DNA of 64,000 nt from Emticicia agri (lineage in GTDB: Bacteria; Bacteroidota; Bacteroidia; Cytophagales; Spirosomataceae), in NCBI RefSeq assembly GCF_004168285.1, contig NZ_SEWF01000022.1, positions 1-64,000 on the forward strand. The letters are read 5' to 3'. This document shows positions 1 to 64,000 of the stretch, in pieces (the stretch's first letter is position 1; the number at the start of each line of letters is the position of its first letter). The notes beneath the pieces were generated by a model. That model saw only the letters and a program-made list of their open reading frames with translations, searched no databases and was not told where the DNA came from. The position numbers were made by a program, and so were the translations under genes.

Positions 1-1198
1 TACTCTACCCGAAGATTTTTAATTTATAAACAAAAAGGCTGAATTTTGTAGCGACCAAGCAAACAAAACCAACCTTTTAGAATGAGAAAACTCATTAGGG
101 ACGAAATTATAAAGATTTTTGATAAAATACCTCTTGCTAAGAATCTATCAAGGAAAAAATTCATTGGTGATTTTCTGATAGGGATGCTCGAAAGCCGGAA
201 GGTGCAATTTAAAGAAATAGCCTTGCACATTGAGAGTGAAGCTACATTAGAATCAGTTGAACGTAGAATACAGGCATTTTTTAAGGATTATGATTTCGAT
301 TACAGGCAAGTATGTCTCTTACTATTAATGTTTTTACCTAAAGGTAAACTTCAATTATCAATAGATAGAACCGAATGGGACTTCGGCATTTATCAATGCA
401 ATATTTTGATGATAGTTGCCAAAAATGGTTCAATAGGGATTCCATTGTATTGGGAGTTATTAGATAATAATTCAGGTAATAGTAATTGTAAAGACAGGTG
501 TGACTTATTACAATCAATTGTAGATGTGATAGGTTTGGATAGAATCGGTTTGATAGTTGGAGATAGGGAATTTATTGGTATTCAATGGCTAAAGTATCTA
601 AAAGACAGGCAGATAAACTTCTGTATGAGATTACCTAAAAACCATTTGATAACACTTAAGAATGGGGCTGTTTGTTCAATAAACGACTTATTGTCCCATC
701 AACAGGAGCGTTACTTTGAAACATGTTTGGTCGATGGAATCTGGTGCAATACTATGCTAAAGAAATTAGATAATAAAGACTTTTTGTTTCTGATAGGTAA
801 TCTGCCAGCCAAGCAGTTAGGAAATCTTTACCGACATAGGTGGTGTATCGAAGTTCTGTTTCAAACTTTCAAACAAAGGGGCTTTGATTTAGAAACTACT
901 CATATTAAAGGAAACGAAAAACTTAGTAAATTGTTGGTTTTTGTTAGTATTGCTGTAGCTATAGCACTGAAAACAGGTCAATATCTCCATCAAAAAGTAA
1001 AGATGATTAAAGTCAAAAAACATGGATATAAAGCTAATAGCTTCTTTAGAAAGGGTTTAGATTATATCAGAGTAAATCTAAAAAGACAAAAACAAAATTT
1101 TATAGCTACTTGTCAGATGCTTGTATATGATTTTTTGAGGTGGATTCATTTACAATTCATCTATCACAAGGAATTAACAAAAATCTTCGGGTAGAGTA
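1..1198 (+). mobile_element. IS4-family insertion sequence
   Basis: A complete-looking insertion sequence. Positions 1-20 are the exact reverse complement of 1179-1198, giving 20-bp perfect terminal inverted repeats (core CTCTACCCGAAGATTTTT). The repeats enclose a single transposase gene that fills almost the whole element. The left edge coincides with the window start, so the element or its target duplication could extend a few bases further and no target duplication can be checked. On the right it interrupts a short minus-strand gene that follows lysS. The transposase is intact, so the element may still be active. Confidence 0.9.
82..1194 (+). CDS. IS4-family transposase
   Basis: DDE transposase of 370 residues that would cut and rejoin the element's inverted-repeat ends. 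The catalytic triad is visible: D95 in SIDRTEWDF, D161 in GDREFIG, and E257 in the block YRHRWCIEVLFQTFK. That block fits the IS4-family Y-x2-R-x3-E-x6-K signature (Y250, R253, E257, K264). The reading frame is uninterrupted, and its stop codon lies only 4 nt inside the right end. The C-terminus is rich in lysine and arginine, as expected of a DNA-binding enzyme. It has no relation to the neighbouring lysS region beyond having landed there. Confidence 0.93.
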   Translation: MRKLIRDEIIKIFDKIPLAKNLSRKKFIGDFLIGMLESRKVQFKEIALHIESEATLESVERRIQAFFKDYDFDYRQVCLLLLMFLPKGKLQLSIDRTEWDFGIYQCNILMIVAKNGSIGIPLYWELLDNNSGNSNCKDRCDLLQSIVDVIGLDRIGLIVGDREFIGIQWLKYLKDRQINFCMRLPKNHLITLKNGAVCSINDLLSHQQERYFETCLVDGIWCNTMLKKLDNKDFLFLIGNLPAKQLGNLYRHRWCIEVLFQTFKQRGFDLETTHIKGNEKLSKLLVFVSIAVAIALKTGQYLHQKVKMIKVKKHGYKANSFFRKGLDYIRVNLKRQKQNFIATCQMLVYDFLRWIHLQFIYHKELTKIFG

Positions 1199-1303
1199 GA
1201 TTGCTTTCTCGTATAACGACAAAAATGGATATACATCATCAAAACGTTCAACTATTTTGATTTCCCTGTCAAGATATTTATTAGCATATTCTTCGAGGCT
1301 CAT
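1199..1303 (-). pseudogene. 5' fragment of a short gene cut by the IS4 element
   Basis: Reading minus from an ATG at 1303 gives 35 native codons (starting MSLEEYANKYLDREIKIVE) up to 1199, where the insertion sequence begins. The frame runs 13 codons into the element and stops at 1157-1159. The ATG lies 18 nt after the lysS stop codon, so the gene was probably the second member of a lysS operon. The fragment is charged, has no signal peptide, and I do not recognise a family. The rest of the gene would lie left of the window. A hybrid 48-residue product could still be made. Confidence 0.6.
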
Positions 1304-1321
1304 ACAAAAGTTGTTTTACAT

Positions 1322-3034
1322 TTACCCAACCCAAGCCTTTACCTCATCAAGCGTTGGCATCTTCTCTTCAATTTTGAGTTTCTTTCTTACACCACCTAAA
1401 TCATTGAAAATTTTGTTGGGGTTTGCCCCTTTCAGTTGTTCAGTCATCACAAAACCCATTTTCTGTAGTGCCGGAATCCAGACTGTTGGCACACCAATCG
1501 CCTCGTAATCAGCATCGGTCGATACTTCCTGTTTTTTCTCCGGGCGCATTTGAGGGAAGAACAATACTTCCTGAATGCTCGCATTATCTGTTAACATCAT
1601 TGTCAGGCGGTCAATACCTATACCAATCCCTGCGGTTGGAGGCATACCGTACTCTAACGAACGAATAAAGTCTTCGTCCATTGCCATCGCTTCTTCATCA
1701 CCACGTTCAGCTAATTTCAATTGCTCCTCAAAACGCTCACGCTGGTCGATAGGATCATTTAATTCAGAGTAGGCATTGGCTACCTCTTTACCGTTTACAA
1801 ACAACTCAAAACGCTCAACTAAATCGGCTTTGCTACGGTGTTTTTTAGTCAATGGCGACATCTCAACCGGATAATCGATAATGAAAGTCGGTTGAATCAG
1901 ATTATCTTCTACTTTTTCACCAAAAATCTCATCTATCAACTTAGCTTTACCCATCGTATCATCTACTTCCATTCCCCATTGGCGGCAGTGTTGACGGGTT
2001 TCTTCTTCGGTTAATGCCCCTACATTAACCCCTGTATATTTTTCGATAGCTTCTAAGATACTTAAGCGCGCAAATGGCCCGGCAAAATCCAGTTCGTGTT
2101 CACCCGATTTGAATTTGGTTGTGCCGTGTACAGCCAAAGCTACTTTCTCAAATATTTCTTCTGTGATGTTCATCATCCACTCGTAGTCTTTGTAGGCTAC
2201 ATAGAACTCTAAAGAAGTAAATTCAGGGTTATGGGTTCTGTCCATTCCCTCATTACGGAACATTTTACCAAATTCATACACGCCATCAAAACCACCAACA
2301 ATCAGTCTTTTCAGATATAATTCATTGGCGATACGCATATATAAAGGCATATCAAGCGTATTATGGTGTGTTTTGAACGGACGAGCCGCTGCACCTCCAT
2401 GAATAGGCTGTAAGATGGGTGTTTCTACCTCTAACCAACCTCTTTCATCAAACATCTGACGCATGGTGCTGATAATCCTCGCTCTTTTAATAAAAATATC
2501 TTTGATATGTGGATTGACAATTAAGTCTACATAACGTTGGCGATAACGTTGCTCAGGGTCTGAGAACGCATCATAGACTTTGCCATCTACTTCTTTTACT
2601 ACCGGAAGCGGGCGCAATGATTTGTTCAGAATTTTAAATTCTGTTACGTGTATTGATATTTCGTTGGTTTGAGTAGTGAACACATAACCTTTTACACCGA
2701 TAATATCGCCAATATCTAATAGCTTCTTGAAAACCGTATTATACAAGGTTTTATCATCGCCCGGACATAAATCATCCCGACGAAAATAGAGTTGGATTCT
2801 ACCTGTTGAATCTTGTAGCTCGGCAAATGAAGCACTTCCCATAATACGGAAGTTCATCAGTCGGCCGGCAATAGATACATTCTTATAGTCTAACTTATTA
2901 TTCTCGTAATTCTTCTCAATGTCGGCGCATGTTACATTCACCTCAAATAATTCGGCAGGATAGGGGTCAATTCCCATTGCCATTAAATCTTGTCTTTTCT
3001 GACGGCGTAAAATTTCTTGTTCGCTAAGAACCAT
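1322..3034 (-). CDS. lysS: Lysyl-tRNA synthetase, class II
   Basis: Charges tRNA-Lys with lysine in the cytoplasm. The 570-residue protein has an N-terminal OB-fold anticodon-binding domain (about residues 55-150). A class II catalytic core follows, with motif 2 ([14 protein letters not shown], near residue 260) and motif 3 ([13 protein letters not shown], near residue 470). About 80 residues follow motif 3, making it longer than the roughly 500-residue E. coli enzyme. The extra tail appears to be a small helical module, which I recall as common in Bacteroidota LysRS. The start [12 protein letters not shown] is the natural N-terminus. A TACCTTTG box lies about 38 nt upstream on the minus strand. 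Confidence 0.97.
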
Positions 3035-3071
3035 CGTTTTATCTATTTATTTCCAATATAAATTTGAAGCG

Positions 3072-3079
3072 CAAAGGTA
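3072..3079 (-). promoter_or_regulatory. Bacteroidota -7 box for lysS
   Basis: On the minus strand this reads TACCTTTG followed by C, an exact match to the Bacteroidota -7 consensus TAnnTTTG. It lies 38 nt upstream of the lysS start codon. No clear TTG element is seen 19-21 nt further upstream, so this rests on one box only. Confidence 0.45.
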
Positions 3080-3144
3080 GGAAAAAATGTCGATTATTAC
3101 TTATTACCACTCATCTACAAAAAACATCTTCCATCATTTTTTCT

Positions 3145-3175
3145 TTTGGCAATCTCAATAACTATAATATCTTTG
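3145..3175 (+). promoter_or_regulatory. Promoter of the SPFH gene
   Basis: A complete Bacteroidota promoter: TTTG at 3145-3148, a 19-nt spacer, then TATCTTTG at 3168-3175. Both boxes match the TTG-N19-21-TAnnTTTG consensus. The predicted transcription start, about 7 nt downstream, leaves a leader of roughly 28 nt before the ATG at 3210. Confidence 0.7.
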
Positions 3176-3209
3176 TGATATTATTTTAATATCAAATCTC
3201 TACCGCCTT

Positions 3210-4061
3210 ATGAAAGAAAAAGAATTATTTTCACAATCAGGCTATCTTACAATTATAGCCGGATTCCTTTTACTAATAGTACCTTTTTTCACTATCTTAA
3301 CTTATATTCCGGCTCTATCAATTATTCTTAGCTTAGCCGGATTTATCCTTCTGATCGGGTTGACAGTTATTGGCCCAAATGAAGCAGCAGTTGTCACTTT
3401 CTTTGGTAATTATGAAGGTACCATGAAACAAAATGGTTTACGTTGGGTGAACCCTTTGTATCGCCGTAAAAAAATCAGTCTTCGTGCCAGAAACCTGAAC
3501 GGACAAAAACTGAAAGTAAACGACAAATTAGGTAATCCTATAGAAATTGCTGCTGTAGTGGTTTGGCGTGTAAGTGATACAGCCAAAGCGCTTTTTGAGG
3601 TTGATGATTATCTTAAGTTTGTGGACATTCAGTCAGAAGCAGCAGTCCGCCACTTAGCAAGCTCGTATGCCTATGATACTATCGAAGATGAAAATGCAAA
3701 TATTACATTAAGAGACGGTTCAGGCAAAATCAATGAAATGTTAGAAAAAGAATTAAATGAGCGAATCACACAAGCGGGTGTAGAAGTAATGGAAGCGCGT
3801 ATCAGCCACTTGTCTTATGCACCCGAAATTGCACATGCCATGCTTCAACGCCAACAGGCTACAGCCGTAGTAGCTGCCCGTAAACAAATTGTAGAGGGTG
3901 CTGTAGGCATGGTAGAAATGGCATTGGCTCGTTTGTCAGAAAAAGAAATCGTTCATCTGGACGAAGAGCGAAAAGCTGCTATGGTAAGCAATTTATTGGT
4001 AGTTTTGTGTGGTGAAAAATCTGTGAGTCCAGTGGTAAATGCCGGAACCTTATATAACTAA
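3210..4061 (+). CDS. SPFH-domain (stomatin/prohibitin-like) membrane protein
   Basis: A 283-residue membrane-anchored protein. Two hydrophobic segments at residues 10-30 and 34-55 lead into an SPFH domain (about 55-235) beginning [19 protein letters not shown] helical segment with [14 protein letters not shown] follows, as in the stomatin/prohibitin clan. Family members form oligomeric rings or scaffolds on the cytoplasmic membrane. The exact role of this subfamily is not known to me. The gene has its own promoter, and its TAA stop overlaps the ATG of a 54-residue Arc-like gene by one base, so the two are almost certainly translated together. Confidence 0.9.
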
Positions 4062-4225
4062 TGGCCAGTGAAAAAAAACCATTCGTATTAAGAATAAGCC
4101 CCGAAGTGTTGAAAGAACTTGAAAAGTGGTCAGCCGAAGAGTTCAGAAGCCTGAACGGGCAAATAGAATATATCTTAAGCGATGCTCTGAAAAAAAGAAA
4201 AAAGAGCAAGAAAAGTGAAGAGTAA
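4061..4225 (+). CDS. Arc/ribbon-helix-helix-like small DNA-binding protein
   Basis: A 54-residue gene with ATG at 4061 and TAA at 4223-4225. Its start overlaps the stop of the SPFH gene as TAATG. The product begins [20 protein letters not shown] and continues WSAEEFRSLNGQIEYILSDAL before a lysine-rich tail. A short strand (FVLRI) followed by two helices is the ribbon-helix-helix fold of Arc-family repressors, and RSLNGQIE is the typical second-helix signature. Arc-like genes next to SPFH genes recur in bacteria. It may regulate the pair or act as an adaptor; neither can be read from the sequence. Confidence 0.85.
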   Translation: MASEKKPFVLRISPEVLKELEKWSAEEFRSLNGQIEYILSDALKKRKKSKKSEE

Positions 4226-4228
4226 AAC

Positions 4229-4255
4229 ACAGGAGGCACGGAATGTGTCTCCTGT
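4229..4255. terminator. Hairpin between convergent genes
   Basis: ACAGGAG (4229-4235) pairs with CTCCTGT (4249-4255). The stem extends inward through a G-T wobble and CAC/GTG to an 11-bp stem with a 5-nt loop. It lies between the stop codons of the convergent Arc-like and Uma2 genes. Moderately T-rich sequence follows on both sides, so it probably terminates both transcripts. Confidence 0.65.
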
Positions 4256-4257
4256 AA

Positions 4258-4863
4258 TTATATTTTTATGCCTTCTTCGTCTAAATACTTCCCGATATTT
4301 ATTGTAATTCCATCAAAGAGTTCAATATCTTTGTTCCAGTTTTTAATCAACCAGTCTTCTTTAGGTGAAGTGACTATTACCTGTTGAGTGGACGTAATCA
4401 CCCAGAAAACTTTTTCTACACCAAACTCAAAAAGTTTTTCGGTTTTACGTGTCAGATACTCCATAAAACTACTTTCGCTTAAATCTGCATTGGTATCTAT
4501 TTCAATCACAAACTTAGGCGGTACATCAGAGTATTTGGTCGAAATTTTGTCAGGAGTAAATACTTGCTTATTATAAATTACAATGTCCCCCGCCAAAGTA
4601 TCTTTATAACCTAACTGTAGCCCTGATTCATTTGTATGAATGCGATACTTTTTCTTATCGTAAGAAATATGAAGTACTTCAAGAATGAAATTAACTAATT
4701 CTGATTGTAAAGAACTACTTCCCATTATTTCTTCAGCATTGACGTGTTTTTTTATTGCTTCTTTATACCCTTTATAATAAATTGGTTTCCCATCCATGAC
4801 CTCATAGATGAATTGTTCCGGGATTTTCTTTTTTAAAGTCTTTTTTGCGGTCTCAAGCACCAT
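4258..4863 (-). CDS. Uma2-family (DUF820) PD-(D/E)xK endonuclease-fold protein
   Basis: A 201-residue cytoplasmic protein. The core reads LAGDIVIYN, then PPKFVIEIDTNAD. These supply the D and E-x-D positions of the PD-(D/E)xK nuclease fold found in Uma2/DUF820 proteins. KVFWVITSTQQVIV near the C-terminus is the family's usual terminal strand pair. Uma2 proteins are abundant in Cyanobacteria and Bacteroidota, often in many copies, and their biological role is largely unknown. It is a single-gene unit, convergent with the SPFH pair. Fold assignment is good; activity is inferred. Confidence 0.82.
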   Translation of the reverse strand: MVLETAKKTLKKKIPEQFIYEVMDGKPIYYKGYKEAIKKHVNAEEIMGSSSLQSELVNFILEVLHISYDKKKYRIHTNESGLQLGYKDTLAGDIVIYNKQVFTPDKISTKYSDVPPKFVIEIDTNADLSESSFMEYLTRKTEKLFEFGVEKVFWVITSTQQVIVTSPKEDWLIKNWNKDIELFDGITINIGKYLDEEGIKI

Positions 4864-4968
4864 CTTTCCTTACATTTATTTGAAACTAAGTTACAACAAT
4901 CTTTGCATTTTCTCAAAATTCCCTCGTTTTATTTATGATAAAGGCACTAATCAATAGCGAAAATTAGC

Positions 4969-4976
4969 TATTTTTG
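4969..4976 (+). promoter_or_regulatory. -7 box of the asnS-nuoH unit
   Basis: TATTTTTG followed by CGG fits TAnnTTTG and lies 26 nt before the asnS ATG. No TTG is visible at the expected distance upstream. The box overlaps a short palindrome, AATAGC (about 4953) with GCTATT. Confidence 0.45.
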
Positions 4977-5002
4977 CGGCTCATTATTCGATTTTATTTT
5001 TT

Positions 5003-6436
5003 ATGCAAATCAAGGAAATTCTTACACTAACACCTGCAGAACAGGAGGTAACAGTAAAAGGCTGGGTACGTACCAAACGAGGACAAGCAGCCGTAACATT
5101 CATTGCAATTAACGATGGCTCGACTATTAATAATATCCAGGCGGTAGTAGATAGTGATAATAATCAAATCAATGAAGAAACTTTACGTTCAATTACTACT
5201 GGCGCATGTGTGGCTGTAACAGGTAAATTGATTGCTTCGCAAGGGTCAGGACAAGCAGTTGAGGTGAAAGCGGAAAAAATAGAAGTATATGGCACGGCTG
5301 ATGAAACTTTTCCGATGCAACCCAAACGTCACTCAATGGAGTTTTTGCGTGAAAAAGCACACTTGCGTTTCCGTACCAATACTTTTGGGGCTATTTTCCG
5401 TATCCGTCATAATTTAGCATTTGCTATCAATAAATATTTCAATGATAAAGGTTTCTTTTATCTGCATACACCTATCATTACGGCATCTGATGCTGAAGGC
5501 GCAGGTGAAATGTTTCATGTAACTACCTTTGACATTAAAAATCCGCCGAAAACAGAAACCGGAGAGATTGATTATAAAGAAGATTTCTTCGGTCGTGAAA
5601 CAAGTTTAACAGTATCAGGACAATTAGAGGGTGAATTAGGCGCTTTAGCCTTATCAAAAATCTATACTTTCGGACCAACTTTCCGTGCTGAAAACTCTAA
5701 TACGACTCGTCATTTAGCGGAGTTCTGGATGATTGAGCCGGAAGTAGCTTTTTATGAGTTAGAAGATAACATGGCTTTGGCAGAAGATTTCGTGCAATAT
5801 GTCATCAAATATGCCTTAGAAAACTGTGCTGATGATTTGGCTTTCTTGGAAAAGCGTTTGTTAGACGAAGAGAAAAACAAACCACAGAACGAACGCAGCG
5901 AAATGGCTTTGCTGGAAAAACTGCGTTTTGTGGTAGATAACCAATTTGAAAGACTGACTTACACTGAGGCAATTGAAATTCTGTTGAAATCTAAACCGCA
6001 TAAGGAAAAGAAATTCCAGTATCCTGTTGAATGGGGCATCGATTTGCAGTCGGAGCATGAGCGTTATTTAGTAGAGAAACACTTCAAAAAACCTGTGATT
6101 CTAACTAACTACCCACGTGAGATTAAGGCTTTCTATATGAAACAAGATGCTGACGGCAAGACTGTAAGAGCAATGGACGTATTATTTCCGGGTATTGGTG
6201 AAATCATCGGAGGTTCACAACGGGAAGATGATTACGAAAAATTATTGACCCGTGTAAAAGAAGTAGGCATTGACCCTGAAAACATCTGGTGGTATCTGGA
6301 AACCCGTAAATTTGGTTCTGCGCCGCATTCAGGTTTTGGTTTAGGTTTCGAGCGTCTGGTATTGTTCGTAACAGGTATGACTAATATCCGTGACGTTATT
6401 CCGTTCCCAAGAACACCGAAGAGTGCTGAATTTTAA
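5003..6436 (+). CDS. asnS: Asparaginyl-tRNA synthetase
   Basis: Charges tRNA-Asn with asparagine in the cytoplasm. The 477-residue protein has an N-terminal OB fold ([20 protein letters not shown]) and a class II core. Motif 2 [21 protein letters not shown]-like sequence lies near residue 227, and motif 3 [15 protein letters not shown] near 445. The ATRHL-type context with LAEFWM separates it from AspRS. The length matches the family. The next gene, nuoH, starts 12 nt after the stop, so the two are probably cotranscribed despite unrelated functions. The gatC gene at 33.1 kb suggests the organism may also use the transamidation route for Gln. Confidence 0.97.
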
Positions 6437-6448
6437 TTAAAGAAACCC

Positions 6449-7534
6449 ATGATACTTACGCTCGCTATATTTCTTGCTATTGCTTTTGCCAATGTGGTGG
6501 TTGGGGTTTACCTAGAGCGTAAGGTCTCGGCTTTTATACAAGACCGCCTCGGGCCTATGGAAGTAGGTCATTGGGGGCTTCTACAATTGATTGCCGACTT
6601 ACTGAAACTGATTCAAAAGGAAGACATTACTCCTGCCAATGCCGACCGTAACCTGTTTAAGTTTGCGCCTATCATGTTATTCATGGTAATTTTTGCAGGC
6701 TTTGCTGTTTTCCCGCTTTCGTCGGGTTTATCAGGTTCGGCTACACAAACGGGTGTTTTTCTTTTATTGGCGATTGTTTCTTTAGATATTTTAGCCATTC
6801 TGATGGCCGGATGGGCATCTAATAACAAATATTCCTTACTGGGCGCCATGCGCTCGGTAGCTCAGATTATTTCTTATGAGGTTCCGCTTGGCTTATCAAT
6901 TCTATGTGTAATCCTGATTACACAAACTTTAGATTTACAGGAAATCAGTTTTCAACAGGGAATTTTCTGGGATGAAAAAAATTACTTTTTTGGTATTAAA
7001 GCATTAGGTTGGGATGTAAGCGAGATAGGGGGAATTCTGACATGGAATATTTTCAGAAATCCTTTTCTGCTAATCGTCTTTGTCATTTATTTTATCGCCT
7101 CTCTTGCCGAAAGTAACCGTGCACCTTTTGATTTACCTGAGGCTGAATCTGAGCTGATTGCCGGATTCCATACTGAATATTCCGGTTTCAGATGGGCGGT
7201 GATTATGCTTTCAGAATATGCCATGATGCTGTTAGTATCTATTTTAGGCGTGATTTTATTCCTGGGAAGTTGGAATACTCCTTTGCCAAATATCTGGATT
7301 ATAAAATTAGCTGATTGGACAAGTGGAACAGTTGGCGAGTGGTCGGGTAATTTGTGGGGAGCTTTCTGGTTATTATCAAAATCATATTTCTTGATTTTTA
7401 TTCAGATGTGGCTTCGCTGGACACTCCCACGTTTACGTGTTGACCAATTGATGCACTTATCATGGAAAATCCTTACCCCTTTCTGTCTGATACTCTTATT
7501 GATTTCAGGTATCTGGCGGTTGCTGATGGTTTAA
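6449..7534 (+). CDS. nuoH: NADH-quinone oxidoreductase subunit H
   Basis: Membrane subunit of respiratory complex I that lies next to the quinone cavity. The 361-residue sequence has about eight hydrophobic segments and the family signatures YLERKVSAFIQDRLGPMEVG near the N-terminus and AESNRAPFDLPEAESELIAG in the middle. The acidic loop and FHTEYSGFRWA region are intact. A final motif near MWLRWTLPRLRVDQLM is also typical. It stands apart from any other nuo gene in this window, placed 12 nt behind asnS. A strong terminator follows. Confidence 0.96.
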   Translation: MILTLAIFLAIAFANVVVGVYLERKVSAFIQDRLGPMEVGHWGLLQLIADLLKLIQKEDITPANADRNLFKFAPIMLFMVIFAGFAVFPLSSGLSGSATQTGVFLLLAIVSLDILAILMAGWASNNKYSLLGAMRSVAQIISYEVPLGLSILCVILITQTLDLQEISFQQGIFWDEKNYFFGIKALGWDVSEIGGILTWNIFRNPFLLIVFVIYFIASLAESNRAPFDLPEAESELIAGFHTEYSGFRWAVIMLSEYAMMLLVSILGVILFLGSWNTPLPNIWIIKLADWTSGTVGEWSGNLWGAFWLLSKSYFLIFIQMWLRWTLPRLRVDQLMHLSWKILTPFCLILLLISGIWRLLMV

Positions 7535-7563
7535 TAACCACTAAAATGACTCAGGTATTAAAA

Positions 7564-7598
7564 AATAAGCTCAACTGAACGGTTGAGCTTATTTTTTT
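7564..7598. terminator. Rho-independent terminator after nuoH
   Basis: A 12-bp perfect stem, AATAAGCTCAAC (7564-7575) with GTTGAGCTTATT (7582-7593), a 6-nt loop, and a run of T through 7598. A-rich sequence on the left would give a T-run on the minus strand, so it can also stop the convergent gene ending at 7615. Confidence 0.9.
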
Positions 7599-7614
7599 AC
7601 AAAGCTATTTTCTA

Positions 7615-8022
7615 TTAAGAATTTCTTTTCTCATTCCCACTTCCCTGCGCATCTCTGGTATTTTTTTGCACGGCAATAGCGCCAAATAAAGCCAGCAGGA
7701 ATGCAAAAGCATAAAAGCCTTTTTCGCTGGGTAATAAGGTAGCATTCCAGAGTCCCACAGTTAATAATACGATACACAAGATGGTAGAGAACCAGCTGAT
7801 ACCGTAGTAAATATCTGTTACCGGAATACCCTCAAGACGGTCTCTCACGCTTTTCTGAACTGATACAACCGAGAATAGCCCATACATGAGTATTGTAAAA
7901 TAATAGCCTTTTTCGTTGAGTAGCATTTCTGAGCGCCATAGGCCAACCAGAAATCCGACCATTCCGGCTCCTAAGGCTACCCACGATGCCGCTATAAACG
8001 CTGCTGATGGTTTTTGATACAT
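7615..8022 (-). CDS. YiaA/YiaB-family inner membrane protein
   Basis: A 135-residue membrane protein made of two similar halves. Each contains a pair of transmembrane helices: WVALGAGMVGFLVGLWRSE with GYYFTILMYGLFSVVSVQKSVRD, then ISWFSTILCIVLLTVGLWNA with GFYAFAFLLALFGAIAVQKNTRD. The repeated endings VQK(S/N)(V/T)RD mark an internal duplication typical of the YiaAB two-helix domain. The molecular function of the family is unknown. It lies 8 nt downstream of the TIGR02117 gene on the same strand, so they are probably cotranscribed. Confidence 0.85.
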   Translation of the reverse strand: MYQKPSAAFIAASWVALGAGMVGFLVGLWRSEMLLNEKGYYFTILMYGLFSVVSVQKSVRDRLEGIPVTDIYYGISWFSTILCIVLLTVGLWNATLLPSEKGFYAFAFLLALFGAIAVQKNTRDAQGSGNEKRNS

Positions 8023-8030
8023 ATTGTTAT

Positions 8031-8720
8031 TTATTTAGATGTGTATTGATAAAAAATTCCGGTGTCGAAAGGTGTCCAGAGGCTGGCTTTTTGTCCGCAG
8101 CTTTTCAGTCCGTTATTAGCCCATGTATTGCAGGTATGAAAGATATTATAGCGGCCTTTTGCTTCATAGAAAGCATCTTCTTTACCATAATTTGCATTGG
8201 TCTGAATATACATCAGATGTCCCTGTGCATCAGTAATAAAGCTATCCTGAATATATTTTACCAGTCTGGAATACTGTTCTCTCGAAATATTTATCTTCAC
8301 ACAATCACTGCCTTCTCTCAGGCTCTTGTAGAAAGTAGCATGAATGGCCGAGGTACTCAGCGCAAATGCTGCCTTAAAAGCAACACTGGCTTTCAGGTCT
8401 GCCCAGGTAGGTGTCTCTAAATAAAAACCTTTATCGCCCCATCCAAATGCCACATACTCAAACAAACTGTCTTTGCTCACTGTATTGGCAAACTTCACTT
8501 CTTTACTCCAGTCTATCTGTTCGTTTTTAATGGGTAATACCAAATCAGTATGTACACCATTTGTCAGGATATAGATAGGAATATCATCCTGAGTTTGGCT
8601 TTCTCTATCTACGCTTATTCTTGATAGCACATAAGCAGAGAGCAGATAAACACCAATCAGACAAACCAATGCCAGAATAGTAAGACCTGTGATTTTGAGT
8701 ATTCTAATAGCAATTTTCAA
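8031..8720 (-). CDS. TIGR02117/DUF2459-family protein
   Basis: A 229-residue protein with one N-terminal membrane helix (about residues 10-33) and a soluble extracytoplasmic domain. Recognisable family blocks are ILTNGVHTDLVLP (about 50-62), FGWGDKGFYLETPTWADLK and NIFHTCNTWANNGLKSCG. The conserved His in GVHTD and Cys in CNTW could form a papain/NlpC-like catalytic pair; this is my inference from motif shape, not established function. It is followed 8 nt later by the YiaA-like gene. Confidence 0.82.
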   Translation of the reverse strand: MKIAIRILKITGLTILALVCLIGVYLLSAYVLSRISVDRESQTQDDIPIYILTNGVHTDLVLPIKNEQIDWSKEVKFANTVSKDSLFEYVAFGWGDKGFYLETPTWADLKASVAFKAAFALSTSAIHATFYKSLREGSDCVKINISREQYSRLVKYIQDSFITDAQGHLMYIQTNANYGKEDAFYEAKGRYNIFHTCNTWANNGLKSCGQKASLWTPFDTGIFYQYTSK

Positions 8721-8754
8721 GGTAATAATAGGTTAAATACGTATGTACAGACGT

Positions 8755-9225
8755 TTATCTCATTCTGTCGGCATCTCTTACCGTTTTTTCATCTTTACGA
8801 ATCAAGCGATTAGCTATCCAGTTGAATACCAACGCAGCAAATGCAGCCCAGAAACCAATACCAAATTCTCCTTGTTGGTCTGGTGCAAAAAACTTGGTGG
8901 CTTCAAATTGAATATGATAAACGGTTGTTCCTAATAGTGCCGCTCCAATCAAAGAATTAAGAGCCACAAAGAGCATCTGACGAACACGGTTTTTATATTG
9001 AAAAATAGTAAAAATTGACACACCTGCCGATAATACTGCTAAAACAGCTAAATAATAAACGGGTTTGTTTACTTCAGCTAAAGTGCCTTTCATGTGTGCC
9101 AGGTAATAAGGGTTTAAAATAGCTTCTTCTCCTACCCCTACCTTATGCCAGATGGGAGTGGCTAAATACAAAATCATACAAATAGAAGTAAGAAGCAGTA
9201 AAAGTGATTGGGGGCGTTGTAACAT
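8755..9225 (-). CDS. DUF4293-family membrane protein
   Basis: A 156-residue protein with four predicted membrane helices (about residues 6-23, 55-75, 83-103, 121-140). It begins MLQRPQSLLLLLTSICM, the N-terminal signature I associate with the Bacteroidota family DUF4293. No catalytic motif is visible and the function is unknown. A minus-strand TACCTTTG box at 9266-9273 lies 40 nt upstream of the start. It is the first gene of a minus-strand run that continues with the TIGR02117 and YiaA-like genes. Confidence 0.85.
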   Translation of the reverse strand: MLQRPQSLLLLLTSICMILYLATPIWHKVGVGEEAILNPYYLAHMKGTLAEVNKPVYYLAVLAVLSAGVSIFTIFQYKNRVRQMLFVALNSLIGAALLGTTVYHIQFEATKFFAPDQQGEFGIGFWAAFAALVFNWIANRLIRKDEKTVRDADRMR

Positions 9226-9265
9226 TTCAACTAAAATTAATGATTACATAATACAAATATCAGTA

Positions 9266-9273
9266 CAAAGGTA
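9266..9273 (-). promoter_or_regulatory. -7 box for the DUF4293 gene
   Basis: Minus-strand TACCTTTG, an exact -7 consensus match, 40 nt upstream of the start at 9225. The -33 TTG element is not evident. Confidence 0.4.
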
Positions 9274-9312
9274 AATAATCGTGCAAATCCTTTCAGAAAC
9301 CTGCACATTTTT

Positions 9313-9816
9313 TTATTGAGTAGTCAGCAGGTTAATAATTTCTTTGTGTTGCGGGTATTCTTTTATCAGTTTTTCACGGCTGGCCATTTCAAAATCGGCA
9401 AAGCTAAAACCTGGAGCAACCGTACAACCAACCAATGAATAGCTGTTGGAGAGCGCAGGTTTGCTGCCAAACCATACACCTGCCGGAACCACCGCCTGAA
9501 AAACCTCTCCGTTTTCGGGGTTGTTACCCAATTTAAGGGTTCGTACAAAGCCCTGATGGTCGATGTAATAAACATTGAGTGGTGAGCCATCATAGAAATG
9601 CCACATTTCGTCAGACTGAATGCGGTGTAAGGTTGAAAACTGATGGCTTTCGAGCAAAAAATAAATTCCGGTACTAAAATTTCTTTCTCCCTCAAAACGT
9701 TTAGGAAGAGCATCATGAGGAATAGTTTCTGCCGAACGATAGGTTTCGGCAAAGTATCCACCCTCGGGGTGTGCCTGCAAGTGGTATTTTTCAACCCAAT
9801 ATCTGGCTGTTTTCAT
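9313..9816 (-). CDS. Cupin-family protein (DUF985 / Cupin_5)
   Basis: A 167-residue cytoplasmic beta-barrel protein. The opening HLQAHPEGGYFAETYRS and later IYFLLESHQFSTLHRIQSDEMWHFYDGSPL are the signatures of the DUF985 cupins. GVWFGSKP and GCTVAPGFSFADFEMA form the second cupin motif. Family members bind small ligands or sugars in a barrel, but the substrate here is unknown. It is monocistronic and diverges from gldG, sharing a 75-bp intergenic region. Confidence 0.88.
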   Translation of the reverse strand: MKTARYWVEKYHLQAHPEGGYFAETYRSAETIPHDALPKRFEGERNFSTGIYFLLESHQFSTLHRIQSDEMWHFYDGSPLNVYYIDHQGFVRTLKLGNNPENGEVFQAVVPAGVWFGSKPALSNSYSLVGCTVAPGFSFADFEMASREKLIKEYPQHKEIINLLTTQ

Positions 9817-9847
9817 ATTTAATGTGGAAATAGATGAATGAATATCT

Positions 9848-9855
9848 TATTTTTG
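9848..9855 (+). promoter_or_regulatory. -7 box for gldG
   Basis: TATTTTTG followed by GC, matching TAnnTTTG, 36 nt upstream of the gldG ATG at 9892. No TTG is present at the proper distance. Confidence 0.4.
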
Positions 9856-9891
9856 GCAAAATAAACAGAAAGCGTTCTCCTGAATATCTTA

Positions 9892-11553
9892 ATGAAAAGT
9901 AAATTTATAAAAATCCTCGCTATTGTTGGCGGAATCGTCTTGCTAAATGTACTGGCTTCTTTTGTATTCTTCCGTTTAGACCTCACCGAAGAAAAGCGGT
10001 ATTCTATCTCTGATGCTACCAAAACATTATTAGAAAATCTTGACAAAGAGATACTGATAAAGGTCTATTTGGATGGTGATGAATTGCCCGGCGGCTTTGA
10101 AAGACTCAAACGTGCAGTAAATGAAACCTTAGACGAATTTCAGGTATATGGAGGGACTAATATTGAGTTCAGGTCTATTAACCCTAATGCCGAAAATGAC
10201 ACTAAAAAACGGGAAGATTTTTATGCCCAGTTGATGAAAAAGGGTATGCAGCCCTCAAGAGTGATAGATAATAAAAATGGCCGTCAGGTAGAAAATATTA
10301 TTTTCCCTTATGCCTCAGTGAGTTATGAAGGCAAAGAAGTACCCGTGCAATTGTTGAAAGGAACAGAAGGAAGAACCGCACAAGAGAAACTAAATCAATC
10401 GTACGAAAACGTAGAGTATGAATTGGCAAATGCCATTCGGAAACTGACGTTGAAAGAAAAAAAGAAAATCGGACTATTGACTGAGTTTACTGACCTGAAA
10501 CCTCTCAATTTTGCCGACTTGATTACTTCTTTGCAGGAAAGGTATGACCTGTTTATTATTGATGCCAAACTTTCACCTACTTTTCAAGGGCTTGACGCAC
10601 TGATTTTACCGAAACCTACGCTTCCGGTTGATGATAGCACCAAATACAAAATTGACCAGTACATAATGAATGGTGGTAGAGCCTTGTTTTTTGTAGATGG
10701 TCTGAAAGTAGATTCAGTAAGTTTAGAAGGTACTTTTGCCCAGCCTTTAGAGTTGAACCTGACAGATTTATTCTTTAAATATGGGGTCAGAATCAACAGT
10801 AATATTGTGAAAGATGGTGCAAGTTCGGCGGCTATTCCGATGGTAGTAGGAAATATGGGCGATAGACCGAATATCCAACCAATTCCCTATCGATATTTTC
10901 CGGTGATTAACAATTTTGGCAAAAGCCTGATTACTAATAACCTTGACTTGATTTTCTGTAAATATGTAGCTTCTATTGATACGGTACAAGCGCCGGGTGT
11001 AAATAAAATTCCGTTGTTGATGACAACCCCTTATACCAAGGTATTAAATGCGCCAGCCTTAGTTACATATAACGAAGCTCGTACCGAAACCAACCAGGAA
11101 GAGTATAATGATGGCGTAAAAACCATAGCTTATTTGTTAGAAGGTAAATTTGAATCTCTGTATAAAAACCGCCTGTTGCCCTCTGACTCTCAATATAAAT
11201 CATTCAAGGCTGAAAGTGTGCCTACTAAAATGCTGGTTTGTTCAGACGGTGATTTAATTGTAAATGATTTGAGCCCTAAAACGGGTAACCCGTTACCATT
11301 AGGTTTTGATAAAACTACCCAGCATATATTTGGCAACAAAGATTTTGTGATGAATGCCATTGATTATATGATTGATGAAAATGGTGTAATACAGGCACGT
11401 GGAAAGGAAGTGAAACTACGCCCGTTAGACAAACTACGCACCCGTGACGAACGAACCAAATGGCAGATTATCAATATTGTTCTGCCTTTGGGAGTAGTTA
11501 TCTTATTTGGCGTGATTTTATATATGTTACGCAAAAGAAAATTTGCCTATTAA
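9892..11553 (+). CDS. gldG: Gliding-motility ABC transporter component GldG
   Basis: A 553-residue membrane protein. It has one N-terminal helix (residues 7-28), the family motif RLDLTEEKRYSISDATKTLLENL, and a large extracytoplasmic domain. A C-terminal helix (about 527-547) ends in basic residues. In Flavobacterium johnsoniae GldG works with the permease GldF and the ATPase GldA, an ABC system needed for gliding in that species. Here the preceding gene is an unrelated divergent cupin and the following one a small convergent membrane protein, so gldF is not adjacent. The protein is not fused to GldF either. Gene identity is strong; the missing partner is the oddity. Confidence 0.9.
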   Translation: MKSKFIKILAIVGGIVLLNVLASFVFFRLDLTEEKRYSISDATKTLLENLDKEILIKVYLDGDELPGGFERLKRAVNETLDEFQVYGGTNIEFRSINPNAENDTKKREDFYAQLMKKGMQPSRVIDNKNGRQVENIIFPYASVSYEGKEVPVQLLKGTEGRTAQEKLNQSYENVEYELANAIRKLTLKEKKKIGLLTEFTDLKPLNFADLITSLQERYDLFIIDAKLSPTFQGLDALILPKPTLPVDDSTKYKIDQYIMNGGRALFFVDGLKVDSVSLEGTFAQPLELNLTDLFFKYGVRINSNIVKDGASSAAIPMVVGNMGDRPNIQPIPYRYFPVINNFGKSLITNNLDLIFCKYVASIDTVQAPGVNKIPLLMTTPYTKVLNAPALVTYNEARTETNQEEYNDGVKTIAYLLEGKFESLYKNRLLPSDSQYKSFKAESVPTKMLVCSDGDLIVNDLSPKTGNPLPLGFDKTTQHIFGNKDFVMNAIDYMIDENGVIQARGKEVKLRPLDKLRTRDERTKWQIINIVLPLGVVILFGVILYMLRKRKFAY

Positions 11554-11579
11554 AAGGTCTGCCAATACCTTATCGGCTG

Positions 11580-11762
11580 TTATTTTCCTTTGGGTTTCTT
11601 TACAAGAAAAAAAACAGTCATTAAGAAGGTTAATATATAGACAATGGCTAATGCCGGTTTTTCGAATCTTAGATTTTTAAAATCGAAGTCTTTATAAATG
11701 GCCACTCCTATAATGATTGCTATAATTAAGAGGGGAAATGATAGTCCTTTTTTATTGTTCAC
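11580..11762 (-). CDS. Small two-helix membrane protein
   Basis: A 60-residue protein starting at a GTG (11762), reading VNNKKGLSFPLLIIAIIIG. It has two membrane helices (about residues 8-20 and 33-52) and a lysine-rich end, KKPKGK. The same frame is open upstream to an ATG at 11870. The promoter at 11802-11831 would start transcription near 11795, so the longer N-terminus would not be transcribed from it, and its composition looks non-coding. I recognise no family. It is convergent with gldG. Confidence 0.6.
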   Translation of the reverse strand: MNNKKGLSFPLLIIAIIIGVAIYKDFDFKNLRFEKPALAIVYILTFLMTVFFLVKKPKGK

Positions 11763-11801
11763 AAGATTACTATTTTGTTCTGATAATGATGGTTGTGGTT
11801 G

Positions 11802-11831
11802 CAAAAATAAGCATAACTGAAGTTTATGCAA
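11802..11831 (-). promoter_or_regulatory. Promoter of the small membrane protein gene
   Basis: On the minus strand: TTG at 11831-11829, a 19-nt spacer, and TATTTTTG at 11809-11802, a full match to the Bacteroidota consensus. It decides the GTG start at 11762 over the ATG at 11870, which lies upstream of the promoter. Confidence 0.6.
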
Positions 11832-12156
11832 AAAAGCATTCCGATAATTGATAGTTTTTTCTCTTTTCATAAAGTAATTCGGAAGCCTCTATCTTATAAA
11901 ACAACAGGCCGACAAACAGGAGAAATGAAATAAAAATCATCCTATTTCTCTGCTTTTTTTAACTTTGCACCACTAAACTATAAGGTAATCAGATAAAAAC
12001 AAGTGCCATAAGTACCCTTATAAAATCGGTACAGGTATTAATTCTTCATCTGGCAAGCCACTAATTTTTAAAATTCCTATTATTTTTTTCTGAAAAAAGT
12101 ACTACTTTTAAACTCTAAATTCATTTTTCTCATCTTCTATTTACGACCGGTTAAAC
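11832..12156. other. Intergenic region upstream of the GMC operon
   Basis: No gene is seen in these 325 bases. The right part is the leader of the GMC operon. A TAACTTTG box at 11960-11967 fits the -7 consensus but lies about 190 nt upstream of the ATG, with no clear TTG partner. It is immediately preceded by an imperfect hairpin (GAGAAAT with ATTTCTC, about 11920-11950) and a T-run, which would also pass for a terminator. Confidence 0.35.
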
Positions 12157-13905
12157 ATGAACCTATTCGAAATTAAAGAGCAACCTAAAGTCTATGATGT
12201 GGTAATTGTAGGCTCTGGTGCAGGTGGCGGTATGGCAGCATACCAACTCACTAAAGCTGGTGCAAAGGTTTGCTTATTAGAGGCAGGTGGTTACTTCGAC
12301 CCTGCGGATCCTAAATATATCACACAATTAAAAAACCCTTGGGAATCTCCTCGTCGTGGAGCCAGTACACGTACCCGTCCGTTTGGTGATTTCGATGCTG
12401 CCTGGGGTGGTTGGGACATCGAAGGCGAGCAATATACAGCTATGCCCGGCACACAGTTCCGTTGGTTCCGCTCAAGAATGTTGGGTGGTAGAACCAACCA
12501 CTGGGGACGGATTTCGATGCGTTTCGGTCCTGATGATTTCCGCAGAGGTTCTATGACAGGTATCGGTGATGACTGGCCTACAAGTTATGAAGATTACGCA
12601 CCCTATTATGATAAAGTAGATAGACTAATTGGTTTGTTCGGTACAAAAGAAGGTATCCGTAACGAACCGGATGGAATCTTCTTACCTCCGCCAAAACCAC
12701 GTCTGCATGAGTTGATGCTGAAAAAAGCGGCTGGTAGTATCGGTATTCCGGTAATCCCGTCTCGTATGGCGATGTTGACCAAGCCTATCAACGATTCACG
12801 TGGGGCTTGTTTCTATTGTGCGCAATGTGGACGTGCCTGTCAGGCTTATGCCGACTTCTCGTCATCGTCAGTACTATGTATTCCTGCGGCTAAAACGGGT
12901 AACCTGACCTTGATTAACAATGCGATGGTAAGAGAGGTATTGACTGACCCGAATACAGGGCTTTCAACAGGGGTTTCTTATGTAAATAAATTGGATTTAA
13001 AAGAGTATTCAATCAAAGGTAAGATTGTCATCTTAGCAGCAAGTACCTGTGAAACTGCCCGTATTATGCTTAACTCTAAATCGCCAAGATTTGCGAGAGG
13101 TTTGGCGAATGACAGCGGTGTAATCGGTAAATACCTGAACGATTCAACAGGTGCAAGCCGTTCGGCATTTATTCCTGCCTTGATGGATCGTAAACGCTAC
13201 AACGAAGATGGTGTGGGTGGTATGCACGTATTTACACCTTGGTGGGTAGATAATAGCAAATTGGATTTCCCACGTGGTTACCATATTGAGTATGGCGGTG
13301 GTATGGGTATGCCTGGCTTTGGCTTCGGTGGCGGCATTGAGCGTGTAAACGGACTTTTCCCAGATAGAAACGGTAATAAGAAAAAAGCAGGGGGCTACGG
13401 TGTAGCACTGAAAGACGATATTCGTCGTACTTACGGTGCTTATATCGGTATGGCAGGTCGTGGAGAGCCTATTCCATTGGAGTCGAACTATTGTGAGATT
13501 GATCCGAATAGTGTGGATAAATACGGTATTCCAACGTTACGTTACCACTATAAATGGAGCGAAAACGAAATCAAACAAGCCAAACACATGCAGGATACTT
13601 TCGAACAGATTATCCATGCCATGGGTGGTATTCCAATGGGTAGAAAACCTGATGCAAGCAATAACTATGGTTTAGCTCAACCGGGTGAAATCATTCACGA
13701 AGTAGGAACTGTACGTATGGGTAACGACCCTAAAAAATCGGCTCTGAACGGCTGGCAACAAGCCCACGATGTGAAAAACCTATTTGTAGTAGATGCGGCT
13801 CCGTTTGTATCGCAAGGCGATAAAAACGTAACGTGGACAATCCTTGCCAGTTCGTGGCGTACATCTGATTATATCATGGAACAGGTAAAAGCAAAAAATA
13901 TTTAA
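12157..13905 (+). CDS. GMC-family FAD-dependent sugar/alcohol dehydrogenase
   Basis: A 582-residue flavoenzyme that would oxidise a sugar or polyol hydroxyl. The N-terminal FAD-binding motif is VVIVGSGAGGGMAAYQL (about residues 11-27). The second GMC signature is near MLGGRTNHWGRISMRF, and the C-terminal block GTVRMGNDP...VDAAPF is intact. Cysteines 218, 221, 224 and 228 (ACFYCAQCGRAC) include the C-x5-C-x3-C spacing that I recall holding the 3Fe-4S cluster in bacterial FAD-dependent glucose dehydrogenases. The next gene is the matching small subunit. No cytochrome subunit is nearby, so the electron acceptor and substrate are unknown. Confidence 0.9.
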   Translation: MNLFEIKEQPKVYDVVIVGSGAGGGMAAYQLTKAGAKVCLLEAGGYFDPADPKYITQLKNPWESPRRGASTRTRPFGDFDAAWGGWDIEGEQYTAMPGTQFRWFRSRMLGGRTNHWGRISMRFGPDDFRRGSMTGIGDDWPTSYEDYAPYYDKVDRLIGLFGTKEGIRNEPDGIFLPPPKPRLHELMLKKAAGSIGIPVIPSRMAMLTKPINDSRGACFYCAQCGRACQAYADFSSSSVLCIPAAKTGNLTLINNAMVREVLTDPNTGLSTGVSYVNKLDLKEYSIKGKIVILAASTCETARIMLNSKSPRFARGLANDSGVIGKYLNDSTGASRSAFIPALMDRKRYNEDGVGGMHVFTPWWVDNSKLDFPRGYHIEYGGGMGMPGFGFGGGIERVNGLFPDRNGNKKKAGGYGVALKDDIRRTYGAYIGMAGRGEPIPLESNYCEIDPNSVDKYGIPTLRYHYKWSENEIKQAKHMQDTFEQIIHAMGGIPMGRKPDASNNYGLAQPGEIIHEVGTVRMGNDPKKSALNGWQQAHDVKNLFVVDAAPFVSQGDKNVTWTILASSWRTSDYIMEQVKAKNI

Positions 13906-13923
13906 TAAAACCATTTTCCGAAC

Positions 13924-14559
13924 ATGAAACGTAGAGACACATTAAAAGCACTTTCATTGAGCTCGTTGGGAATGGCTGTTTTACCAACCACCGACCTCGT
14001 AGCAGCACCACCGGATCCGAAGCCGTTTAAAACAACACCGGCTCGTATTCCGGAAGAAATAGAAAGAGATAAAAAGATAATGGCTGATAAATTCCTGACT
14101 CCGGCGGAATTGGCTACTATCGGCATTTTAGCAGATATTATTATTCCGGCAGAAGGTAAGTCTGGGAGTGCAACCCAGGCAGGCGTACCTGCTTTTATCG
14201 ATTTTATCGTAAAAGATATGCCACAATATCAGACACCCATCAGAGGTGGTTTAAGATGGCTGGATAACCATAGCACCAAACGCTTCGGTAAATCTTTTGC
14301 AGGCATTACGCCTAAACAACGTATCGAAATAGTAGAAGATATTGCTTATCCGGACGATGTAAAACCGGAGTTCAGTCATGGGGCAGCGTTTTTCTCACAA
14401 ATCCGGAATCTGACCGTAACGGGCTTCTATACAACCCGTATGGGCTTTGATGATTTAGGATATATGGGTAATACGCCTAACGACTGGCAAGGTGTACCGC
14501 AAGACGTATTAGATAAATACGGCTTGAAGTATGATCCGATTTATGATAAAAAGGATTGA
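13924..14559 (+). CDS. Gluconate 2-dehydrogenase subunit 3-family protein
   Basis: A 211-residue small subunit of a GMC dehydrogenase, starting 18 nt after the catalytic gene. The N-terminus MKRRDTLKALSLSSLGMAVL has a twin-arginine-like pair and a hydrophobic stretch, consistent with Tat export carrying the folded flavoprotein partner across the membrane. The body contains LTPAELATIGILADIIIPAE and GVPAFIDFIVKDMPQ, typical of the gluconate_2-dh3 family. In known relatives this subunit is needed for maturation and export of the large one. A strong terminator follows. Confidence 0.88.
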   Translation: MKRRDTLKALSLSSLGMAVLPTTDLVAAPPDPKPFKTTPARIPEEIERDKKIMADKFLTPAELATIGILADIIIPAEGKSGSATQAGVPAFIDFIVKDMPQYQTPIRGGLRWLDNHSTKRFGKSFAGITPKQRIEIVEDIAYPDDVKPEFSHGAAFFSQIRNLTVTGFYTTRMGFDDLGYMGNTPNDWQGVPQDVLDKYGLKYDPIYDKKD

Positions 14560-14580
14560 TAAATAGCAGCCTATAAAATG

Positions 14581-14612
14581 AAAGCCCTGAAAGAATATCT
14601 TTCAGGGCTTTT
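14581..14612 (+). terminator. Terminator of the GMC operon
   Basis: AAAGCCCTGAAAG (14581-14593) pairs with CTTTCAGGGCTTT across a 5-nt loop and ends in TTTT. A textbook Rho-independent terminator, 21 nt after the stop codon. Confidence 0.88.
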
Positions 14613-14615
14613 GCA

Positions 14616-14682
14616 TGTATCACGATTTTTCAAATCGTGTCGTGTAGCAACTATAAAATACGATTTGAAAAATCGTGATACA
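14616..14682. repeat. Dispersed palindromic element, copy 1
   Basis: A 67-bp palindrome. The 23-nt left arm (14616-14638, core CACGATTTTTCAAATCG) is the exact reverse complement of the right arm (14660-14682), separated by 21 bp. Each arm contains its own smaller hairpin (CACGATTT with AAATCGTG). An element with identical arms occurs at 53050-53120. It lies between convergent genes and ends 4 bp from the stop codon of the serB-serA fusion. It may serve as that gene's terminator or be a REP/MITE-like mobile repeat. Confidence 0.88.
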
Positions 14683-14686
14683 ACTA

Positions 14687-16579
14687 TCAATACAACATCC
14701 TAAACCGAATCGTTTCTTCAATATCCTTAATCTCCTGCACAAACTCATCGGTATAGCCTTTGTCAATATCCATAATCACATAACCGATTTTTTCGTTGGT
14801 TTTCAGGTATTGACCGTTGATATTAATCGCATGTTTGGCAAATATATTATTGATTTTTGCCAGTATACCTGGTACATTAGTATGGATATGTAATAAGCGG
14901 TGAGAATCTTTCAATAACGGCAATTGCAGTTCAGGGAAGTTGACACTGCCTGTAGTACTACCATTATTCATAAACTCTAACAAACGCTCCGGTACATAAT
15001 GCCCGATACTCTCCTGTGCTTCTTCTGTACTGCCACCAATATGTGGAGTCAGAATTACATTAGGCAAACCTCTTAATTCATTGATAAACTCTTCGTTATT
15101 GGTTTTAGGCTCATACGGAAACACATCAATTCCGGCACCTGCTACTTTGCCCTCTTTAATAGCCTCTACCAAAGCAGGTACATCAACTACATGCCCACGA
15201 GCCAGATTCAGGAATATTACCCCTTTCTTCATCAACTCAAACTCACGCTTGCCAAAAATATTGGTATTATCTTTACGGCCATCAATGTGCATACTCACTA
15301 CATCGGCTACCCGAAGCACTTCATCTAATGAGCGGCATTTTTTGGCGTTCCCGATAGGCATTTTATCTACAATATCGTAGAAGTACACTTCCATACCCAA
15401 AGCCTCTCCAATAACCGATAGTTGCGTACCAATATGTCCATAGCCTATCAAACCTAATTTTTTTCCACGAACCTCAAAACTGTTATTGGCCGATTTATCC
15501 CATTTACCTGCGTGCATACCGATGCTTTTCTCGGGGATATTACGGATAAGCATAATCATTTCCCCAACGGCCAGCTCTACTACCGAACGGGTATTGCTGT
15601 AAGGGGCATTGAAAACGGCGATTCCTTTCTCAGTACTTGCTTTTAAATCAATCTGGTTGGTACCAATACAGAAAGCCCCGATAATCATCAATTTATCGGC
15701 ATTCTCTAATACTTTTCTCGTAACATTGGTTTTTGAGCGAATACCTAAAATAGAAACCCCTTTGATTTTCTCTGCCAGTTCGGCTTCGTCCATCGCTCCT
15801 TTATGAAACTCTACATCAAAGCCTTCATATTTAAAAGATTCCACCGCTACAGAATGTACATTCTCTAACAAAAGTACTTTGATACGGCTTTTAGGATAAG
15901 ACTGGCTACGAGGCAGTTTATTGAGGTATAAGAACTCGTCTAATGAAGGTACTACATGGTCAGCTTTGGCCACCACTTTTTCACGCTCCACATTTTCTGT
16001 AAAAGCATAGAAACGATTAGCTAACCCCGATGCTCTTAGCTCATAATCGGTATAACCATCGCCAATAGCATATACATCACCATCAAGATTTAATGAGCTT
16101 AAGAGTTTTACTTTGCCTTTTTCGTGAGCTAATACGTTGGTATCGTCCACACCTGTAATATTTCCTTCCTCATCAAACTGAAAAGTATTGGCATAAACAT
16201 TCTCTTCTTTCAGACCTAACTCTTTTACAATCGGTACAATAAATTCTTTAAAACCGCCCGAAACTACTAAAATATTATCGGCAAATTCACGGAGGAACTT
16301 CTCATTTCGCTGAAAAGAATCTGTTACTTTGGTATGCAGAAAATCAACTAATTTATCGATATGTGCACGATTGGCTTTCAGTAAGTCAATTCTTCTGCTG
16401 AGGGCTTCAGAAAATGAAATCTCGCCATTCATGCCCATTTCGGTCAGTTTTCTTATTTCGCCTACAATTTTTTCCTGATTTGGGTTGCCTGCGAGGGCAA
16501 TATTGGCTAACTCGTCGAGTCCTTCTACTTTCGTAAAAGTACTATCGAAATCTATAATAAAATAAGGATTATTACTCAT
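14687..16579 (-). CDS. Phosphoserine phosphatase-phosphoglycerate dehydrogenase fusion
   Basis: A 630-residue protein joining two enzymes of the phosphorylated serine pathway. Residues 1-225 are a HAD phosphatase of SerB type: IIDFDSTFTKVEGLDE with catalytic D10 and D12, VVSGGFKEFI as motif II, and AIGDGYTDYEL as motif IV. Residues 233-550 are a D-3-phosphoglycerate dehydrogenase (SerA) with the NAD-binding GLIGYGHIG at 376-384. The SerA part also carries LNLARGHVVD and TPHIGGSTEEAQ. Residues 555-630 form an ACT-type regulatory domain with HTNVPGILAKINNIFA. The first and last steps of serine synthesis are thus linked, leaving SerC to be supplied elsewhere. No phosphoserine aminotransferase gene is in the window. 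Confidence 0.92.
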   Translation of the reverse strand: MSNNPYFIIDFDSTFTKVEGLDELANIALAGNPNQEKIVGEIRKLTEMGMNGEISFSEALSRRIDLLKANRAHIDKLVDFLHTKVTDSFQRNEKFLREFADNILVVSGGFKEFIVPIVKELGLKEENVYANTFQFDEEGNITGVDDTNVLAHEKGKVKLLSSLNLDGDVYAIGDGYTDYELRASGLANRFYAFTENVEREKVVAKADHVVPSLDEFLYLNKLPRSQSYPKSRIKVLLLENVHSVAVESFKYEGFDVEFHKGAMDEAELAEKIKGVSILGIRSKTNVTRKVLENADKLMIIGAFCIGTNQIDLKASTEKGIAVFNAPYSNTRSVVELAVGEMIMLIRNIPEKSIGMHAGKWDKSANNSFEVRGKKLGLIGYGHIGTQLSVIGEALGMEVYFYDIVDKMPIGNAKKCRSLDEVLRVADVVSMHIDGRKDNTNIFGKREFELMKKGVIFLNLARGHVVDVPALVEAIKEGKVAGAGIDVFPYEPKTNNEEFINELRGLPNVILTPHIGGSTEEAQESIGHYVPERLLEFMNNGSTTGSVNFPELQLPLLKDSHRLLHIHTNVPGILAKINNIFAKHAININGQYLKTNEKIGYVIMDIDKGYTDEFVQEIKDIEETIRFRMLY

Positions 16580-16635
16580 GAATCAAAAAACGCTATAATA
16601 GGTATGAATGCTAAAAGTATGATTGTTAAAAATAT

Positions 16636-17166
16636 TTATTCCGGATTCTCCAAAGCAATCTTGATATGTTCCAGATGATGCACGCAGTGCCATGCTGCCA
16701 TGTGTAGGGCTTGCGCTAAAGTCAGATTTATCTGACGACCTACATGGAAGAAAGTTCTATTAAAGTCTTCAGAGGACATCGTTTTCAATAAATGTGTCCA
16801 TCTTTTATGGGTAGCTTCCAATAACAAAAGGGCATCGGCTAATGGCACAGATGGTACTTCGGGGTTGTTTGCCCAACCATTGATATTAGGCCCGAAACCC
16901 TGTGGATTATCTTCACAAAGTGCCTGTTTGAAACGGGCAAAATGCAGAATGTGCATATCAGAAATATGAACTACTAAAGTATGGATACTCCAACCTCCTT
17001 CACGATACGACTTTGCTAATTCGTCTGCAGAGAGATGCTTTGTCAATTGCTCATACTTAGCCGGATATTGTTCAATAATGACAATATTCTGCGCTATTAC
17101 TTCTGCAGAATAGCTGTTCTCCGGTATCCATTTACCGATAGGAAACTTGCGCTCTTCGAGAGTCAT
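16636..17166 (-). CDS. DinB/YfiT-family putative metal-dependent hydrolase
   Basis: A 176-residue four-helix-bundle protein. The start at 17166 (MTLEERKFPIGKWIPE) matches the usual YfiT N-terminus better than the longer ATG at 17217. Metal-binding histidines are visible in EGGWSIHTLVVHISDMH (about residue 60) and AWHCVHHLEHI (about 160). This family includes bacillithiol S-transferases and related thiol enzymes. No bacillithiol biosynthesis gene is in the window, so the thiol substrate is unproven. It lies 56 nt upstream of the serine fusion gene on the same strand. Confidence 0.82.
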   Translation of the reverse strand: MTLEERKFPIGKWIPENSYSAEVIAQNIVIIEQYPAKYEQLTKHLSADELAKSYREGGWSIHTLVVHISDMHILHFARFKQALCEDNPQGFGPNINGWANNPEVPSVPLADALLLLEATHKRWTHLLKTMSSEDFNRTFFHVGRQINLTLAQALHMAAWHCVHHLEHIKIALENPE

Positions 17167-17330
17167 TGCTTTAGGGAGGTTTTGTTGCAAACTCAAATTT
17201 ACAGAACTATCAAACAAGTAAATAGAACTAAGCTATTGATTTTCAACAATTAAACAAATAGTCAAGAATTTTCTTGATATAATACAAAATATCAATAGTT
17301 GATGAAGAAGATATGCAAATATAGTAAATT

Positions 17331-17540
17331 TTATGGAACCGGGTCGTATCCATGACCGCCCCAGGGATGGCAACGACCAATGCGCTTGACAGTAAGTAAT
17401 AAGCCCTTGAAAAAACCATATTTCTGAAATGCTTCTACTGAGTATTGAGAGCAGGTAGGTGTGTAACGGCAGGAAGCAGGAAACCAGGGAGAAATACCGA
17501 CCTGATACAGACGCACTAAAAATATGGCAATGTATTTCAT
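17331..17540 (-). CDS. yidD: Membrane protein insertion efficiency factor YidD
   Basis: A 69-residue protein with the complete YidD signature: an N-terminal amphipathic helix ([17 protein letters not shown]), [19 protein letters not shown], and [17 protein letters not shown]. It assists YidC in membrane protein insertion. The start is 3 nt after the porT-like stop codon, so translation is probably coupled. In most bacteria yidD sits with rnpA and yidC; here it is attached to ubiE and a porT-like gene instead. Confidence 0.95.
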
Positions 17541-17543
17541 GAT

Positions 17544-18317
17544 TTATTCAAACGAGATATATAAAGTAACAGTATGGGTGCTTAGCCTGTCTATGCCTGC
17601 AATAGCTGTGCCCTGGGCAGTAGCCGGGTTTACCAGATTTACCAGTCCATGAGAAAAATGCAATTCCGGCGAAAACTTGAAGTACTCTCTGAAAAACTCA
17701 ATACCTGTACCGTATTCTATACTAAGGTCATTATTTTTGGTAGTGAACTGTTGCCGGTTTCTTCTGTTTACCGCATTGGTTTCAACTGAATAACGCAACC
17801 CTCCGAAAATATACATACGCACATTACCTCTGCGTTCAGACTTATACTTTAGCATCACAGGTAATTCAAACCAGGCCGTTTCACGCAATTCTTTTTTCTC
17901 ACCCAGCCTTTTATCAGGGTCCGATGCGGTATTATCTACAAAACGGTATTCTAATTTTCTGCCATAGATGGCTACTGTAGGCAAAACACGAAAGTCAAAA
18001 TAATCGTTCAGGCGTATATTGGCCAATCCTCCCATTTTCAGACCTATGGTAGCCGGCGATGTGATAGCATAATACTTGTCTCTATTAATAAAGTAATCGT
18101 TGAATTTGATGTTGAAATGCGTATAAGGTAGTCCTAAAAAATAGCCGAATTTCACGGTTTTAGCATCGTAATCCCCTTGAAAAAGGCGTTTGTTTTGTTG
18201 TGCAGACAATGAATGCACAGCCATGAAGGATAGAAGCAAACAACCTTTGGAAACAAGGAAGGTCTTTTTTAATGAAAAGGATACACTACGTGAAAGGGAT
18301 ACCTTAAGATTTTTCAT
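17544..18317 (-). CDS. porT: PorT-like outer membrane beta-barrel protein (type IX secretion)
   Basis: A 257-residue protein with a signal peptide ending HSLSAQQ (about residue 41). An eight-stranded-type barrel follows, rich in alternating aromatic strands (YFLGLPYTHFNIKF, FELPVMLKY, MYIFGGLRYSVE, YGTGIEFFREYFKF) and ending in the phenylalanine-containing strand VTLYISFE. The position directly after ubiE is the recurring location of porT/sprT in Bacteroidota, where PorT is needed for type IX secretion. Family identity rests on context and barrel pattern, so a generic PorT-family porin remains possible. Confidence 0.78.
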   Translation of the reverse strand: MKNLKVSLSRSVSFSLKKTFLVSKGCLLLSFMAVHSLSAQQNKRLFQGDYDAKTVKFGYFLGLPYTHFNIKFNDYFINRDKYYAITSPATIGLKMGGLANIRLNDYFDFRVLPTVAIYGRKLEYRFVDNTASDPDKRLGEKKELRETAWFELPVMLKYKSERRGNVRMYIFGGLRYSVETNAVNRRNRQQFTTKNNDLSIEYGTGIEFFREYFKFSPELHFSHGLVNLVNPATAQGTAIAGIDRLSTHTVTLYISFE

Positions 18318-18359
18318 TCAAACTAAAGAAAAGGTTTCATCTATTAATCAATAGCAATC

Positions 18360-19088
18360 TCAGGTCTTTTTCTTACCCAGATAGACCGTACAAATGCCAA
18401 AAGTAAGCGGTACACTTTTCGTTTCTGTAAAACCGGCTTTTTCAAACACTTTCAGGAAATCATCTCCTTCCGGAAAGGCTTTAACCGACTCTGGCAGATA
18501 ACTGTAAGCTGCTTTGTCTTTTGATATGAGTTTCCCGATTAAAGGTACGATAGTAGAATTATAAAACCAATATAACTGCTTGATAATAGGTGTTTTAGGC
18601 TTCGAAAATTCGATTATCAGACAAGTACCCCCAGGTTTTGTAACCCGGTTCATATCAGTCAGCCCTTTCTCTAAATTTTCAAAGTTCCTTACTCCAAAAG
18701 AAACGATGACAGCATCAAAAGTATTGTTTTCAAACAGTAATTTCTCTGAATCACCACTTCTGAGTTCTATTACATTTTCCATGCCAATTTTCTTCATTTT
18801 CTCACGCCCCATAGCCAGCATGCCTTCCGAAATATCAACCCCGATTACTTTCTCGGGTTTTAATTGCTTTACTGCTTCAACAGCAAGGTCGCCTGTACCG
18901 GTAGCAATATCTAAAATGAATTTAGGTTTTGCCGAACGCAGCATCGAAATGGCTTTTTTTCTCCACCATACATCAATACCTACACTCAACAAACGATTCA
19001 GCAAATCGTATTTTGGCGAAATGTTGTCAAACATCTCTGCTATCTGCTCACGCTTTCCAGCCTCTTTTTCTTTATAAGGTACAACCAT
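18360..19088 (-). CDS. ubiE: Demethylmenaquinone methyltransferase
   Basis: SAM-dependent C-methyltransferase that converts demethylmenaquinone to menaquinone. The 242-residue version starts MVVPYKEKEAGKREQIAEMF at 19088. The upstream ATG at 19142 is rejected because a TAACTTTG box at 19128-19135 places transcription start below it. Family motifs are MFDNISPKYDLLNRLLS, the SAM loop ILDIATGTGDLAVEA, and RSGDSEKLLFENNTFDAV. It heads a minus-strand operon with the porT-like gene (gap 42 nt) and yidD. Confidence 0.95.
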   Translation of the reverse strand: MVVPYKEKEAGKREQIAEMFDNISPKYDLLNRLLSVGIDVWWRKKAISMLRSAKPKFILDIATGTGDLAVEAVKQLKPEKVIGVDISEGMLAMGREKMKKIGMENVIELRSGDSEKLLFENNTFDAVIVSFGVRNFENLEKGLTDMNRVTKPGGTCLIIEFSKPKTPIIKQLYWFYNSTIVPLIGKLISKDKAAYSYLPESVKAFPEGDDFLKVFEKAGFTETKSVPLTFGICTVYLGKKKT

Positions 19089-19127
19089 TTTCGAATCGAC
19101 AAAAATCAATAATATGCGAATAATGGG

Positions 19128-19135
19128 CAAAGTTA
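19128..19135 (-). promoter_or_regulatory. -7 box of the ubiE-porT-yidD operon
   Basis: Minus-strand TAACTTTG followed by C, an exact -7 consensus match 39 nt upstream of the chosen ubiE start. No TTG is visible at the expected spacing. Confidence 0.45.
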
Positions 19136-19142
19136 CAACCAC

Positions 19143-19571
19143 ATTTTCATATTAAGTAAGTTTTGGGCAGATAAATGCTTTAGAGCCAATAAATTAAGGT
19201 ACTGGGAATTGACAAGGAATGGGTGGGATGGGTTGGAAAGGATGTCTTAATTTGTGCAATAAAGATATTCCCGAGGTTAGCGAATGGAATTCGCCGCCTA
19301 AGATAACAACGGTTTTTTGCATGCGTTGCCGGACTTAAGTCGGGCATGTAAATAAATAAATCCTTTGTTATTTTAGCCACCAAATCATTTGGTGAACCTA
19401 CCGGCAATAAAGGCCAACACCACAGCAAATAAAATTTTGTGAAAACTTTTTCGATTTTTACATCACTGAAAATCAAGCACTTAGCTTTTTTTCTTCAGGG
19501 GTTTAAAAAAATAATTCCAACTAATTTTTTTAGAACTGAATCCATGTAGGAAATAAACCAAATAAAATTTT
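19143..19571. other. Gene-free region with several small palindromes
   Basis: 429 bases with no convincing gene; a 98-codon minus-strand ORF here has no family features and poor composition. Three perfect or near-perfect short palindromes stand close together: GCGAAT-GGA-ATTCGC (about 19278), CCGGACTTAAGTCGGG (about 19330) and CACCAAATCATTTGGTG (about 19379). They lack T-runs. This could be decayed mobile-repeat sequence or binding sites for the lipoprotein genes downstream. Confidence 0.4.
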
Positions 19572-20279
19572 ATGAAAAATTTCATTTTAAGTGTCGTTTC
19601 GGTAGCTATTTTAGCTTCATGTACAAAAGAGGAAACTACCACCCCACAACTCTCTTTAAATGACCAGTTTAATGTTTCTACAACAGGCTGGAGTGCGGAT
19701 TTTGCGGATTATCCGGTAGGTCAGGAAACATTCTACGAACTATTAACAAAAAAGGATGCTAAATTACCTGCGCCTTTAGATACGTTGAAGAAAGGGTTTC
19801 TTGTTTCAGGTAATAACCATAGCGACGATTTGTTTATGTTTCTCACTAAAAAGATGACAGGTCTAAAAGCTAATCAAACTTACAAAGGAACATTCGAAGT
19901 TGAGTTTGCTTCAAATGCACCCGATGGTTCGTTTGGGGTAGGTGGCTCTCCGGCCGAAAGTGTGTATGTGGGTATCGGTCTTACCTCTGTTGAGCCTAAA
20001 AAAGTAGCCAATACTACTACCAAGAATTATGAGATGAACATCAAAAAAATACAACAGGCCAATGATGGACAAGACATGAAAGTGATTGGTAATGTAGCCA
20101 ACGGTACTACTGAAAACAAATACAAAATCATCAAAAGAACAGGTGAGTTTACCGGAAAATCAGATGCCAATGGTAATATTTGGGTAATTGTAGGTACAGA
20201 CTCAGGCTTTGAAGCCACTACTGCGCTTTACTATACTGGCGTAAAAGTAGATTTGAAAGAAGTAACTACGGCTCAATAA
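19572..20279 (+). CDS. Putative lipoprotein of unknown function
   Basis: A 235-residue lipoprotein with signal peptide and lipobox MKNFILSVVSVAILASCTKE (acylated Cys17). The mature part looks like a beta-sandwich: DQFNVSTTGWSADFADYPVG, GFLVSGNNHSDDLFMFLTKK, TYKGTFEVEFASNAPDGSFG and GNIWVIVGTDSGFEATTALYYTGVKV. I do not recognise a named family. It is followed by a hairpin and then two duplicated lipoprotein genes. Confidence 0.75.
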   Translation: MKNFILSVVSVAILASCTKEETTTPQLSLNDQFNVSTTGWSADFADYPVGQETFYELLTKKDAKLPAPLDTLKKGFLVSGNNHSDDLFMFLTKKMTGLKANQTYKGTFEVEFASNAPDGSFGVGGSPAESVYVGIGLTSVEPKKVANTTTKNYEMNIKKIQQANDGQDMKVIGNVANGTTENKYKIIKRTGEFTGKSDANGNIWVIVGTDSGFEATTALYYTGVKVDLKEVTTAQ

Positions 20280-20286
20280 TTTTATG

Positions 20287-20320
20287 GCAGGTCGTAGCGT
20301 TCAAACTCCGACCTGCTTTC
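20287..20320 (+). terminator. Hairpin after the 235-residue lipoprotein gene
   Basis: GCAGGTC (20287-20293) pairs with GACCTGC (20310-20316), 16-nt loop, followed by TTTC. Position just after the stop codon suggests a weak terminator. Confidence 0.5.
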
Positions 20321-20368
20321 TCATACAACTGAAATCGGCTTTTATTCAAATTTAATCAGATATATCGT

Positions 20369-20920
20369 ATGAAAAAGTTGTTAGGCATCTGTGGTTTTAT
20401 CGGGGCTTTCTTTTTAAGCGCCTGCAAGGAGAACAAAGTTTCGTTAGAGGGTCTTGACAATGCTTATTTACCCTTGCAGGTAGGTAACTATTGGAAAATG
20501 GATAAGACAGACTCAAGAACCGTTATAGAAACCAAGGTTTTCGACCAGAAGAATTATTATGCCATCACAACGTCTTATGATACATCTTATGTGAGAAACG
20601 AAAACGATAAAATTGTAGAATACTATAAAGGGAAAACTTCGGTGAGATTTGATTTAACGGCAGAAGTAAATGCTACTTGGAAATATAGAGATTATACTGT
20701 AACGCTTACGAGTAAAACAGAGACGATTACGATAGGAGGACAAAAAATCAAGAATTGTTATCGCTTCTATTTTGATATTCCGGCGTTGGCTGATGAAGAA
20801 CATGCTATCTGGTTAGCACCCGGTATAGGCTTTATTCAATATGAATGTCTGGGAATGTGTGTAGGGGGAAAAGACAAGTTAAAAGAAATGAAAATCGACG
20901 GTAAGGTATATGTCCTTTAA
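20369..20920 (+). CDS. Duplicated lipoprotein, copy A
   Basis: A 183-residue lipoprotein with signal peptide and lipobox (AFFLSAC, Cys19). The mature domain begins LEGLDNAYLPLQVGNYWKMD, a start common among Bacteroidota lipoproteins of unknown role, and is rich in beta strands. It contains a YAITTSYDTSYVRNENDKI segment and a cysteine pair near the C-terminus (ECLGMCVGG) that could form a disulfide. It is a close paralogue of the next gene. I recognise no enzymatic motif. Confidence 0.8.
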   Translation: MKKLLGICGFIGAFFLSACKENKVSLEGLDNAYLPLQVGNYWKMDKTDSRTVIETKVFDQKNYYAITTSYDTSYVRNENDKIVEYYKGKTSVRFDLTAEVNATWKYRDYTVTLTSKTETITIGGQKIKNCYRFYFDIPALADEEHAIWLAPGIGFIQYECLGMCVGGKDKLKEMKIDGKVYVL

Positions 20921-20986
20921 ACAGGGGTTTGAGGAGTCTGACCACAGTTAAAAGTATCATCTATTCAAGTTTAATCCTATAGCAAT

Positions 20987-21538
20987 ATGAAAAAATTGTT
21001 CTGCATTCTCGGTATTACCAGTACTTTCTTTTTAAGTGCCTGCAAAGAAGACAAAATTTCGTTAGAAGGTCTTGATAATGTGTATCTGCCTTTGGCTGTA
21101 GGGAATTACTGGAAAATAGACGGGGTAAATACGAGAACCATTACTGAAACTAAAGTTTTCGATCAGAAAACCTATTATGCCATTACTTCGAGTTACGATA
21201 CATCGTATGTAAGAAATGAGAATGATAAAATAATAGAATATTATAAGGGTAAAACATCAGTAAGATTTGATCTGACAGCAGCTGTCAATGCTACCTGGCA
21301 GTATCGGGATTACACAGTCAAGCTGATTAGTAAAACCGAGAGCATTACTATTGGTGGACAAACCATACAAAATTGTTACCGTTTCTATATGGATATTCCG
21401 GCAATGGCAGATGACGAACACGCCATCTGGTTAGCTCCGGGAATCGGTTTTATCCAGCAGGAATGTTATGGTGAGTGTATAGGTGGAAAAAATAAATTAA
21501 AAGAAGTAAAACTTGATGGTAAAGTATATCAATTGTAA
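20987..21538 (+). CDS. Duplicated lipoprotein, copy B
   Basis: A 183-residue lipoprotein, exactly the length of copy A and aligning without gaps, with long identical blocks such as SYDTSYVRNENDKI, YYKGKTSVRFDLTA and EHAIWLAPGIGFIQ. The signal peptide region differs more than the mature part. The duplication includes about 30 bp before the start, since both genes are preceded by a similar ATTCAAxTTTAATC stretch. The C-terminal cysteine pair is conserved (ECYGECIGG). A strong terminator follows, so the three lipoproteins form one directional block. Confidence 0.8.
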   Translation: MKKLFCILGITSTFFLSACKEDKISLEGLDNVYLPLAVGNYWKIDGVNTRTITETKVFDQKTYYAITSSYDTSYVRNENDKIIEYYKGKTSVRFDLTAAVNATWQYRDYTVKLISKTESITIGGQTIQNCYRFYMDIPAMADDEHAIWLAPGIGFIQQECYGECIGGKNKLKEVKLDGKVYQL

Positions 21539-21569
21539 AATGTAATATCATCATTTAACCATACATGTT

Positions 21570-21608
21570 AAAAGCCTGATAACCTCTTTATCAGGCTTTT
21601 ATTTTTTT
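21570..21608 (+). terminator. Terminator after the lipoprotein pair
   Basis: AAAAGCCTGATAA (21570-21582) pairs with TTATCAGGCTTTT (21588-21600) over a 5-nt loop, followed by ATTTTTTT. A clear Rho-independent terminator. Confidence 0.9.
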
Positions 21609-21992
21609 ATGCTAAAAGTTGTTAGTGCATTAACCTATGATTTGTCTGAATTTAAAGACAATAATCTATGGGATAACATCTGTTGCTGATATATTTGTCG
21701 CCGCTTAATCATAATTTAAATGATTTTCCTGTCAACGCTTCATAATTTCATTCATAATGCCGTCTTTTAGGCACATTTGTTGCTCTTATTTAAGTTCTGA
21801 AACATAAGTATTTAATAAAACTTTTTGTTTTGAATTTATGTATCTCTATTAAGATTTCATGACTGAAGGATTGTTAACCCGGTAAAATAAAAAATCTTAT
21901 ACCATTGGTAAAAGGGTAAGCCAGCCCAATATACCATAGCTGATTGAGGGTTTTTATTCGATTATTCATCTAAAAATGGCTGGGATTTAAAG
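21609..21992 (+). other. Long AT-rich leader region of the hybrid kinase gene
   Basis: 384 bases without a gene. A TATATTTG at 21690-21697 fits the -7 consensus but has no TTG at the right distance and lies about 300 nt from the ATG. Nothing else specific is seen. Confidence 0.3.
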
Positions 21993-24821
21993 ATGGACAT
22001 TAAGAATTTATGGTATAGACACTTTACATACTACTTACAGAATACTTTCCTTTCATTGACAGGGTTCTTATTCTTACTGGTGTGTTCGTCTGTTACTTTT
22101 GCGCAGTCTTTTAAACACGGTGAAGCAGATTTAAGAGCAATTCAGTTTGAGGATACAAAAAATCACATTGATTTATCAGGTGAGTGGGCTTTTTATTGGC
22201 AGAAATTATTACAACCTGAACAAATAGCGGCCAATAAACCCGATTATTATGTTCCGTTTACAGAGGTCTGGAATCACCATGAGCAATTAGGTAAACCATT
22301 CAAGGCTTTTGGCTATGCTACTTATGCACTAAAGATTTATGTAGATCATCATAAAAACCCCCAGCTTTCATTTTTTATTCCTGCTCCTTATTCAAGCTAC
22401 AAGCTCTGGATTAACGGTAAAGAATTTGCGCACAATGGTGTGGTTGCCACTACTAAAGAGGCCTATAAGCCTCATTGGTTACCTATAAAAAAACTCTATC
22501 TGGCACAATCAGATACTTTGCAACTGGTAATGCAGGTGGCTAATTTCGACCATTATCGGGGTGGTTTTTCTCAACCTATCATTTTAGGCAGTAATGCCTA
22601 CACCGAAGATTTGTGGGATACCGAACTATCAATTACACTGATTCTGACAGGAATCCTGCTCATGGTGGCATTGATATTCTTTGGTTTGTATTTTTTAGGC
22701 CAGAAAGACCCCGTTGTAGTATTTTTTGCCCTGTATTGCATCATTTATATCTACAGGCTTATCGGTGTCGATAAGATTTATTACCTGCATCAGATTTTCC
22801 CGAACATCCCTTTCAGAATCACTTTTTTTCTTGAATATTTCTCTATATTCTTTTGTATTTATCTCTTTACCCGCTTTGTAAGGTCGCTTTATGCAAGCAA
22901 TAGCCGGTTTGTGATGGGCGTAGGCTATGTTAGTTTATTTTATATAGCCTTATTGATTTTTACACCCATTTATATTATTTCTTACACATCGCAGGTATTT
23001 TTCTTCATCATCTTGCTTTTTGTGGCGTACAACTTTTATATGTCTGTGATTGCGGCCATACGTAAACGCAAGGGTTCTGTTTTTGCCGTGCTAAGTATGT
23101 TTTCTATGGGCATGGCCGTTACCTTAAATATTATAGGGTATTTCGGTTATATACAGCCCTCTTCCTATTATTTGTTTTTCGGGTATTTTGGTTTTATCCT
23201 GTTTCAGACCCTTATTCTTTCTCATCGGTTTGTCTATTCATTCAGAAAAGCCCGGCGAGAGGCCGAAGAAGCGGCCAAAGCTAAATCGGAGTTTCTGGCT
23301 AATATGAGTCATGAAATCAGAACACCTCTCAACGGGGTTATTGGTTTTACCGACTTGTTAATGAAAACCAAATTAGATAGTACCCAGCAACAATATATGT
23401 CCACTGTTTTTCAGTCGGCCAATGCCTTGCTTGATATTATTAATGATATTTTAGATTTCTCAAAAATCGAAGCAGGTAAGCTCGAAATTGTGGTAGAGAA
23501 AACCAATATCCATGAACTCATGAGCCAGGTAGCTGACATGATTACGTTTCAGGCAAGTCAGAAGAATCTGGAAGTACTGTTGAATATTCCGGTGAATTTG
23601 CCAAGATATATCTGGGTCGATGTAATCAGGTTAAGACAGATTCTGGTGAATCTGTTAAGTAATGCGGTGAAGTTTACGGAAACAGGCGAGATAGAACTAA
23701 AAATAGAGATGCTGGGCGATATAAAAAATAATTACAATAGTTTCAGATTCTCGGTAAAAGATACAGGTATTGGCATTGCACCACAAAATCAGGAAAAAAT
23801 ATTTCAGGCATTTTTACAAGAAGATTCTTCTACTACCCGCAAGTTTGGCGGTACAGGATTAGGGCTTACTATCTCTAATAAACTGTTGTCTTTGATGCAG
23901 AGCAGACTGCGTGTAGAAAGCGAAGTGGGGAAAGGCACGAAATTTTATTTCGACCTCAACCTGAGGTCAGAAATGGGTGAAGTAGATGAGTGGAAAAACT
24001 TAGATGTTTTTAAGCGTGTATTGATTGCTGACGACAACAAAACCAATCGCTCGCTTTTAAAAAGTATGCTTGATCTTCGGAATATTAACTACGAAGAAGT
24101 TGAAAACGGGCAGGAGGTAGTAAATATACTGGAGAAAGGTGAAAAATTCGATTTGCTGATTATTGATTACCACATGCCTTATTTAGATGGTTTAGATACG
24201 GTACGCATACTCAGACAAAAGCCAAAATTCAACGCAGAAAAATTGCCTATAATTTTATTGTATAGCTCGCATGCGCACGAATACATCAATGCAGAATCAG
24301 AAAAATTGCAAATCAGGCAGCGACTGGTAAAACCGGTTATTCTTCAGAAAGTATTTGAAGCCATGTCGAAGATAGCTACCAAAGTTGTAGAAGAAAGCCA
24401 GAAAGTTGATACGCCTAAACCTGCGCAATATGTAGATAAGCGGTTCCTGACCATACTGATAGTTGAAGATAATAAGGTTAATATGCTGTTTGCCCGAACT
24501 ATTTTTAAATCGGTTTTTCCGAATGGACGCATTTTAGAGGCAGAAAATGGCAAACTGGCCGTTGAAAAATTCACAAAAGATTCGCCAGATATTATATTTA
24601 TGGATATGCAAATGCCTGAAATGAATGGATTGGAGGCAACTTTAGCCATTAGAGAAATAGAAAACGGGCAAAGCAGAGTACCAATTATAGCCCTGACTGC
24701 CGGAACAGTAAAAGGCGAAAAAGAAAAGTGTATAGAGGCCGGAATGGACGATTATATTACCAAACCATTTATAAAAGACACCGTGGTAAAAGCCATTCAG
24801 AAATACTTAGGAAAAGAGTAA
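21993..24821 (+). CDS. Hybrid sensor histidine kinase with 7TMR-DISM sensor and two receivers
   Basis: A 942-residue membrane sensor. A signal peptide ends FAQSFKHG. An extracytoplasmic jelly-roll domain (about 40-190, with LSGEWAFYWQKLL and YSSYKLWINGKEFAHNG) is typical of 7TMR-DISMED2. Seven membrane helices lie at about 210-405. The kinase follows: HisKA with phospho-acceptor H440 in FLANMSHEIRTPLNGVIGF, and the ATPase boxes LVNLLSNAVKFTETGEI, KDTGIGIAP and KFGGTGLGLTIS. Two receiver domains end the protein, with acceptors D725 (IIDYHMP) and D871 (FMDMQMPEMNG). There is no DNA-binding output and no adjacent response regulator, so phosphate must leave through an unlinked partner or the receivers only tune the kinase. 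The DISMED2 fold suggests a carbohydrate-like ligand. Confidence 0.92.
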   Translation: MDIKNLWYRHFTYYLQNTFLSLTGFLFLLVCSSVTFAQSFKHGEADLRAIQFEDTKNHIDLSGEWAFYWQKLLQPEQIAANKPDYYVPFTEVWNHHEQLGKPFKAFGYATYALKIYVDHHKNPQLSFFIPAPYSSYKLWINGKEFAHNGVVATTKEAYKPHWLPIKKLYLAQSDTLQLVMQVANFDHYRGGFSQPIILGSNAYTEDLWDTELSITLILTGILLMVALIFFGLYFLGQKDPVVVFFALYCIIYIYRLIGVDKIYYLHQIFPNIPFRITFFLEYFSIFFCIYLFTRFVRSLYASNSRFVMGVGYVSLFYIALLIFTPIYIISYTSQVFFFIILLFVAYNFYMSVIAAIRKRKGSVFAVLSMFSMGMAVTLNIIGYFGYIQPSSYYLFFGYFGFILFQTLILSHRFVYSFRKARREAEEAAKAKSEFLANMSHEIRTPLNGVIGFTDLLMKTKLDSTQQQYMSTVFQSANALLDIINDILDFSKIEAGKLEIVVEKTNIHELMSQVADMITFQASQKNLEVLLNIPVNLPRYIWVDVIRLRQILVNLLSNAVKFTETGEIELKIEMLGDIKNNYNSFRFSVKDTGIGIAPQNQEKIFQAFLQEDSSTTRKFGGTGLGLTISNKLLSLMQSRLRVESEVGKGTKFYFDLNLRSEMGEVDEWKNLDVFKRVLIADDNKTNRSLLKSMLDLRNINYEEVENGQEVVNILEKGEKFDLLIIDYHMPYLDGLDTVRILRQKPKFNAEKLPIILLYSSHAHEYINAESEKLQIRQRLVKPVILQKVFEAMSKIATKVVEESQKVDTPKPAQYVDKRFLTILIVEDNKVNMLFARTIFKSVFPNGRILEAENGKLAVEKFTKDSPDIIFMDMQMPEMNGLEATLAIREIENGQSRVPIIALTAGTVKGEKEKCIEAGMDDYITKPFIKDTVVKAIQKYLGKE

Positions 24822-24919
24822 TACCAGCTATTTTGCCTGTTTATGGTATTACCTGAAATTACAACTTGGTAGTGTTGCCAAGTTTTTTTTATTTTGTTGC
24901 TCATTTGAACACGATACAG

Positions 24920-25894
24920 ATGTCTTCAGAGATTTTTCTTAAAGCAATTGACCAGGAAATTGTCCGCACGCAATATGGCGATAATCCGGTAGAATTATAT
25001 GAACCCATTGAATACCTGATGTCGTTAGGAGGCAAAAGAATGCGCCCTTTACTGACAGTAATAGCTACAAACATTTTTTCGGATGATTGGGAACATGCCA
25101 TTAAACCAGCCATTGGTGTAGAAGTATTTCATAATTTTACCCTGATGCACGACGATATTATGGATGCGGCTCCGTTGCGTCGTGGTAAACCTACCGTACA
25201 TGAGAAATGGGATAAGAATGTGGCCATTCTCTCAGGCGATGTAATGTTGGTTTGTGCGTATGAACTCATGACGGCTGTTGAAGACGGAATTTTTAAGCAG
25301 GTAATCAGAAGATTTAACCGTACAGCTGCAGAGGTTTGCGAAGGGCAGCAATTAGATATGAATTTTGCCTCCCGCAATGATGTAACAGAAGAAGAGTATA
25401 TAGATATGATTCGGCTGAAAACATCTGTTCTCTTAGGTTTTGCTTTAGAATTAGGCGGAATGATTGCCAACGCCGGAGAAACCAATATAAAACTGCTCTA
25501 CGAAATAGGTACGAATGTGGGAATAGGCTTTCAGCTCAAAGATGATATTTTAGATGTATATGGTGACCCTGAGAAATTCGGCAAACAAGTAGGAGGCGAT
25601 ATTATAGAAAACAAAAAGACGTTTCTGTTAATAGAGGCGTTAGCACAAGCCAAGGGCAAGCCTGAAGAGAAAGAACTGGCACATTGGCTATCGGTACAGG
25701 AATTTGATAAAAATGAAAAAGTAAAAGCCGTTACGGCTATTTATGATAGTTTAGGCATTAAACAACTGGCCGAAAACAAAATGAATGAGTTTTTCAGTAA
25801 AGGTTTAAGTGATTTAGAGAAACTGGCCGCAACAGCAGAAAGAAAAAAACCTTTGCTTGATTTAATAGAAATGTTGATTGAACGAGAAAACTAA
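24920..25894 (+). CDS. Polyprenyl (isoprenoid) diphosphate synthase
   Basis: A 324-residue trans-prenyltransferase that would condense isopentenyl diphosphate onto an allylic primer, probably for the menaquinone side chain. The start at 24920 (MSSEIFLKAIDQEIVRTQ) is preferred to the ATG at 24866, whose extra 18 residues do not look like coding sequence. Both aspartate-rich motifs are present: LMHDDIMDAAPLRRGKPT and QLKDDILDVYGD, plus GGKRMRP near the N-terminus. The rhomboid gene starts 7 nt after its stop. Confidence 0.92.
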   Translation: MSSEIFLKAIDQEIVRTQYGDNPVELYEPIEYLMSLGGKRMRPLLTVIATNIFSDDWEHAIKPAIGVEVFHNFTLMHDDIMDAAPLRRGKPTVHEKWDKNVAILSGDVMLVCAYELMTAVEDGIFKQVIRRFNRTAAEVCEGQQLDMNFASRNDVTEEEYIDMIRLKTSVLLGFALELGGMIANAGETNIKLLYEIGTNVGIGFQLKDDILDVYGDPEKFGKQVGGDIIENKKTFLLIEALAQAKGKPEEKELAHWLSVQEFDKNEKVKAVTAIYDSLGIKQLAENKMNEFFSKGLSDLEKLAATAERKKPLLDLIEMLIEREN

Positions 25895-25901
25895 CCAAAT
25901 T

Positions 25902-26531
25902 ATGTCATCTATACCTTTCACGTTTATTATTATTGGTATTACAGTACTTGTGAGTCTGGCGGCTTTTTCTAATAAAAGTTTAGAGTATAGATATATCCTG
26001 AATCCTTATATCGTGCATCGTCGTAAGGAGTGGTGGCGTTTGCTGACATCAGGTTTTTTACATGGAGATTTTGCTCACCTGTTTTTCAATATGCTAAGTT
26101 TATTCCTTTTCGGGTTAGCTACTGAGGCACGTTTCCATGAGATATTTGGCGAAAAAGCTGTTTTCTTTTATCTGTTACTGTATCTATCAGGTATTATTAT
26201 AGCTAACTTACCCGATACCTTTAGTAAGAAAAATCATTCGGGCTACAACGCTTTAGGCGCTTCCGGCGGCGTATCATCTATAGTCTTTGCTTTTATTATG
26301 TTTGAGCCTACTGCCAAAATGGGTGCCTATATTCTTCCGCCTTTTATACCTGCCTGGATATTTGGTCTTTTGTATTTATGGTATTCAAAGTACATGGCAG
26401 AAAAACAGTATGATAATATAGGTCATACCGCTCACTTTTGGGGTGCTTTGTGGGGTGTCATATTCATGATTCTTACCTTCCCTCCTATTATTCGTATATT
26501 TATTACTAAGATTGCCGGGAGTTTCCAATAA
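25902..26531 (+). CDS. Rhomboid-family intramembrane serine protease
   Basis: A 209-residue protein with six membrane helices, starting at the ATG at 25902, just after the synthase stop. Catalytic serine S121 lies in NALGASGGVSS and the partner histidine H178 in GHTAHFWGALWG, forming the Ser-His dyad. WWRLLTSGFLHGDFAHLFFNM is the conserved helix 2 block. It would cleave membrane helices of unknown substrates. Its stop codon overlaps the ATG of the LytTR gene by one base. Confidence 0.92.
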   Translation: MSSIPFTFIIIGITVLVSLAAFSNKSLEYRYILNPYIVHRRKEWWRLLTSGFLHGDFAHLFFNMLSLFLFGLATEARFHEIFGEKAVFFYLLLYLSGIIIANLPDTFSKKNHSGYNALGASGGVSSIVFAFIMFEPTAKMGAYILPPFIPAWIFGLLYLWYSKYMAEKQYDNIGHTAHFWGALWGVIFMILTFPPIIRIFITKIAGSFQ

Positions 26532-27382
26532 TGCTTAAACTATTACAGCAACCTTATCCTTTTCCGCATAAATCATTAGGTGCTTGCCTTAGAAACAGTC
26601 TGATTGAAGGGGCAGGTGTTGCTTTATTCTTTATTGTTTTTCAACCCTTTGGGCTGAACGAGTGGAAACACCCTCATAAACTGTGGGTATTAATGGGATT
26701 TGGAGCCATTGTCAGCATTTGTACGGCCTTCAACAGGTTAGTATTGCCTGCCCTTTTACCGAAATTCTTTAACGAACAAAAATGGGTAATCTGGAAAGAG
26801 ATAGCAGATATTCTGTTTCTGCTTCTGCTCATTACCTGTGCCAATATGTTCTATTCAAAACTTTTCTTTCATTACCTGCCATTGACTCCTCTGGGTTTTA
26901 TTGCCATGTTCCTGATTGTGGCTTTGGTAGGCTTGGTTCCAATCTCTTTTGGGGTAATGTCTAACTATATCCTGCAATTGAAAAAGTATAACCAGACCAT
27001 AGTTGTACAACCGCATGAAAAAACAATCCCTGAGACCAAAGCCATCATATCCATCAGGTTGATTGCTGAAAACGAAAAAGATACAATAGAAGTCAATGCT
27101 GATGATTTGTTTTTTATAGAATCATCAGACAACTATTCTACCGTATTTTATAAGAAAGATAACACTCTTCAGAAAGAAATGCTCAGAAGTAGTCTGACAC
27201 GTTTAGAAAGCCAGATAAACTCACCTGATATTGTGCGTTGCCATCGGTCTTATGTAATTAATCTTAGTAAGGTCGAGAAAGTTACTGGCAATGCACAAGG
27301 GTATAAATTTCATTTACAATCACTTGATTTAACTGTTCCGGTTGCCCGTAAGTATTCAGAGATAGTAGAAAGATTTAAATAA
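26531..27382 (+). CDS. Membrane-anchored LytTR-type transcription regulator
   Basis: A 283-residue protein. Four hydrophobic helices (about residues 25-45, 50-72, 85-105, 118-145) are followed by a C-terminal LytTR DNA-binding domain (about 180-283) with DLFFIESSDNYSTVFYKKD and IVRCHRSYVINLSKVEKV. It has no receiver domain, so it probably senses a membrane signal or partner directly and binds DNA from the membrane. The start overlaps the rhomboid stop as TAATG. This coupling hints that the protease may act on or with the regulator; that is inference. Confidence 0.9.
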   Translation: MLKLLQQPYPFPHKSLGACLRNSLIEGAGVALFFIVFQPFGLNEWKHPHKLWVLMGFGAIVSICTAFNRLVLPALLPKFFNEQKWVIWKEIADILFLLLLITCANMFYSKLFFHYLPLTPLGFIAMFLIVALVGLVPISFGVMSNYILQLKKYNQTIVVQPHEKTIPETKAIISIRLIAENEKDTIEVNADDLFFIESSDNYSTVFYKKDNTLQKEMLRSSLTRLESQINSPDIVRCHRSYVINLSKVEKVTGNAQGYKFHLQSLDLTVPVARKYSEIVERFK

Positions 27383-27486
27383 ATCTATCAGCATCAATTG
27401 CGTACCTTTGTCATTCTCCCCTAACATTTGCTATTCCTCCCTGCGCTTTGTCAAACTCCCCAAAGGCTTGATAATCAACCCTTTCA

Positions 27487-27519
27487 TTTGACTGCTATTT
27501 ATTATCCTCTATACATTTG
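27487..27519 (+). promoter_or_regulatory. Promoter of the DUF2141 gene
   Basis: TTTG (27487-27490), a 21-nt spacer, and TACATTTG (27512-27519) followed by TG. Both boxes fit the Bacteroidota consensus. The leader would be about 29 nt. Confidence 0.65.
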
Positions 27520-27554
27520 TGTCATCGAAAACAAAACATTAATCAATAACACAA

Positions 27555-27989
27555 ATGAAAAATTTCATCCAGTCAATCGCACTAACAGTTATTTTAAGTC
27601 TTACGGTTACTTTCTCCTTTGCACAAAATAAATATATTGTAACGGTTGTAGTAAAAGGTTTACAACAACGCCAAGGTAAAATTTATGCTTCTATTACCAA
27701 CGATGCCAATAGTTTCCCAAGAGGTGGCGGAATTAAATCAGCCATTGCCGAAGTAACCAAAGAAGGCGAGGTAACGCTAAAATTTGACAATCTACTCGAA
27801 GGCAAATATGCGATTGTATTATACCAGGATTTGAACGATAACAAAGAATTAGATATGAATGGCGAAATGCCTGCCGAGCCTTTTGGTTTCTCTAATGTAA
27901 CCATGCTGATGGGTCCACCAAATTTTGAGCAATGTGCTTTTGATGTGAACGAAAATAAAACAATAGCCATAGGTTTAATGGCATTCTGA
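27555..27989 (+). CDS. DUF2141-family exported protein
   Basis: A 144-residue protein with a signal peptide (MKNFIQSIALTVILSLTVTFSFAQ). A small beta-sandwich domain follows, containing KIYASITNDANSFPRGGG, GKYAIVLYQDLNDNKELDMN and MPAEPFGFSNVTMLMGPP. The GKYAI..YHD.N-type block is the hallmark of DUF2141, a family common in Bacteroidota and Proteobacteria with unknown function. A membrane protein gene follows 48 nt later and may be cotranscribed. Confidence 0.88.
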   Translation: MKNFIQSIALTVILSLTVTFSFAQNKYIVTVVVKGLQQRQGKIYASITNDANSFPRGGGIKSAIAEVTKEGEVTLKFDNLLEGKYAIVLYQDLNDNKELDMNGEMPAEPFGFSNVTMLMGPPNFEQCAFDVNENKTIAIGLMAF

Positions 27990-28037
27990 TTCATTATCAC
28001 CATTACCTGATTACTTATTATTCAAATTGACAAAACT

Positions 28038-28757
28038 ATGGAAAAGCTAATTTTCAATTTCTTTTTGGTTATACACGTCATTTGTGGTTTTTTATCGCTC
28101 TCAACAGGGTTAATTGCCATGATGGCACAAAAAGGCAAAAAAGCGCACAACATCAGTGGAATTATCTTTTACTGGGCAATGGTTGGGGTATTTGTTACTA
28201 CTGTTATTTTTTTCATTATTTATCCTACTCAATTAAAATACCAGTTTTTCCTGACAATCGGGGTGATTAGTTTTTATCCGACTTTTTCGGGTAAAAGATT
28301 ATTACAGATGAAAAAAGCAATTGTACCAACATTGATTGACTGGTTAGCAGCCTGGGGTGTAGGTATTTGCGGAATCGTAATGATAGGTTATTCAGTTTAT
28401 GGGTTCATGAATCCGGTCGGATTCAACGGTATGGCTATTTTATTTGCCATTTTCGGAGTAGTGTGTCTGGTAAATGCCTACGGAGATTTGAAGATATATT
28501 TAGGTTATCAGAAACCTGAAAAAATGCACTGGTTTTTGGGGCATGGCGGTAAAATGATGGGTGCCTATTCAGCTGCATTAACCGCCTTTTTTGTAAATAT
28601 AGTGCCAAGATATATGCCAAAAAACACACCGGATTTTGTTTTTATCCTGACATGGGTTTTACCGGGGGTAATAGTCGGAGTAATTGCGGCCAGAATTTTA
28701 AAGAAATATAAGGCGAAGTTTGCCGTGAAAAGCAGTAAGCCTGTTTTGCAAGTTTAA
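28038..28757 (+). CDS. Multi-helix membrane protein of unknown function
   Basis: A 239-residue protein with about seven hydrophobic segments. It starts FFLVIHVICGFLSLSTGLIAMMAQKGKKAHNISGIIFYW, where a His in helix 1 and an HN dipeptide after KKA resemble haem-binding or DUF2306-like membrane proteins. The motif KMHWFLGHGGKMMGAY, with two histidines, is near residue 160. No family is confidently assigned. It is convergent with the nitrilase-family gene, with one base between the two stop codons. Confidence 0.7.
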   Translation: MEKLIFNFFLVIHVICGFLSLSTGLIAMMAQKGKKAHNISGIIFYWAMVGVFVTTVIFFIIYPTQLKYQFFLTIGVISFYPTFSGKRLLQMKKAIVPTLIDWLAAWGVGICGIVMIGYSVYGFMNPVGFNGMAILFAIFGVVCLVNAYGDLKIYLGYQKPEKMHWFLGHGGKMMGAYSAALTAFFVNIVPRYMPKNTPDFVFILTWVLPGVIVGVIAARILKKYKAKFAVKSSKPVLQV

Positions 28758-28758
28758 A

Positions 28759-29556
28759 TTAATTTATCTCAAAACTATCAGCATCAAGATAAGCAGGGAA
28801 TTTCTGGCGGAATTCGTCTAAGGCAGTTTTAGAGATGATATGTTGATGAACCACCTCGCTATTGATTTCACGATATAGCACCTTGCCTGCAAAGTCAATT
28901 ATAGCAGAATGCCCTGCATGAACAATATTGTTTCCATCAAGCCCTGTTCTGTTTACGCCTATAACATAGCTCTGGTTTTCAATAGCCCTTGCTACTAATA
29001 GCGAATCCCACGGATACATTCTTATTTGCGGCCAGTTGGCCACATAAATCAGCAGGTCATACGCTAAATCAGCGTTTCTGCTCCAAACCGGAAAACGTAA
29101 ATCGTAACAGATAAGCGGACAGATTTTCCAACCTTTTAGTGCTTTGATGATTTTTTTATTACCACCTGTAAATACCTCATGCTCTTTGCCCATTCTGAAC
29201 AGGTGGCGTTTATCATAAAAATCAACTTCACCATTAGGGCTAACCCATAAAAGGCGATTAAAATAGCTATTATCTTCTTTAATGACAACACTGCCCGTAA
29301 TTACTGCCCCTGTTTGTGCCGCCATCTGTTTCATCCAACGGGTAGTATGCAGATTCATTGGTTCAGCTACCTTAGCCGGATTCATGGTGAATCCGGTAGT
29401 AAACATTTCGGGCAGAATAATTAAATCGGTAGGGGTTGAAATGCTGAAAATCTTTTCTTCCAACATTGCCCTATTAGCAGTAGCATCTTCCCAATAGATA
29501 TTGGTCTGTACAAGTGTTACATTTAAATCAGGAAGAGAAGAATTTTGTTCAGACAT
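28759..29556 (-). CDS. Nitrilase-superfamily amidohydrolase (omega-amidase-like)
   Basis: A 265-residue cytoplasmic carbon-nitrogen hydrolase. The Glu-Lys-Cys triad is visible in LPEMFTTGFTMNP, VDFYDKRHLFRMGKEHE and CPLICYDLRFPVWSRN. The MFTTGF and HLFRMGKEH contexts resemble the YafV/omega-amidase group, which hydrolyses alpha-ketoglutaramate or ketosuccinamate. Substrate assignment is by resemblance only. It is the last gene of a minus-strand run with a GNAT gene and def. Confidence 0.88.
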   Translation of the reverse strand: MSEQNSSLPDLNVTLVQTNIYWEDATANRAMLEEKIFSISTPTDLIILPEMFTTGFTMNPAKVAEPMNLHTTRWMKQMAAQTGAVITGSVVIKEDNSYFNRLLWVSPNGEVDFYDKRHLFRMGKEHEVFTGGNKKIIKALKGWKICPLICYDLRFPVWSRNADLAYDLLIYVANWPQIRMYPWDSLLVARAIENQSYVIGVNRTGLDGNNIVHAGHSAIIDFAGKVLYREINSEVVHQHIISKTALDEFRQKFPAYLDADSFEIN

Positions 29557-29576
29557 CTTAATCAGCGCTTGAGATA

Positions 29577-30152
29577 TTATTTAGGGAATTTCATGCGGTA
29601 CTCTACATCTACATCACCTTTGGTAATATTTGCCAGTTTTTTCTTAAGCATCTGTTTTTTCAAAGGTGTCAAATGGTCAGTAAATAAAATACCGTCAATA
29701 TGGTCGTATTCATGCTGGATAATACGAGCCGCCATGCTTTCGTAGGTTTCGGTATGTTCTACCCAATCGGTATCAAAATAGCGGATGGTTACATACTCAG
29801 GGCGATACACATCGGCACGGATACCCGGAATACTCAGACAGCCTTCTTCATAAGCCCATTCTTCACCCTCTTCTTCTATAATCTCGGCGTTGATAAATAC
29901 TTTTTTAAAACCTACCAGCGATTGGTCAATATCTTCTTCCGTTTCGGCACTTTCGTTGATAGGTGTTCCGTCAACTACAAAAATACGGAGATCTAAGCCA
30001 ATCTGTGGTCCTGCCAAACCTACGCCTGCTGCTGCATACATGGTCTCAAACATATCTTCGGCGAGTTTTTTTACATCAAGTTCGCCTTGTACAATATCAC
30101 GAGCTTCTTTTCTTAAAACAGGATCGCCGTAGGCTACAATAGGATATATCAT
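29577..30152 (-). CDS. def: Peptide deformylase
   Basis: Removes the formyl group from the first methionine of new proteins. The 191-residue sequence has the three signature motifs: GVGLAGPQIG, EEGCLSIPGIR and QHEYDHIDGILF, which give the metal ligands Cys, His and His and the catalytic Glu. An acidic insertion (ESAETEEDIDQSLV) lies between motifs 1 and 2, a form seen in Bacteroidota enzymes. It lies between an acetyltransferase gene (7 nt upstream) and the nitrilase-family gene (20 nt downstream), all on the minus strand. Confidence 0.96.
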   Translation of the reverse strand: MIYPIVAYGDPVLRKEARDIVQGELDVKKLAEDMFETMYAAAGVGLAGPQIGLDLRIFVVDGTPINESAETEEDIDQSLVGFKKVFINAEIIEEEGEEWAYEEGCLSIPGIRADVYRPEYVTIRYFDTDWVEHTETYESMAARIIQHEYDHIDGILFTDHLTPLKKQMLKKKLANITKGDVDVEYRMKFPK

Positions 30153-30159
30153 TGTATCT

Positions 30160-30627
30160 TTATATATGGTAATTAATTAATTTCTTCCGGAGAATAATTC
30201 TATAATCCTTAATTGCTTCTTTTTGTTCCACTTTTTCAATACAAAAGCCGTTTTTGAGGGCAAAAATGAGCATTCCTCTGAAACGATTACGAGTTTTCAG
30301 TACAATAGCCTCAAAACCTTCCTGCCTTGCCCAGTCCTCTTGCGCATCAGCCAATTGTTGGGCAATATGCAGTTTTCTGTAATCAGATAAAACACCACCC
30401 ATCCAGGTATAAAAACTGCCGTCTTTGTCTCTGTCGTACCCAACTTTAAAACCAACCGGAGTATCTCCGTCAAGAGCAACTAAAATCAAAGATTTGGTGT
30501 TAAATAAACGAGTTTCGTAGGCTTCTTCTCCGTAAATTCTATCATAAAACTCTGGAATTTGCTGAGAAATAGCTACACATTCGGCAACTGTACCTTGTCT
30601 GATTGTTACATTTGCACCCGTATTCAT
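30160..30627 (-). CDS. GNAT-family N-acetyltransferase
   Basis: A 155-residue acetyltransferase. The core SLILVALDGDTPVGFKVGYDRD corresponds to strands 3-4, and MGGVLSDYRKLHIAQQLADAQEDWARQEGF to the acetyl-CoA binding loop and helix. The loop reads YRKLHIAQQL where Q/R-x-x-G-x-G/A is usual, so the glycines are poorly conserved. Substrate unknown. It is first in the def operon. Its start is 20 nt from the divergent lipB start, and a minus-strand TAACTTTG box (30632-30639) is so near the ATG that the mRNA may be almost leaderless. Confidence 0.82.
   Translation of the reverse strand: MNTGANVTIRQGTVAECVAISQQIPEFYDRIYGEEAYETRLFNTKSLILVALDGDTPVGFKVGYDRDKDGSFYTWMGGVLSDYRKLHIAQQLADAQEDWARQEGFEAIVLKTRNRFRGMLIFALKNGFCIEKVEQKEAIKDYRIILRKKLINYHI
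30607..30614 (+). promoter_or_regulatory. -7 box for lipB
   Basis: TACATTTG followed by C fits TAnnTTTG and lies 33 nt upstream of the chosen lipB ATG. It falls inside the start of the divergent GNAT gene and supports the shorter lipB start. No good TTG partner is seen. Confidence 0.4.
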
Positions 30628-30647
30628 ACTACAAAGTTACAAAACTG

Positions 30648-31400
30648 ATGAATAATATTCTTAATAAAAAAGTAAGGTTTATTAATTTAGGCCTGATTGA
30701 CTACCAGAATGGCTGGGATTTTCAGGAAAAACTCTTCGCTGAAATCATTGACCAGAAAATAAAAAACAGAAATATTGACCCCGAAAATCAATTATCTACC
30801 CCTAATTATCTCTTGTTTTGCCAGCACCCGCACGTATACACCTTAGGTAAAAGTGGCAAGATGGAAAATCTCTTACTCGACGAAGAAAGCCTTTCGGCCA
30901 AAGAAGCTAAGTTTTATAAGATTAACCGTGGCGGTGATATTACCTATCATGGTCCGGGGCAATTGGTTGGGTATCCTATACTGGATTTAGAGAATTTTTT
31001 TACGGACATACATCGCTATATGCGCTTTTTAGAAGAAGGGATTATCCGCACATTGGCCGATTATGGCATTGACGCAGGAAGAATAGAGGGTTTAACAGGC
31101 GTTTGGTTAGATTATAAAGCGCAGAAAAACCCGAGAAAAATATGTGCGATGGGTGTGAAATCGAGCCGATGGGTAACCATGCACGGCTTTGCTTTGAATG
31201 TGAACACTGATTTGAATTATTTCAGCAATATTGTGCCATGTGGTATTGATGATAAGGCTGTAACCTCACTGGCCTTAGAGTTGGGTCGGTTGATAGCCGT
31301 TGAAGAAGTAGCCGAAAAACTGAAAAACCATCTGGGCGAATTGTTTGAAATGGAGTTTGAAGTAGTGGTTGAGACGGCACCAACAGAGATTTACAGCTAA
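30648..31400 (+). CDS. lipB: Octanoyl-[ACP]:protein octanoyltransferase
   Basis: Transfers octanoate from acyl carrier protein to lipoyl domains, the first step of lipoate synthesis. The 250-residue form starts MNNILNKKVRFINLGLIDYQ at 30648; an in-frame ATG at 30603 would add 15 unlikely residues and overlap the GNAT gene. Family motifs are RGGDITYHGPGQLVGYPI, then VKSSRWVTMHGFALNVN with the catalytic Lys, and NIVPCGI with the catalytic Cys. lipA is not adjacent. Confidence 0.95.
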   Translation: MNNILNKKVRFINLGLIDYQNGWDFQEKLFAEIIDQKIKNRNIDPENQLSTPNYLLFCQHPHVYTLGKSGKMENLLLDEESLSAKEAKFYKINRGGDITYHGPGQLVGYPILDLENFFTDIHRYMRFLEEGIIRTLADYGIDAGRIEGLTGVWLDYKAQKNPRKICAMGVKSSRWVTMHGFALNVNTDLNYFSNIVPCGIDDKAVTSLALELGRLIAVEEVAEKLKNHLGELFEMEFEVVVETAPTEIYS

Positions 31401-31531
31401 ATGTAATATTTCCTTGATACAAATTGTCTTGAAGTGAGATTTATTTATAATTTTGAGAAAAATATGAAAAAACCTTCTTAAAAATATATTTTATATATAA
31501 TTACCGATATAAAATAACAAAACTATAATAA

Positions 31532-32440
31532 ATGGCAACTGAATATTTGGGAATTGATATTGGCGGCACAAATGTCAAAATGGGCATTGTAGAAGCAGAA
31601 ACAGGTAAACTTTCGAATTTTTATAGTCACGATACAGCAAGTTGGCGCAAATCAGGGCATTTTGTGGAACGCTTGGGTGATGCCATAGCAATTCAATTAC
31701 TCGAAAATAAAAATGTTCAGAAAGTCGGTATAGGTGTTCCGGGTCTGATTACAAGAGACCGCTCAACCCTGATAGAAATTACAGCTATCCCCGAAATCAA
31801 TGGTATTACTATCATACCCGATTTAAAAGAACGTTTCCCGAATCATGATTTCTTTTTAGAGAATGATGCCAATGCGGCAGCATTAGGCGAATATTACTTT
31901 GGCGAAGGCGATATTCCTGAAGACTATATTATGATTACCCTGGGAACAGGCATCGGTGGAGCGGCTATTATAGATAAACAAGTATTCAAAGGTGGTGGTG
32001 GCAATGCCATGGAGCCGGGTCATATTCCGTCTAAACACGGTAAAGTATTAGAGCGTAATATCGGTAAAAATGAATTGCTGGAACTGGCTAATAGCATGAG
32101 AAAAGGCTATACAGGAAAAACCCAATTACCTGACGATGGCACTATTTCAACTACCGGACTGGTAGCAGCCGCAGGAGAAGGTGATGAACTGGCACAAAAA
32201 ATATTTGACGAAGTAGGCGAAATGTTAGGAAGCGGCCTTGTAGCCATGATAAGAATCCTTGACATTACAACCATTCTGATAGGCGGTGGCTTATCAGCTT
32301 CATTCGATTATATTATGCCGGCTGTCGACAAACAGTTAGAATACTGGTTGACTCCTTATTATATCAAAACATTAAATATCAAAAAAGCAACCTTAGGCAA
32401 CGACGCCGGACTATTAGGCGCAGCGAGCTTATGCTTCTGA
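31532..32440 (+). CDS. ROK-family sugar kinase (glucokinase-like)
   Basis: A 302-residue ATP-dependent sugar kinase. The phosphate-1 motif is YLGIDIGGTNVKMGIVE, the sugar-binding block is FFLENDANAAALGEY, and MITLGTGIGGAAIIDKQVFKGGGGNAMEPGHI covers phosphate 2 and the conserved EPGH. The zinc cluster CxCGxxGCxE that follows GH in most ROK kinases is absent; here the sequence continues PSKHGKVLERNIGKNELL. The role is probably phosphorylation of glucose or a related hexose. It stands alone, with a 131-nt upstream gap. Confidence 0.87.
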   Translation: MATEYLGIDIGGTNVKMGIVEAETGKLSNFYSHDTASWRKSGHFVERLGDAIAIQLLENKNVQKVGIGVPGLITRDRSTLIEITAIPEINGITIIPDLKERFPNHDFFLENDANAAALGEYYFGEGDIPEDYIMITLGTGIGGAAIIDKQVFKGGGGNAMEPGHIPSKHGKVLERNIGKNELLELANSMRKGYTGKTQLPDDGTISTTGLVAAAGEGDELAQKIFDEVGEMLGSGLVAMIRILDITTILIGGGLSASFDYIMPAVDKQLEYWLTPYYIKTLNIKKATLGNDAGLLGAASLCF

Positions 32441-32525
32441 TATATCAGTACTAAGGGGAGTATTTAGTCAGATACTTCCCTTCCCTCCTTTTTCTATTCA
32501 TTCCCCACCTTATGCTGTGTTACTT

Positions 32526-33122
32526 ATGGAACTTTCTCATGCTATCTCTGACATCATTCTGGCCTTAGTTGGCTTTTTTGTTTTTTTTCGCTATTTATTC
32601 AAGCTTGATTTAGTGGCTTGCCTATTGTGGGAGGCTTTCGTATTATCGGTTACGGTAGCTGCACTTTTTGGCGCATTCCGTTTTCTGGGGTTTTCGCCTT
32701 ATCCCCTCATTGTCTCCGAATTTTTTCAACATTTAGCAGGTACAGTCGGCGCTCTCTGTCTGGTATTTGTAACCCTCTTTTTAGTGCTGAAAAAGCCGAT
32801 TCCGGTCAGTTTTGCCTATATAGTAGTAGCCTTAGGGTTTGTAGCTTTTGCGGTAGTGAGATTAACGGACAACTTACAGGTATTAAATATTATTTCGCTT
32901 GTTTGTATCCCCGCAGTTCTGATTTTGGGTATATGGGCATTAATTAAAGGAGAACGTTCGATAGGTGCGTGGTTAATACTGGCCGTAGTTGCCCTGGTCA
33001 TGGGTACTTATAACAAGAGTTTCATGGCTAATTCTATTATTGATCATATAGACATTTACCATTATCTGTTAGCCATCAGCCTGTTTTGTTTCGGACGTGC
33101 TGCCCGCCATCAGACTCACTGA
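32526..33122 (+). CDS. Seven-helix membrane protein of unknown function
   Basis: A 198-residue protein with about seven membrane helices, beginning MELSHAISDIILALVGFFVFF at the ATG at 32526. The frame is open slightly further to a GTG, but the ATG is more likely. A histidine and arginine near helix ends (FFQHLAG, IIDHIDIYHYLLA) recall small haem or sterol-like membrane proteins, without a firm family. Its stop codon abuts the stop of the convergent gatC gene with no base between. Confidence 0.72.
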   Translation: MELSHAISDIILALVGFFVFFRYLFKLDLVACLLWEAFVLSVTVAALFGAFRFLGFSPYPLIVSEFFQHLAGTVGALCLVFVTLFLVLKKPIPVSFAYIVVALGFVAFAVVRLTDNLQVLNIISLVCIPAVLILGIWALIKGERSIGAWLILAVVALVMGTYNKSFMANSIIDHIDIYHYLLAISLFCFGRAARHQTH

Positions 33123-33413
33123 TTACTGCTCAATTACTTTAGGCACTAAAAAGTACTCACCGTCTTGTTTTGGTGCATTTTTTAAGCCTTTCTCACGTGA
33201 GAGCTGGTTATTGGCTATATCTTCTCTGAACACGTTTACTTCCTCGCTCATGTGGGTAAGTGGTTCTACTGCTGTGGTATCTAATTCTTTCAACTGATCC
33301 ATCCAGTCCAGAATCTTAGATAAGTCTTCCACCATTTTCACTTCTTCGGGCTCGCTTAACTCTAACCGTGCCAGATGCGCTATTTTCTTTACAGTTTGCT
33401 GTTCTATTTTCAT
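33123..33413 (-). CDS. gatC: Asp/Glu-tRNA amidotransferase subunit C
   Basis: A 96-residue subunit that stabilises the GatA-GatB complex, which amidates mischarged Glu-tRNA-Gln or Asp-tRNA-Asn. The family pattern is clear: VKKIAHLARLELSEPEE, LSKILDWMDQLKELDTTAVEPL and the C-terminal FLVPKVIEQ. gatA and gatB are not in the window. asnS at 5.0 kb makes Gln the more likely target. No separate glnS is seen here, but the window is too small to judge. Confidence 0.95.
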   Translation of the reverse strand: MKIEQQTVKKIAHLARLELSEPEEVKMVEDLSKILDWMDQLKELDTTAVEPLTHMSEEVNVFREDIANNQLSREKGLKNAPKQDGEYFLVPKVIEQ

Positions 33414-33500
33414 AGGAATACTTCTACACTTTACCCGGATTGAAATCCGTATTTGTTTTTCTATTGCAAATGTAAGGCTAATCCTTAAAACCGATGGAGA

Positions 33501-34238
33501 TTAATCCTGATATTTATTCAATGTAGGCTGAATAGCCTCATATACCTGCTTTTTCAGGTCTTCAATATCGTTCCTGGTTTTGCCTTTGGTATCGATAGGT
33601 GTATGGAAAATAACCCTTACCGGATGCCATGACATCCGAATATCAGGCATTACCTTATAATTATCTAACAGCGAGATAGGCACAATAGGAACCTGGTTTT
33701 CGATAGCCATCGTAAATGCGCCATCTTTGAAAGGTTGCACCATCTGCGGAAAGTCGGTAGTATGAATTCCCCCTTCAGGAAAAATCATAATACTTCTGCC
33801 TGATTTGAGTGCTTTGATAGAACGTTTAAGGGCTTTGGTTCTACTGTTTTTATCACTTCTATCTACCTGAATATGGGCTTTGGCAAACATATACCCAAAC
33901 AGAGGGACATTCTTTACCGAACTCTTACCAAGAAACGCAAAGTAGTTTTTTATAATGGCTCCCATCAGGGCAATATCTAAATAACTGAAATGATTGGCGC
34001 AGAATACATAAGCCTGTTTGGGGTCAAGTTTTGATTCGTACTTAATCTGCACGGGCATACCTGCCATAAAAAAGAAGATGCGCCCCCATATCCGGTTACA
34101 ATAGTGCACCATAATTTTCCATTCCTCTTTTTGCAGACTAATAAAGACGATTGGAAAAAGTAACAGGAAAATGAGTAAGAACCAGAAAAGACACCAGGCT
34201 GTGTAAAGCCAGGATAATAGTTTTAAGAAACCTTGCAT
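33501..34238 (-). CDS. plsC: 1-acyl-sn-glycerol-3-phosphate acyltransferase
   Basis: Makes phosphatidic acid from lysophosphatidic acid at the cytoplasmic membrane. The 245-residue sequence has an N-terminal membrane helix (about 10-35). The acyltransferase block is NHFSYLDIALMG (H-x4-D), and FPEGGIHTTDFPQMVQPFKDGA is the substrate-binding motif. VPIVPISLLDNY completes the fold. It lies downstream of terC on the minus strand with a 69-nt gap holding a long hairpin. Its product is the substrate of the App1-type phosphatase at 62-63 kb. Confidence 0.92.
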   Translation of the reverse strand: MQGFLKLLSWLYTAWCLFWFLLIFLLLFPIVFISLQKEEWKIMVHYCNRIWGRIFFFMAGMPVQIKYESKLDPKQAYVFCANHFSYLDIALMGAIIKNYFAFLGKSSVKNVPLFGYMFAKAHIQVDRSDKNSRTKALKRSIKALKSGRSIMIFPEGGIHTTDFPQMVQPFKDGAFTMAIENQVPIVPISLLDNYKVMPDIRMSWHPVRVIFHTPIDTKGKTRNDIEDLKKQVYEAIQPTLNKYQD

Positions 34239-34251
34239 CAGGGTATATTCA

Positions 34252-34293
34252 GGGGGAATGATTCTACAAATATATGTTTAATTACATTCCCCC
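34252..34293. other. Long-loop hairpin upstream of plsC
   Basis: GGGGGAATG (34252-34260) and CATTCCCCC (34285-34293) form a 9-bp perfect stem around a 24-nt AT-rich loop. On the minus strand the loop contains TATATTTG, a -7-like box that could serve plsC. There is no T-run, so a simple terminator is unlikely; it may be a regulatory palindrome. Confidence 0.45.
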
Positions 34294-34307
34294 GTAACGA
34301 TTTCAGG

Positions 34308-35066
34308 TTATTTTATGTCTTTGCGTAAATCGACAGGTTTAGCAGCGTTTTTACGCATTCTGATGTTGAGTACTTCTACAAAGAACGAGAACGCCATAGA
34401 GAAGTAGATATAACCTTTAGGTACGTGTACCTTAAAGGCTTCTGCTACTAACAAGGTACCAATCATTACCAGAAAGGCAAGCGCCAACATTTTTACAGTT
34501 GGGTGTTTTTCTACAAATCCACCTACGCTACCTGCAAACAAAAGCATAGCAATAGTTGATAAGATAATTGAAATACCCATTACATAAATATTGCTGGTCA
34601 TACCGATGGCGGTAATGATAGAGTCGATAGAGAAAACAAGGTTAATTACTGCAATATCTATAATAGCTCTCGAAAGTTTGGCGGCTGTTTTTTTACCTGA
34701 TACCTGCTCTTCATAACCCTCCAGTTTATGATGGATTTCAGAAGTTGATTTATAGAGTAAGAAAAGCCCCCCAGCTAATAGAATCAGGTCTTTACCACTA
34801 AAACCAATATTAAAAGGTAAACCTATCTCCTGAAGGTTGAATAAATCTTTTTCTAACCTTAAAATCCACCCTAATACAAAAAGCAAAGCAACACGAATAG
34901 CCATTGCCATAATCAAGCCTATCCGGCGTGCCTTTTTTTGTTCACTCTTAACCAGTTTTGAAGAGATAATAGAAACAAAAATGATGTTATCTACTCCTAA
35001 TACAATTTCTAAAAGTGTGAGGGTTACTATACTTGTCAGCGCTGCTGTTGTAAAAATTTGTTCCAT
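34308..35066 (-). CDS. TerC-family integral membrane protein
   Basis: A 252-residue protein with about seven membrane helices. Conserved acidic residues sit in two membrane segments: LEIVLGVDNIIFVSIISSKL and INLVFSIDSIITAIGMTSN, the paired VDN/IDS motifs of TerC. The family is linked to metal-ion export (manganese) and tellurium resistance; recent work places some members in metalation of exported proteins. Which applies here cannot be told. It is followed by plsC on the same strand. Confidence 0.92.
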   Translation of the reverse strand: MEQIFTTAALTSIVTLTLLEIVLGVDNIIFVSIISSKLVKSEQKKARRIGLIMAMAIRVALLFVLGWILRLEKDLFNLQEIGLPFNIGFSGKDLILLAGGLFLLYKSTSEIHHKLEGYEEQVSGKKTAAKLSRAIIDIAVINLVFSIDSIITAIGMTSNIYVMGISIILSTIAMLLFAGSVGGFVEKHPTVKMLALAFLVMIGTLLVAEAFKVHVPKGYIYFSMAFSFFVEVLNIRMRKNAAKPVDLRKDIK

Positions 35067-35227
35067 TATTGTTTGATACGGTTTATTTGAGGACGAAATT
35101 ATCAGTTTTCGACCTTACAGCCAAATCTGAAATTGATAAAAGGATAGAAAATAAGTCGATAACGTCTAAAAACTTGATGAAAATAGCTCCCCTCGCAAAA
35201 AAGTATTAGAATTAAATGGAATATTAG

Positions 35228-35258
35228 TTGATATAAGATAGACGATTTTCTATTTTTG
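35228..35258 (+). promoter_or_regulatory. Promoter of uxaB
   Basis: TTG at 35228-35230, a 20-nt spacer, and TATTTTTG at 35251-35258. A full Bacteroidota consensus match; transcription would start about 26 nt before the ATG at 35291. Confidence 0.7.
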
Positions 35259-35290
35259 TTCTATTCAATCTATTTTACGTTTAACCTTTA

Positions 35291-36757
35291 ATGAAACTTA
35301 ATCAATCTTTACTCTCTGACCCTTCTTTAACGCAACTTCCCGAAAAAGTCTTACAATTTGGTACAGGTGTTTTGCTTCGTGGCTTGTGTGATTATTTTAT
35401 CGACAAAGCCAATAAAGAGGGCATATTTAATGGTAGAATTGTGGTTGTTAAATCGACTGATTCGGGCGGAGCAGATGCTTTTGCCGAGCAGGATAATCTT
35501 TACACCATCTGTGTAAGAGGTATCGATAAAGGCGTTGCTAAAGAAGAAAATATCATTTCTGCGGCTATTAGCCGGGTACTGTCAGCACAAAGCCAATGGG
35601 CTGAGATTCTGTCAACCGCTAAAAATCCGGCTATCAGCATAGTTATTTCCAATACTACCGAAGTAGGGCTTCAATATGTAGAAGAAAGCATCAGCCAGAC
35701 TCCTCCGGCTTCTTTTCCGGCTAAACTCACTACGTGGTTATATGAAAGATTTCAGGCAGGGCTTCCGGGTGCGGTGATTATTCCGACCGAGTTGATAGTA
35801 GGCAATGGAGATAAACTGAAAGAGATTGTTCTGCAATTATGTGCTTTCAACCAACTGCCTGATAAATTCGTAGAGTGGGTTAACAAAGAAAACAGTTTCT
35901 GTAATTCGCTGGTGGACAGAATTGTGCCGGGTAAACCTAAGGGAGACAGCCTGAAAGAATTAGATGCGAAATTAGGATACAAAGACGACCTGCTAACTAT
36001 TGCTGAAGTATATAGGTTATGGGCTATCGAAGGCGATGAAAAAGTAAAAGAAACTTTATCTTTCGCTGAAGCAGACCCGGGAGTAAAAATAGAAAAAAAT
36101 ATTGAGCAGTATCGAGAGCTAAAATTACGTATGCTCAATGGTACACATACCCTGATGTGTGGTATGGCTTATTTATCAGGTTTTGAGACTGTAAAAGAAG
36201 CCTTAGCCGACGAACTGACAGAGAAGTTTATTACGATTCTGATGACGACCGAGATTGTTCCGGCAATTCCGTATAAAATACAGGCAAAAGTTTGTCAGCG
36301 TTATGGCAGAGAGGTATTAGACCGATTCCGTAACCCTTACTTAGAGCATCAATGGATAAGCATTACCTTACAATATACCATGAAGATGCGTATGCGGAAT
36401 ATTCCATTATTGTTGAATTATTATAAAGAGTTTAATACAGTTCCACAATATTTTGCCCGTGGCTTTGCGGCTTACTTGCTCTTTATGCGTGCCGTGAAAG
36501 AAGAGAATGGTAAGTATTTTGGTCAACGAGGGGGAGAGTTTTATCCGATTCAGTGTGATGCAGCCCCTTATTTTTATCAGGTATGGCAGAATCACTCAGC
36601 CGATGAGGTAGTACAGGAAGTATTAGCCAATAAAGAGCTTTGGGGAAGCGATTTAACCCAGCTTTCAGGCTTTGCGGGTAATGTAAGTACTCACTTGTCT
36701 AATATGATGATGATAGGCGTAAGAGAAGTAGCTTCTGCCTTGAATGTGTATGCTTAA
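35291..36757 (+). CDS. uxaB: Tagaturonate reductase
   Basis: NAD-dependent reduction of D-tagaturonate to D-altronate in galacturonate breakdown. The 488-residue protein of the mannitol dehydrogenase superfamily has the N-terminal nucleotide-binding block LQFGTGVLLRGLCDYFIDKA. ISNTTEVGLQY follows, and then the catalytic-domain motif ELKLRMLNGTHTLMCGMAYL with the conserved Lys-Asn-His set partly visible. Length fits UxaB. The usual partners uxaA and uxaC are not beside it. A palindrome after the stop separates it from the convergent exonuclease. Confidence 0.9.
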   Translation: MKLNQSLLSDPSLTQLPEKVLQFGTGVLLRGLCDYFIDKANKEGIFNGRIVVVKSTDSGGADAFAEQDNLYTICVRGIDKGVAKEENIISAAISRVLSAQSQWAEILSTAKNPAISIVISNTTEVGLQYVEESISQTPPASFPAKLTTWLYERFQAGLPGAVIIPTELIVGNGDKLKEIVLQLCAFNQLPDKFVEWVNKENSFCNSLVDRIVPGKPKGDSLKELDAKLGYKDDLLTIAEVYRLWAIEGDEKVKETLSFAEADPGVKIEKNIEQYRELKLRMLNGTHTLMCGMAYLSGFETVKEALADELTEKFITILMTTEIVPAIPYKIQAKVCQRYGREVLDRFRNPYLEHQWISITLQYTMKMRMRNIPLLLNYYKEFNTVPQYFARGFAAYLLFMRAVKEENGKYFGQRGGEFYPIQCDAAPYFYQVWQNHSADEVVQEVLANKELWGSDLTQLSGFAGNVSTHLSNMMMIGVREVASALNVYA

Positions 36758-36788
36758 AATTGGATGATTTTATTTTGATTAGTGAATA

Positions 36789-36868
36789 TTAGCCACAATG
36801 TACACGATTAAAACACAATGGTATACAATTGTGAAACTTTGTGTAACATCGTGATTATTGTGGCTAAA
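36789..36868. repeat. Nested palindrome between uxaB and the exonuclease gene
   Basis: An 80-bp inverted repeat: 20-nt outer arms at 36789-36808 and 36849-36868 that match at 17 of 20 positions (TTAGCCACAAT and CACGAT blocks). Inside is a second palindrome with CACAAT and ATTGTG. It fills most of the 131-bp space between two convergent genes. It could be a two-way terminator, but there is no clean T-run, and the nested design resembles a small mobile palindromic repeat. Confidence 0.7.
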
Positions 36869-36888
36869 ATGTTTTTGTAGACCTACTA

Positions 36889-37476
36889 TTACTTCACCAC
36901 TCGCCTCTTCAATAATTCAAAAAAACATTTAGCTGTTGACTCGATATCAATGCTTGCATCGTGAGCTTCTTTTATTTGTTCTTTAAAGAGTCTGAAATGC
37001 AGTTCTTCCAAAGTCGGCCACTTGAAACCATACTTACCCGGGATTTTACAGAAATTAACTATATTTTTATCCTTCATGGTGCAAAAGCTGCGGGTAGCTA
37101 ATAAAGCCTTTGTATCTATCTTTTTTCTGATACATTCTGCTCCGGCAATGGCTTTGTCAAATTCAACATTGTGTCCAATCAAGATAGCAGACTCACTTAC
37201 TGCCTGTTGAAAAAGGGTAAGTACCTGAGTTAAATCATGCCCTTCTGTCAATGCCTGTTGGGTAGTAATGCGGTGAATACGGGTAGCATCTGCCGGAATC
37301 ACATAGCCCTCGGGTTTGATGATATAATTATGTTTAGTATCTAATGAACCATCTTCACGAAATACTAAAAATGCCAGTTGTACCATTCGTGGCCAGTTCT
37401 GAACTGCTGTGATGGGGGCATTGTAATTATTGGGTAATCCCGTAGTTTCGGTATCAAAAAACAGAATCTTTCTCAT
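36889..37476 (-). CDS. DnaQ-like 3'-5' exonuclease
   Basis: A 195-residue DEDDh exonuclease. Exo I is ILFFDTETTGLPNNY (D8, E10), Exo II is LIGHNVEFDKAIAGAE, and Exo III is EAHDASIDIESTAKCF with the catalytic His and Asp. It resembles the stand-alone DnaQ/RNase T-type nucleases rather than a polymerase III epsilon chain in context. Only 7 nt separate its ATG from the T-run of the terminator of the upstream permease gene, so its mRNA leader must be very short. Confidence 0.88.
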   Translation of the reverse strand: MRKILFFDTETTGLPNNYNAPITAVQNWPRMVQLAFLVFREDGSLDTKHNYIIKPEGYVIPADATRIHRITTQQALTEGHDLTQVLTLFQQAVSESAILIGHNVEFDKAIAGAECIRKKIDTKALLATRSFCTMKDKNIVNFCKIPGKYGFKWPTLEELHFRLFKEQIKEAHDASIDIESTAKCFFELLKRRVVK

Positions 37477-37483
37477 GACTAAT

Positions 37484-37519
37484 AAAAAAACGCTCTTTCT
37501 TTACAAAGGAAGAGCGTTT
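37484..37519 (-). terminator. Terminator of the first APC permease gene
   Basis: On the minus strand: AAACGCTCTT, loop, AAGAGCGTTT, then a run of seven T. A strong Rho-independent terminator 18 nt after the permease stop and 7 nt before the exonuclease ATG. Confidence 0.85.
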
Positions 37520-37534
37520 GTACGAAATAACAAA
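37504..37534 (-). promoter_or_regulatory. Candidate exonuclease promoter inside the terminator
   Basis: On the minus strand: TTTG at 37534-37531, a 19-nt spacer, and TTCCTTTG at 37511-37504 (one mismatch to TAnnTTTG). The -7 box lies in the terminator loop and stem, so the same bases would serve both functions. Confidence 0.4.
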
Positions 37535-37537
37535 GTT

Positions 37538-38980
37538 TTATTTTTGTCGGCTAAACCAGAAATAGACCGGGATACCGATGGCTACAATACCTAAGCCCGG
37601 ATAAGTGAATTGTGGTTTTTCTTTTACTAATATTAAAACAATAATAGAGGCTATAATCACATACAACATCGGAATAACCGGATACCCCGGTGCTTTTATC
37701 GGACGTTCAGCCTCAGGCATTCTGCGACGTAAAATGAATATTCCATAAATAGTAAAGGCATAGAACAGGATTACAATGCCCATCAGGTAATCTAACAAAT
37801 CACCATATTTACCCGTCAGGCATAAGAAAGATGCCCAGAAACATTGCCACCAGAGTGCATTTTTAGGTACGCCACGGTCAGATAATTTTCCGAAATTTTT
37901 GAAAAACAATCCATCTTTTGCCATGGTATAATAAACCCTTGCACCCGAAAGAATCAAACCGTTGTTACAGCCAAAAGTAGAAATCATAATGAGCATGGCT
38001 ACTACAACCGTTAGCGTTTGTCCGCCAATCAGATGGGCAGCAGCAGCCGCTACTCTGTCTTCACTGGCAAACTGAATCCCTCTGCTGAAAACATCTGCGC
38101 CATCCGGTGAGCCTTTTAAAGGTAATATACACAGATAAGCAATATTCATTAAGATATATAAAACCGTTACAACCAGTGTTCCGATAGCCAGCCCTCTTGG
38201 AATAGTTTTTTTAGGCTCAACTACTTCATCACCAGCAAATGTTAATCCATTCCACGAATCGCTCGAAAACAAAGTACCTACCTGTGTTACGCCTAAGGCA
38301 AGCACAATGGCAAAACCGCTGATAGCCGTAATCACCCACTCGCCATTCACCTCTTTAATGCTCGAAGCCTCAAACATATTAGAAAAATTCTGAGATATTA
38401 CGTCAGCATTAGCTCCTAAGATAAAGCCTAAGATAATGAGCAAGGCAATGGCCGCTAATTTGGTTGTACTGAAAATATTCTGAATAGTTTTTCCCTCTTT
38501 TACGCCCCTCGTATTGGCATAAGTCAGGATAATTATACTGACAATGGCCAATAAACGTTGAGAAGTAAGTTTAAAAGAGGTATCGCCAAGCACAAAAAAT
38601 TCGTGTTTATCGCTGATAAAATCAGGGAAAAGTACGCCTGAATATTTAGCAAAAGCTACGGCAACAGCAGCAATAGTACCTGTTTGAATTACCGCAAAAA
38701 ATGACCATCCATAGAGAAAACCTGTGAGTTTGCCATAGGCTTTTTGCAGGAATACATATTGCCCTCCGGCATGTGGAAACATAGCAGTTAATTCGCCATA
38801 ACAGAGTGCGCCTACCATAGTCAAGACACCGGCCAATAACCAGGAAGCCAATAACCAACCGGAAGAGCCGACCTGTCGGGCAACATCAGCACTAACAATG
38901 AAGATTCCAGAGCCAATCATTGACCCTGACACGAGCATCACAGCATCGTATAAGCGGATTTCTTTCTTAAAATTTGCCAA
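37538..38980 (-). CDS. APC-superfamily amino acid permease
   Basis: A 480-residue transporter with 12 membrane helices. Helix 1 reads LYDAVMLVSGSMIGSGIFIVSADVA, with the GSGIF unwound segment that binds the amino group of substrates. Other APC features are FAGDEVVEPKKTIPRGLAIG and GARVYYTMAKDGLFFKNFGK. It resembles L-type/LAT-like exchangers. Substrate unknown. It follows a NUDIX gene by 31 nt and ends in a strong terminator. Together with the larger permease at 39.4-41.1 kb it makes a two-permease operon. Confidence 0.9.
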   Translation of the reverse strand: MANFKKEIRLYDAVMLVSGSMIGSGIFIVSADVARQVGSSGWLLASWLLAGVLTMVGALCYGELTAMFPHAGGQYVFLQKAYGKLTGFLYGWSFFAVIQTGTIAAVAVAFAKYSGVLFPDFISDKHEFFVLGDTSFKLTSQRLLAIVSIIILTYANTRGVKEGKTIQNIFSTTKLAAIALLIILGFILGANADVISQNFSNMFEASSIKEVNGEWVITAISGFAIVLALGVTQVGTLFSSDSWNGLTFAGDEVVEPKKTIPRGLAIGTLVVTVLYILMNIAYLCILPLKGSPDGADVFSRGIQFASEDRVAAAAAHLIGGQTLTVVVAMLIMISTFGCNNGLILSGARVYYTMAKDGLFFKNFGKLSDRGVPKNALWWQCFWASFLCLTGKYGDLLDYLMGIVILFYAFTIYGIFILRRRMPEAERPIKAPGYPVIPMLYVIIASIIVLILVKEKPQFTYPGLGIVAIGIPVYFWFSRQK

Positions 38981-39011
38981 TTTGATTAGAGGTTAGGTTT
39001 AATTGATTAGG

Positions 39012-39410
39012 TTAATCGATGAAATTAAGATTTTTCAGATGGTCAAAAATTAGTTGGTCAACAGCAGAGCTTTTTTCTTTGTCTGCATAGGTCAGCCATG
39101 CTAATTCTTCAATTTCGGCATCGGGTTTTAATTCTCCCTGATAATCTGCCAGATAGCATGTCATTACAACGGTAACTCCCTCGGTATGCCCGTGGGCTTG
39201 TGCTTCAAATCTACCAAAAAACTGCAACGAATCAGGTACTAAATCTACTGTTAGCTCTTCTTTTATTTCACGCAGCAATGCTTCTTCATCACTTTCGTAT
39301 GGTTCTCTTTTTCCACCCGGAAAATAATAGGTGTCCTTGCCTTTACTCCGTGTGCTTAAAATCTTTCTATCCTCAATTCTTATCCAGGCTAATTTATCTA
39401 TCCAGAACAT
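39012..39410 (-). CDS. NUDIX hydrolase
   Basis: A 132-residue pyrophosphohydrolase. The Nudix box is GGKREPYESDEEALLREIKEEL, close to the G-x5-E-x7-R-E-U-x-E-E consensus with all key acidic residues present. It follows the CAT-like permease gene by 3 nt and precedes the second permease by 31 nt, so it is in the middle of a transport operon. The nucleotide substrate cannot be told. Confidence 0.9.
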   Translation of the reverse strand: MFWIDKLAWIRIEDRKILSTRSKGKDTYYFPGGKREPYESDEEALLREIKEELTVDLVPDSLQFFGRFEAQAHGHTEGVTVVMTCYLADYQGELKPDAEIEELAWLTYADKEKSSAVDQLIFDHLKNLNFID

Positions 39411-39413
39411 ATA

Positions 39414-41069
39414 CTATTTCTTTGCTAATTTACTATTTTGATAGCCATAAGCAAAATATATTACCAGACCGATAACCATCCAGATAATAAACATACGCCA
39501 GTTTGACCAGCCTAATTCGGTCATCAGATAAAGATTAGTGAGTATCCCCAATACAGGCAATAAAGAGAAGTTATATTTAAAACTCATAGCAGCAAGATAA
39601 AGCCATACAAGCCAGAAGACAAAAAGTAAAGGTCTTTCTTCCATATGTTTCATTACATCTCCCTCTCTGTAGGTCAGATATAAAGCCACTAACAACAAAG
39701 GCACTGCAAAATATTTAGCATTGACATAAGGAATCTTGAATTTGGCATCTTTACTCATTCCTTTCGTATCCAGAACCAAAACACCTGCACAAACCAATAT
39801 AAAAGCAAAGAAAGTACCCACACTGGTAAGGTCAACAAAGAAACTCATTTTAAAGAAAAGAGACGGAACAGCTACCAATACACCTGTAACAATAGTAGCA
39901 AAACTTGGGGTTTTAAATTTAGGGTGAATCTCTCCAAATTTTTTGCCCAATAAGCCATCACGGCTCATCGTCATCCAGATACGAGGTTGCCCAATCTGAT
40001 AAGCTAATAAGGCACTGGTAATAGCTACTACGGCACTCACTGAAATAACCCCTGCTACAAAATCAAAGCCTACTTTCTGGAATACATAAGCCAAAGGGTC
40101 AGCTACATTCAACTCTGTATAATTAACCATTCCGGTCAGGACTGTTGTAATGAGTACATATAATACCGTACAGATTAATAAGCACAATAACATGGCTCTT
40201 GGTAAATCCCGCTGTGGATTTTTGGCCTCTTCGGCAGTCGTTGAAATAGAGTCAAAACCAATAAAGGCAAAGAAAACCGAAGCTACACCACTCAATACTC
40301 CATTTACCCCATTAGGTGCAAAAGGCGACCAGTTGGCAGGTTTCACATAAAACACACCCACTATGATTACCAACAGAATCACCCCTAATTTAAGGGCTAC
40401 CAATATATTACTCGCATTGCGTGATTCTTTGATACCAATATAACACAAGGAAGTAATCAATACGGTAACTAATCCGGCAGGAAGATTGAAAATCAATTTG
40501 ATAAAACCTAAATCGGGAGCATCTGCAAAAGCTTTGGCCAATGTTTTAGTGTTAAGTGCAATATCAGTTCCTCCTGCCTGAACAATTTCGTAAGCCTCTT
40601 TGGCAGAAGTATAATCTATTGCTAACCACATAGGAAAATGAATACCAAAACCTTCAAGCATTCCAATGAAATAACTCGACCATGAAATGGCTACCACCAT
40701 ATTTGATACGGCATATTCCAGGATTAATGCCCAGCCGATAATCCATGCCAAAACCTCACCAAATGATACATACGCATAAGTATAAGCACTACCGCTCACA
40801 GGAACCATAGAGGCAAACTGTGCGTAACTCAAGGCTGTGAAAACGCAGGCAATTGCCACAAACACAAACAGAAGTGATACCGCAGGGCCACCATTGAAAC
40901 TCGCCAGACCAATAGTACTGAATATTCCGGCACCGATAATGGCAGCAATTCCAAGAGTGGTCAGGTCTCTTACGCCAAGAATACGGGACAATGAGTGTCC
41001 GTCGTCTCCTTTTTTTGATTCTTCTATTGCTTTTTTGACGTCTTTCCTCCGAAAAAGTGAATTACTCAT
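39414..41069 (-). CDS. CAT-like APC-family amino acid permease
   Basis: A 551-residue transporter with 12-14 membrane helices. LGVRDLTTLGIAAIIGAGIFSTIG is the cationic amino acid transporter signature in helix 1. IGFDSISTTAEEAKNPQRDLPRAML and QPRIWMTMSRDGLLGKKFGEIHPKFKTP are the CAT-type loops. It is the first gene of the minus-strand group with the NUDIX hydrolase and the second permease. The insert around residues 150-185 (between helices 4 and 5) is longer than in many relatives. Substrate is inferred only as an amino acid. Confidence 0.9.
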   Translation of the reverse strand: MSNSLFRRKDVKKAIEESKKGDDGHSLSRILGVRDLTTLGIAAIIGAGIFSTIGLASFNGGPAVSLLFVFVAIACVFTALSYAQFASMVPVSGSAYTYAYVSFGEVLAWIIGWALILEYAVSNMVVAISWSSYFIGMLEGFGIHFPMWLAIDYTSAKEAYEIVQAGGTDIALNTKTLAKAFADAPDLGFIKLIFNLPAGLVTVLITSLCYIGIKESRNASNILVALKLGVILLVIIVGVFYVKPANWSPFAPNGVNGVLSGVASVFFAFIGFDSISTTAEEAKNPQRDLPRAMLLCLLICTVLYVLITTVLTGMVNYTELNVADPLAYVFQKVGFDFVAGVISVSAVVAITSALLAYQIGQPRIWMTMSRDGLLGKKFGEIHPKFKTPSFATIVTGVLVAVPSLFFKMSFFVDLTSVGTFFAFILVCAGVLVLDTKGMSKDAKFKIPYVNAKYFAVPLLLVALYLTYREGDVMKHMEERPLLFVFWLVWLYLAAMSFKYNFSLLPVLGILTNLYLMTELGWSNWRMFIIWMVIGLVIYFAYGYQNSKLAKK

Positions 41070-41273
41070 GGGTGTGTAGCTATTTAGGGTTTTAGCATAT
41101 TTGAATATGCCTGATAAGTTTGTTATGGTATATTTTCCAAAACTATCGAAAAAAAGATAATACTATTCTATGAAAAGCAAAATTTTTATCGAATGAAGTG
41201 TATTTTTATTCGCCTTTTTTCAGATTATCCTATTTTAATAAAGCATTTTGTTGAAATTTTATTCTGAAAAAAC

Positions 41274-41305
41274 TTGTCTATGCTTTCTTGTGTAGCTACC
41301 TTTGC
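41274..41305 (+). promoter_or_regulatory. Promoter of the dehydrogenase operon
   Basis: TTG at 41274-41276, a 20-nt spacer, and TACCTTTG at 41297-41304 followed by C. Full consensus match. It predicts transcription start near 41311, at the left edge of a palindromic operator, and supports the GTG start at 41369. Confidence 0.75.
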
Positions 41306-41310
41306 AGGTA

Positions 41311-41330
41311 CAACTTGTATAGACAAGTTG
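41311..41330. promoter_or_regulatory. GntR-type operator palindrome
   Basis: CAACTTGTATAGACAAGTTG is a 20-bp palindrome with arms CAACTTGT and ACAAGTTG and centre TATAG. The core GTATAGAC is typical of GntR/HutC-family operators. A half-site identical to one arm, AACTTGTCTA, lies at 41271-41280 over the -33 box. A regulator bound here would cover the transcription start and block the promoter. No GntR-family gene is nearby. Confidence 0.65.
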
Positions 41331-41368
41331 AAATTTTGGGATTAATAAATTTTATAAAAATAAGAAAA

Positions 41369-42421
41369 GTGAAAGCAGCGGTTTATCGTGGAAAAGAAGA
41401 AATACTGGTAGAAGAAGTAAACATGCCAACCTTAGAAGAAGGGGAAGTATTGCTTGAAATAGAAGCCTGTAATGTATGTGGTACTGACCTACGCACCTAT
41501 CGGCATGGAGATAAAAAAATCACGCCTCCCCGTATTTTAGGCCATGAGTTTTGTGGCAGAGTGGTAGAGTCGAGAAGTACCGAAAAAGCTATAAAAGTAG
41601 GTGACAGAGTGCTGATGTACATTGTTTTATCGTGCGGAGAATGTCGCTATTGCAAAGCAGGTCGAGAGAATTTATGCCAGAGCCGCACAACCATGGCATA
41701 CCATGTAGATGGAGCTTTTGCGCCTTATATGAAAGTTCCGGCAAAGGCTGTTCGCCGGAAACAACTGTTTAAAGTAAATGAAGAGATGCCGTCAGAGTAC
41801 CTGAGTCTTGCCGAGCCTTTGGGTTGTGTGATTAATGCCCACGGACGAGGTCGGTTAGAGGTTGGACTAAAAGATAAAGTAGCCATTATAGGTGCCGGCC
41901 CCATTGGCGTGATGCACGCTTTAGTTTCCCGTTTTCAGGGGGCACAGCAGGTAGATGTGTATGATGTGATGCAAACCCGTCTGGAAAAAGCAACGCAATT
42001 TGACATTGACCATGTGGTAAAGGTAGAGAAAGAAAATGGACATTTAGAAAAGGCGCTTGAACTGACAGAGGGTTTAGGTTATGATGTAGTGATTGTAGCC
42101 GTGAGTGTAGCCCAGGCTCAGACCGATGCGCTGGAAATAGCCGGAAAAGCAGGCAGGGTTGAATTTTTCGGTGGATTACCTAAATCGAACCCATTTGCTA
42201 CGCTGAATACTAACCACCTGCATTACAAAGAACTACGTATTAGTGGCTCCTACTCTGAAAAAATGAGTGATTTTCAGGCGGCTACTGCTTTGGTACAAAA
42301 GAAGAGTTTTCCGGCTGATAAGATTGTTACCCATACTCTTCCATTAGACAGAATCACCGAATCATTTACATTGATGGAATCGGGTGAGGCTCTGAAAGTA
42401 AGTATTAAACCTAATCTGTAA
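41369..42421 (+). CDS. Zinc-dependent alcohol/polyol dehydrogenase (MDR family)
   Basis: A 350-residue medium-chain dehydrogenase. The start is a GTG at 41369 (VKAAVYRGKEEILVEE); the frame is open upstream, but that part precedes the predicted transcription start. Catalytic zinc ligands appear in CNVCGTDLRTYRHG and GHEFCGRVVE, and the structural zinc in SCGECRYCKAGRENLC. The NAD-binding motif is VAIIGAGPIGVMHALV. It resembles sorbitol or threonine-type dehydrogenases. An aldehyde dehydrogenase gene follows 8 nt later, so the pair likely oxidises an alcohol or sugar alcohol to an acid. Confidence 0.88.
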   Translation: MKAAVYRGKEEILVEEVNMPTLEEGEVLLEIEACNVCGTDLRTYRHGDKKITPPRILGHEFCGRVVESRSTEKAIKVGDRVLMYIVLSCGECRYCKAGRENLCQSRTTMAYHVDGAFAPYMKVPAKAVRRKQLFKVNEEMPSEYLSLAEPLGCVINAHGRGRLEVGLKDKVAIIGAGPIGVMHALVSRFQGAQQVDVYDVMQTRLEKATQFDIDHVVKVEKENGHLEKALELTEGLGYDVVIVAVSVAQAQTDALEIAGKAGRVEFFGGLPKSNPFATLNTNHLHYKELRISGSYSEKMSDFQAATALVQKKSFPADKIVTHTLPLDRITESFTLMESGEALKVSIKPNL

Positions 42422-42429
42422 AACCTGAT

Positions 42430-43905
42430 ATGAATACTGATTTAATAGCAGAGGTAAAAGGGCGTACATGGGGACTTTTTATTGACGGTGAATCTACTCC
42501 GGCAGCAGACGAGTCAACCATTACCATTTATTCTCCGGCTAATGGTGAAGCCGTTGCTACAATTGCCCGTGCAACCGTAGCAGATGTAAATAAAGCTGTA
42601 GAAACCGCACAGACGGGTTTTAAAGAATGGTCAAAACTGACAGCCTATCAGCGCGAGAGTATTATTAAAAAAGCAACGGCCTATGTACGCACCCAAGCTG
42701 ACCGGATAGGTATGCTGATGGCTTTAGAGCAAGGTAAGCCTTTCAATCAGTCTAAATCAGAGATTATCGGTTCTTGCGATACATTAGATTATTTCGCTTC
42801 AGAGGGGGTAAGAGTAGAAGGGTATGTAAATCAGACTGAAAAAGCAGGAGTTTTCTCGATGGTGAAATATTATCCGGTTGGGGTATGTGCTCTAATTACT
42901 CCCTGGAACTATCCTGTATCTTTATTATCCTGGAAATTAGGTCCTGCGCTGGCAGTAGGTTGTTCGGTAGTAGTGAAACCTACAACCGTTACCCCTCTAT
43001 CCCCAATGGCATTTTGTATGGCTTTGGTAGAAGGCGGCATTCCGGCTAAAGTTATCAGCGTGCTGACAGGTCAGGGGGCAGTGGTAGGAGATAATCTGGC
43101 GAAACACCCTCTGGTAAAAAAAGTTGCCATGACAGGCTCTACTGAAACAGGTAAAAAACTCATGCAAACAGTAGTACCTTATTTAAAGAAAATATCTTTA
43201 GAATTAGGTGGCCAGTGCCCTGCCATTGTTTGTGAAGATGCCGACATACAAAATGCGGCTACGGTAATAGCTTATAAAGGATTCAGAAACATGGGGCAGT
43301 CGTGCAGTAGTGTCAATCGGGTATATGTGCATGTATCCAAACATCAAGAATTTGTGGCTGAACTAAAAAAACAGGCTGAAAAACTTACTATTGGTGATGG
43401 GGTAAGCGATGGTTCAGTAGATTTAGGGCCAATGGCCACAGCAGATGGCGTACTGACCTCGAAGCTACATGTAGAAGATGCCATCAGCAAGGGCGCTTCA
43501 TTGGTTACAGGAGGCAGAGCACCAGAAGGAGAGGTTTATCAAAAAGGGTTTTATTTTCTGCCTACTATTTTAGATAATTGCCATGCTGCCATGAAAGTAA
43601 TGCAGGAAGAAACCTTTGGGTGTATAGTACCTGTGGAGACTTTTGAAACAGTAGATGAGGCTATTGAGAAAGCCAATAAGACCAATTATGGCTTAGTAGC
43701 ATACGCCTTTACAAAAGACTTTAAAACCAGTATGCTATTGGGTGAGCAATTAGAAGCCGGAACAGTATGTATTAATAACGGGGCTGTAAATACTAACTAT
43801 GCCCCCTATGCTGGCTGGAAAGACTCAGGATTTGGCGTAGAACTATCAAGAAATGCAGTTTTTGAATACCTTGAAACCAAGCATATTAAAATAGAGGGGG
43901 TTTGA
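42430..43905 (+). CDS. NAD(P)-dependent aldehyde dehydrogenase (SSADH-like)
   Basis: A 491-residue aldehyde dehydrogenase. Motifs are ITPWNYPVSLLSWKLGPALA, the coenzyme loop MTGSTETGKKLM, the general base in LELGGQCPAIV, and the catalytic Cys in NMGQSCSSVNRVYV. The closest common annotation would be succinate-semialdehyde or glutarate-semialdehyde dehydrogenase. It forms a two-gene operon with the zinc dehydrogenase, under the GntR-like operator. Its stop codon directly abuts that of the convergent acetyltransferase gene. Confidence 0.9.
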   Translation: MNTDLIAEVKGRTWGLFIDGESTPAADESTITIYSPANGEAVATIARATVADVNKAVETAQTGFKEWSKLTAYQRESIIKKATAYVRTQADRIGMLMALEQGKPFNQSKSEIIGSCDTLDYFASEGVRVEGYVNQTEKAGVFSMVKYYPVGVCALITPWNYPVSLLSWKLGPALAVGCSVVVKPTTVTPLSPMAFCMALVEGGIPAKVISVLTGQGAVVGDNLAKHPLVKKVAMTGSTETGKKLMQTVVPYLKKISLELGGQCPAIVCEDADIQNAATVIAYKGFRNMGQSCSSVNRVYVHVSKHQEFVAELKKQAEKLTIGDGVSDGSVDLGPMATADGVLTSKLHVEDAISKGASLVTGGRAPEGEVYQKGFYFLPTILDNCHAAMKVMQEETFGCIVPVETFETVDEAIEKANKTNYGLVAYAFTKDFKTSMLLGEQLEAGTVCINNGAVNTNYAPYAGWKDSGFGVELSRNAVFEYLETKHIKIEGV

Positions 43906-44400
43906 TTACTCACGATACTTAGCATAAATATGTTCGTCGTAGAGTTTTCCTTCTTTGGTAAGCGATTCTTTCAGAATAGCCTCTTTTTCAAAACCTGCTT
44001 TTTCAAGGACTCGCATCGAGGGAATATTATATTCAAAAACGCCCGCATAAATGCGATAAATATCGTAGTTTGCAAAGGTATAGTTCACTACATCAACAAT
44101 GGCAGTTGAAATAATTTTATTACCCCAGTAAGGCTCCCCTAACCAGTAGCCTATCTCGGCGTTTTTGCGGTAAATATCATCTTTCAATAAAATGCCAATA
44201 CCGCCCACAGCTTTGTTCTCTACTTCTATGGCAAAACTCTCTGCCGAACCCGAGGCAATATTTACCCATTCATACGCATCAGTAATGGTATAAGGGTGCG
44301 GAAACACATCTTTCAGGTTTTTCCATATTTTGTAGTTATTAGCATTTTCGACCAATGATTGTTCATCGCCCGACTGCCATCTTCTAAGAAAAAAGTTCAT
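43906..44400 (-). CDS. GNAT acetyltransferase (RimJ/RimL-like)
   Basis: A 164-residue N-acetyltransferase. LRRWQSGDEQSLVENANN opens the fold. IGYWLGEPYWGNKIISTAIVDVVNYTF is the acetyl-CoA site of the RimJ/RimL subgroup, and YNIPSMRVLEKAGFEKEAILKESLTKEGKLYDEHIYAK is the typical C-terminus. Substrate unknown; relatives modify ribosomal protein N-termini or small amines. Its ATG overlaps the end of the barstar-like gene by 4 nt (ATGA), so the two are translationally coupled. Confidence 0.9.
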   Translation of the reverse strand: MNFFLRRWQSGDEQSLVENANNYKIWKNLKDVFPHPYTITDAYEWVNIASGSAESFAIEVENKAVGGIGILLKDDIYRKNAEIGYWLGEPYWGNKIISTAIVDVVNYTFANYDIYRIYAGVFEYNIPSMRVLEKAGFEKEAILKESLTKEGKLYDEHIYAKYRE

Positions 44401-44825
44401 TTGGCGTCTTTTCGGTAGCTGATTTCCTGCTTATCTAACAATTCTCTGATACGGGCACTATCGGCAAAAGCAAAGATGAGTTCTTTTTTCGGCAAATCTT
44501 CATTGTCATCATCCCAACGCCAGTCTTCGCAGATGGCATCCAGAAGATTAAGTAAGGTACCTATTTTTTCAGGATTACGTTCTTTCTCTATAAAATGTTC
44601 AGATGGCGAAATATAGACTACAATTTTTTCATCTTCGAGCCATGATAAATTGCTTAACATTTCGTCAAGCGATTCAATAGTGAAACCAAATTCTTCAGGA
44701 AAAGCGAGAGCTTCCCCTATTTCTTCATAAAAACCTCTCAATGTGAGTATTTTATGACCATCTAATTCAATGATTGAGTAATCGTCTGGTAAGGCTAAGT
44801 TTTTTACAACAAGAAAGTTAGGCAT
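44397..44825 (-). CDS. Barstar-like protein
   Basis: A 142-residue protein with the barstar fold. IIELDGHKILTLRGFYEEIGEALAFPEEFGFTIESLDEMLSNLSWL matches the first strand, the substrate-mimicking helix 1-2 region and the binding loop of barnase inhibitors. The C-terminal part IFAFADSARIRELLDK completes it. No barnase-type ribonuclease gene is nearby. Chromosomal barstar-like orphans are frequent and may have another partner. Here the gene is coupled to an acetyltransferase. Confidence 0.82.
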   Translation of the reverse strand: MPNFLVVKNLALPDDYSIIELDGHKILTLRGFYEEIGEALAFPEEFGFTIESLDEMLSNLSWLEDEKIVVYISPSEHFIEKERNPEKIGTLLNLLDAICEDWRWDDDNEDLPKKELIFAFADSARIRELLDKQEISYRKDAK

Positions 44826-44854
44826 GGGCTTGGGCAGGCAGAAATGATATATAT

Positions 44855-44880
44855 TACGTGGCCTTTGGGTAGGCCACGTA
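44855..44880. other. Perfect 10-bp hairpin between two minus-strand genes
   Basis: TACGTGGCCT (44855-44864) pairs with AGGCCACGTA (44871-44880) over a 6-nt loop. It lies between the 98-residue gene and the barstar-like gene. It is followed on the minus strand by AT-rich sequence without a T-run, so it may be a weak terminator or a processing site. Confidence 0.5.
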
Positions 44881-44883
44881 GAT

Positions 44884-45180
44884 TTAATTTAATGAGAAAG
44901 TAGGCACTTTCATCACTACAGAATTATTAAACATCAACTCTGTAATGTTTGGGCGCATATAATCAATCAACGGAAATTCGGCAATAATATCCATTACTTC
45001 TAATTCGTCTTGCGCATTTATAATACACCAAAGTCTGCTTCTGTCAGACGATAGTGCGTACGAATACATTTTTCCCTCTTCTAACAATTGATTTACAGCA
45101 ATTCGTTGATAGGGAATTTTAGCAATGAACCCCTCCGGAAAAGGAACTGGTAAATCAAATTCCACCATAAATTGAGTCAT
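44884..45180 (-). CDS. Muconolactone-isomerase-like small protein
   Basis: A 98-residue protein starting MTQFMVEFDLPVPFPEGFIA at 45180; an in-frame ATG at 45213 adds 11 unlikely residues. The pattern of a ferredoxin-like alpha-beta fold with FMVEFDL, RIAVNQLLEEGKMYSYALSSDRSRLWCII and EVMDIIAEFPLIDYM resembles the muconolactone delta-isomerase/YCII-like clan. No catabolic aromatic genes are near, so a catalytic role in that pathway is doubtful. It precedes the barstar-like gene on the same strand. Confidence 0.68.
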   Translation of the reverse strand: MTQFMVEFDLPVPFPEGFIAKIPYQRIAVNQLLEEGKMYSYALSSDRSRLWCIINAQDELEVMDIIAEFPLIDYMRPNITELMFNNSVVMKVPTFSLN

Positions 45181-45335
45181 AATCTCTCCTAATTTTAATA
45201 AAACAATGCACAAAATCTATACCATACTGAATTTCAACTTTTTGGCCTCAATTAGCCATGTTTTCAACAGGTTATAAATTTCTCTCACTAATATAAACAA
45301 GTTTTCCTGAAAAAACGTTTTCTTTGCAAAACTTA

Positions 45336-45418
45336 TCTCAAAAGGGGTGCCTTAATATAACGGGCTGAGATTATACCCATCGAACCTGATACAGGTAATT
45401 CTGTCGAAGGGAGAGAGA
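45336..45418 (+). promoter_or_regulatory. TPP riboswitch (THI box)
   Basis: The conserved thiamine-pyrophosphate aptamer is clear: GGGGTGCC at 45344-45351, GGGCTGAGATTATACCC at 45362-45378, GAACCTGATACAGGTAAT in the next block, and GTCGAAGGGAGA at the end. The CTGAGA and ACCTGA cores that bind TPP are intact, and TCTC (45336-45339) can pair with GAGA near 45411 to close P1. It lies about 125 nt before a TonB-dependent receptor gene. Two small hairpins follow (CTATAG...CTATAG near 45425 and CTAAAG-AGC-CTTTAG near 45481) that may form the switch. Confidence 0.95.
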
Positions 45419-45544
45419 ACAGGACTATAGTATGCGCAGCTATAGCACTGTTTAAAAATTCCAATTAAAATTTTGTTTCACTAAAGAGCCTTTAGAGGTT
45501 CACAAGATTTTACTCCTTTGCCTTGTTAAAATTTTCGTCATGTA

Positions 45545-47743
45545 ATGAAAAAATTAACAAAAAATGTTCTAAGCATTCTTTTCAATCAATCACAATCTCT
45601 TAGAAAAACCGTTCCGGTTCTTATCTTGTTTTTGGGTCTTTTCCCGGTTGCCTTTGCACAGGACGATTCTACCAGAATCAAAGAGTTAAACGAGGTAGTC
45701 GTAAAGTCCACTCGTGCCAATGAAAAAACCGGTATGGCCTTTACCAATGTGTATCAGCGGGATATTAAAAAGCAAAATCTTGGGCAAGACCTGCCTTTTT
45801 TACTGAATCAACTACCATCGGTGGTGGTAAGCTCTGATGCAGGGGCAGGCGTTGGTTATACAGGTATCCGTATTCGTGGTTCAGACCCTACCCGTATCAA
45901 TGTTACGCTGAATGGTATTCCTTATAATGACTCTGAATCTCAGGGCACATTCTGGGTTAATATGCCCGATTTTGCTTCAAGTGTACAAAGTATTCAGGTA
46001 CAGCGAGGGGTCGGTACCTCTACTAATGGCTCAGGTGCTTTCGGCGCCAGTCTGAATATCAGTACTTTGGGATACGAAAGTGAAGCCTTTGGTGAAACCA
46101 ACCTGTCTTACGGGTCTTTTAATACCATGAAAGCCAATATACTGGCAAGTACAGGCTTACTGAATAATCATTTTGTGATAGACGCCCGTCTGTCAAAATT
46201 AGTCTCTGATGGATATGTGGACAGAGCCAGTTCTGACCTAAAATCTTTTTATGTGTCTGCCGGGTACTACAATAAGAGTAACTTTGTTAGATTCAATGTT
46301 TTTTCGGGCAAAGAACGCACTTATCAGTCATGGAATGGATTACCGGAATACTTACTGAAAATCGACCGCACATACAACGCCTTTACTTATCCTAATCAGG
46401 TTGATAACTACCAGCAAGACCACTATCAATTAATTTCTTCTTTTAAACTAAGCGACCATTGGACATTCAATCCGACTTTGCATTATACCAAAGGAAAAGG
46501 CTATTATGAAGAATTCAAAGAGGGTGCTGACCTGTCAGCCTATAAGTTGCCGAATGTAACGATTGGCGGAGATACCATTACAAGCACTGATTTGGTACGC
46601 AGAAAATGGTTGGATAATCACTTTTATGGCATTACTTATTCGCTTGATTATCAAAACAATAAAAAGTTAACAGCCAATATCGGTGGTGCATGGAACAGAT
46701 ACGAAGGAGACCACTTTGGGGAGGTAATCTGGACTAAATTTGCCATGACTCCTTCTAATGATTATCGCTGGTATAAGAGCTATTCTGAAAAGACCGATTT
46801 CAATATTTTCGGAAAATTGTTTTATCAGCTAACAGATAAATTTAATCTGTTTGGAGATGTGCAATACCGTAAAGTAGATTATGACATGAATGGAACGGCC
46901 GATAAATTACAGAACATTACCCGTAATACTTCATTCCAGTTCTTTAATCCTAAACTGGGCATGAATTACCAGTTAAACAATCAGGCTTCTTTCTACGCTT
47001 CTTATGCCGTGGGTAATAAAGAACCTAACCGTACTGATTTTATAGATAATGTAAAAGTACCTGAACCTGAACATCTGGAAGATTTAGAAGCCGGGTATCG
47101 CTGGGCTAATCAAACCATAAGTTTTGATGCTAACTTCTATTATATGAACTACAAAAACCAGTTGGTACTGACGGGACAGGTAAATGGTGTAGGTGAAGCC
47201 ATTCGTGTAAATGTACCCAAAAGTTATAGAACAGGGATAGAATTGGTTGCTAACTGGAAATTTGCCACTAAATGGCGTTTAAATGCCAATGCTACTTTCA
47301 GCCAGAATAAGATTAAGAATTTTACTGAAACCATTGTGAATTATGATGGTGAAGCCGATAAAGTAAATCAGTTTACAAAAACAGATATTTCTTTCTCGCC
47401 GAATATCATTGCAGGCGGACAATTGTCATATTCTCCGGCAAAAAACCTTGAATTTGCCTGGTTGCCCAAATATGTAGGTAAACAGTATATGGATAATACG
47501 GCTAACGACAACCGTAGCCTGAATGCCTTTTTTGTTAATGATTTACGGGCCAACTATACTATTAATCCGAAAATTGTGAAAGAAATTACTTTTAGTGTAT
47601 TAGCCAACAACATTCTGAATCATTTATACGAATCGAATGGCTATACCTATAGTTATATCTATGACAGACAGATAATTACCGAAAATTTTTACTACCCACA
47701 GGCAGGTACTAATTTTCTGGTAGCCGTAAAAGTCAGACTCTAA
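45545..47743 (+). CDS. TonB-dependent outer membrane receptor, predicted thiamine transporter
   Basis: A 732-residue outer membrane receptor. A signal peptide ends VAFAQDDS (about residue 40). A TonB-box/plug region follows (LNEVVVKSTRANEKTG, IRIRGSDPTRINVTLNGIPYND, VQRGVGTSTNGSGAFGASLNI), and then a 22-strand barrel ending FLVAVKVRL with a terminal aromatic-type strand. There is no CarboxypepD-like N-terminal extension, so it is not a SusC. The TPP riboswitch in its leader points to thiamine or a precursor as ligand, taken up when TPP is low. No pnuT or thi gene lies next to it. Confidence 0.9.
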   Translation: MKKLTKNVLSILFNQSQSLRKTVPVLILFLGLFPVAFAQDDSTRIKELNEVVVKSTRANEKTGMAFTNVYQRDIKKQNLGQDLPFLLNQLPSVVVSSDAGAGVGYTGIRIRGSDPTRINVTLNGIPYNDSESQGTFWVNMPDFASSVQSIQVQRGVGTSTNGSGAFGASLNISTLGYESEAFGETNLSYGSFNTMKANILASTGLLNNHFVIDARLSKLVSDGYVDRASSDLKSFYVSAGYYNKSNFVRFNVFSGKERTYQSWNGLPEYLLKIDRTYNAFTYPNQVDNYQQDHYQLISSFKLSDHWTFNPTLHYTKGKGYYEEFKEGADLSAYKLPNVTIGGDTITSTDLVRRKWLDNHFYGITYSLDYQNNKKLTANIGGAWNRYEGDHFGEVIWTKFAMTPSNDYRWYKSYSEKTDFNIFGKLFYQLTDKFNLFGDVQYRKVDYDMNGTADKLQNITRNTSFQFFNPKLGMNYQLNNQASFYASYAVGNKEPNRTDFIDNVKVPEPEHLEDLEAGYRWANQTISFDANFYYMNYKNQLVLTGQVNGVGEAIRVNVPKSYRTGIELVANWKFATKWRLNANATFSQNKIKNFTETIVNYDGEADKVNQFTKTDISFSPNIIAGGQLSYSPAKNLEFAWLPKYVGKQYMDNTANDNRSLNAFFVNDLRANYTINPKIVKEITFSVLANNILNHLYESNGYTYSYIYDRQIITENFYYPQAGTNFLVAVKVRL

Positions 47744-48020
47744 AATCAATATAAGGGGTAAAGTAAATGCTTTCTTATTTTACTCCTTATCTCTTTAAAG
47801 TTTGAGATTATTTTTTTTGAGCCATATCAAAATAAACAAATTTTTTTTTACGTTTTAGCTTTAAAACCTTTCAGACATAATGAATTGACTTATACTGATT
47901 TACGTGCTATCCTATTATGAGTTCTGCCCGGTATTTCAGAAAAGCTAATTCTTGTTTTTCTTCTATTTATTTCATTTTTCTGATTAATTGCTATATTCGT
48001 TAAAATTAATAAACGAAAGC
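47744..48020 (+). other. Intergenic region after the receptor gene
   Basis: 277 bases without a gene. An imperfect hairpin right after the stop (TAAGGGGTAAA with TTTACTCCTTA, about 47751-47788) may be a terminator with a long loop. The following sequence is strongly AT-rich, with no promoter that fits the full consensus. Confidence 0.4.
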
Positions 48021-49352
48021 ATGGCTCCTGAAAAAAACAAAGGTGAACTTCTCAAACTTCTTGGCGTTGGTTTTGGTATTGCAGTAACTATTGGCGGAAC
48101 AATCGGTACTGGTATTTTACGTAAACCCGGCCCTATTGCAGCAAACCTCGGAGAACCTACGCTTATTATGCTGGTTTGGGTATTGGTAAGCATCTATGCT
48201 TTTTTAGGCGTTTTGTGTGCCATTGAGTTGGGGGTATCTGTACCCAAAGCAGGTGCGTGGTATATATATGCCCGCAGGGCTTTTGGCGACTACGTAGGTT
48301 TTATTACGGGTATTACCAGTTGGATGGGCACAGTAGCCGCTCTTGGATTCGGTGCTTATACCATGAGCGAATTTATAGCTCTGATGCTACCTGATACAGA
48401 GTCTTTCATCAGATATATGGCTATAGGTATCCTGATTTTATTAATGTCGTTTCACTGGTTGGGTACTAAATCAGCAGGACGTTCTCAGGAAATTCTTTCT
48501 TTTTTTAAAGCCATTGGCCTGTTTGCTTTTGTAATTATCTGTTTTTTATATGGCGGAGATATTAAAACTCAGGAATTGGTGGCTACTACCGAAAGAGTAA
48601 AAACTCCGGTATCATTGGCATTATTAATCTTTTCGCTACAATCAGTATTCTACACTTTTGATGGCTGGCATACTGCAGCTTATTTTTCAGAAGAAAATAC
48701 TGACCCGGCCAAAAACCTACCAAAATCAATGATTAGTGGGGTATTGGTAATCATTGCTATTTATCTGCTGGTTAATATCGCTATACTTTATATTATGCCA
48801 ATAGATGTGCTTGCTACTTCTAAATTGGCTGCTTCAGATGCTATTAAGTTAATATTTGGCGAGAAATCGGCTACAGTTGTTACATTTTTTCTTACGCTGT
48901 CTATTTTTGGGATTCTGAATGCCCAAATTATGTTCTCGCCCCGGGTTATTTATTCGATGAGCCGTGACGGACTATTCTTTAAAGCCGCACAAAAAGTAAA
49001 TAGCGGTGGCACACCCGCTATTGCCATGCCGCTGACAGGTATTTGTTCTATCTTGTTAATTCTGAGCGGAAAAGATACCTGTGAGAAACTTTCGGATATT
49101 GCGGTTTTCTTTTTTGTGATGTGCTACATTGCCGGATTCGCCAGTTTAATTATGCTGCGGAAAAAAGAACCCGAACTGCCAAGACCCTATAAAGTCATAG
49201 GTTATCCTTTTATTCCGTGGTTTTTAATTGTTATTTCTCTTTTATTTCTGATTGGCGCTGTTTATCAGGACATTGAAAGTAGTATTTATGCGCTAATCTT
49301 CCTGATTATCAGCTATCCTTTGTTTTTATTGACTAAAAAATTAAATCAATAG
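48021..49352 (+). CDS. APC-family amino acid permease
   Basis: A 443-residue transporter with 12 membrane helices, starting MAPEKNKGELLKLLGVGFGI at the ATG at 48021 rather than the longer ORF at 47988. Helix 1 contains TIGGTIGTGILRKPGPIAANLG, the glycine-rich substrate-binding break. YFSEENTDPAKNLPKSMISG and SPRVIYSMSRDGLFFKAAQK are standard APC loops. It is a third APC permease in the window. It is separated from the thiamine receptor by about 280 bp with a possible terminator, so a link to thiamine is not supported. Confidence 0.88.
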   Translation: MAPEKNKGELLKLLGVGFGIAVTIGGTIGTGILRKPGPIAANLGEPTLIMLVWVLVSIYAFLGVLCAIELGVSVPKAGAWYIYARRAFGDYVGFITGITSWMGTVAALGFGAYTMSEFIALMLPDTESFIRYMAIGILILLMSFHWLGTKSAGRSQEILSFFKAIGLFAFVIICFLYGGDIKTQELVATTERVKTPVSLALLIFSLQSVFYTFDGWHTAAYFSEENTDPAKNLPKSMISGVLVIIAIYLLVNIAILYIMPIDVLATSKLAASDAIKLIFGEKSATVVTFFLTLSIFGILNAQIMFSPRVIYSMSRDGLFFKAAQKVNSGGTPAIAMPLTGICSILLILSGKDTCEKLSDIAVFFFVMCYIAGFASLIMLRKKEPELPRPYKVIGYPFIPWFLIVISLLFLIGAVYQDIESSIYALIFLIISYPLFLLTKKLNQ

Positions 49353-49497
49353 CCTCTTGTAATTATTTTTCAAATAACCATATTTGTGGCAAATTTCCTG
49401 CAATGTGCAAACATGGTTTTCTGACATCACTCAGAATCATTCAGGAATTAGGTTACTGATTCATTAATTGCGTTTATCCGATTATTACCAAAGAAAA

Positions 49498-50442
49498 ATG
49501 AGAAATTTTATTTCGCTGAAAGATGTTGAGAATGTTCAGGAATTAGTGAATGAGGGAATCCGTCAGAAAAAAGCACCTTTCGCCGAGCAAGCTTTAGGAA
49601 AAAACAAAACCATAGGCTTAATTTTCTTCAATCAGAGTTTAAGAACCCGCCTGAGCACACAAAAAGCTGCCGAAAATCTGGGTATGAACGTGATGATTAT
49701 GAATGTGGGGCAGGATAGCTGGCAGTTGGAAATGGAAGATGGCGTAATAATGAATGGCGATAAGGCCGAACATGTAAAAGAAGCCGCTGCTGTAATAGGC
49801 AGCTATTGTAATATAATAGCCGTAAGAGCATTTGCCGGACTACAAGACCGTGCCGCAGATTATCGGGAGATTGTCATGGAGAAATTCAGACAATATGCCG
49901 GTGTACCTATTGTAAACCTTGAATCGGCTACACGGCATCCTTGCCAATCGCTGGCAGATTTGATTACCATTGAAGAGTGTAAAAAAGTAGAACGACCTAA
50001 AGTAGTGCTAACCTGGTTGCCCCATTTTAAACCACTACCCCAAGCCGTAGCAAACTCATTCTGTGAATGGGTGAACCAGACAGACTATGAGTTTGTGATT
50101 ACCCACCCGCAAGGCTATGAATTAGCTCCGGAGTTTGCAGGCAATGCCCCGATAATATATGACCAGAATGAAGCCCTGAAAGGCGCTGATTTTGTATATG
50201 GCAAAAACTGGTCTTCTTATACCAGCTACGGTCAGGTATTGACACAAGACCCATCATGGATGATTACGCAGGAGAAAATGGCATTGACTAATAATGGTTT
50301 GTTTATGCACTGCTTACCTGTACGCAGAAATCTGAAAGTAACCGACTGGGTACTTGACAATCAATCGGTAGTGATTCAGCAGGCAGCTAACAGACAATGG
50401 TCGGCACAAGCCGTTTTAAAGCATATTCTGAAAGAATTATAG
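49498..50442 (+). CDS. argF': N-acetyl- or N-succinylornithine carbamoyltransferase
   Basis: Arginine synthesis enzyme that carbamoylates an N-acylated ornithine. The 314-residue protein starts MRNFISLKDVENVQELV at 49498. The carbamoyl phosphate site SLRTRLSTQKAAENLGMNVM is present, and a LEMEDGVIMNGDKAEHVKEAA loop follows. ATRHPCQSLADLITIEE and FMHCLPVRRNLKVTDWV complete the active site. This pattern matches the Bacteroidota-type enzyme, whose Bacteroides fragilis member uses succinylornithine, rather than standard ArgF. Acetyl versus succinyl specificity cannot be decided by eye. No other arg gene is adjacent. Confidence 0.9.
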   Translation: MRNFISLKDVENVQELVNEGIRQKKAPFAEQALGKNKTIGLIFFNQSLRTRLSTQKAAENLGMNVMIMNVGQDSWQLEMEDGVIMNGDKAEHVKEAAAVIGSYCNIIAVRAFAGLQDRAADYREIVMEKFRQYAGVPIVNLESATRHPCQSLADLITIEECKKVERPKVVLTWLPHFKPLPQAVANSFCEWVNQTDYEFVITHPQGYELAPEFAGNAPIIYDQNEALKGADFVYGKNWSSYTSYGQVLTQDPSWMITQEKMALTNNGLFMHCLPVRRNLKVTDWVLDNQSVVIQQAANRQWSAQAVLKHILKEL

Positions 50443-50592
50443 GTCTATACCACCATAAGTTAAGTACAACAAAAAAATTCATCAACTGATATAATTCTTC
50501 ATTAGCTACACTATAGTATGCTTGCATACTATTTTCCTTTTATTTATATTTGTTAAATCTATCACAAACCATCAATCAAATTCTATAAGCCT

Positions 50593-51756
50593 ATGGCAGT
50601 TTCATCAATAGAAGGTCTTAATTTTAATTTAACAGAAGAACATTTGGCGGTAAAAGAAGCCGCCCGTGAATTTGCCCAGACTGAACTTCTACCTACAGCA
50701 ATCGAGCGTGATACCCACTCAAAATTCCCGAAGGAAGAGGTAAAAAAAATGGGAGAACTGGGTTTTTTAGGCATGATGGTATCGCCTGAGTATGGTGGTG
50801 GCGGCATGGATACAGTGTCTTATGTATTGGCTATGGAAGAAATCTCGAAAGTAGATGCTTCAGCTTCCGTCGTAATGTCGGTCAATAATTCTTTGGTTTG
50901 CTGGGGATTAGAAACTTTTGGTACTGAAGAGCAAAAACAAAAATATCTGACACGTTTAGCAAGTGGAGAAATAATCGGTTCATTTTGTTTATCAGAACCG
51001 GAAGCCGGTTCTGATGCTACCTCGCAACGTACCACAGCGTTTGATAAAGGAGACCATTACTTGCTGAATGGCACCAAAAACTGGATTACAAACGGTGGCA
51101 CCTCATCGGTTTCATTAGTAGTGGCACAAACCAATGTTGAATTGAAACATAAGGGCATCAACTGCCTGATTGTAGAAAAAGGATGGGATGGATTTGTGGT
51201 TGGAAAAAAAGAGGATAAGATGGGCATCCGTTCATCAGATACACACTCATTGATGTTTACTGATGTAAAAGTACCTAAAGAAAACAGAATAGGAGAAGAT
51301 GGATTCGGCTTTAAGTTTGCCATGACAACCCTGAACGGAGGCAGAATAGGTATTGCCGCTCAGGCTTTAGGAATAGCCGCCGGAGCTTATGAACTGGCTC
51401 TGAAATATTCTAAAGAACGCAAAGCTTTTGGTAAAAGTATTAGTGAGCATCAGGCCATTCAGTTTAAACTGGCCGAAATGGCAACCAAGATTGAAGCTGC
51501 CCGTTTACTGGTATATAAAGCTGCCCGCCTGAAAGATGAGCATAAAGATTTTGTACAGGCCGCTGCTATGGCCAAGCTATTTGCATCTGAAGTGGCTATG
51601 TGGGCTACTACCGAAGCCGTACAGATTCATGGGGGTTACGGCTATGTAAAGGAGTATCATGTAGAGCGTTTAATGCGTGATGCCAAGATTACACAGATAT
51701 ATGAGGGCACTTCTGAAATACAAAAACTGGTAATTGCCCGTGAAATGCTAAAATAA
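50593..51756 (+). CDS. Acyl-CoA dehydrogenase
   Basis: A 387-residue FAD enzyme that oxidises a short-chain acyl-CoA to the enoyl-CoA. Key blocks are FCLSEPEAGSDATSQRTTA (FAD contact), NGTKNWITNGG, and the C-terminal RLMRDAKITQIYEGTSEIQKLVIARE with the catalytic Glu of the butyryl-CoA dehydrogenase type. Length and motif order match short-chain acyl-CoA dehydrogenases. It is a single-gene unit ending in a strong terminator; no electron-transfer flavoprotein genes are close. Confidence 0.93.
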   Translation: MAVSSIEGLNFNLTEEHLAVKEAAREFAQTELLPTAIERDTHSKFPKEEVKKMGELGFLGMMVSPEYGGGGMDTVSYVLAMEEISKVDASASVVMSVNNSLVCWGLETFGTEEQKQKYLTRLASGEIIGSFCLSEPEAGSDATSQRTTAFDKGDHYLLNGTKNWITNGGTSSVSLVVAQTNVELKHKGINCLIVEKGWDGFVVGKKEDKMGIRSSDTHSLMFTDVKVPKENRIGEDGFGFKFAMTTLNGGRIGIAAQALGIAAGAYELALKYSKERKAFGKSISEHQAIQFKLAEMATKIEAARLLVYKAARLKDEHKDFVQAAAMAKLFASEVAMWATTEAVQIHGGYGYVKEYHVERLMRDAKITQIYEGTSEIQKLVIAREMLK

Positions 51757-51794
51757 CGCACTATGCAGTAGCACAAAACATATAATTCATAGGA

Positions 51795-51825
51795 TAAAAA
51801 AAGGCTCTTTTTGAGCCTTTTTTTG
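51795..51825 (+). terminator. Terminator after the acyl-CoA dehydrogenase gene
   Basis: AAAAAAAGGCTC pairs with GAGCCTTTTTTT across a TTTTT loop. A-run before and T-run after; a strong Rho-independent terminator. Confidence 0.9.
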
Positions 51826-51972
51826 TGTAAAATAGGGGTAAAATATTGGAATTTTACTTAAAAATCCAAAAAAATTCATGTACATACATACAAATTAAAT
51901 TATACTTTTTTGAGAAAAATGGTCTGATTTTTGTAAAAAAATATGATTAAAGGAACATCTTTTATATTTTAT

Positions 51973-52006
51973 TTGTTCAAAAAAAAACGAGAAAATATTA
52001 GTTTTG
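51973..52006 (+). promoter_or_regulatory. Promoter of the AraC-family gene
   Basis: TTG at 51973-51975 and TAGTTTTG at 51999-52006, with a 23-nt spacer, slightly longer than ideal. The surrounding 51826-52068 stretch is very AT-rich and holds no gene. Confidence 0.45.
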
Positions 52007-52068
52007 TCCAATATTAGTTAATACATTGCGTTTAGAATTCTAAGCTATCACGAAAATGCTCCTATCAA

Positions 52069-52992
52069 ATGGAAGATTACAATAAGATTATCGAATCTCT
52101 GGGTGTAAAATTTGCTAAAGCACGCCACATAAGAATTTTGCAAACGGTTAAGATTAAAAACGTTTATGACGTTGAAAACACCATTCTTATCCTCTACGAC
52201 GGTGATGTGAAGTTAGCGGGTAACGATGAACGTGTACAACCCGGCGATTTACTTTTTATACCCGGCGGCAAAGCTGCTACCATTACTTATGGTGCAGGAG
52301 AGCCCAAAAATATCTCATTTGAAGAATTCATGACCCGTCGTGAGAGTTACTGGGAAACCATGAGCGATTCATCGAATGTAGGCAGAGTGCCTAATTCATT
52401 TGGTTTAATAGCTTTTGAAGCAAAAGTTTTCGATTCAGTTAACTTCTTTACTTCTTTGGATATTCCGCCGTTTTTTATCAAACAGCACTCAAAATTAGGC
52501 CAGTTGATTCATGATATTCTGAAAGAAGATTTTTCAGATGAAGTGGGTCGTGGCCGGGTAATCAGAAATAAAACAGAAGAAATAGTAATTGAGATTGTGC
52601 GCCATATCTTAAAACACAGAATGTTTGTAGAGCAATTGGCAACCAATAGCACTTATTTCAAAGACCCTCGTCTGATAGACATCTTTACTTATATTAAAAA
52701 CAGCCTTGCCGGAGATTTGTCGAACAAACAACTGGCTAATGTGGCTAACGTATCGGAAGATTATGTTGGGCAGTACTTTAAAATGCTGACAGGCATTAAT
52801 CCACAGGATTATATTGAGTATCAGCGTATGGAAGCGGCAGTAACCCTGTTGCGTACTTCTAAGAAAAGTATCCGTGCCATCGGCCATGAAGTAGGCTATA
52901 AAGATACCGCCTATTTCTGTCGTCGTTTCAAAATGATGTTCGGTATTCCGGCAGGTAAAATGAGACGCAGAGAGTCTTTAATGATTGGTTAA
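52069..52992 (+). CDS. AraC-family transcription regulator
   Basis: A 307-residue regulator. The N-terminal 200 residues include a small cupin-like segment (VENTILILYDGDVKLAGNDERVQPGDLLFIPGG) and a helical linker. The last 100 residues are an AraC DNA-binding domain with two helix-turn-helix units: LSNKQLANVANVSEDYVGQYFKMLTGINPQDYIEYQRM and KSIRAIGHEVGYKDTAYFCRRFKMMFGIPAGKMRRR. The ligand is unknown and no obvious target gene is adjacent. It ends in a clear terminator. Confidence 0.92.
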   Translation: MEDYNKIIESLGVKFAKARHIRILQTVKIKNVYDVENTILILYDGDVKLAGNDERVQPGDLLFIPGGKAATITYGAGEPKNISFEEFMTRRESYWETMSDSSNVGRVPNSFGLIAFEAKVFDSVNFFTSLDIPPFFIKQHSKLGQLIHDILKEDFSDEVGRGRVIRNKTEEIVIEIVRHILKHRMFVEQLATNSTYFKDPRLIDIFTYIKNSLAGDLSNKQLANVANVSEDYVGQYFKMLTGINPQDYIEYQRMEAAVTLLRTSKKSIRAIGHEVGYKDTAYFCRRFKMMFGIPAGKMRRRESLMIG

Positions 52993-53009
52993 AATTGAAT
53001 AGAAATATA

Positions 53010-53048
53010 AAAGCCACTGTTAGCAATAGCAGTGGCTTTGTTGTTTTA
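53010..53048 (+). terminator. Terminator after the AraC-family gene
   Basis: AAAGCCACTG (53010-53019) pairs with CAGTGGCTTT (53030-53039) and is followed by GTTGTTTT. A Rho-independent terminator, immediately before the palindromic repeat. Confidence 0.85.
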
Positions 53049-53049
53049 T

Positions 53050-53120
53050 TGTATCACGATTTTTCAAATCGTTTTATTTATCCGATTATATGAAATAACG
53101 ATTTGAAAAATCGTGATACA
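53050..53120. repeat. Dispersed palindromic element, copy 2
   Basis: A 71-bp palindrome whose 23-nt arms (53050-53072 and 53098-53120) are identical in sequence to the arms of copy 1 at 14616-14682. The 25-bp central part differs from copy 1. As in copy 1, a terminator lies just to the left, the flanking genes are convergent, and the right arm ends 5 bp from the stop codon of the minus-strand gene. Arm conservation with a variable centre argues for selection or recent spread of the arms. Confidence 0.9.
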
Positions 53121-53125
53121 GTTCA

Positions 53126-53494
53126 CTAATTCCCAATCTTCAAATCCTCCAATTTCTCTATCACTAACTGATTACGGCCTCTGTAAACACTTATTTTGCC
53201 GCTGGCTACTACTTTCTTGCCTGTTAGTTCCTGCTCGTTTATGGTAGCTTTTTCTAATACTTCTTTATATAAAACAACCGTCAAAGGAGTATTAGGATAA
53301 GCCTCATCTAAGTTTATCAATAAAAGCGGAGCCCGCTCGCCTGTCTCAAAACGTCTCGCACCTGCCACTACCCCTTTTACTACTACTTGTTTATCAACAT
53401 AAGCGGCTACTTTATCGGTAGTTAATGTATCAGTCTGCGAATAAGCGGCACTTACCAAACAACTAAGTAAGGCTACTAAAAGTAATTTTTTCAT
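53126..53494 (-). CDS. Exported OB-fold-like small protein
   Basis: A 122-residue protein with a signal peptide (MKKLLLVALLSCLVSAAYSQ). One small domain follows: AAYVDKQVVVKGVVAGARRFETGERAPLLLINL, TPLTVVLYKEVL and LTGKKVVASGKISVYRGRNQLVIEKLEDLKI. The succession of strands and the GKxVxVxGxIxxYRGxxQ pattern fit a periplasmic nucleic-acid-binding-like OB fold. Function is unknown. It is a single-gene unit ending beside the palindromic repeat. Confidence 0.78.
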   Translation of the reverse strand: MKKLLLVALLSCLVSAAYSQTDTLTTDKVAAYVDKQVVVKGVVAGARRFETGERAPLLLINLDEAYPNTPLTVVLYKEVLEKATINEQELTGKKVVASGKISVYRGRNQLVIEKLEDLKIGN

Positions 53495-53646
53495 TGGTAA
53501 TATGTTAAAGATGGAGAAATGTATAACTCACCTGAATTTTAAACGCTGTCAGCCTTTTTGTTAGTGCCTTTGTTGCAAACATTCTGCAAGGCATAAAAGC
53601 AAAAGAGGTAATTACTTGATTATCAAATAACTACCTCTTTTTGTTG

Positions 53647-53717
53647 TTGACCCACTAGGATTCGAACCTAGACATACAGAACCAAAATCTGTTGTACTAC
53701 CCTTATACTATGGGTCA
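53647..53717 (-). tRNA. tRNA-Gln (anticodon UUG)
   Basis: The minus strand from 53717 folds as a 71-nt tRNA: acceptor stem TGACCCA with TGGGTCA, D arm GTAT/GTAC, anticodon stem ACAGA/TCTGT around the loop TTTTGGT (anticodon TTG), 4-nt variable loop, and T arm CTAGG/CCTAG with loop TTCGAAT. The discriminator base is A. CCA is not encoded. It is the only tRNA I find in the window. Confidence 0.95.
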
Positions 53718-53791
53718 ATCCTGAAATGTGAGTGCAAAATTAGTATTTTCTCCTTAATGAAGCAAGTCTGCCAAAGAAAAAAACTAAAATT

Positions 53792-54616
53792 TTACCAATT
53801 TTTTACTTTCTCGTTAATCAGGTCCAATAAAAACTGTGTTTTCTCTCCTATTTTCCCTGAGCCCAAAACATGGTCATCAACTCTGGTAATTGGCAATACC
53901 CGTTTGGTAGTACTTGTAGTAAATACCTCGTCAGCCTCTAATAATTCGGTGAATGTAATGCCTCTTTCCTCAATTTTGAAGTGCCCTTCTGCTAAGGCTA
54001 AAGTCGTGCGGCGTGTAATACCTTTCAGAATATCGGTATCAGGCGTTATCAATGTATCACCTTTAAATATAAATACATTACTACGGCTCAATTCGCTGAT
54101 ATATCCATTTTTGTGGAACAGTACATCAGATGCCTTTGCCGCTTTAATATCCTGCTGCAAAATCATGAAATGCTTGTAATCGGTACTTTTTACCTCCGGC
54201 AAATCTCTTACAAAATCATATGCAATTACTTTTATACCTGTAAGATATTCTTCCGGTTTTACCGGATGTATGTCTTCGCTGATAATTAATAAATTCGGGC
54301 TGGTACTCGACACACTATCTGCTGAATAACCTCCCGTCAGTATAAAACGAATGGCACAATCACCAAGACCTGATTTTTCTATCAGTTGCATTACTACTTT
54401 ATAGGCTTCCCCTTTCTGAATCGGATTAGGTAATCTCAAAAGCCTTGCCGAGCGTTCGTACCTTTCCCAGTACCAGTCCCATTGAAACGGACGGCCGTTA
54501 TAGGTACGGAAATAATCGAAAAGACCATAGCCACGTAGTAGCCCAAGGTCAGTAATATACACACTGGCTTGCTCTACCGAGCCGATTTTGCCATTAAAGT
54601 AGCAGTGATGAGCCAT
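53792..54616 (-). CDS. Class IV aminotransferase (BCAT/D-amino acid transaminase-like)
   Basis: A 274-residue PLP enzyme of fold type IV. DLGLLRGYGLFDYFRTYNGRPFQWDWYWERYERSARLL is the N-terminal signature, the PLP lysine lies in KSTDYKHFMILQQDIKAAKA, and ISELSRSNVFIFKGDTLITP with GITRRTTLALA are the cofactor-binding loops. It is shorter than true IlvE (about 300-360 residues). Candidates are branched-chain, D-alanine or aminodeoxychorismate lyase activities; the sequence alone does not decide. It follows the M28 peptidase gene by 35 nt on the minus strand. Confidence 0.87.
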   Translation of the reverse strand: MAHHCYFNGKIGSVEQASVYITDLGLLRGYGLFDYFRTYNGRPFQWDWYWERYERSARLLRLPNPIQKGEAYKVVMQLIEKSGLGDCAIRFILTGGYSADSVSSTSPNLLIISEDIHPVKPEEYLTGIKVIAYDFVRDLPEVKSTDYKHFMILQQDIKAAKASDVLFHKNGYISELSRSNVFIFKGDTLITPDTDILKGITRRTTLALAEGHFKIEERGITFTELLEADEVFTTSTTKRVLPITRVDDHVLGSGKIGEKTQFLLDLINEKVKNW

Positions 54617-54651
54617 TAGATTGTTTTAATTTATTTGCCTATGCAAAAATA

Positions 54652-56304
54652 TCATTTTCTTAGAGTTGTCTCAAAAAAATCTCCTTTATTCCAGGTAGGT
54701 CTTTCAGGGTTCTGTGCAACCAGATAACTTACCAGAAAATTTACCTGTGCATATTTCTTCCCGGCCGACCACACAAAGGTATCGTTTACTTCGTCAGACG
54801 GTTTATGATAGTTGGCTTCTCTCCACACTTTTACTTTGGCCGCAAGGTCTTTCTCGATAGTTGTTTTTTTGTAGCCGTATTTAATATGTAATGCCGGAAT
54901 ACCCGCTTTTACAAAATTATACTGGTCGCTTCTTACAAAACGTCCTTCGGTTGGGTCAGGGTCAGGTTCTACATTCAGCCCTACATAGCTTGCGGCCTCT
55001 TCTACTACTTTCAATAAACTGCTATGCTCGGCTCCTAAGGGAGCCACAGACTCTAATGGAGCCAGAATGGTAGGCATATCGGTATTAATATCCGCTACAA
55101 TTTTATCTTTGGGCAGCGTTGGTAAAGCCGCAAAATAACCTGAACCTAACAAACCTAATTCTTCGGCCGTCATCATGGCAAATACGATTGAGCGTTTAGG
55201 CTTCGTCGCAAGTTTCGAGTAAGCATGGGCAATCTCTAAAGCACAAGCCACACCCGAGGCATTATCGTGGGCACCGTTATAAATAGAATCTCCATTGACA
55301 GGTCTGCCAATACCCACGTGGTCGAGGTGAGCCGAGTGAATCACAAATTCGTTTTTCAGTTTAGCGTCTGAGCCTTCAATTTTACCGATAACATTATAGC
55401 TTTCAATATCTTCAAAAATCGACTCATAATGACCGCTGATGGCGCTTTTCAAGGTTTTACTCACATACTTGCCTGTTTCTACTGCTTTCCAGATAGTTTC
55501 CAGGTCTTCACCCTCAGCCTGCATCAATTCTTTTAATAGAGCCACTGAAATACCCCCTGCTGCCTGAATTTTTCCGCCAAAAGCAGAGGCCGAACTGGCC
55601 CTTTTTCCATCGGGCAGAATAGAAGCACCAATACCATTGACCGACATATTGTTAGAGATGGCCTTAAACTGAACAGTATTGGTGGTATAATTACAAACCA
55701 ACACCCCAATAGCCCCGTTTTTAGCGGCATATTCCTGCAAAGTAGCCGGATATTGTAAATGTAATTTGACATTCGCCGATAGATTATCAGGCACTTTGCG
55801 GAGGATAATCACTATTTTACCTTTTACATCCAGGTCTTTATAATCCTGAATATTGATTTTAGGGGCATCAAAGCCTGTACCTACAAAAGCTAAAGGCACA
55901 TCAAAATCAACTGATTTTTTTTCGGGGTGAGGATATACATAGTAATCAATACCTAACGACAGCGGCTTTTTATCGCCGTTGGGTAAAGTCAGTACCAACG
56001 AAGTATTATCTTTATTCAGTTTGCTTTTTCTGAGCGTTACTTTTTGCAGATAGGTACCATTTTCTCCGGCAGGTTGTAAACCTATTTCTTTATATTGTTT
56101 CTGCACATAATCTACCGCCATCATAAAACCCTCTTTACCGGGCTGTCTGCCTTTCAGTTTGTCGTCGGCCAGATACACTACATGGGCTTTTATACGATTC
56201 GTATCAATCTGATTAATGGCAGCCTGCACATCAGGATTTAATGATTTCTGGGCGCAAGCCAGTAATGGCAAAAGAGTAAGCAAAAGCAAAAACGTTCGTT
56301 TCAT
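54652..56304 (-). CDS. M28-family zinc aminopeptidase lipoprotein with PA domain
   Basis: A 550-residue exported peptidase. The signal ends in a lipobox, LLPLLACAQK (Cys17), so it is probably anchored in a membrane facing the periplasm or surface. A protease-associated (PA) domain occupies about residues 130-270 within the N-terminal half. The M28 zinc site follows: IHSAHLDHVG, NGAHDNASGVA, MMTAEELGLLGSGYFA, INTDMP and a late His in ALHIKYGY. It would trim N-terminal residues from peptides. Downstream, on the same strand, lies the class IV aminotransferase. Confidence 0.9.
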   Translation of the reverse strand: MKRTFLLLLTLLPLLACAQKSLNPDVQAAINQIDTNRIKAHVVYLADDKLKGRQPGKEGFMMAVDYVQKQYKEIGLQPAGENGTYLQKVTLRKSKLNKDNTSLVLTLPNGDKKPLSLGIDYYVYPHPEKKSVDFDVPLAFVGTGFDAPKINIQDYKDLDVKGKIVIILRKVPDNLSANVKLHLQYPATLQEYAAKNGAIGVLVCNYTTNTVQFKAISNNMSVNGIGASILPDGKRASSASAFGGKIQAAGGISVALLKELMQAEGEDLETIWKAVETGKYVSKTLKSAISGHYESIFEDIESYNVIGKIEGSDAKLKNEFVIHSAHLDHVGIGRPVNGDSIYNGAHDNASGVACALEIAHAYSKLATKPKRSIVFAMMTAEELGLLGSGYFAALPTLPKDKIVADINTDMPTILAPLESVAPLGAEHSSLLKVVEEAASYVGLNVEPDPDPTEGRFVRSDQYNFVKAGIPALHIKYGYKKTTIEKDLAAKVKVWREANYHKPSDEVNDTFVWSAGKKYAQVNFLVSYLVAQNPERPTWNKGDFFETTLRK

Positions 56305-56632
56305 TATTTTCGGCAGGTATTGTTTGTTGAAAAACTTTTCCGCTAAGATAGGGAAAAAATGGTTAGCGTTGAGTTGGAGGGGTGGAAAAGTGGTAACACT
56401 TCGTAATTGAGAGGAAAGAGAATCTTATTAAAAAGTGCCTTGAGGGTTTACCAATAGATTCAACTATTGTTACCAGTAGTTCTAACAGATGAATGGGCAG
56501 AACTCTGGATAAGTAAACACAGAAGAATCTTCGCCAAACTATCGATACCTCACAGTTTCCAAATTTAAAATCAGGCATATAATATTTCATAGGAACTACT
56601 ATGCCGTTTGGTTTATAATGCTATCACCCCTT
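56305..56632. other. Gene-poor region upstream of the toxin locus
   Basis: 328 bases with no gene I can support. The part next to 56304 is the leader of the peptidase gene. The rest carries only short frames on both strands, including a minus-strand 75-codon ORF without family features. It may hold decayed remains of the missing 5' part of the toxin gene. Confidence 0.35.
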
Positions 56633-56832
56633 GTTCGGCTGAATATACATTCAGTCGCTGTATCATCTGTTCTCTGAACGACAAAATAACATTCAAAATA
56701 ATTAGTTTTGTATAATTGCCGCAAAAAAAAGGCTGATACATCAGCTATAATTTTATTGCGGATTAAAACCAGACGACAAAATGCCGTTCAGAGAACGGCT
56801 GACACTACGACTGAATGTATATTCAGCCGAAC
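56633..56832. repeat. 48-bp inverted repeat flanking a 104-bp segment
   Basis: The left arm (56633-56680) and right arm (56785-56832) are reverse complements at 43 of 48 positions. A perfect 25-nt block at the outer ends contains CTGAATGTATATTCAG, and a perfect 12-nt block (CGTTCAGAGAAC) lies at the inner ends. All five mismatches fall in the 11 nt between. The enclosed 104 bp hold a TAGTTTTG box (56703-56710) directed at the toxin ORF, and the right arm lies inside that ORF. Either an invertible segment or an inverted partial duplication. No recombinase gene is near. Confidence 0.85.
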
Positions 56833-59800
56833 GGGGGTTATCCTGAAAGATGAAATAAACTCATTAGATGCAGAAATAGCCTGGCAGGTGCCGGATGCTT
56901 ACGTAGCTGAAAGCCAGTTGCAACCGATGCCTATATCTACTTACATTTCTTCTATCCCAAGAAGCATTACACCAACTGTGCTGACCGTAAGTGCCAGTAG
57001 CTTAAAAGTTGCCGCTACCGAGTTCGTAACTCTTACGGCCTCAGGATGTGAGTATGGGCGTGTCATCTGGAAAGCAGGCTTAGAAGTAGTGCAAAATCCT
57101 ACGACCAGTATGCCAACACTTACCCGCCAGGGCCCTGGAATCTATCAGGCCATGTGTGTGGGCGACTATACAGTAAACCAGGACTGGGTAATGGTAAAAG
57201 TAGACCTCAATGGCTCTCTTACACCAATTGTAACCGGAGGTACTGCTGCTTGTTCTACTCAAACATTAACTTTAACAGCAAGAGGTGCACCTGCTAATTC
57301 AGGTGAGACAGTCTGGAACTATCAATGGTTTACTATTAAAACAGATCCGATCTCTCAAAAAGACTGGAGAGAAAACCATAGCTCAATGCCGAATATATTT
57401 GACGATAAGCCGGGTATATTCAACGAAACTACGCAGAATACGCTTACTGTAACGGGCCCAGGTACTTATTATGTGCGTATTATCAACAACAATGGATATA
57501 AATCTGTTATCAAAGAATATACAGTACAGCCTGCTATACCCGCTACAGTAAAAGCAACTAATGATAGCCCTACACCAGAAGGCAACCCACTGGTATTAAC
57601 CGCCACTGATATAGCCGGAGCAACCTATGCCTGGACAGGCCCCAATAGTTATACAGCTAATACCCGTACAACAACCCGCACCAATTTTGAGGCAAGTATG
57701 GGGGGTATCTATACAGTAACCATTACAACAGCAGCCAGTGCAGGAGGATGTAGCGTAACAGCCACTACAGAGGTGATTCCTGCCAATTGTGATATTTACA
57801 TAAAGGCCACTAACCCTGCAAATAATCAGGAAGTTTATAGCCTGCCTCGTAAAACAGGTGGAGGTTTTAACCCTCTCACACTCAAAATTGAAAACCTGAA
57901 TGGTACAACTGCCAATTTAACCCCATACAATATTCAATGGATGCTGAATGGTAACCCAATGGTAGATGCGCCAAATGCCCCTACCCTAAGCATTGATAAA
58001 ATAGGAGAATATGTAGCCATATTAAGTCTAAAACTCAGACCGGAGAATACTTGCACTGCTAAAGTAGATATTAATGCCATCCCTTGTAAAGTATATGATC
58101 AGGTACCAACTTGCGGTACTGCACCAGGAAATATTGAAGTTCCTTCTACCACAGCAGCAGGCATCAATCTTGCTTCAGGAGATAAATTTACTGTAGCTGA
58201 TTATACGGTAGTTGTAACAGAGATAACAAATGGTGGTGCGGGAGGATGGAATGGGAAAGGCTATATTGAATTTAGGTTGATAAATAATATAGCTATTAGT
58301 AAAGTTTCTGTATTGTTAGAAAATGCAGTAATCAATGAATGTTATCAGCTCGCTGGAGGAAAGATAATAACTGAATATGATAATGAATGGAAAGGTATTT
58401 TAGATGTTGATAATGCCATAGCTGAAGCTAAAGCATTTTTTGAAGGAATAGGGGATGTATTAGATGATTTGCGACTTTGGGGAAACCAATTTACTGATTC
58501 AGAAGAAGATAAGGATGCGATTAGAGAGTTATTATCGAAACTTAAAGAGTTTAGAAAAGAAATAGTTGAGGACATTGATTACAATCAGACCCAGATTAAT
58601 GCCATACTAGTTGAACTAGATGCTGAAATAGCAGCTATAGATGATTATCTGTCAACTGCAGGAGGTAGGATGGCTAATCAAAGAACCAAAGAAGAATCTG
58701 CTGCTTTAGCAGATAAAGTTCAAGTGATTAAAGCCAAAGCTGGGAGCTTAGAAGCAAAAATTTGGCAACCAATTGTCAATGGCATTTGTGATAAGGGGCA
58801 TAATGAAGTTGTTTATTATTGTGGTAGTTCTGATGGTATTATTGCACCGGGACAATGTGGGTTAATACCGGTTTGTGTGTGGGCAGATAGACAATATGTT
58901 TTCCCAAGTACTACAGCATTTGCTTGTGGAGTAATTGACGGATTTTACAATGACATTAAAAGTCAGGTGGAATCTACGGCTAATCTTTTTAGTTGTATAA
59001 CTGCCATAGTTAGTAACCCAAGTTCTGCCCCTAAAAATCCTTCTTGCCGCAAAGCTATGGATCAATTTGCAGCTCCAATGAAAATGATTCTAGGTTTATG
59101 GCAAAGTGAAAATAGAAGACAACTCTGGGAAGGTGCAAAGAAACAGTTTAGTAATTATGTAGGCTTGTTTACATGTACAGGAAGTTATGCTTTTCCTAAT
59201 GAATGTGATTATTTACAAGGGAGAATTGCAGGAGAATTTGTATCCGGATTCCTGATTAATCCGGGAGGTATTGCCATGAAAGGGACAAAAATGGCTTTAA
59301 CAGCAGCTAAACTTGGAGGAGCCATCAAGGTAATAGACCAAGTTGCAGAGGTTCCTGCAAAAATATCCAGAGCTGTTATGAATACGGGTGGAAGGGTAGC
59401 AAAAGGCGTAACTAAACAAACAGCAAAATACTTATCATCCACTGGACAATTATTAGGAGAGTGGGTAGGTGGTGTATTTAAATTTACAAAGTCAACGGAA
59501 ATAAATCCAGCAACTTGGAAGAAAGTAAGAACAATAGGAAATGTAGAGTTTGATGAATTAGGAACAGGTGGACAAGGCCGTAAAGTAGGAACAATTGAGG
59601 TTTGGCAAGAATGCGTAACAGGTGGTAGCGGAGGACGTTTAGCTTCTCCTAGTGGATGTAAAGAAGCAATAAAAGCTATAGCGGGAAGTGTTAGTAAATT
59701 TACAAAAGCATCAGAATGGTTTACTTTTATACGAGGTTGTAATAATTGCAAGTTATGGAACACTTTACTTGAAAAGTACAAGAATTGGGGAAGAAAATCA

Positions 59801-60235
59801 ATAGATCATTTAGATGACATTGATAAAATAAAGAAAAAGTTCGGAGATGGTTTAAAAGTAGTTTATAACTGTTTTGGTTTTCCAGACTTTTCACCTTTTA
59901 TTCCTAATATTGGAGGTTTTGAAGCTGCTGTTGAAATAACCATGAATAATGATAGGAGTAATGCAGATTATAAGAATGCTTATGAAAAGCTGACTGAAGA
60001 ATTAACTAAAAGGAATATACCAGTTCCAAGTCATAAAAATTATATACCAATTATTATTGACTCAGACGGTTCACAGATAACTTATACTTGGCACCACCAT
60101 GAGGATGGAAAGCATATGTTATTAGTTCCTCATTCTATAAATTCAGAATTTGATCATATTGGAGGGAAAGCAATTGTACAAGCAGGTCTTAAGGATAAAT
60201 TGCCAGAATTTCGTAGTAAAGGAATTTGCGATTAA
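56708..60235 (+). CDS. Polymorphic toxin: Ig/PKD-like repeats with C-terminal WHH nuclease
   Basis: A 1175-codon ORF. Residues about 85-460 are Ig/PKD-like beta repeats (LTASGCEYGRVIWKAG, LTARGAPANSG, GPGTYYVRIINNNGYKS, GATYAWTGPNSYTA). Residues 540-900 form a helical, Cys-containing pretoxin-like region with a glycine/alanine-rich stretch (GRIAGEFVSGFLINPGG). The last 60 residues contain TYTWHHHEDGKHMLLVP and FDHIGGKAIVQAG, the signature of the WHH branch of HNH/Endo VII nucleases (W1128, H1129, H1130). A SUKH immunity-type gene follows at 18 nt. The first codon is TTG; the first in-frame ATG is at 56927. No signal peptide is seen, so the 5' end is probably missing. Bases after about 58250 are markedly AT-richer. 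Confidence 0.85.
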   Translation: MYNCRKKKADTSAIILLRIKTRRQNAVQRTADTTTECIFSRTGVILKDEINSLDAEIAWQVPDAYVAESQLQPMPISTYISSIPRSITPTVLTVSASSLKVAATEFVTLTASGCEYGRVIWKAGLEVVQNPTTSMPTLTRQGPGIYQAMCVGDYTVNQDWVMVKVDLNGSLTPIVTGGTAACSTQTLTLTARGAPANSGETVWNYQWFTIKTDPISQKDWRENHSSMPNIFDDKPGIFNETTQNTLTVTGPGTYYVRIINNNGYKSVIKEYTVQPAIPATVKATNDSPTPEGNPLVLTATDIAGATYAWTGPNSYTANTRTTTRTNFEASMGGIYTVTITTAASAGGCSVTATTEVIPANCDIYIKATNPANNQEVYSLPRKTGGGFNPLTLKIENLNGTTANLTPYNIQWMLNGNPMVDAPNAPTLSIDKIGEYVAILSLKLRPENTCTAKVDINAIPCKVYDQVPTCGTAPGNIEVPSTTAAGINLASGDKFTVADYTVVVTEITNGGAGGWNGKGYIEFRLINNIAISKVSVLLENAVINECYQLAGGKIITEYDNEWKGILDVDNAIAEAKAFFEGIGDVLDDLRLWGNQFTDSEEDKDAIRELLSKLKEFRKEIVEDIDYNQTQINAILVELDAEIAAIDDYLSTAGGRMANQRTKEESAALADKVQVIKAKAGSLEAKIWQPIVNGICDKGHNEVVYYCGSSDGIIAPGQCGLIPVCVWADRQYVFPSTTAFACGVIDGFYNDIKSQVESTANLFSCITAIVSNPSSAPKNPSCRKAMDQFAAPMKMILGLWQSENRRQLWEGAKKQFSNYVGLFTCTGSYAFPNECDYLQGRIAGEFVSGFLINPGGIAMKGTKMALTAAKLGGAIKVIDQVAEVPAKISRAVMNTGGRVAKGVTKQTAKYLSSTGQLLGEWVGGVFKFTKSTEINPATWKKVRTIGNVEFDELGTGGQGRKVGTIEVWQECVTGGSGGRLASPSGCKEAIKAIAGSVSKFTKASEWFTFIRGCNNCKLWNTLLEKYKNWGRKSIDHLDDIDKIKKKFGDGLKVVYNCFGFPDFSPFIPNIGGFEAAVEITMNNDRSNADYKNAYEKLTEELTKRNIPVPSHKNYIPIIIDSDGSQITYTWHHHEDGKHMLLVPHSINSEFDHIGGKAIVQAGLKDKLPEFRSKGICD

Positions 60236-60253
60236 ACTAAAAATATTACAATC

Positions 60254-60760
60254 ATGAACTTGAATAATTTTATTTCAAAAAACTTTTTAATAGAGTATAA
60301 CCTTCCCGAAAACTTAGAAAATATTGAAAAGTTTGAAGGGAATTGGGAAATTGTTATACCAGATTCTTATAAAAACTGGTTGCAGTCTTCCTCTTCAACG
60401 TTATTCAACTCTAATAGTAAAACTCTCTCTGAAAATGTGAATATTGGAGAAAGAATAAAGTTATATTCTATTAAAATGATAGAGTATAATTTAAAAGAAC
60501 GAAGGCCTTTCAGACAAGAAGCAAAGATAATTTTTGAAAGTGAGGATAATATGCTTCAAATAGGAAAAACTGATTACGGACAATCTATATTTATAGGTAT
60601 TAAAGGGAGTGAAGAAGGAAAAATATTCATGTTTGAAGATATGAATGATAGTGATATAATAGAAAATGAAGATGGTTTCTTCTTATTCCCAAGCTTTAAA
60701 ATTAGCAATACTTTTGAAGATTTTCTTGAGTTAATTTTTGCGATATCGGAACCTTACTAA
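60254..60760 (+). CDS. SMI1/KNR4 (SUKH)-family immunity protein
   Basis: A 168-residue cytoplasmic protein starting 18 nt after the toxin stop. The SUKH pattern is visible: an N-terminal FEGNWEIVIPDSYKNWLQSS block, strands around LYSIKMIEYN, IIFESEDNMLQIGKTDYGQSIFIGIKGSEEGKIFMF, and a C-terminal FKISNTFEDFLELIFAIS helix. SUKH proteins commonly neutralise nucleases of the WHH class encoded just upstream, so it should protect the cell from the adjacent toxin. The gene is extremely AT-rich, much more than the flanking chromosome, and an insertion sequence begins 1 nt after its stop codon. Confidence 0.85.
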   Translation: MNLNNFISKNFLIEYNLPENLENIEKFEGNWEIVIPDSYKNWLQSSSSTLFNSNSKTLSENVNIGERIKLYSIKMIEYNLKERRPFRQEAKIIFESEDNMLQIGKTDYGQSIFIGIKGSEEGKIFMFEDMNDSDIIENEDGFFLFPSFKISNTFEDFLELIFAISEPY

Positions 60761-60761
60761 T

Positions 60762-61710
60762 GAAGCTGTTTAAACTTTTCAAAAGTATCCCCAAATAGGT
60801 GTTAATTTTGAGGTGCGAATCACAAGATAAAACACCTAATGGGAATACTCAACAAAAGTACTATTGAAAAGTGGATTTTACCTAATTTAACAATTGGAAA
60901 GCGTGGATTTGAGACAACAGCACCTTTAATTGAAGTTGTTGAATGTATTTTTCACCGATTAAAAACAGGCTGTCAATGGAGAGAATTACCCACAAAAGAA
61001 TTCTTTACAACGAAGCAATTGTCATGGCAATCTGTGTATTACTATCGCCGGGCGACCCCGTTTAATAAGTGGTCAAAAAGTGGATGTTGGCAAAAAGTTT
61101 GGATAGATATATTAAGTTCAAATCGGCACTATTTAGATTTATCCAGTATTGAATTTGATGGGTCTCACACACCTGCTAAGAATGGTGGTGATGCTATTGG
61201 TTATCAGGGACGTAAAGCATGTAATACAACAAATGCGCTATTTATGTCTGATAATCAAGGTATTGTGCTTGGGATGTCAACTCCTCAAGCAGGACAACAT
61301 CATGATTTGTTTGAAATAGAATTCCTATTCAAAGAAATATGCAACCTTTTGAAAAAGGCAGGAGTAAACCTTAATGGACTATTTTTAAACGCTGACCCAG
61401 GTTTTGATGGAGAGAATTTTCGTAAAACCTGTGAAAATGAAAATATAATACCGAATATTAAGCCAAATCCAAGAAATAATTCAAAGGCACAAAGCTTTGA
61501 ATCATTTCAAAAAGGTACTCACATATTCGATGAAGAATTCTACAAGAATAGGTCAGTTATTGAGCATTCAAATGCGTGGATTGATGGGTTTAAAGCTCTG
61601 TTAGTGAGGTTTGAGTTTTCAGTTAAAAATTGGGTATCATTCCATTTTATCGCATTCTCAGTTATCTTTTTACGTAAAATCAATAAAAAAAGAAAAGTTT
61701 AAACAGCCTC
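60762..61710 (+). mobile_element. IS5-family insertion sequence
   Basis: A 949-bp element. Ends are 19-bp inverted repeats, 60762-60780 (GAAGCTGTTTAAACTTTTC) and 61692-61710 (GAAAAGTTTAAACAGCCTC), matching at 18 of 19 positions. AAT stands on both sides (60759-60761 and 61711-61713) and looks like a 3-bp target duplication. The left copy overlaps the TAA stop of the immunity gene, so that gene is intact. Before insertion, the immunity stop would have been about 25 bp from the downstream lipoprotein gene. Confidence 0.9.
60839..61702 (+). CDS. IS5-family transposase
   Basis: A 287-residue DDE transposase in one uninterrupted frame. Catalytic residues are D107 in EFDGSHTPAKNGG, D186 in LNADPGFDGENF and E242 in NRSVIEHSNAWIDGFKALL, the R-x3-E arrangement typical of IS5 relatives. 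The N-terminal helix-turn-helix-like region is VECIFHRLKTGCQWRELP. It covers nearly the whole element, whose right inverted repeat overlaps its last codons. Confidence 0.93.
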   Translation: MGILNKSTIEKWILPNLTIGKRGFETTAPLIEVVECIFHRLKTGCQWRELPTKEFFTTKQLSWQSVYYYRRATPFNKWSKSGCWQKVWIDILSSNRHYLDLSSIEFDGSHTPAKNGGDAIGYQGRKACNTTNALFMSDNQGIVLGMSTPQAGQHHDLFEIEFLFKEICNLLKKAGVNLNGLFLNADPGFDGENFRKTCENENIIPNIKPNPRNNSKAQSFESFQKGTHIFDEEFYKNRSVIEHSNAWIDGFKALLVRFEFSVKNWVSFHFIAFSVIFLRKINKKRKV

Positions 61711-61735
61711 AATAATAAAAAATGCAAAAACAATA

Positions 61736-62101
61736 ATGCAAAAAAAACTATCCATAGTACTTATTACCCTAAGCATACTATGGGGCTGTGCAGATGAATT
61801 GCTTCCCACTCCTACAGGCAATCAGCTAAAAGGAGTGATTAAAACTTTTGTCCTGAAAACAGCATTAGCTACAACCAAAACTATCTGGGAGTATGAGGAG
61901 AAAACCAAAAGAATAACAGGCTTTAAAACATATAATGTAGCCGATAATGCTTTACTGAATAGTGAGACTTATATAAGAGATACCAGTGGCAAAGTATTAT
62001 CAGCAAAAGTAGTCTTTGCCGATGCCAAACAAAACTATGAACGTACTTACGAGTACAATAATCAGGGTAGGCTGGCAAAAATAACAGAAACACTGGGCTG
62101 A
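61736..62101 (+). CDS. Small lipoprotein with a YD-like repeat
   Basis: A 121-residue lipoprotein with signal and lipobox (SILWGCADE, Cys18). The mature part is beta-rich and ends YEYNNQGRLAKITETLG, a single RHS/YD-type repeat. Similar Bacteroidota lipoproteins usually carry several such repeats and are longer, so this one may be cut short at its C-terminus. It lies just right of the IS5 element, in the same direction as the toxin and immunity genes. Function unknown. Confidence 0.68.
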   Translation: MQKKLSIVLITLSILWGCADELLPTPTGNQLKGVIKTFVLKTALATTKTIWEYEEKTKRITGFKTYNVADNALLNSETYIRDTSGKVLSAKVVFADAKQNYERTYEYNNQGRLAKITETLG

Positions 62102-62131
62102 TTCAGGCTTATACACACAGAAGAATCTCTT

Positions 62132-63115
62132 CTACATTAGTAACCCAACCCTTTTAGCATGCAGAATAGCTTCATCTGTATGCTTAAACTGGCAGATATG
62201 AATGTTTTTATTGGTGATGGCATTCAGCATTTCTAAGGTAATATTTTCTTTTTCTGCACTGATGTTTCTGATATATATAGCTGTAATCTGCTCAGGATAT
62301 TTATTAGCAATAGCCCTATAAATTTCGGGGTCTTTTTGTGAGTTGTCGCCTAATAAAACAAATTTTTGTTTCGGAAAAGCATGCAGAATTCTTATGACCC
62401 GAGCCAGTTTTCCCTGATGTTTGGTTTGACCGGTTTTCAATAATTGATACCATTTTTTTATCTGATTCAGTAAAAAGGCTCCTTTGGGTAAGTCGTTATG
62501 CTTGAAAAATTCATTCAGGTAATCATACAGATTCCATTCGCTACTTGAAACATAAAAAAACGGATTGAGTAAATCAGGAGTTGTATAGGTCAGCGAAAGC
62601 AATTGATAAAATTTCACTACATCTGCAAAAGTTTTTCGGCTACGAGGATTTTTAGTAAACATCACCCGCAGTTTTTTACCCGTATTGGCAGAGTGAGAAA
62701 CAAGCACAGTATCGTCAATATCAGAGATAAAACCATACTGAGTTGAATGTGGTATAAAAATTTTGCCTTTACCCGAAACAATTGACTGGTTTTGCTCATT
62801 TACTACATGAATGGTTATTTCGTGCCACCCGGCGTCCACTTCGGTGTCAGATTGCCATTCAAATTTAAAAAAACCATCCGATTCGGTCGTATTATACAAT
62901 TGCTTATTACCCCATTGCAAACTTACACGAATATTAGCTAATGGTTTTACAAAAAACAGCCTTACTAATTGCAGCGTATTAATAATAAGATTATCACTGA
63001 ATTTATCCGGTTTAGCGGGTTTCCCTGCAAGTACATGCCCATAAACAACCAGATTATGAGTATGACCGTAGCCATGATATACCTTTACGAAAACATCTGA
63101 ATTTTTAATTTCCAT
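62132..63115 (-). CDS. App1-family phosphatidate phosphatase
   Basis: A 327-residue protein starting at the ATG at 63115 (MEIKNSDVFVKVYHGYGHTH); the upstream TTG is unlikely. An N-terminal beta-sandwich (about residues 1-125) precedes a HAD-type catalytic domain (DUF2183). The nucleophile motif is YGFISDIDDTVLVSHSA (D-x-D-x-T). FFYVSSSEWNLYDYLNEFF and FVLLGDNSQKDPEIYRAIA supply the remaining motifs. In yeast App1 dephosphorylates phosphatidic acid to diacylglycerol. Its start codon touches that of the divergent lipid-kinase gene. Confidence 0.88.
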   Translation of the reverse strand: MEIKNSDVFVKVYHGYGHTHNLVVYGHVLAGKPAKPDKFSDNLIINTLQLVRLFFVKPLANIRVSLQWGNKQLYNTTESDGFFKFEWQSDTEVDAGWHEITIHVVNEQNQSIVSGKGKIFIPHSTQYGFISDIDDTVLVSHSANTGKKLRVMFTKNPRSRKTFADVVKFYQLLSLTYTTPDLLNPFFYVSSSEWNLYDYLNEFFKHNDLPKGAFLLNQIKKWYQLLKTGQTKHQGKLARVIRILHAFPKQKFVLLGDNSQKDPEIYRAIANKYPEQITAIYIRNISAEKENITLEMLNAITNKNIHICQFKHTDEAILHAKRVGLLM

Positions 63116-63991
63116 ATGACACAAACTAATACTAAAATACTTTTTATAGTTAATCCTGTTTCAGGGAGGAATAATACCAACTGGGCTGCTTTAATAACTG
63201 ATTATTTTAAATCAACACAACACTCCATTCAAATTTACGAGCTGACAAAAACCTGTAATATAGAAACAATAAAAGAGCAGATTAAGTTATTTGCTCCTTA
63301 TCAGGTGGTTGCTGTCGGGGGTGATGGTACAATAAAATTAGTGGCTGAATGTCTGCTTAATACCCATATTAAGTTAGGCATTTTTCCGGCTGGTTCAGCC
63401 AATGGAATGGCCGCTGAATTTAAAATCAATGCAGAGAATGCGCTGGATGTCATTGCCAGAGGCTTTTCAAAAAAAATCCACTTAACTAATATCAACAATC
63501 AGTTATGTATCCATTTAAGTGATATTGGGCTGAATGCCTATGCCATGAAAAGGTTTAAAAATCAGAAAGTAAGAGGGATGTGGGGATATTTTATTGCTTC
63601 TCTGAAAGTATTGGCTCAGAATCCAAAAATGGAAATCAGCATGCGTATAGACAAAAAAGTTGTTAAAGTAGAAGCTGAAATGATTGTCATTGCCAATGCC
63701 ACGCAATACGGCACAGGTGCCGTTATCAATCCGGTTGGGCGATTGGATGATGAATTATTTGAGGTAGTGGTGATTAAGAAAATATCTATCCGGGAGGTTT
63801 TCAAAATGGTTTTTACACATAAGGAATATGATTTGAATAAAACCGAAGTTTTTCAGGCCACTTCGTTAGCCATGCACTCTGCCAGAAAGGTACATTTTCA
63901 GATTGATGGAGAATATCTCGGCAAAATACAAAGCCTGAAAGTTGAAATTATCCCCGATGCGCTCGAAGTAGTTGTACCGGAGGAAGAATAA
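63116..63991 (+). CDS. Diacylglycerol kinase-family lipid kinase
   Basis: A 291-residue soluble lipid kinase with the DAGK catalytic domain. Motifs are ILFIVNPVSGRNNTNW at the N-terminus, VVAVGGDGTIKLVAECL as the nucleotide loop, and LGIFPAGSANGMAAEF. QIDGEYLGKIQSLKVEIIP is near the C-terminus. Relatives such as DgkB and YegS phosphorylate diacylglycerol or related lipids. The gene is divergent from the App1 gene with no spacer between start codons, so its promoter must lie within App1 coding sequence. Confidence 0.92.
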   Translation: MTQTNTKILFIVNPVSGRNNTNWAALITDYFKSTQHSIQIYELTKTCNIETIKEQIKLFAPYQVVAVGGDGTIKLVAECLLNTHIKLGIFPAGSANGMAAEFKINAENALDVIARGFSKKIHLTNINNQLCIHLSDIGLNAYAMKRFKNQKVRGMWGYFIASLKVLAQNPKMEISMRIDKKVVKVEAEMIVIANATQYGTGAVINPVGRLDDELFEVVVIKKISIREVFKMVFTHKEYDLNKTEVFQATSLAMHSARKVHFQIDGEYLGKIQSLKVEIIPDALEVVVPEEE

Positions 63992-64000
63992 AGAGATTCA

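Follow-up and report, generated by a model that had tools for sequence, protein, structure and literature searches.

A predicted operator of a HutC-type GntR repressor at an ADH-ALDH promoter of Emticicia agri, and its regulon by comparison with related genomes

The closest described systems are those of NagR (YvoA) from Bacillus subtilis and DasR from Streptomyces coelicolor, which combine a GntR with a UTRA domain and supply the nearest solved structures (2wv0, 4u0v, 9i0v and 4zs8). As described for NagR (PMC4333415), Arg48 reads G at -4, Arg38 reads G at -5 and Gly69 anchors the wing, and the natural dre-sites are imperfectly symmetric, as is the site considered here. The phosphate and the sugar are held in NagR by Arg133, Arg135, Glu145 and Ser165. 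For the HutC subfamily the operator consensus is given as GTMTAKAC, and additional half-sites of GntR operators are placed 7-12 nt away (PMC4494728). Another GntR/HutC protein, TreR, governs the trehalose operon of Bacillus through a box, TTGTATATACAA, that is nearly the same as the present operator (PMC11356801). Likened by description are IolR of Corynebacterium glutamicum, likewise a GntR-type repressor of myo-inositol genes although from another phylum (PMC9603128), and FucR and ManR of Bacteroides thetaiotaomicron, GntR-family sugar regulators within Bacteroidota that were approached with the same comparative logic (PMC3878776). The latter two serve fucose and mannose pathways, and the portion of PMC3878776 drawn on here makes no mention of HutC, deoC or inositol.

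The window is a stretch of 64,000 nucleotides from Emticicia agri, whose genome (G000, 6.65 Mb) forms a clade with three others (together G000-G003). The features that concern the promoter under study are the following.

39414-41069, minus strand: divergent amino-acid permease, a syntenic marker that also adjoins this operator locus in G001-G004 and G007
41271-41286, plus strand: O1, the half-site AACTTGTCTA with a degenerate operator remainder; its CTTGTCT is shared without change by the orthologous promoters of G000-G003
41271-41280: half-site AACTTGTCTA, overlapping the -33 TTG
41273-41286: degenerate remainder of O1, CTTGTCTATGCTTT, four mismatches to the core
41274-41276, plus strand: -33 element TTG, inside O1, in the TTG-N20-TAnnTTTG register
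41297-41304, plus strand: -7 element TACCTTTG, 20 bp after the TTG
41311-41330, no strand assigned: O2, the predicted GntR operator CAACTTGTATAGACAAGTTG, core at 41314-41327, about +3 to +22
41369-42421, plus strand: ADH, a zinc-dependent medium-chain-type dehydrogenase (PF08240 and PF00107 over cut-off)
42430-43905, plus strand: ALDH, an NAD(P)-dependent aldehyde dehydrogenase that follows ADH in the same operon at a distance of 8 bp (PF00171, 492 bits)

The initial annotation had described a TTG-N20 promoter, a 20-bp palindrome and a half-site over the -33 box, and all three were found where it had placed them. TTG-N20-TACCTTTG has the form of a Bacteroidota sigma-A promoter (a TAnnTTTG -7 box with TTG 18-22 bp upstream); with the TAnnTTTG consensus spanning -12 to -5 in flavobacteria (PMC9723704), transcription of ADH-ALDH is predicted to start near 41309, and the ADH start was read as the GTG at 41369 (MKAAVYRG). 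In O2, 18 of the 20 bases agree with the reverse complement, the sole asymmetry being the A/G pair beside the central TA, and the 17-bp core of the site is invariant across G000-G003. When an 18-bp version of the palindrome was allowed up to three mismatches on both strands, O2 was the sole place in the window, against a mean of 0.18 in shuffles. From base composition, about 0.00014 exact copies of the half-site would be expected in the 40 bp upstream, both strands counted (a post hoc figure), whereas with one mismatch the half-site is not rare (7 matches in the window vs 5.6 expected).

Family and structure matches of both enzymes are generic and point to no one substrate: the NCBIfam models nearest to ADH are Tdh and IolM, all below cut-off, and ALDH is SSADH-like and below every equivalog cut-off. 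Elsewhere in the window, a tagaturonate reductase gene (35291-36757, plus strand, 573 bits vs a cut-off of 359) lies about 4.5 kb upstream of the promoter; the window scan at up to three mismatches found no operator match near it. Additionally, a TPP riboswitch (45333-45430, plus strand, 57.9 bits vs a gathering threshold of 54.3) precedes a TonB-dependent receptor gene (45545-47743) and suggests that the receptor carries thiamine or its precursors across the outer membrane.

With a probability of roughly 0.88, we read O2 as the operator bound by a GntR repressor of the HutC/UTRA type (gene at L014:5629-6339, minus strand) that governs ADH-ALDH together with a wider regulon and is released by an effector. 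An effector-free GntR dimer on O2, at the transcription start, would block the ADH-ALDH promoter, and the decayed O1 on the -33 box would perhaps help by binding GntR weakly. Binding of an effector would then release GntR; the likeliest candidate is a phosphorylated intermediate of the sugar or cyclitol kind. The same repressor would act on the iol operon, the SDR-ROK-SIS genes, the Gfo/Idh genes and the cytochrome-c-type genes, and probably on its own gene. That this is repression and not activation is suggested by site position only. Some GntR proteins are generally known to activate, and GntR bound at O2 might instead switch ADH-ALDH on; we hold this to be improbable, as O2 covers the start, downstream of the -7 box, and the -33 TTG falls inside the operator in six promoters whose core is perfect (deoC of G004, G007 and G035; gntR of L134, L141 and L169), positions that suit blocking. 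GntR sitting on such -33 operators would exclude sigma.

The regulon attributed to the repressor was assembled from the promoters that carry the site. Each of four promoters has an exact site in all four genomes of the clade (4/4 of G000-G003): those of ADH-ALDH, of iol, of an SDR gene followed by ROK and SIS genes, and of a 400-aa Gfo/Idh gene. An exact site also precedes a DUF7133-cytochrome c gene in G000-G002, where a PSD1/PSCyt cytochrome gene and a 481-aa Gfo/Idh gene each have a one-mismatch site upstream. The sites persist in promoters whose flanks differ among G000-G003; one- or two-mismatch sites without a regulatory look, inside genes or unconserved (L107, L113, L116 and L119, for example), were excluded. 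Overall, a regulon comprising the iol operon, the SDR gene with ROK and SIS, the Gfo/Idh dehydrogenases and ADH-ALDH is well supported by these comparisons, and the cytochrome-c-type genes probably belong to it. The latter encode proteins with DUF7133 or PSCyt1/PSCyt2/PSD1 domains (L008:4574-7435, L011:3730-6489 and L009:4052-6397, behind exact or one-mismatch sites), which are best known from Planctomycetes. A two-mismatch site, TTTGTATAGACAAA, precedes an M14-type peptidase gene in 4/4 of G000-G003 (L106:3011, L110:2983, L115:3055 and L120:3035), making this gene a candidate member. In Algoriphagus antarcticus a single exact palindrome is followed by genes for a TIM barrel, Gfo/Idh (61% identical to the 400-aa gene), gntR, SDR (58%), ROK, SIS and others, an operon that independently joins genes scattered in Emticicia.

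The iol operon is complete (iolB, iolC, iolA, iolG, a sodium symporter, an aldolase, iolD, iolE and a lacI-type gene) and is identified as a myo-inositol catabolic operon by scores over the curated cut-offs for iolB (314.5 against 205), iolC (380 against 300), iolG (450 against 355), the iolA-type MMSDH (553 against 448.5), iolD (899 against 715) and iolE (394 against 290); the aldolase, here called iolJ, falls under the equivalog cut-offs. Its promoter, TTG-N20-TAATTTTG in G000-G002, carries a pair of sites 38 bp apart. The upstream one, on the -33 box, is perfect in G003, has one mismatch in G001 and has four in G000 and G002; the other follows the -7 box. The lacI-type gene is the last of this operon (L017:3493-4536) and could encode a LacI-family regulator that reads the palindrome in place of GntR. 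This reading was rejected as very improbable: the genome G015, of another genus in the same family, has an iol operon orthologous to this one (57-86% identical), in which the lacI ortholog (60%) adjoins iolB, yet a site within three mismatches is absent from the 19 kb and the exact core is absent genome-wide, while in the sister clade B (G004-G010) the palindrome is present and no iolB scores over the family cut-off. Given its lacI gene, the iol operon may have a second regulator.

GntR remains the favored reader of the palindrome, and three GntR-domain genes were found in the genome. The candidate repressor gene (G000:C54, locus L014) lies on a contig other than that of the window and encodes an N-terminal winged helix (PF00392, 75.3 bits vs a cut-off of 27) and a C-terminal UTRA domain (PF07702, 69.1 bits vs 23.8), which places it in the HutC subfamily. 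The operator has the corresponding form N-GTMTAKAC-N, with GTATAGAC at the centre of O2 and of all exact copies. The protein scores below all equivalog cut-offs listed (HutC, TreR, PhnR, PhnF and LSA1692; the best is LSA1692 with 129 vs 275 bits); judged by its sequence, it would work like the named HutC-type equivalogs and is not filed as any of them. The other two proteins, C10 (GntR with Peripla_BP_3) and C1 (about 489 aa and probably of the MocR type, judged from its length only), also carry a GntR winged helix and might be the cognate regulator. Both were rejected, with as little probability left to them as to LacI: their loci (13-16 kb each) hold no match within two mismatches, and the UTRA-type gene has adjoining sites across genera.

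This association with the UTRA-type gene was followed through 98 genomes, the window's own and 97 relatives. A close ortholog of the GntR is present in 16/16 genomes that carry the exact core (E at most 3.1e-59), and the core occurs in 16 of 24 genomes with a close ortholog vs 0 of 74 without (Fisher 7.8e-13, uncorrected for relatedness, the line between close and distant orthologs being set by us at E 1e-58). Twelve of these 16 genomes carry an exact core no further than 1.3 kb from gntR. The exceptions are G000-G003, in which the gntR-side site is degraded to 2 to 4 mismatches, so that autoregulation of gntR may be weak in this clade. In the eight genomes with a close ortholog and without the exact core, the gntR loci show one mismatch in five cases and two to three in two; at the remaining locus, L065, no site was found within three mismatches. 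Among named Bacteroidota loci from the best 80 of 544 GntR relatives, 78 offer over 200 bp of upstream sequence. In 43/78 a site with no more than one mismatch was found in the 320 bp before gntR; at up to two mismatches the count is 60/78, against 0.35 expected from first-order Markov shuffles, and none was found within two mismatches in 18/78. Some of these open the operon with another, site-bearing gene (L147, L156, L159 and L161). The search for palindrome copies near gntR genes that the initial annotation had called for was thus positive, and its proposal of a distant HutC-type GntR repressor is well supported by the UTRA-type gene on another contig and the 16/16 co-occurrence. From these comparisons, O2 is very probably a binding site of the GntR repressor encoded elsewhere in the same genome. 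In G006, the gntR ortholog (C22, locus L055) has five in-frame stops with an exact operator still nearby; recent loss of the repressor or poor assembly is possible.

The 14-bp core CTTGTATAGACAAG has five exact copies in the 6.65-Mb genome and none for the reversed control; over the 98 genomes there are 40 matches vs 1 reversed, carried by 16 genomes, counts in which genomes are related and matches are not independent. Besides the five exact cores, the window's genome has four one-mismatch copies with the same TATAGA centre. All five zero-mismatch fits to the pattern CTTGTNTANACAAG share the asymmetric centre ATAG, and 11 further one-mismatch places have mixed centres (four with TATAGA), the reversed control also giving 11. 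The exact core therefore far exceeds chance, which the loose pattern by itself does not. O2 does lie inside the predicted transcript, but a palindrome that serves as an RNA leader stem or arose by chance is the remotest of the readings, chance being ruled out by the counts in the genome and its relatives, and the stem by same-centre copies kept in promoters with differing flanks, some of them on the -33 box, ahead of the start, where a leader stem is impossible.

Comparison with NagR indicates how the operator may be read. NagR Arg48, Arg38 and Gly69 align with R42, N32 and G63 of the Emticicia GntR, and these three residues are the same in 80/80 loci of the best 80 of 544 relatives. The residues for G at -4 and for the wing are thereby kept, as are those corresponding to Arg133, Arg135 and Ser165 at the phosphate. 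Unlike in NagR and DasR, where Arg at NagR position 38 reads the G at -5, Asn is found in all 80 of the best 80 of 544; the loss of Arg38 accompanies T for G at -5, with TTGT in place of TGGT, and the regulated genes are not amino-sugar genes. According to PMC4494728, Arg at this position is strongly tied to G/C and Asn weakly, non-significantly to A/T. With respect to TreR, the trehalos_R_Bsub model gives the Emticicia GntR 97 against a cut-off of 212 bits; the symmetric CTTGTATATACAAG is the commonest one-mismatch form at related gntR genes among the best 80 of 544.

For the effector, R129, R131, E141 and S162 align with NagR Arg133, Arg135, Glu145 and Ser165, a pairing read off the alignment by eye. 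By residue conservation only, a phosphorylated sugar would be the likeliest effector, a lead only because the Arg-x-Arg motif is widespread in the HutC subfamily (PMC4918961). A kinase (Khk-like, PF25270) and an aldolase (DeoC) adjoin gntR in other genera, an arrangement that would fit a phosphorylated intermediate in this role. The initial annotation had proposed the pathway substrate as the likely ligand; the conserved residues would rather favor a phosphorylated compound, and the regulon extends beyond a single pathway.

The locus itself appears to have changed its genes between sister clades. In G004-G010 a close deoC (at least 90% to the query) adjoins gntR, and neither an ADH ortholog at E 1e-90 nor an iolB over cut-off was found; in G000-G003, ADH and iolB are present and deoC is only distant (36-39%). 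In G004 and G007, whose loci were read, the same permease flanks the operator and is followed by deoC, gntR and a Gfo/Idh gene. In their deoC promoter, TTG-N20-TAnnTTTG, the -33 box is covered by a perfect operator; the window promoter has the same register, keeps only the left half of that operator and has its perfect operator further down. Set side by side, the ADH and deoC promoters agree in AACTTGTCTAT and the TTTG of the -7 box and differ in most of the spacer, and a MAFFT alignment did not align their operators. The two promoters are likely homologous, and the half-site looks like a decayed remnant of an older full operator, which describes it better than a designed half-site. An additional half-site of the kind known for GntR operators was considered and rejected, and the remnant is preferred, because the gap here is 30 nt, outside 7-12 nt. 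The retention of CTTGTCT in G000-G003 could be explained in part by the -33 box alone.

Upstream of gntR, a conserved element resembling a small RNA was observed (L014:6459-6500, minus strand; L264-L269 in other genera). It consists of a variable 5' hairpin, a 42-nt stretch and a terminator hairpin with a T run; the stretch is identical in 11 Emticicia genomes and agrees at 39/42 positions in G035, and no Rfam match was found over its place. In Emticicia its likely promoter overlaps the GntR site, and G004 and G010 have a second, shortened copy. A covariance model finds the element in 18/98 genomes of seven genera, and outside Emticicia and G035 it lies away from gntR, next to genes that we take to be rpoC and glmM, or a GDP-mannose dehydratase-like gene. 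A reading as a gntR leader was rejected, and an independent small RNA is more likely, because the element is found away from gntR in six further genera.

A HutC-type GntR switch is of a well-known kind; this regulon is newly worked out and well supported by comparison, which establishes regulator, operator, regulon and conservation at the level of sequence. In the literature searched, which was mostly open-access and did not extend to regulon databases, no description of this regulon was found, nor of HutC-type GntR control of inositol genes in Spirosomaceae; of the operator sequences, TTGTATATACAA was found in one paper and the three 14-mers in none. Inositol genes are given for 49% of 55 Spirosomaceae species in PMC9430895, and the Emticicia iol operon is one of several targets, a further difference from IolR.

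More tentatively, a Bacteroidota-wide clade of HutC-type GntR proteins (Asn at NagR position 38, operator CTTGTATANACAAG) might control genes for Gfo/Idh dehydrogenases, IolE-like TIM barrels, ketohexokinase-like kinases and DeoC-type aldolases that would make up a cyclitol or deoxy-sugar pathway not described before, in which a phosphorylated intermediate would serve as the effector. The operator would often be the -33 box itself, one Emticicia clade would have swapped deoC for ADH-ALDH behind the same promoter and gained the inositol operon, and the conserved small RNA may also be transcribed from the gntR-side promoter. By tying one palindrome to a regulator, an operator code and a regulon, the present analysis makes an uncharacterised Bacteroidota repressor clade testable with one protein and one duplex. 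An operator on the -33 box would provide a simple repression mechanism for Bacteroidota-type promoters, and the replacement of deoC by ADH-ALDH at one locus, behind seemingly the same promoter, would represent regulon rewiring between sister species.
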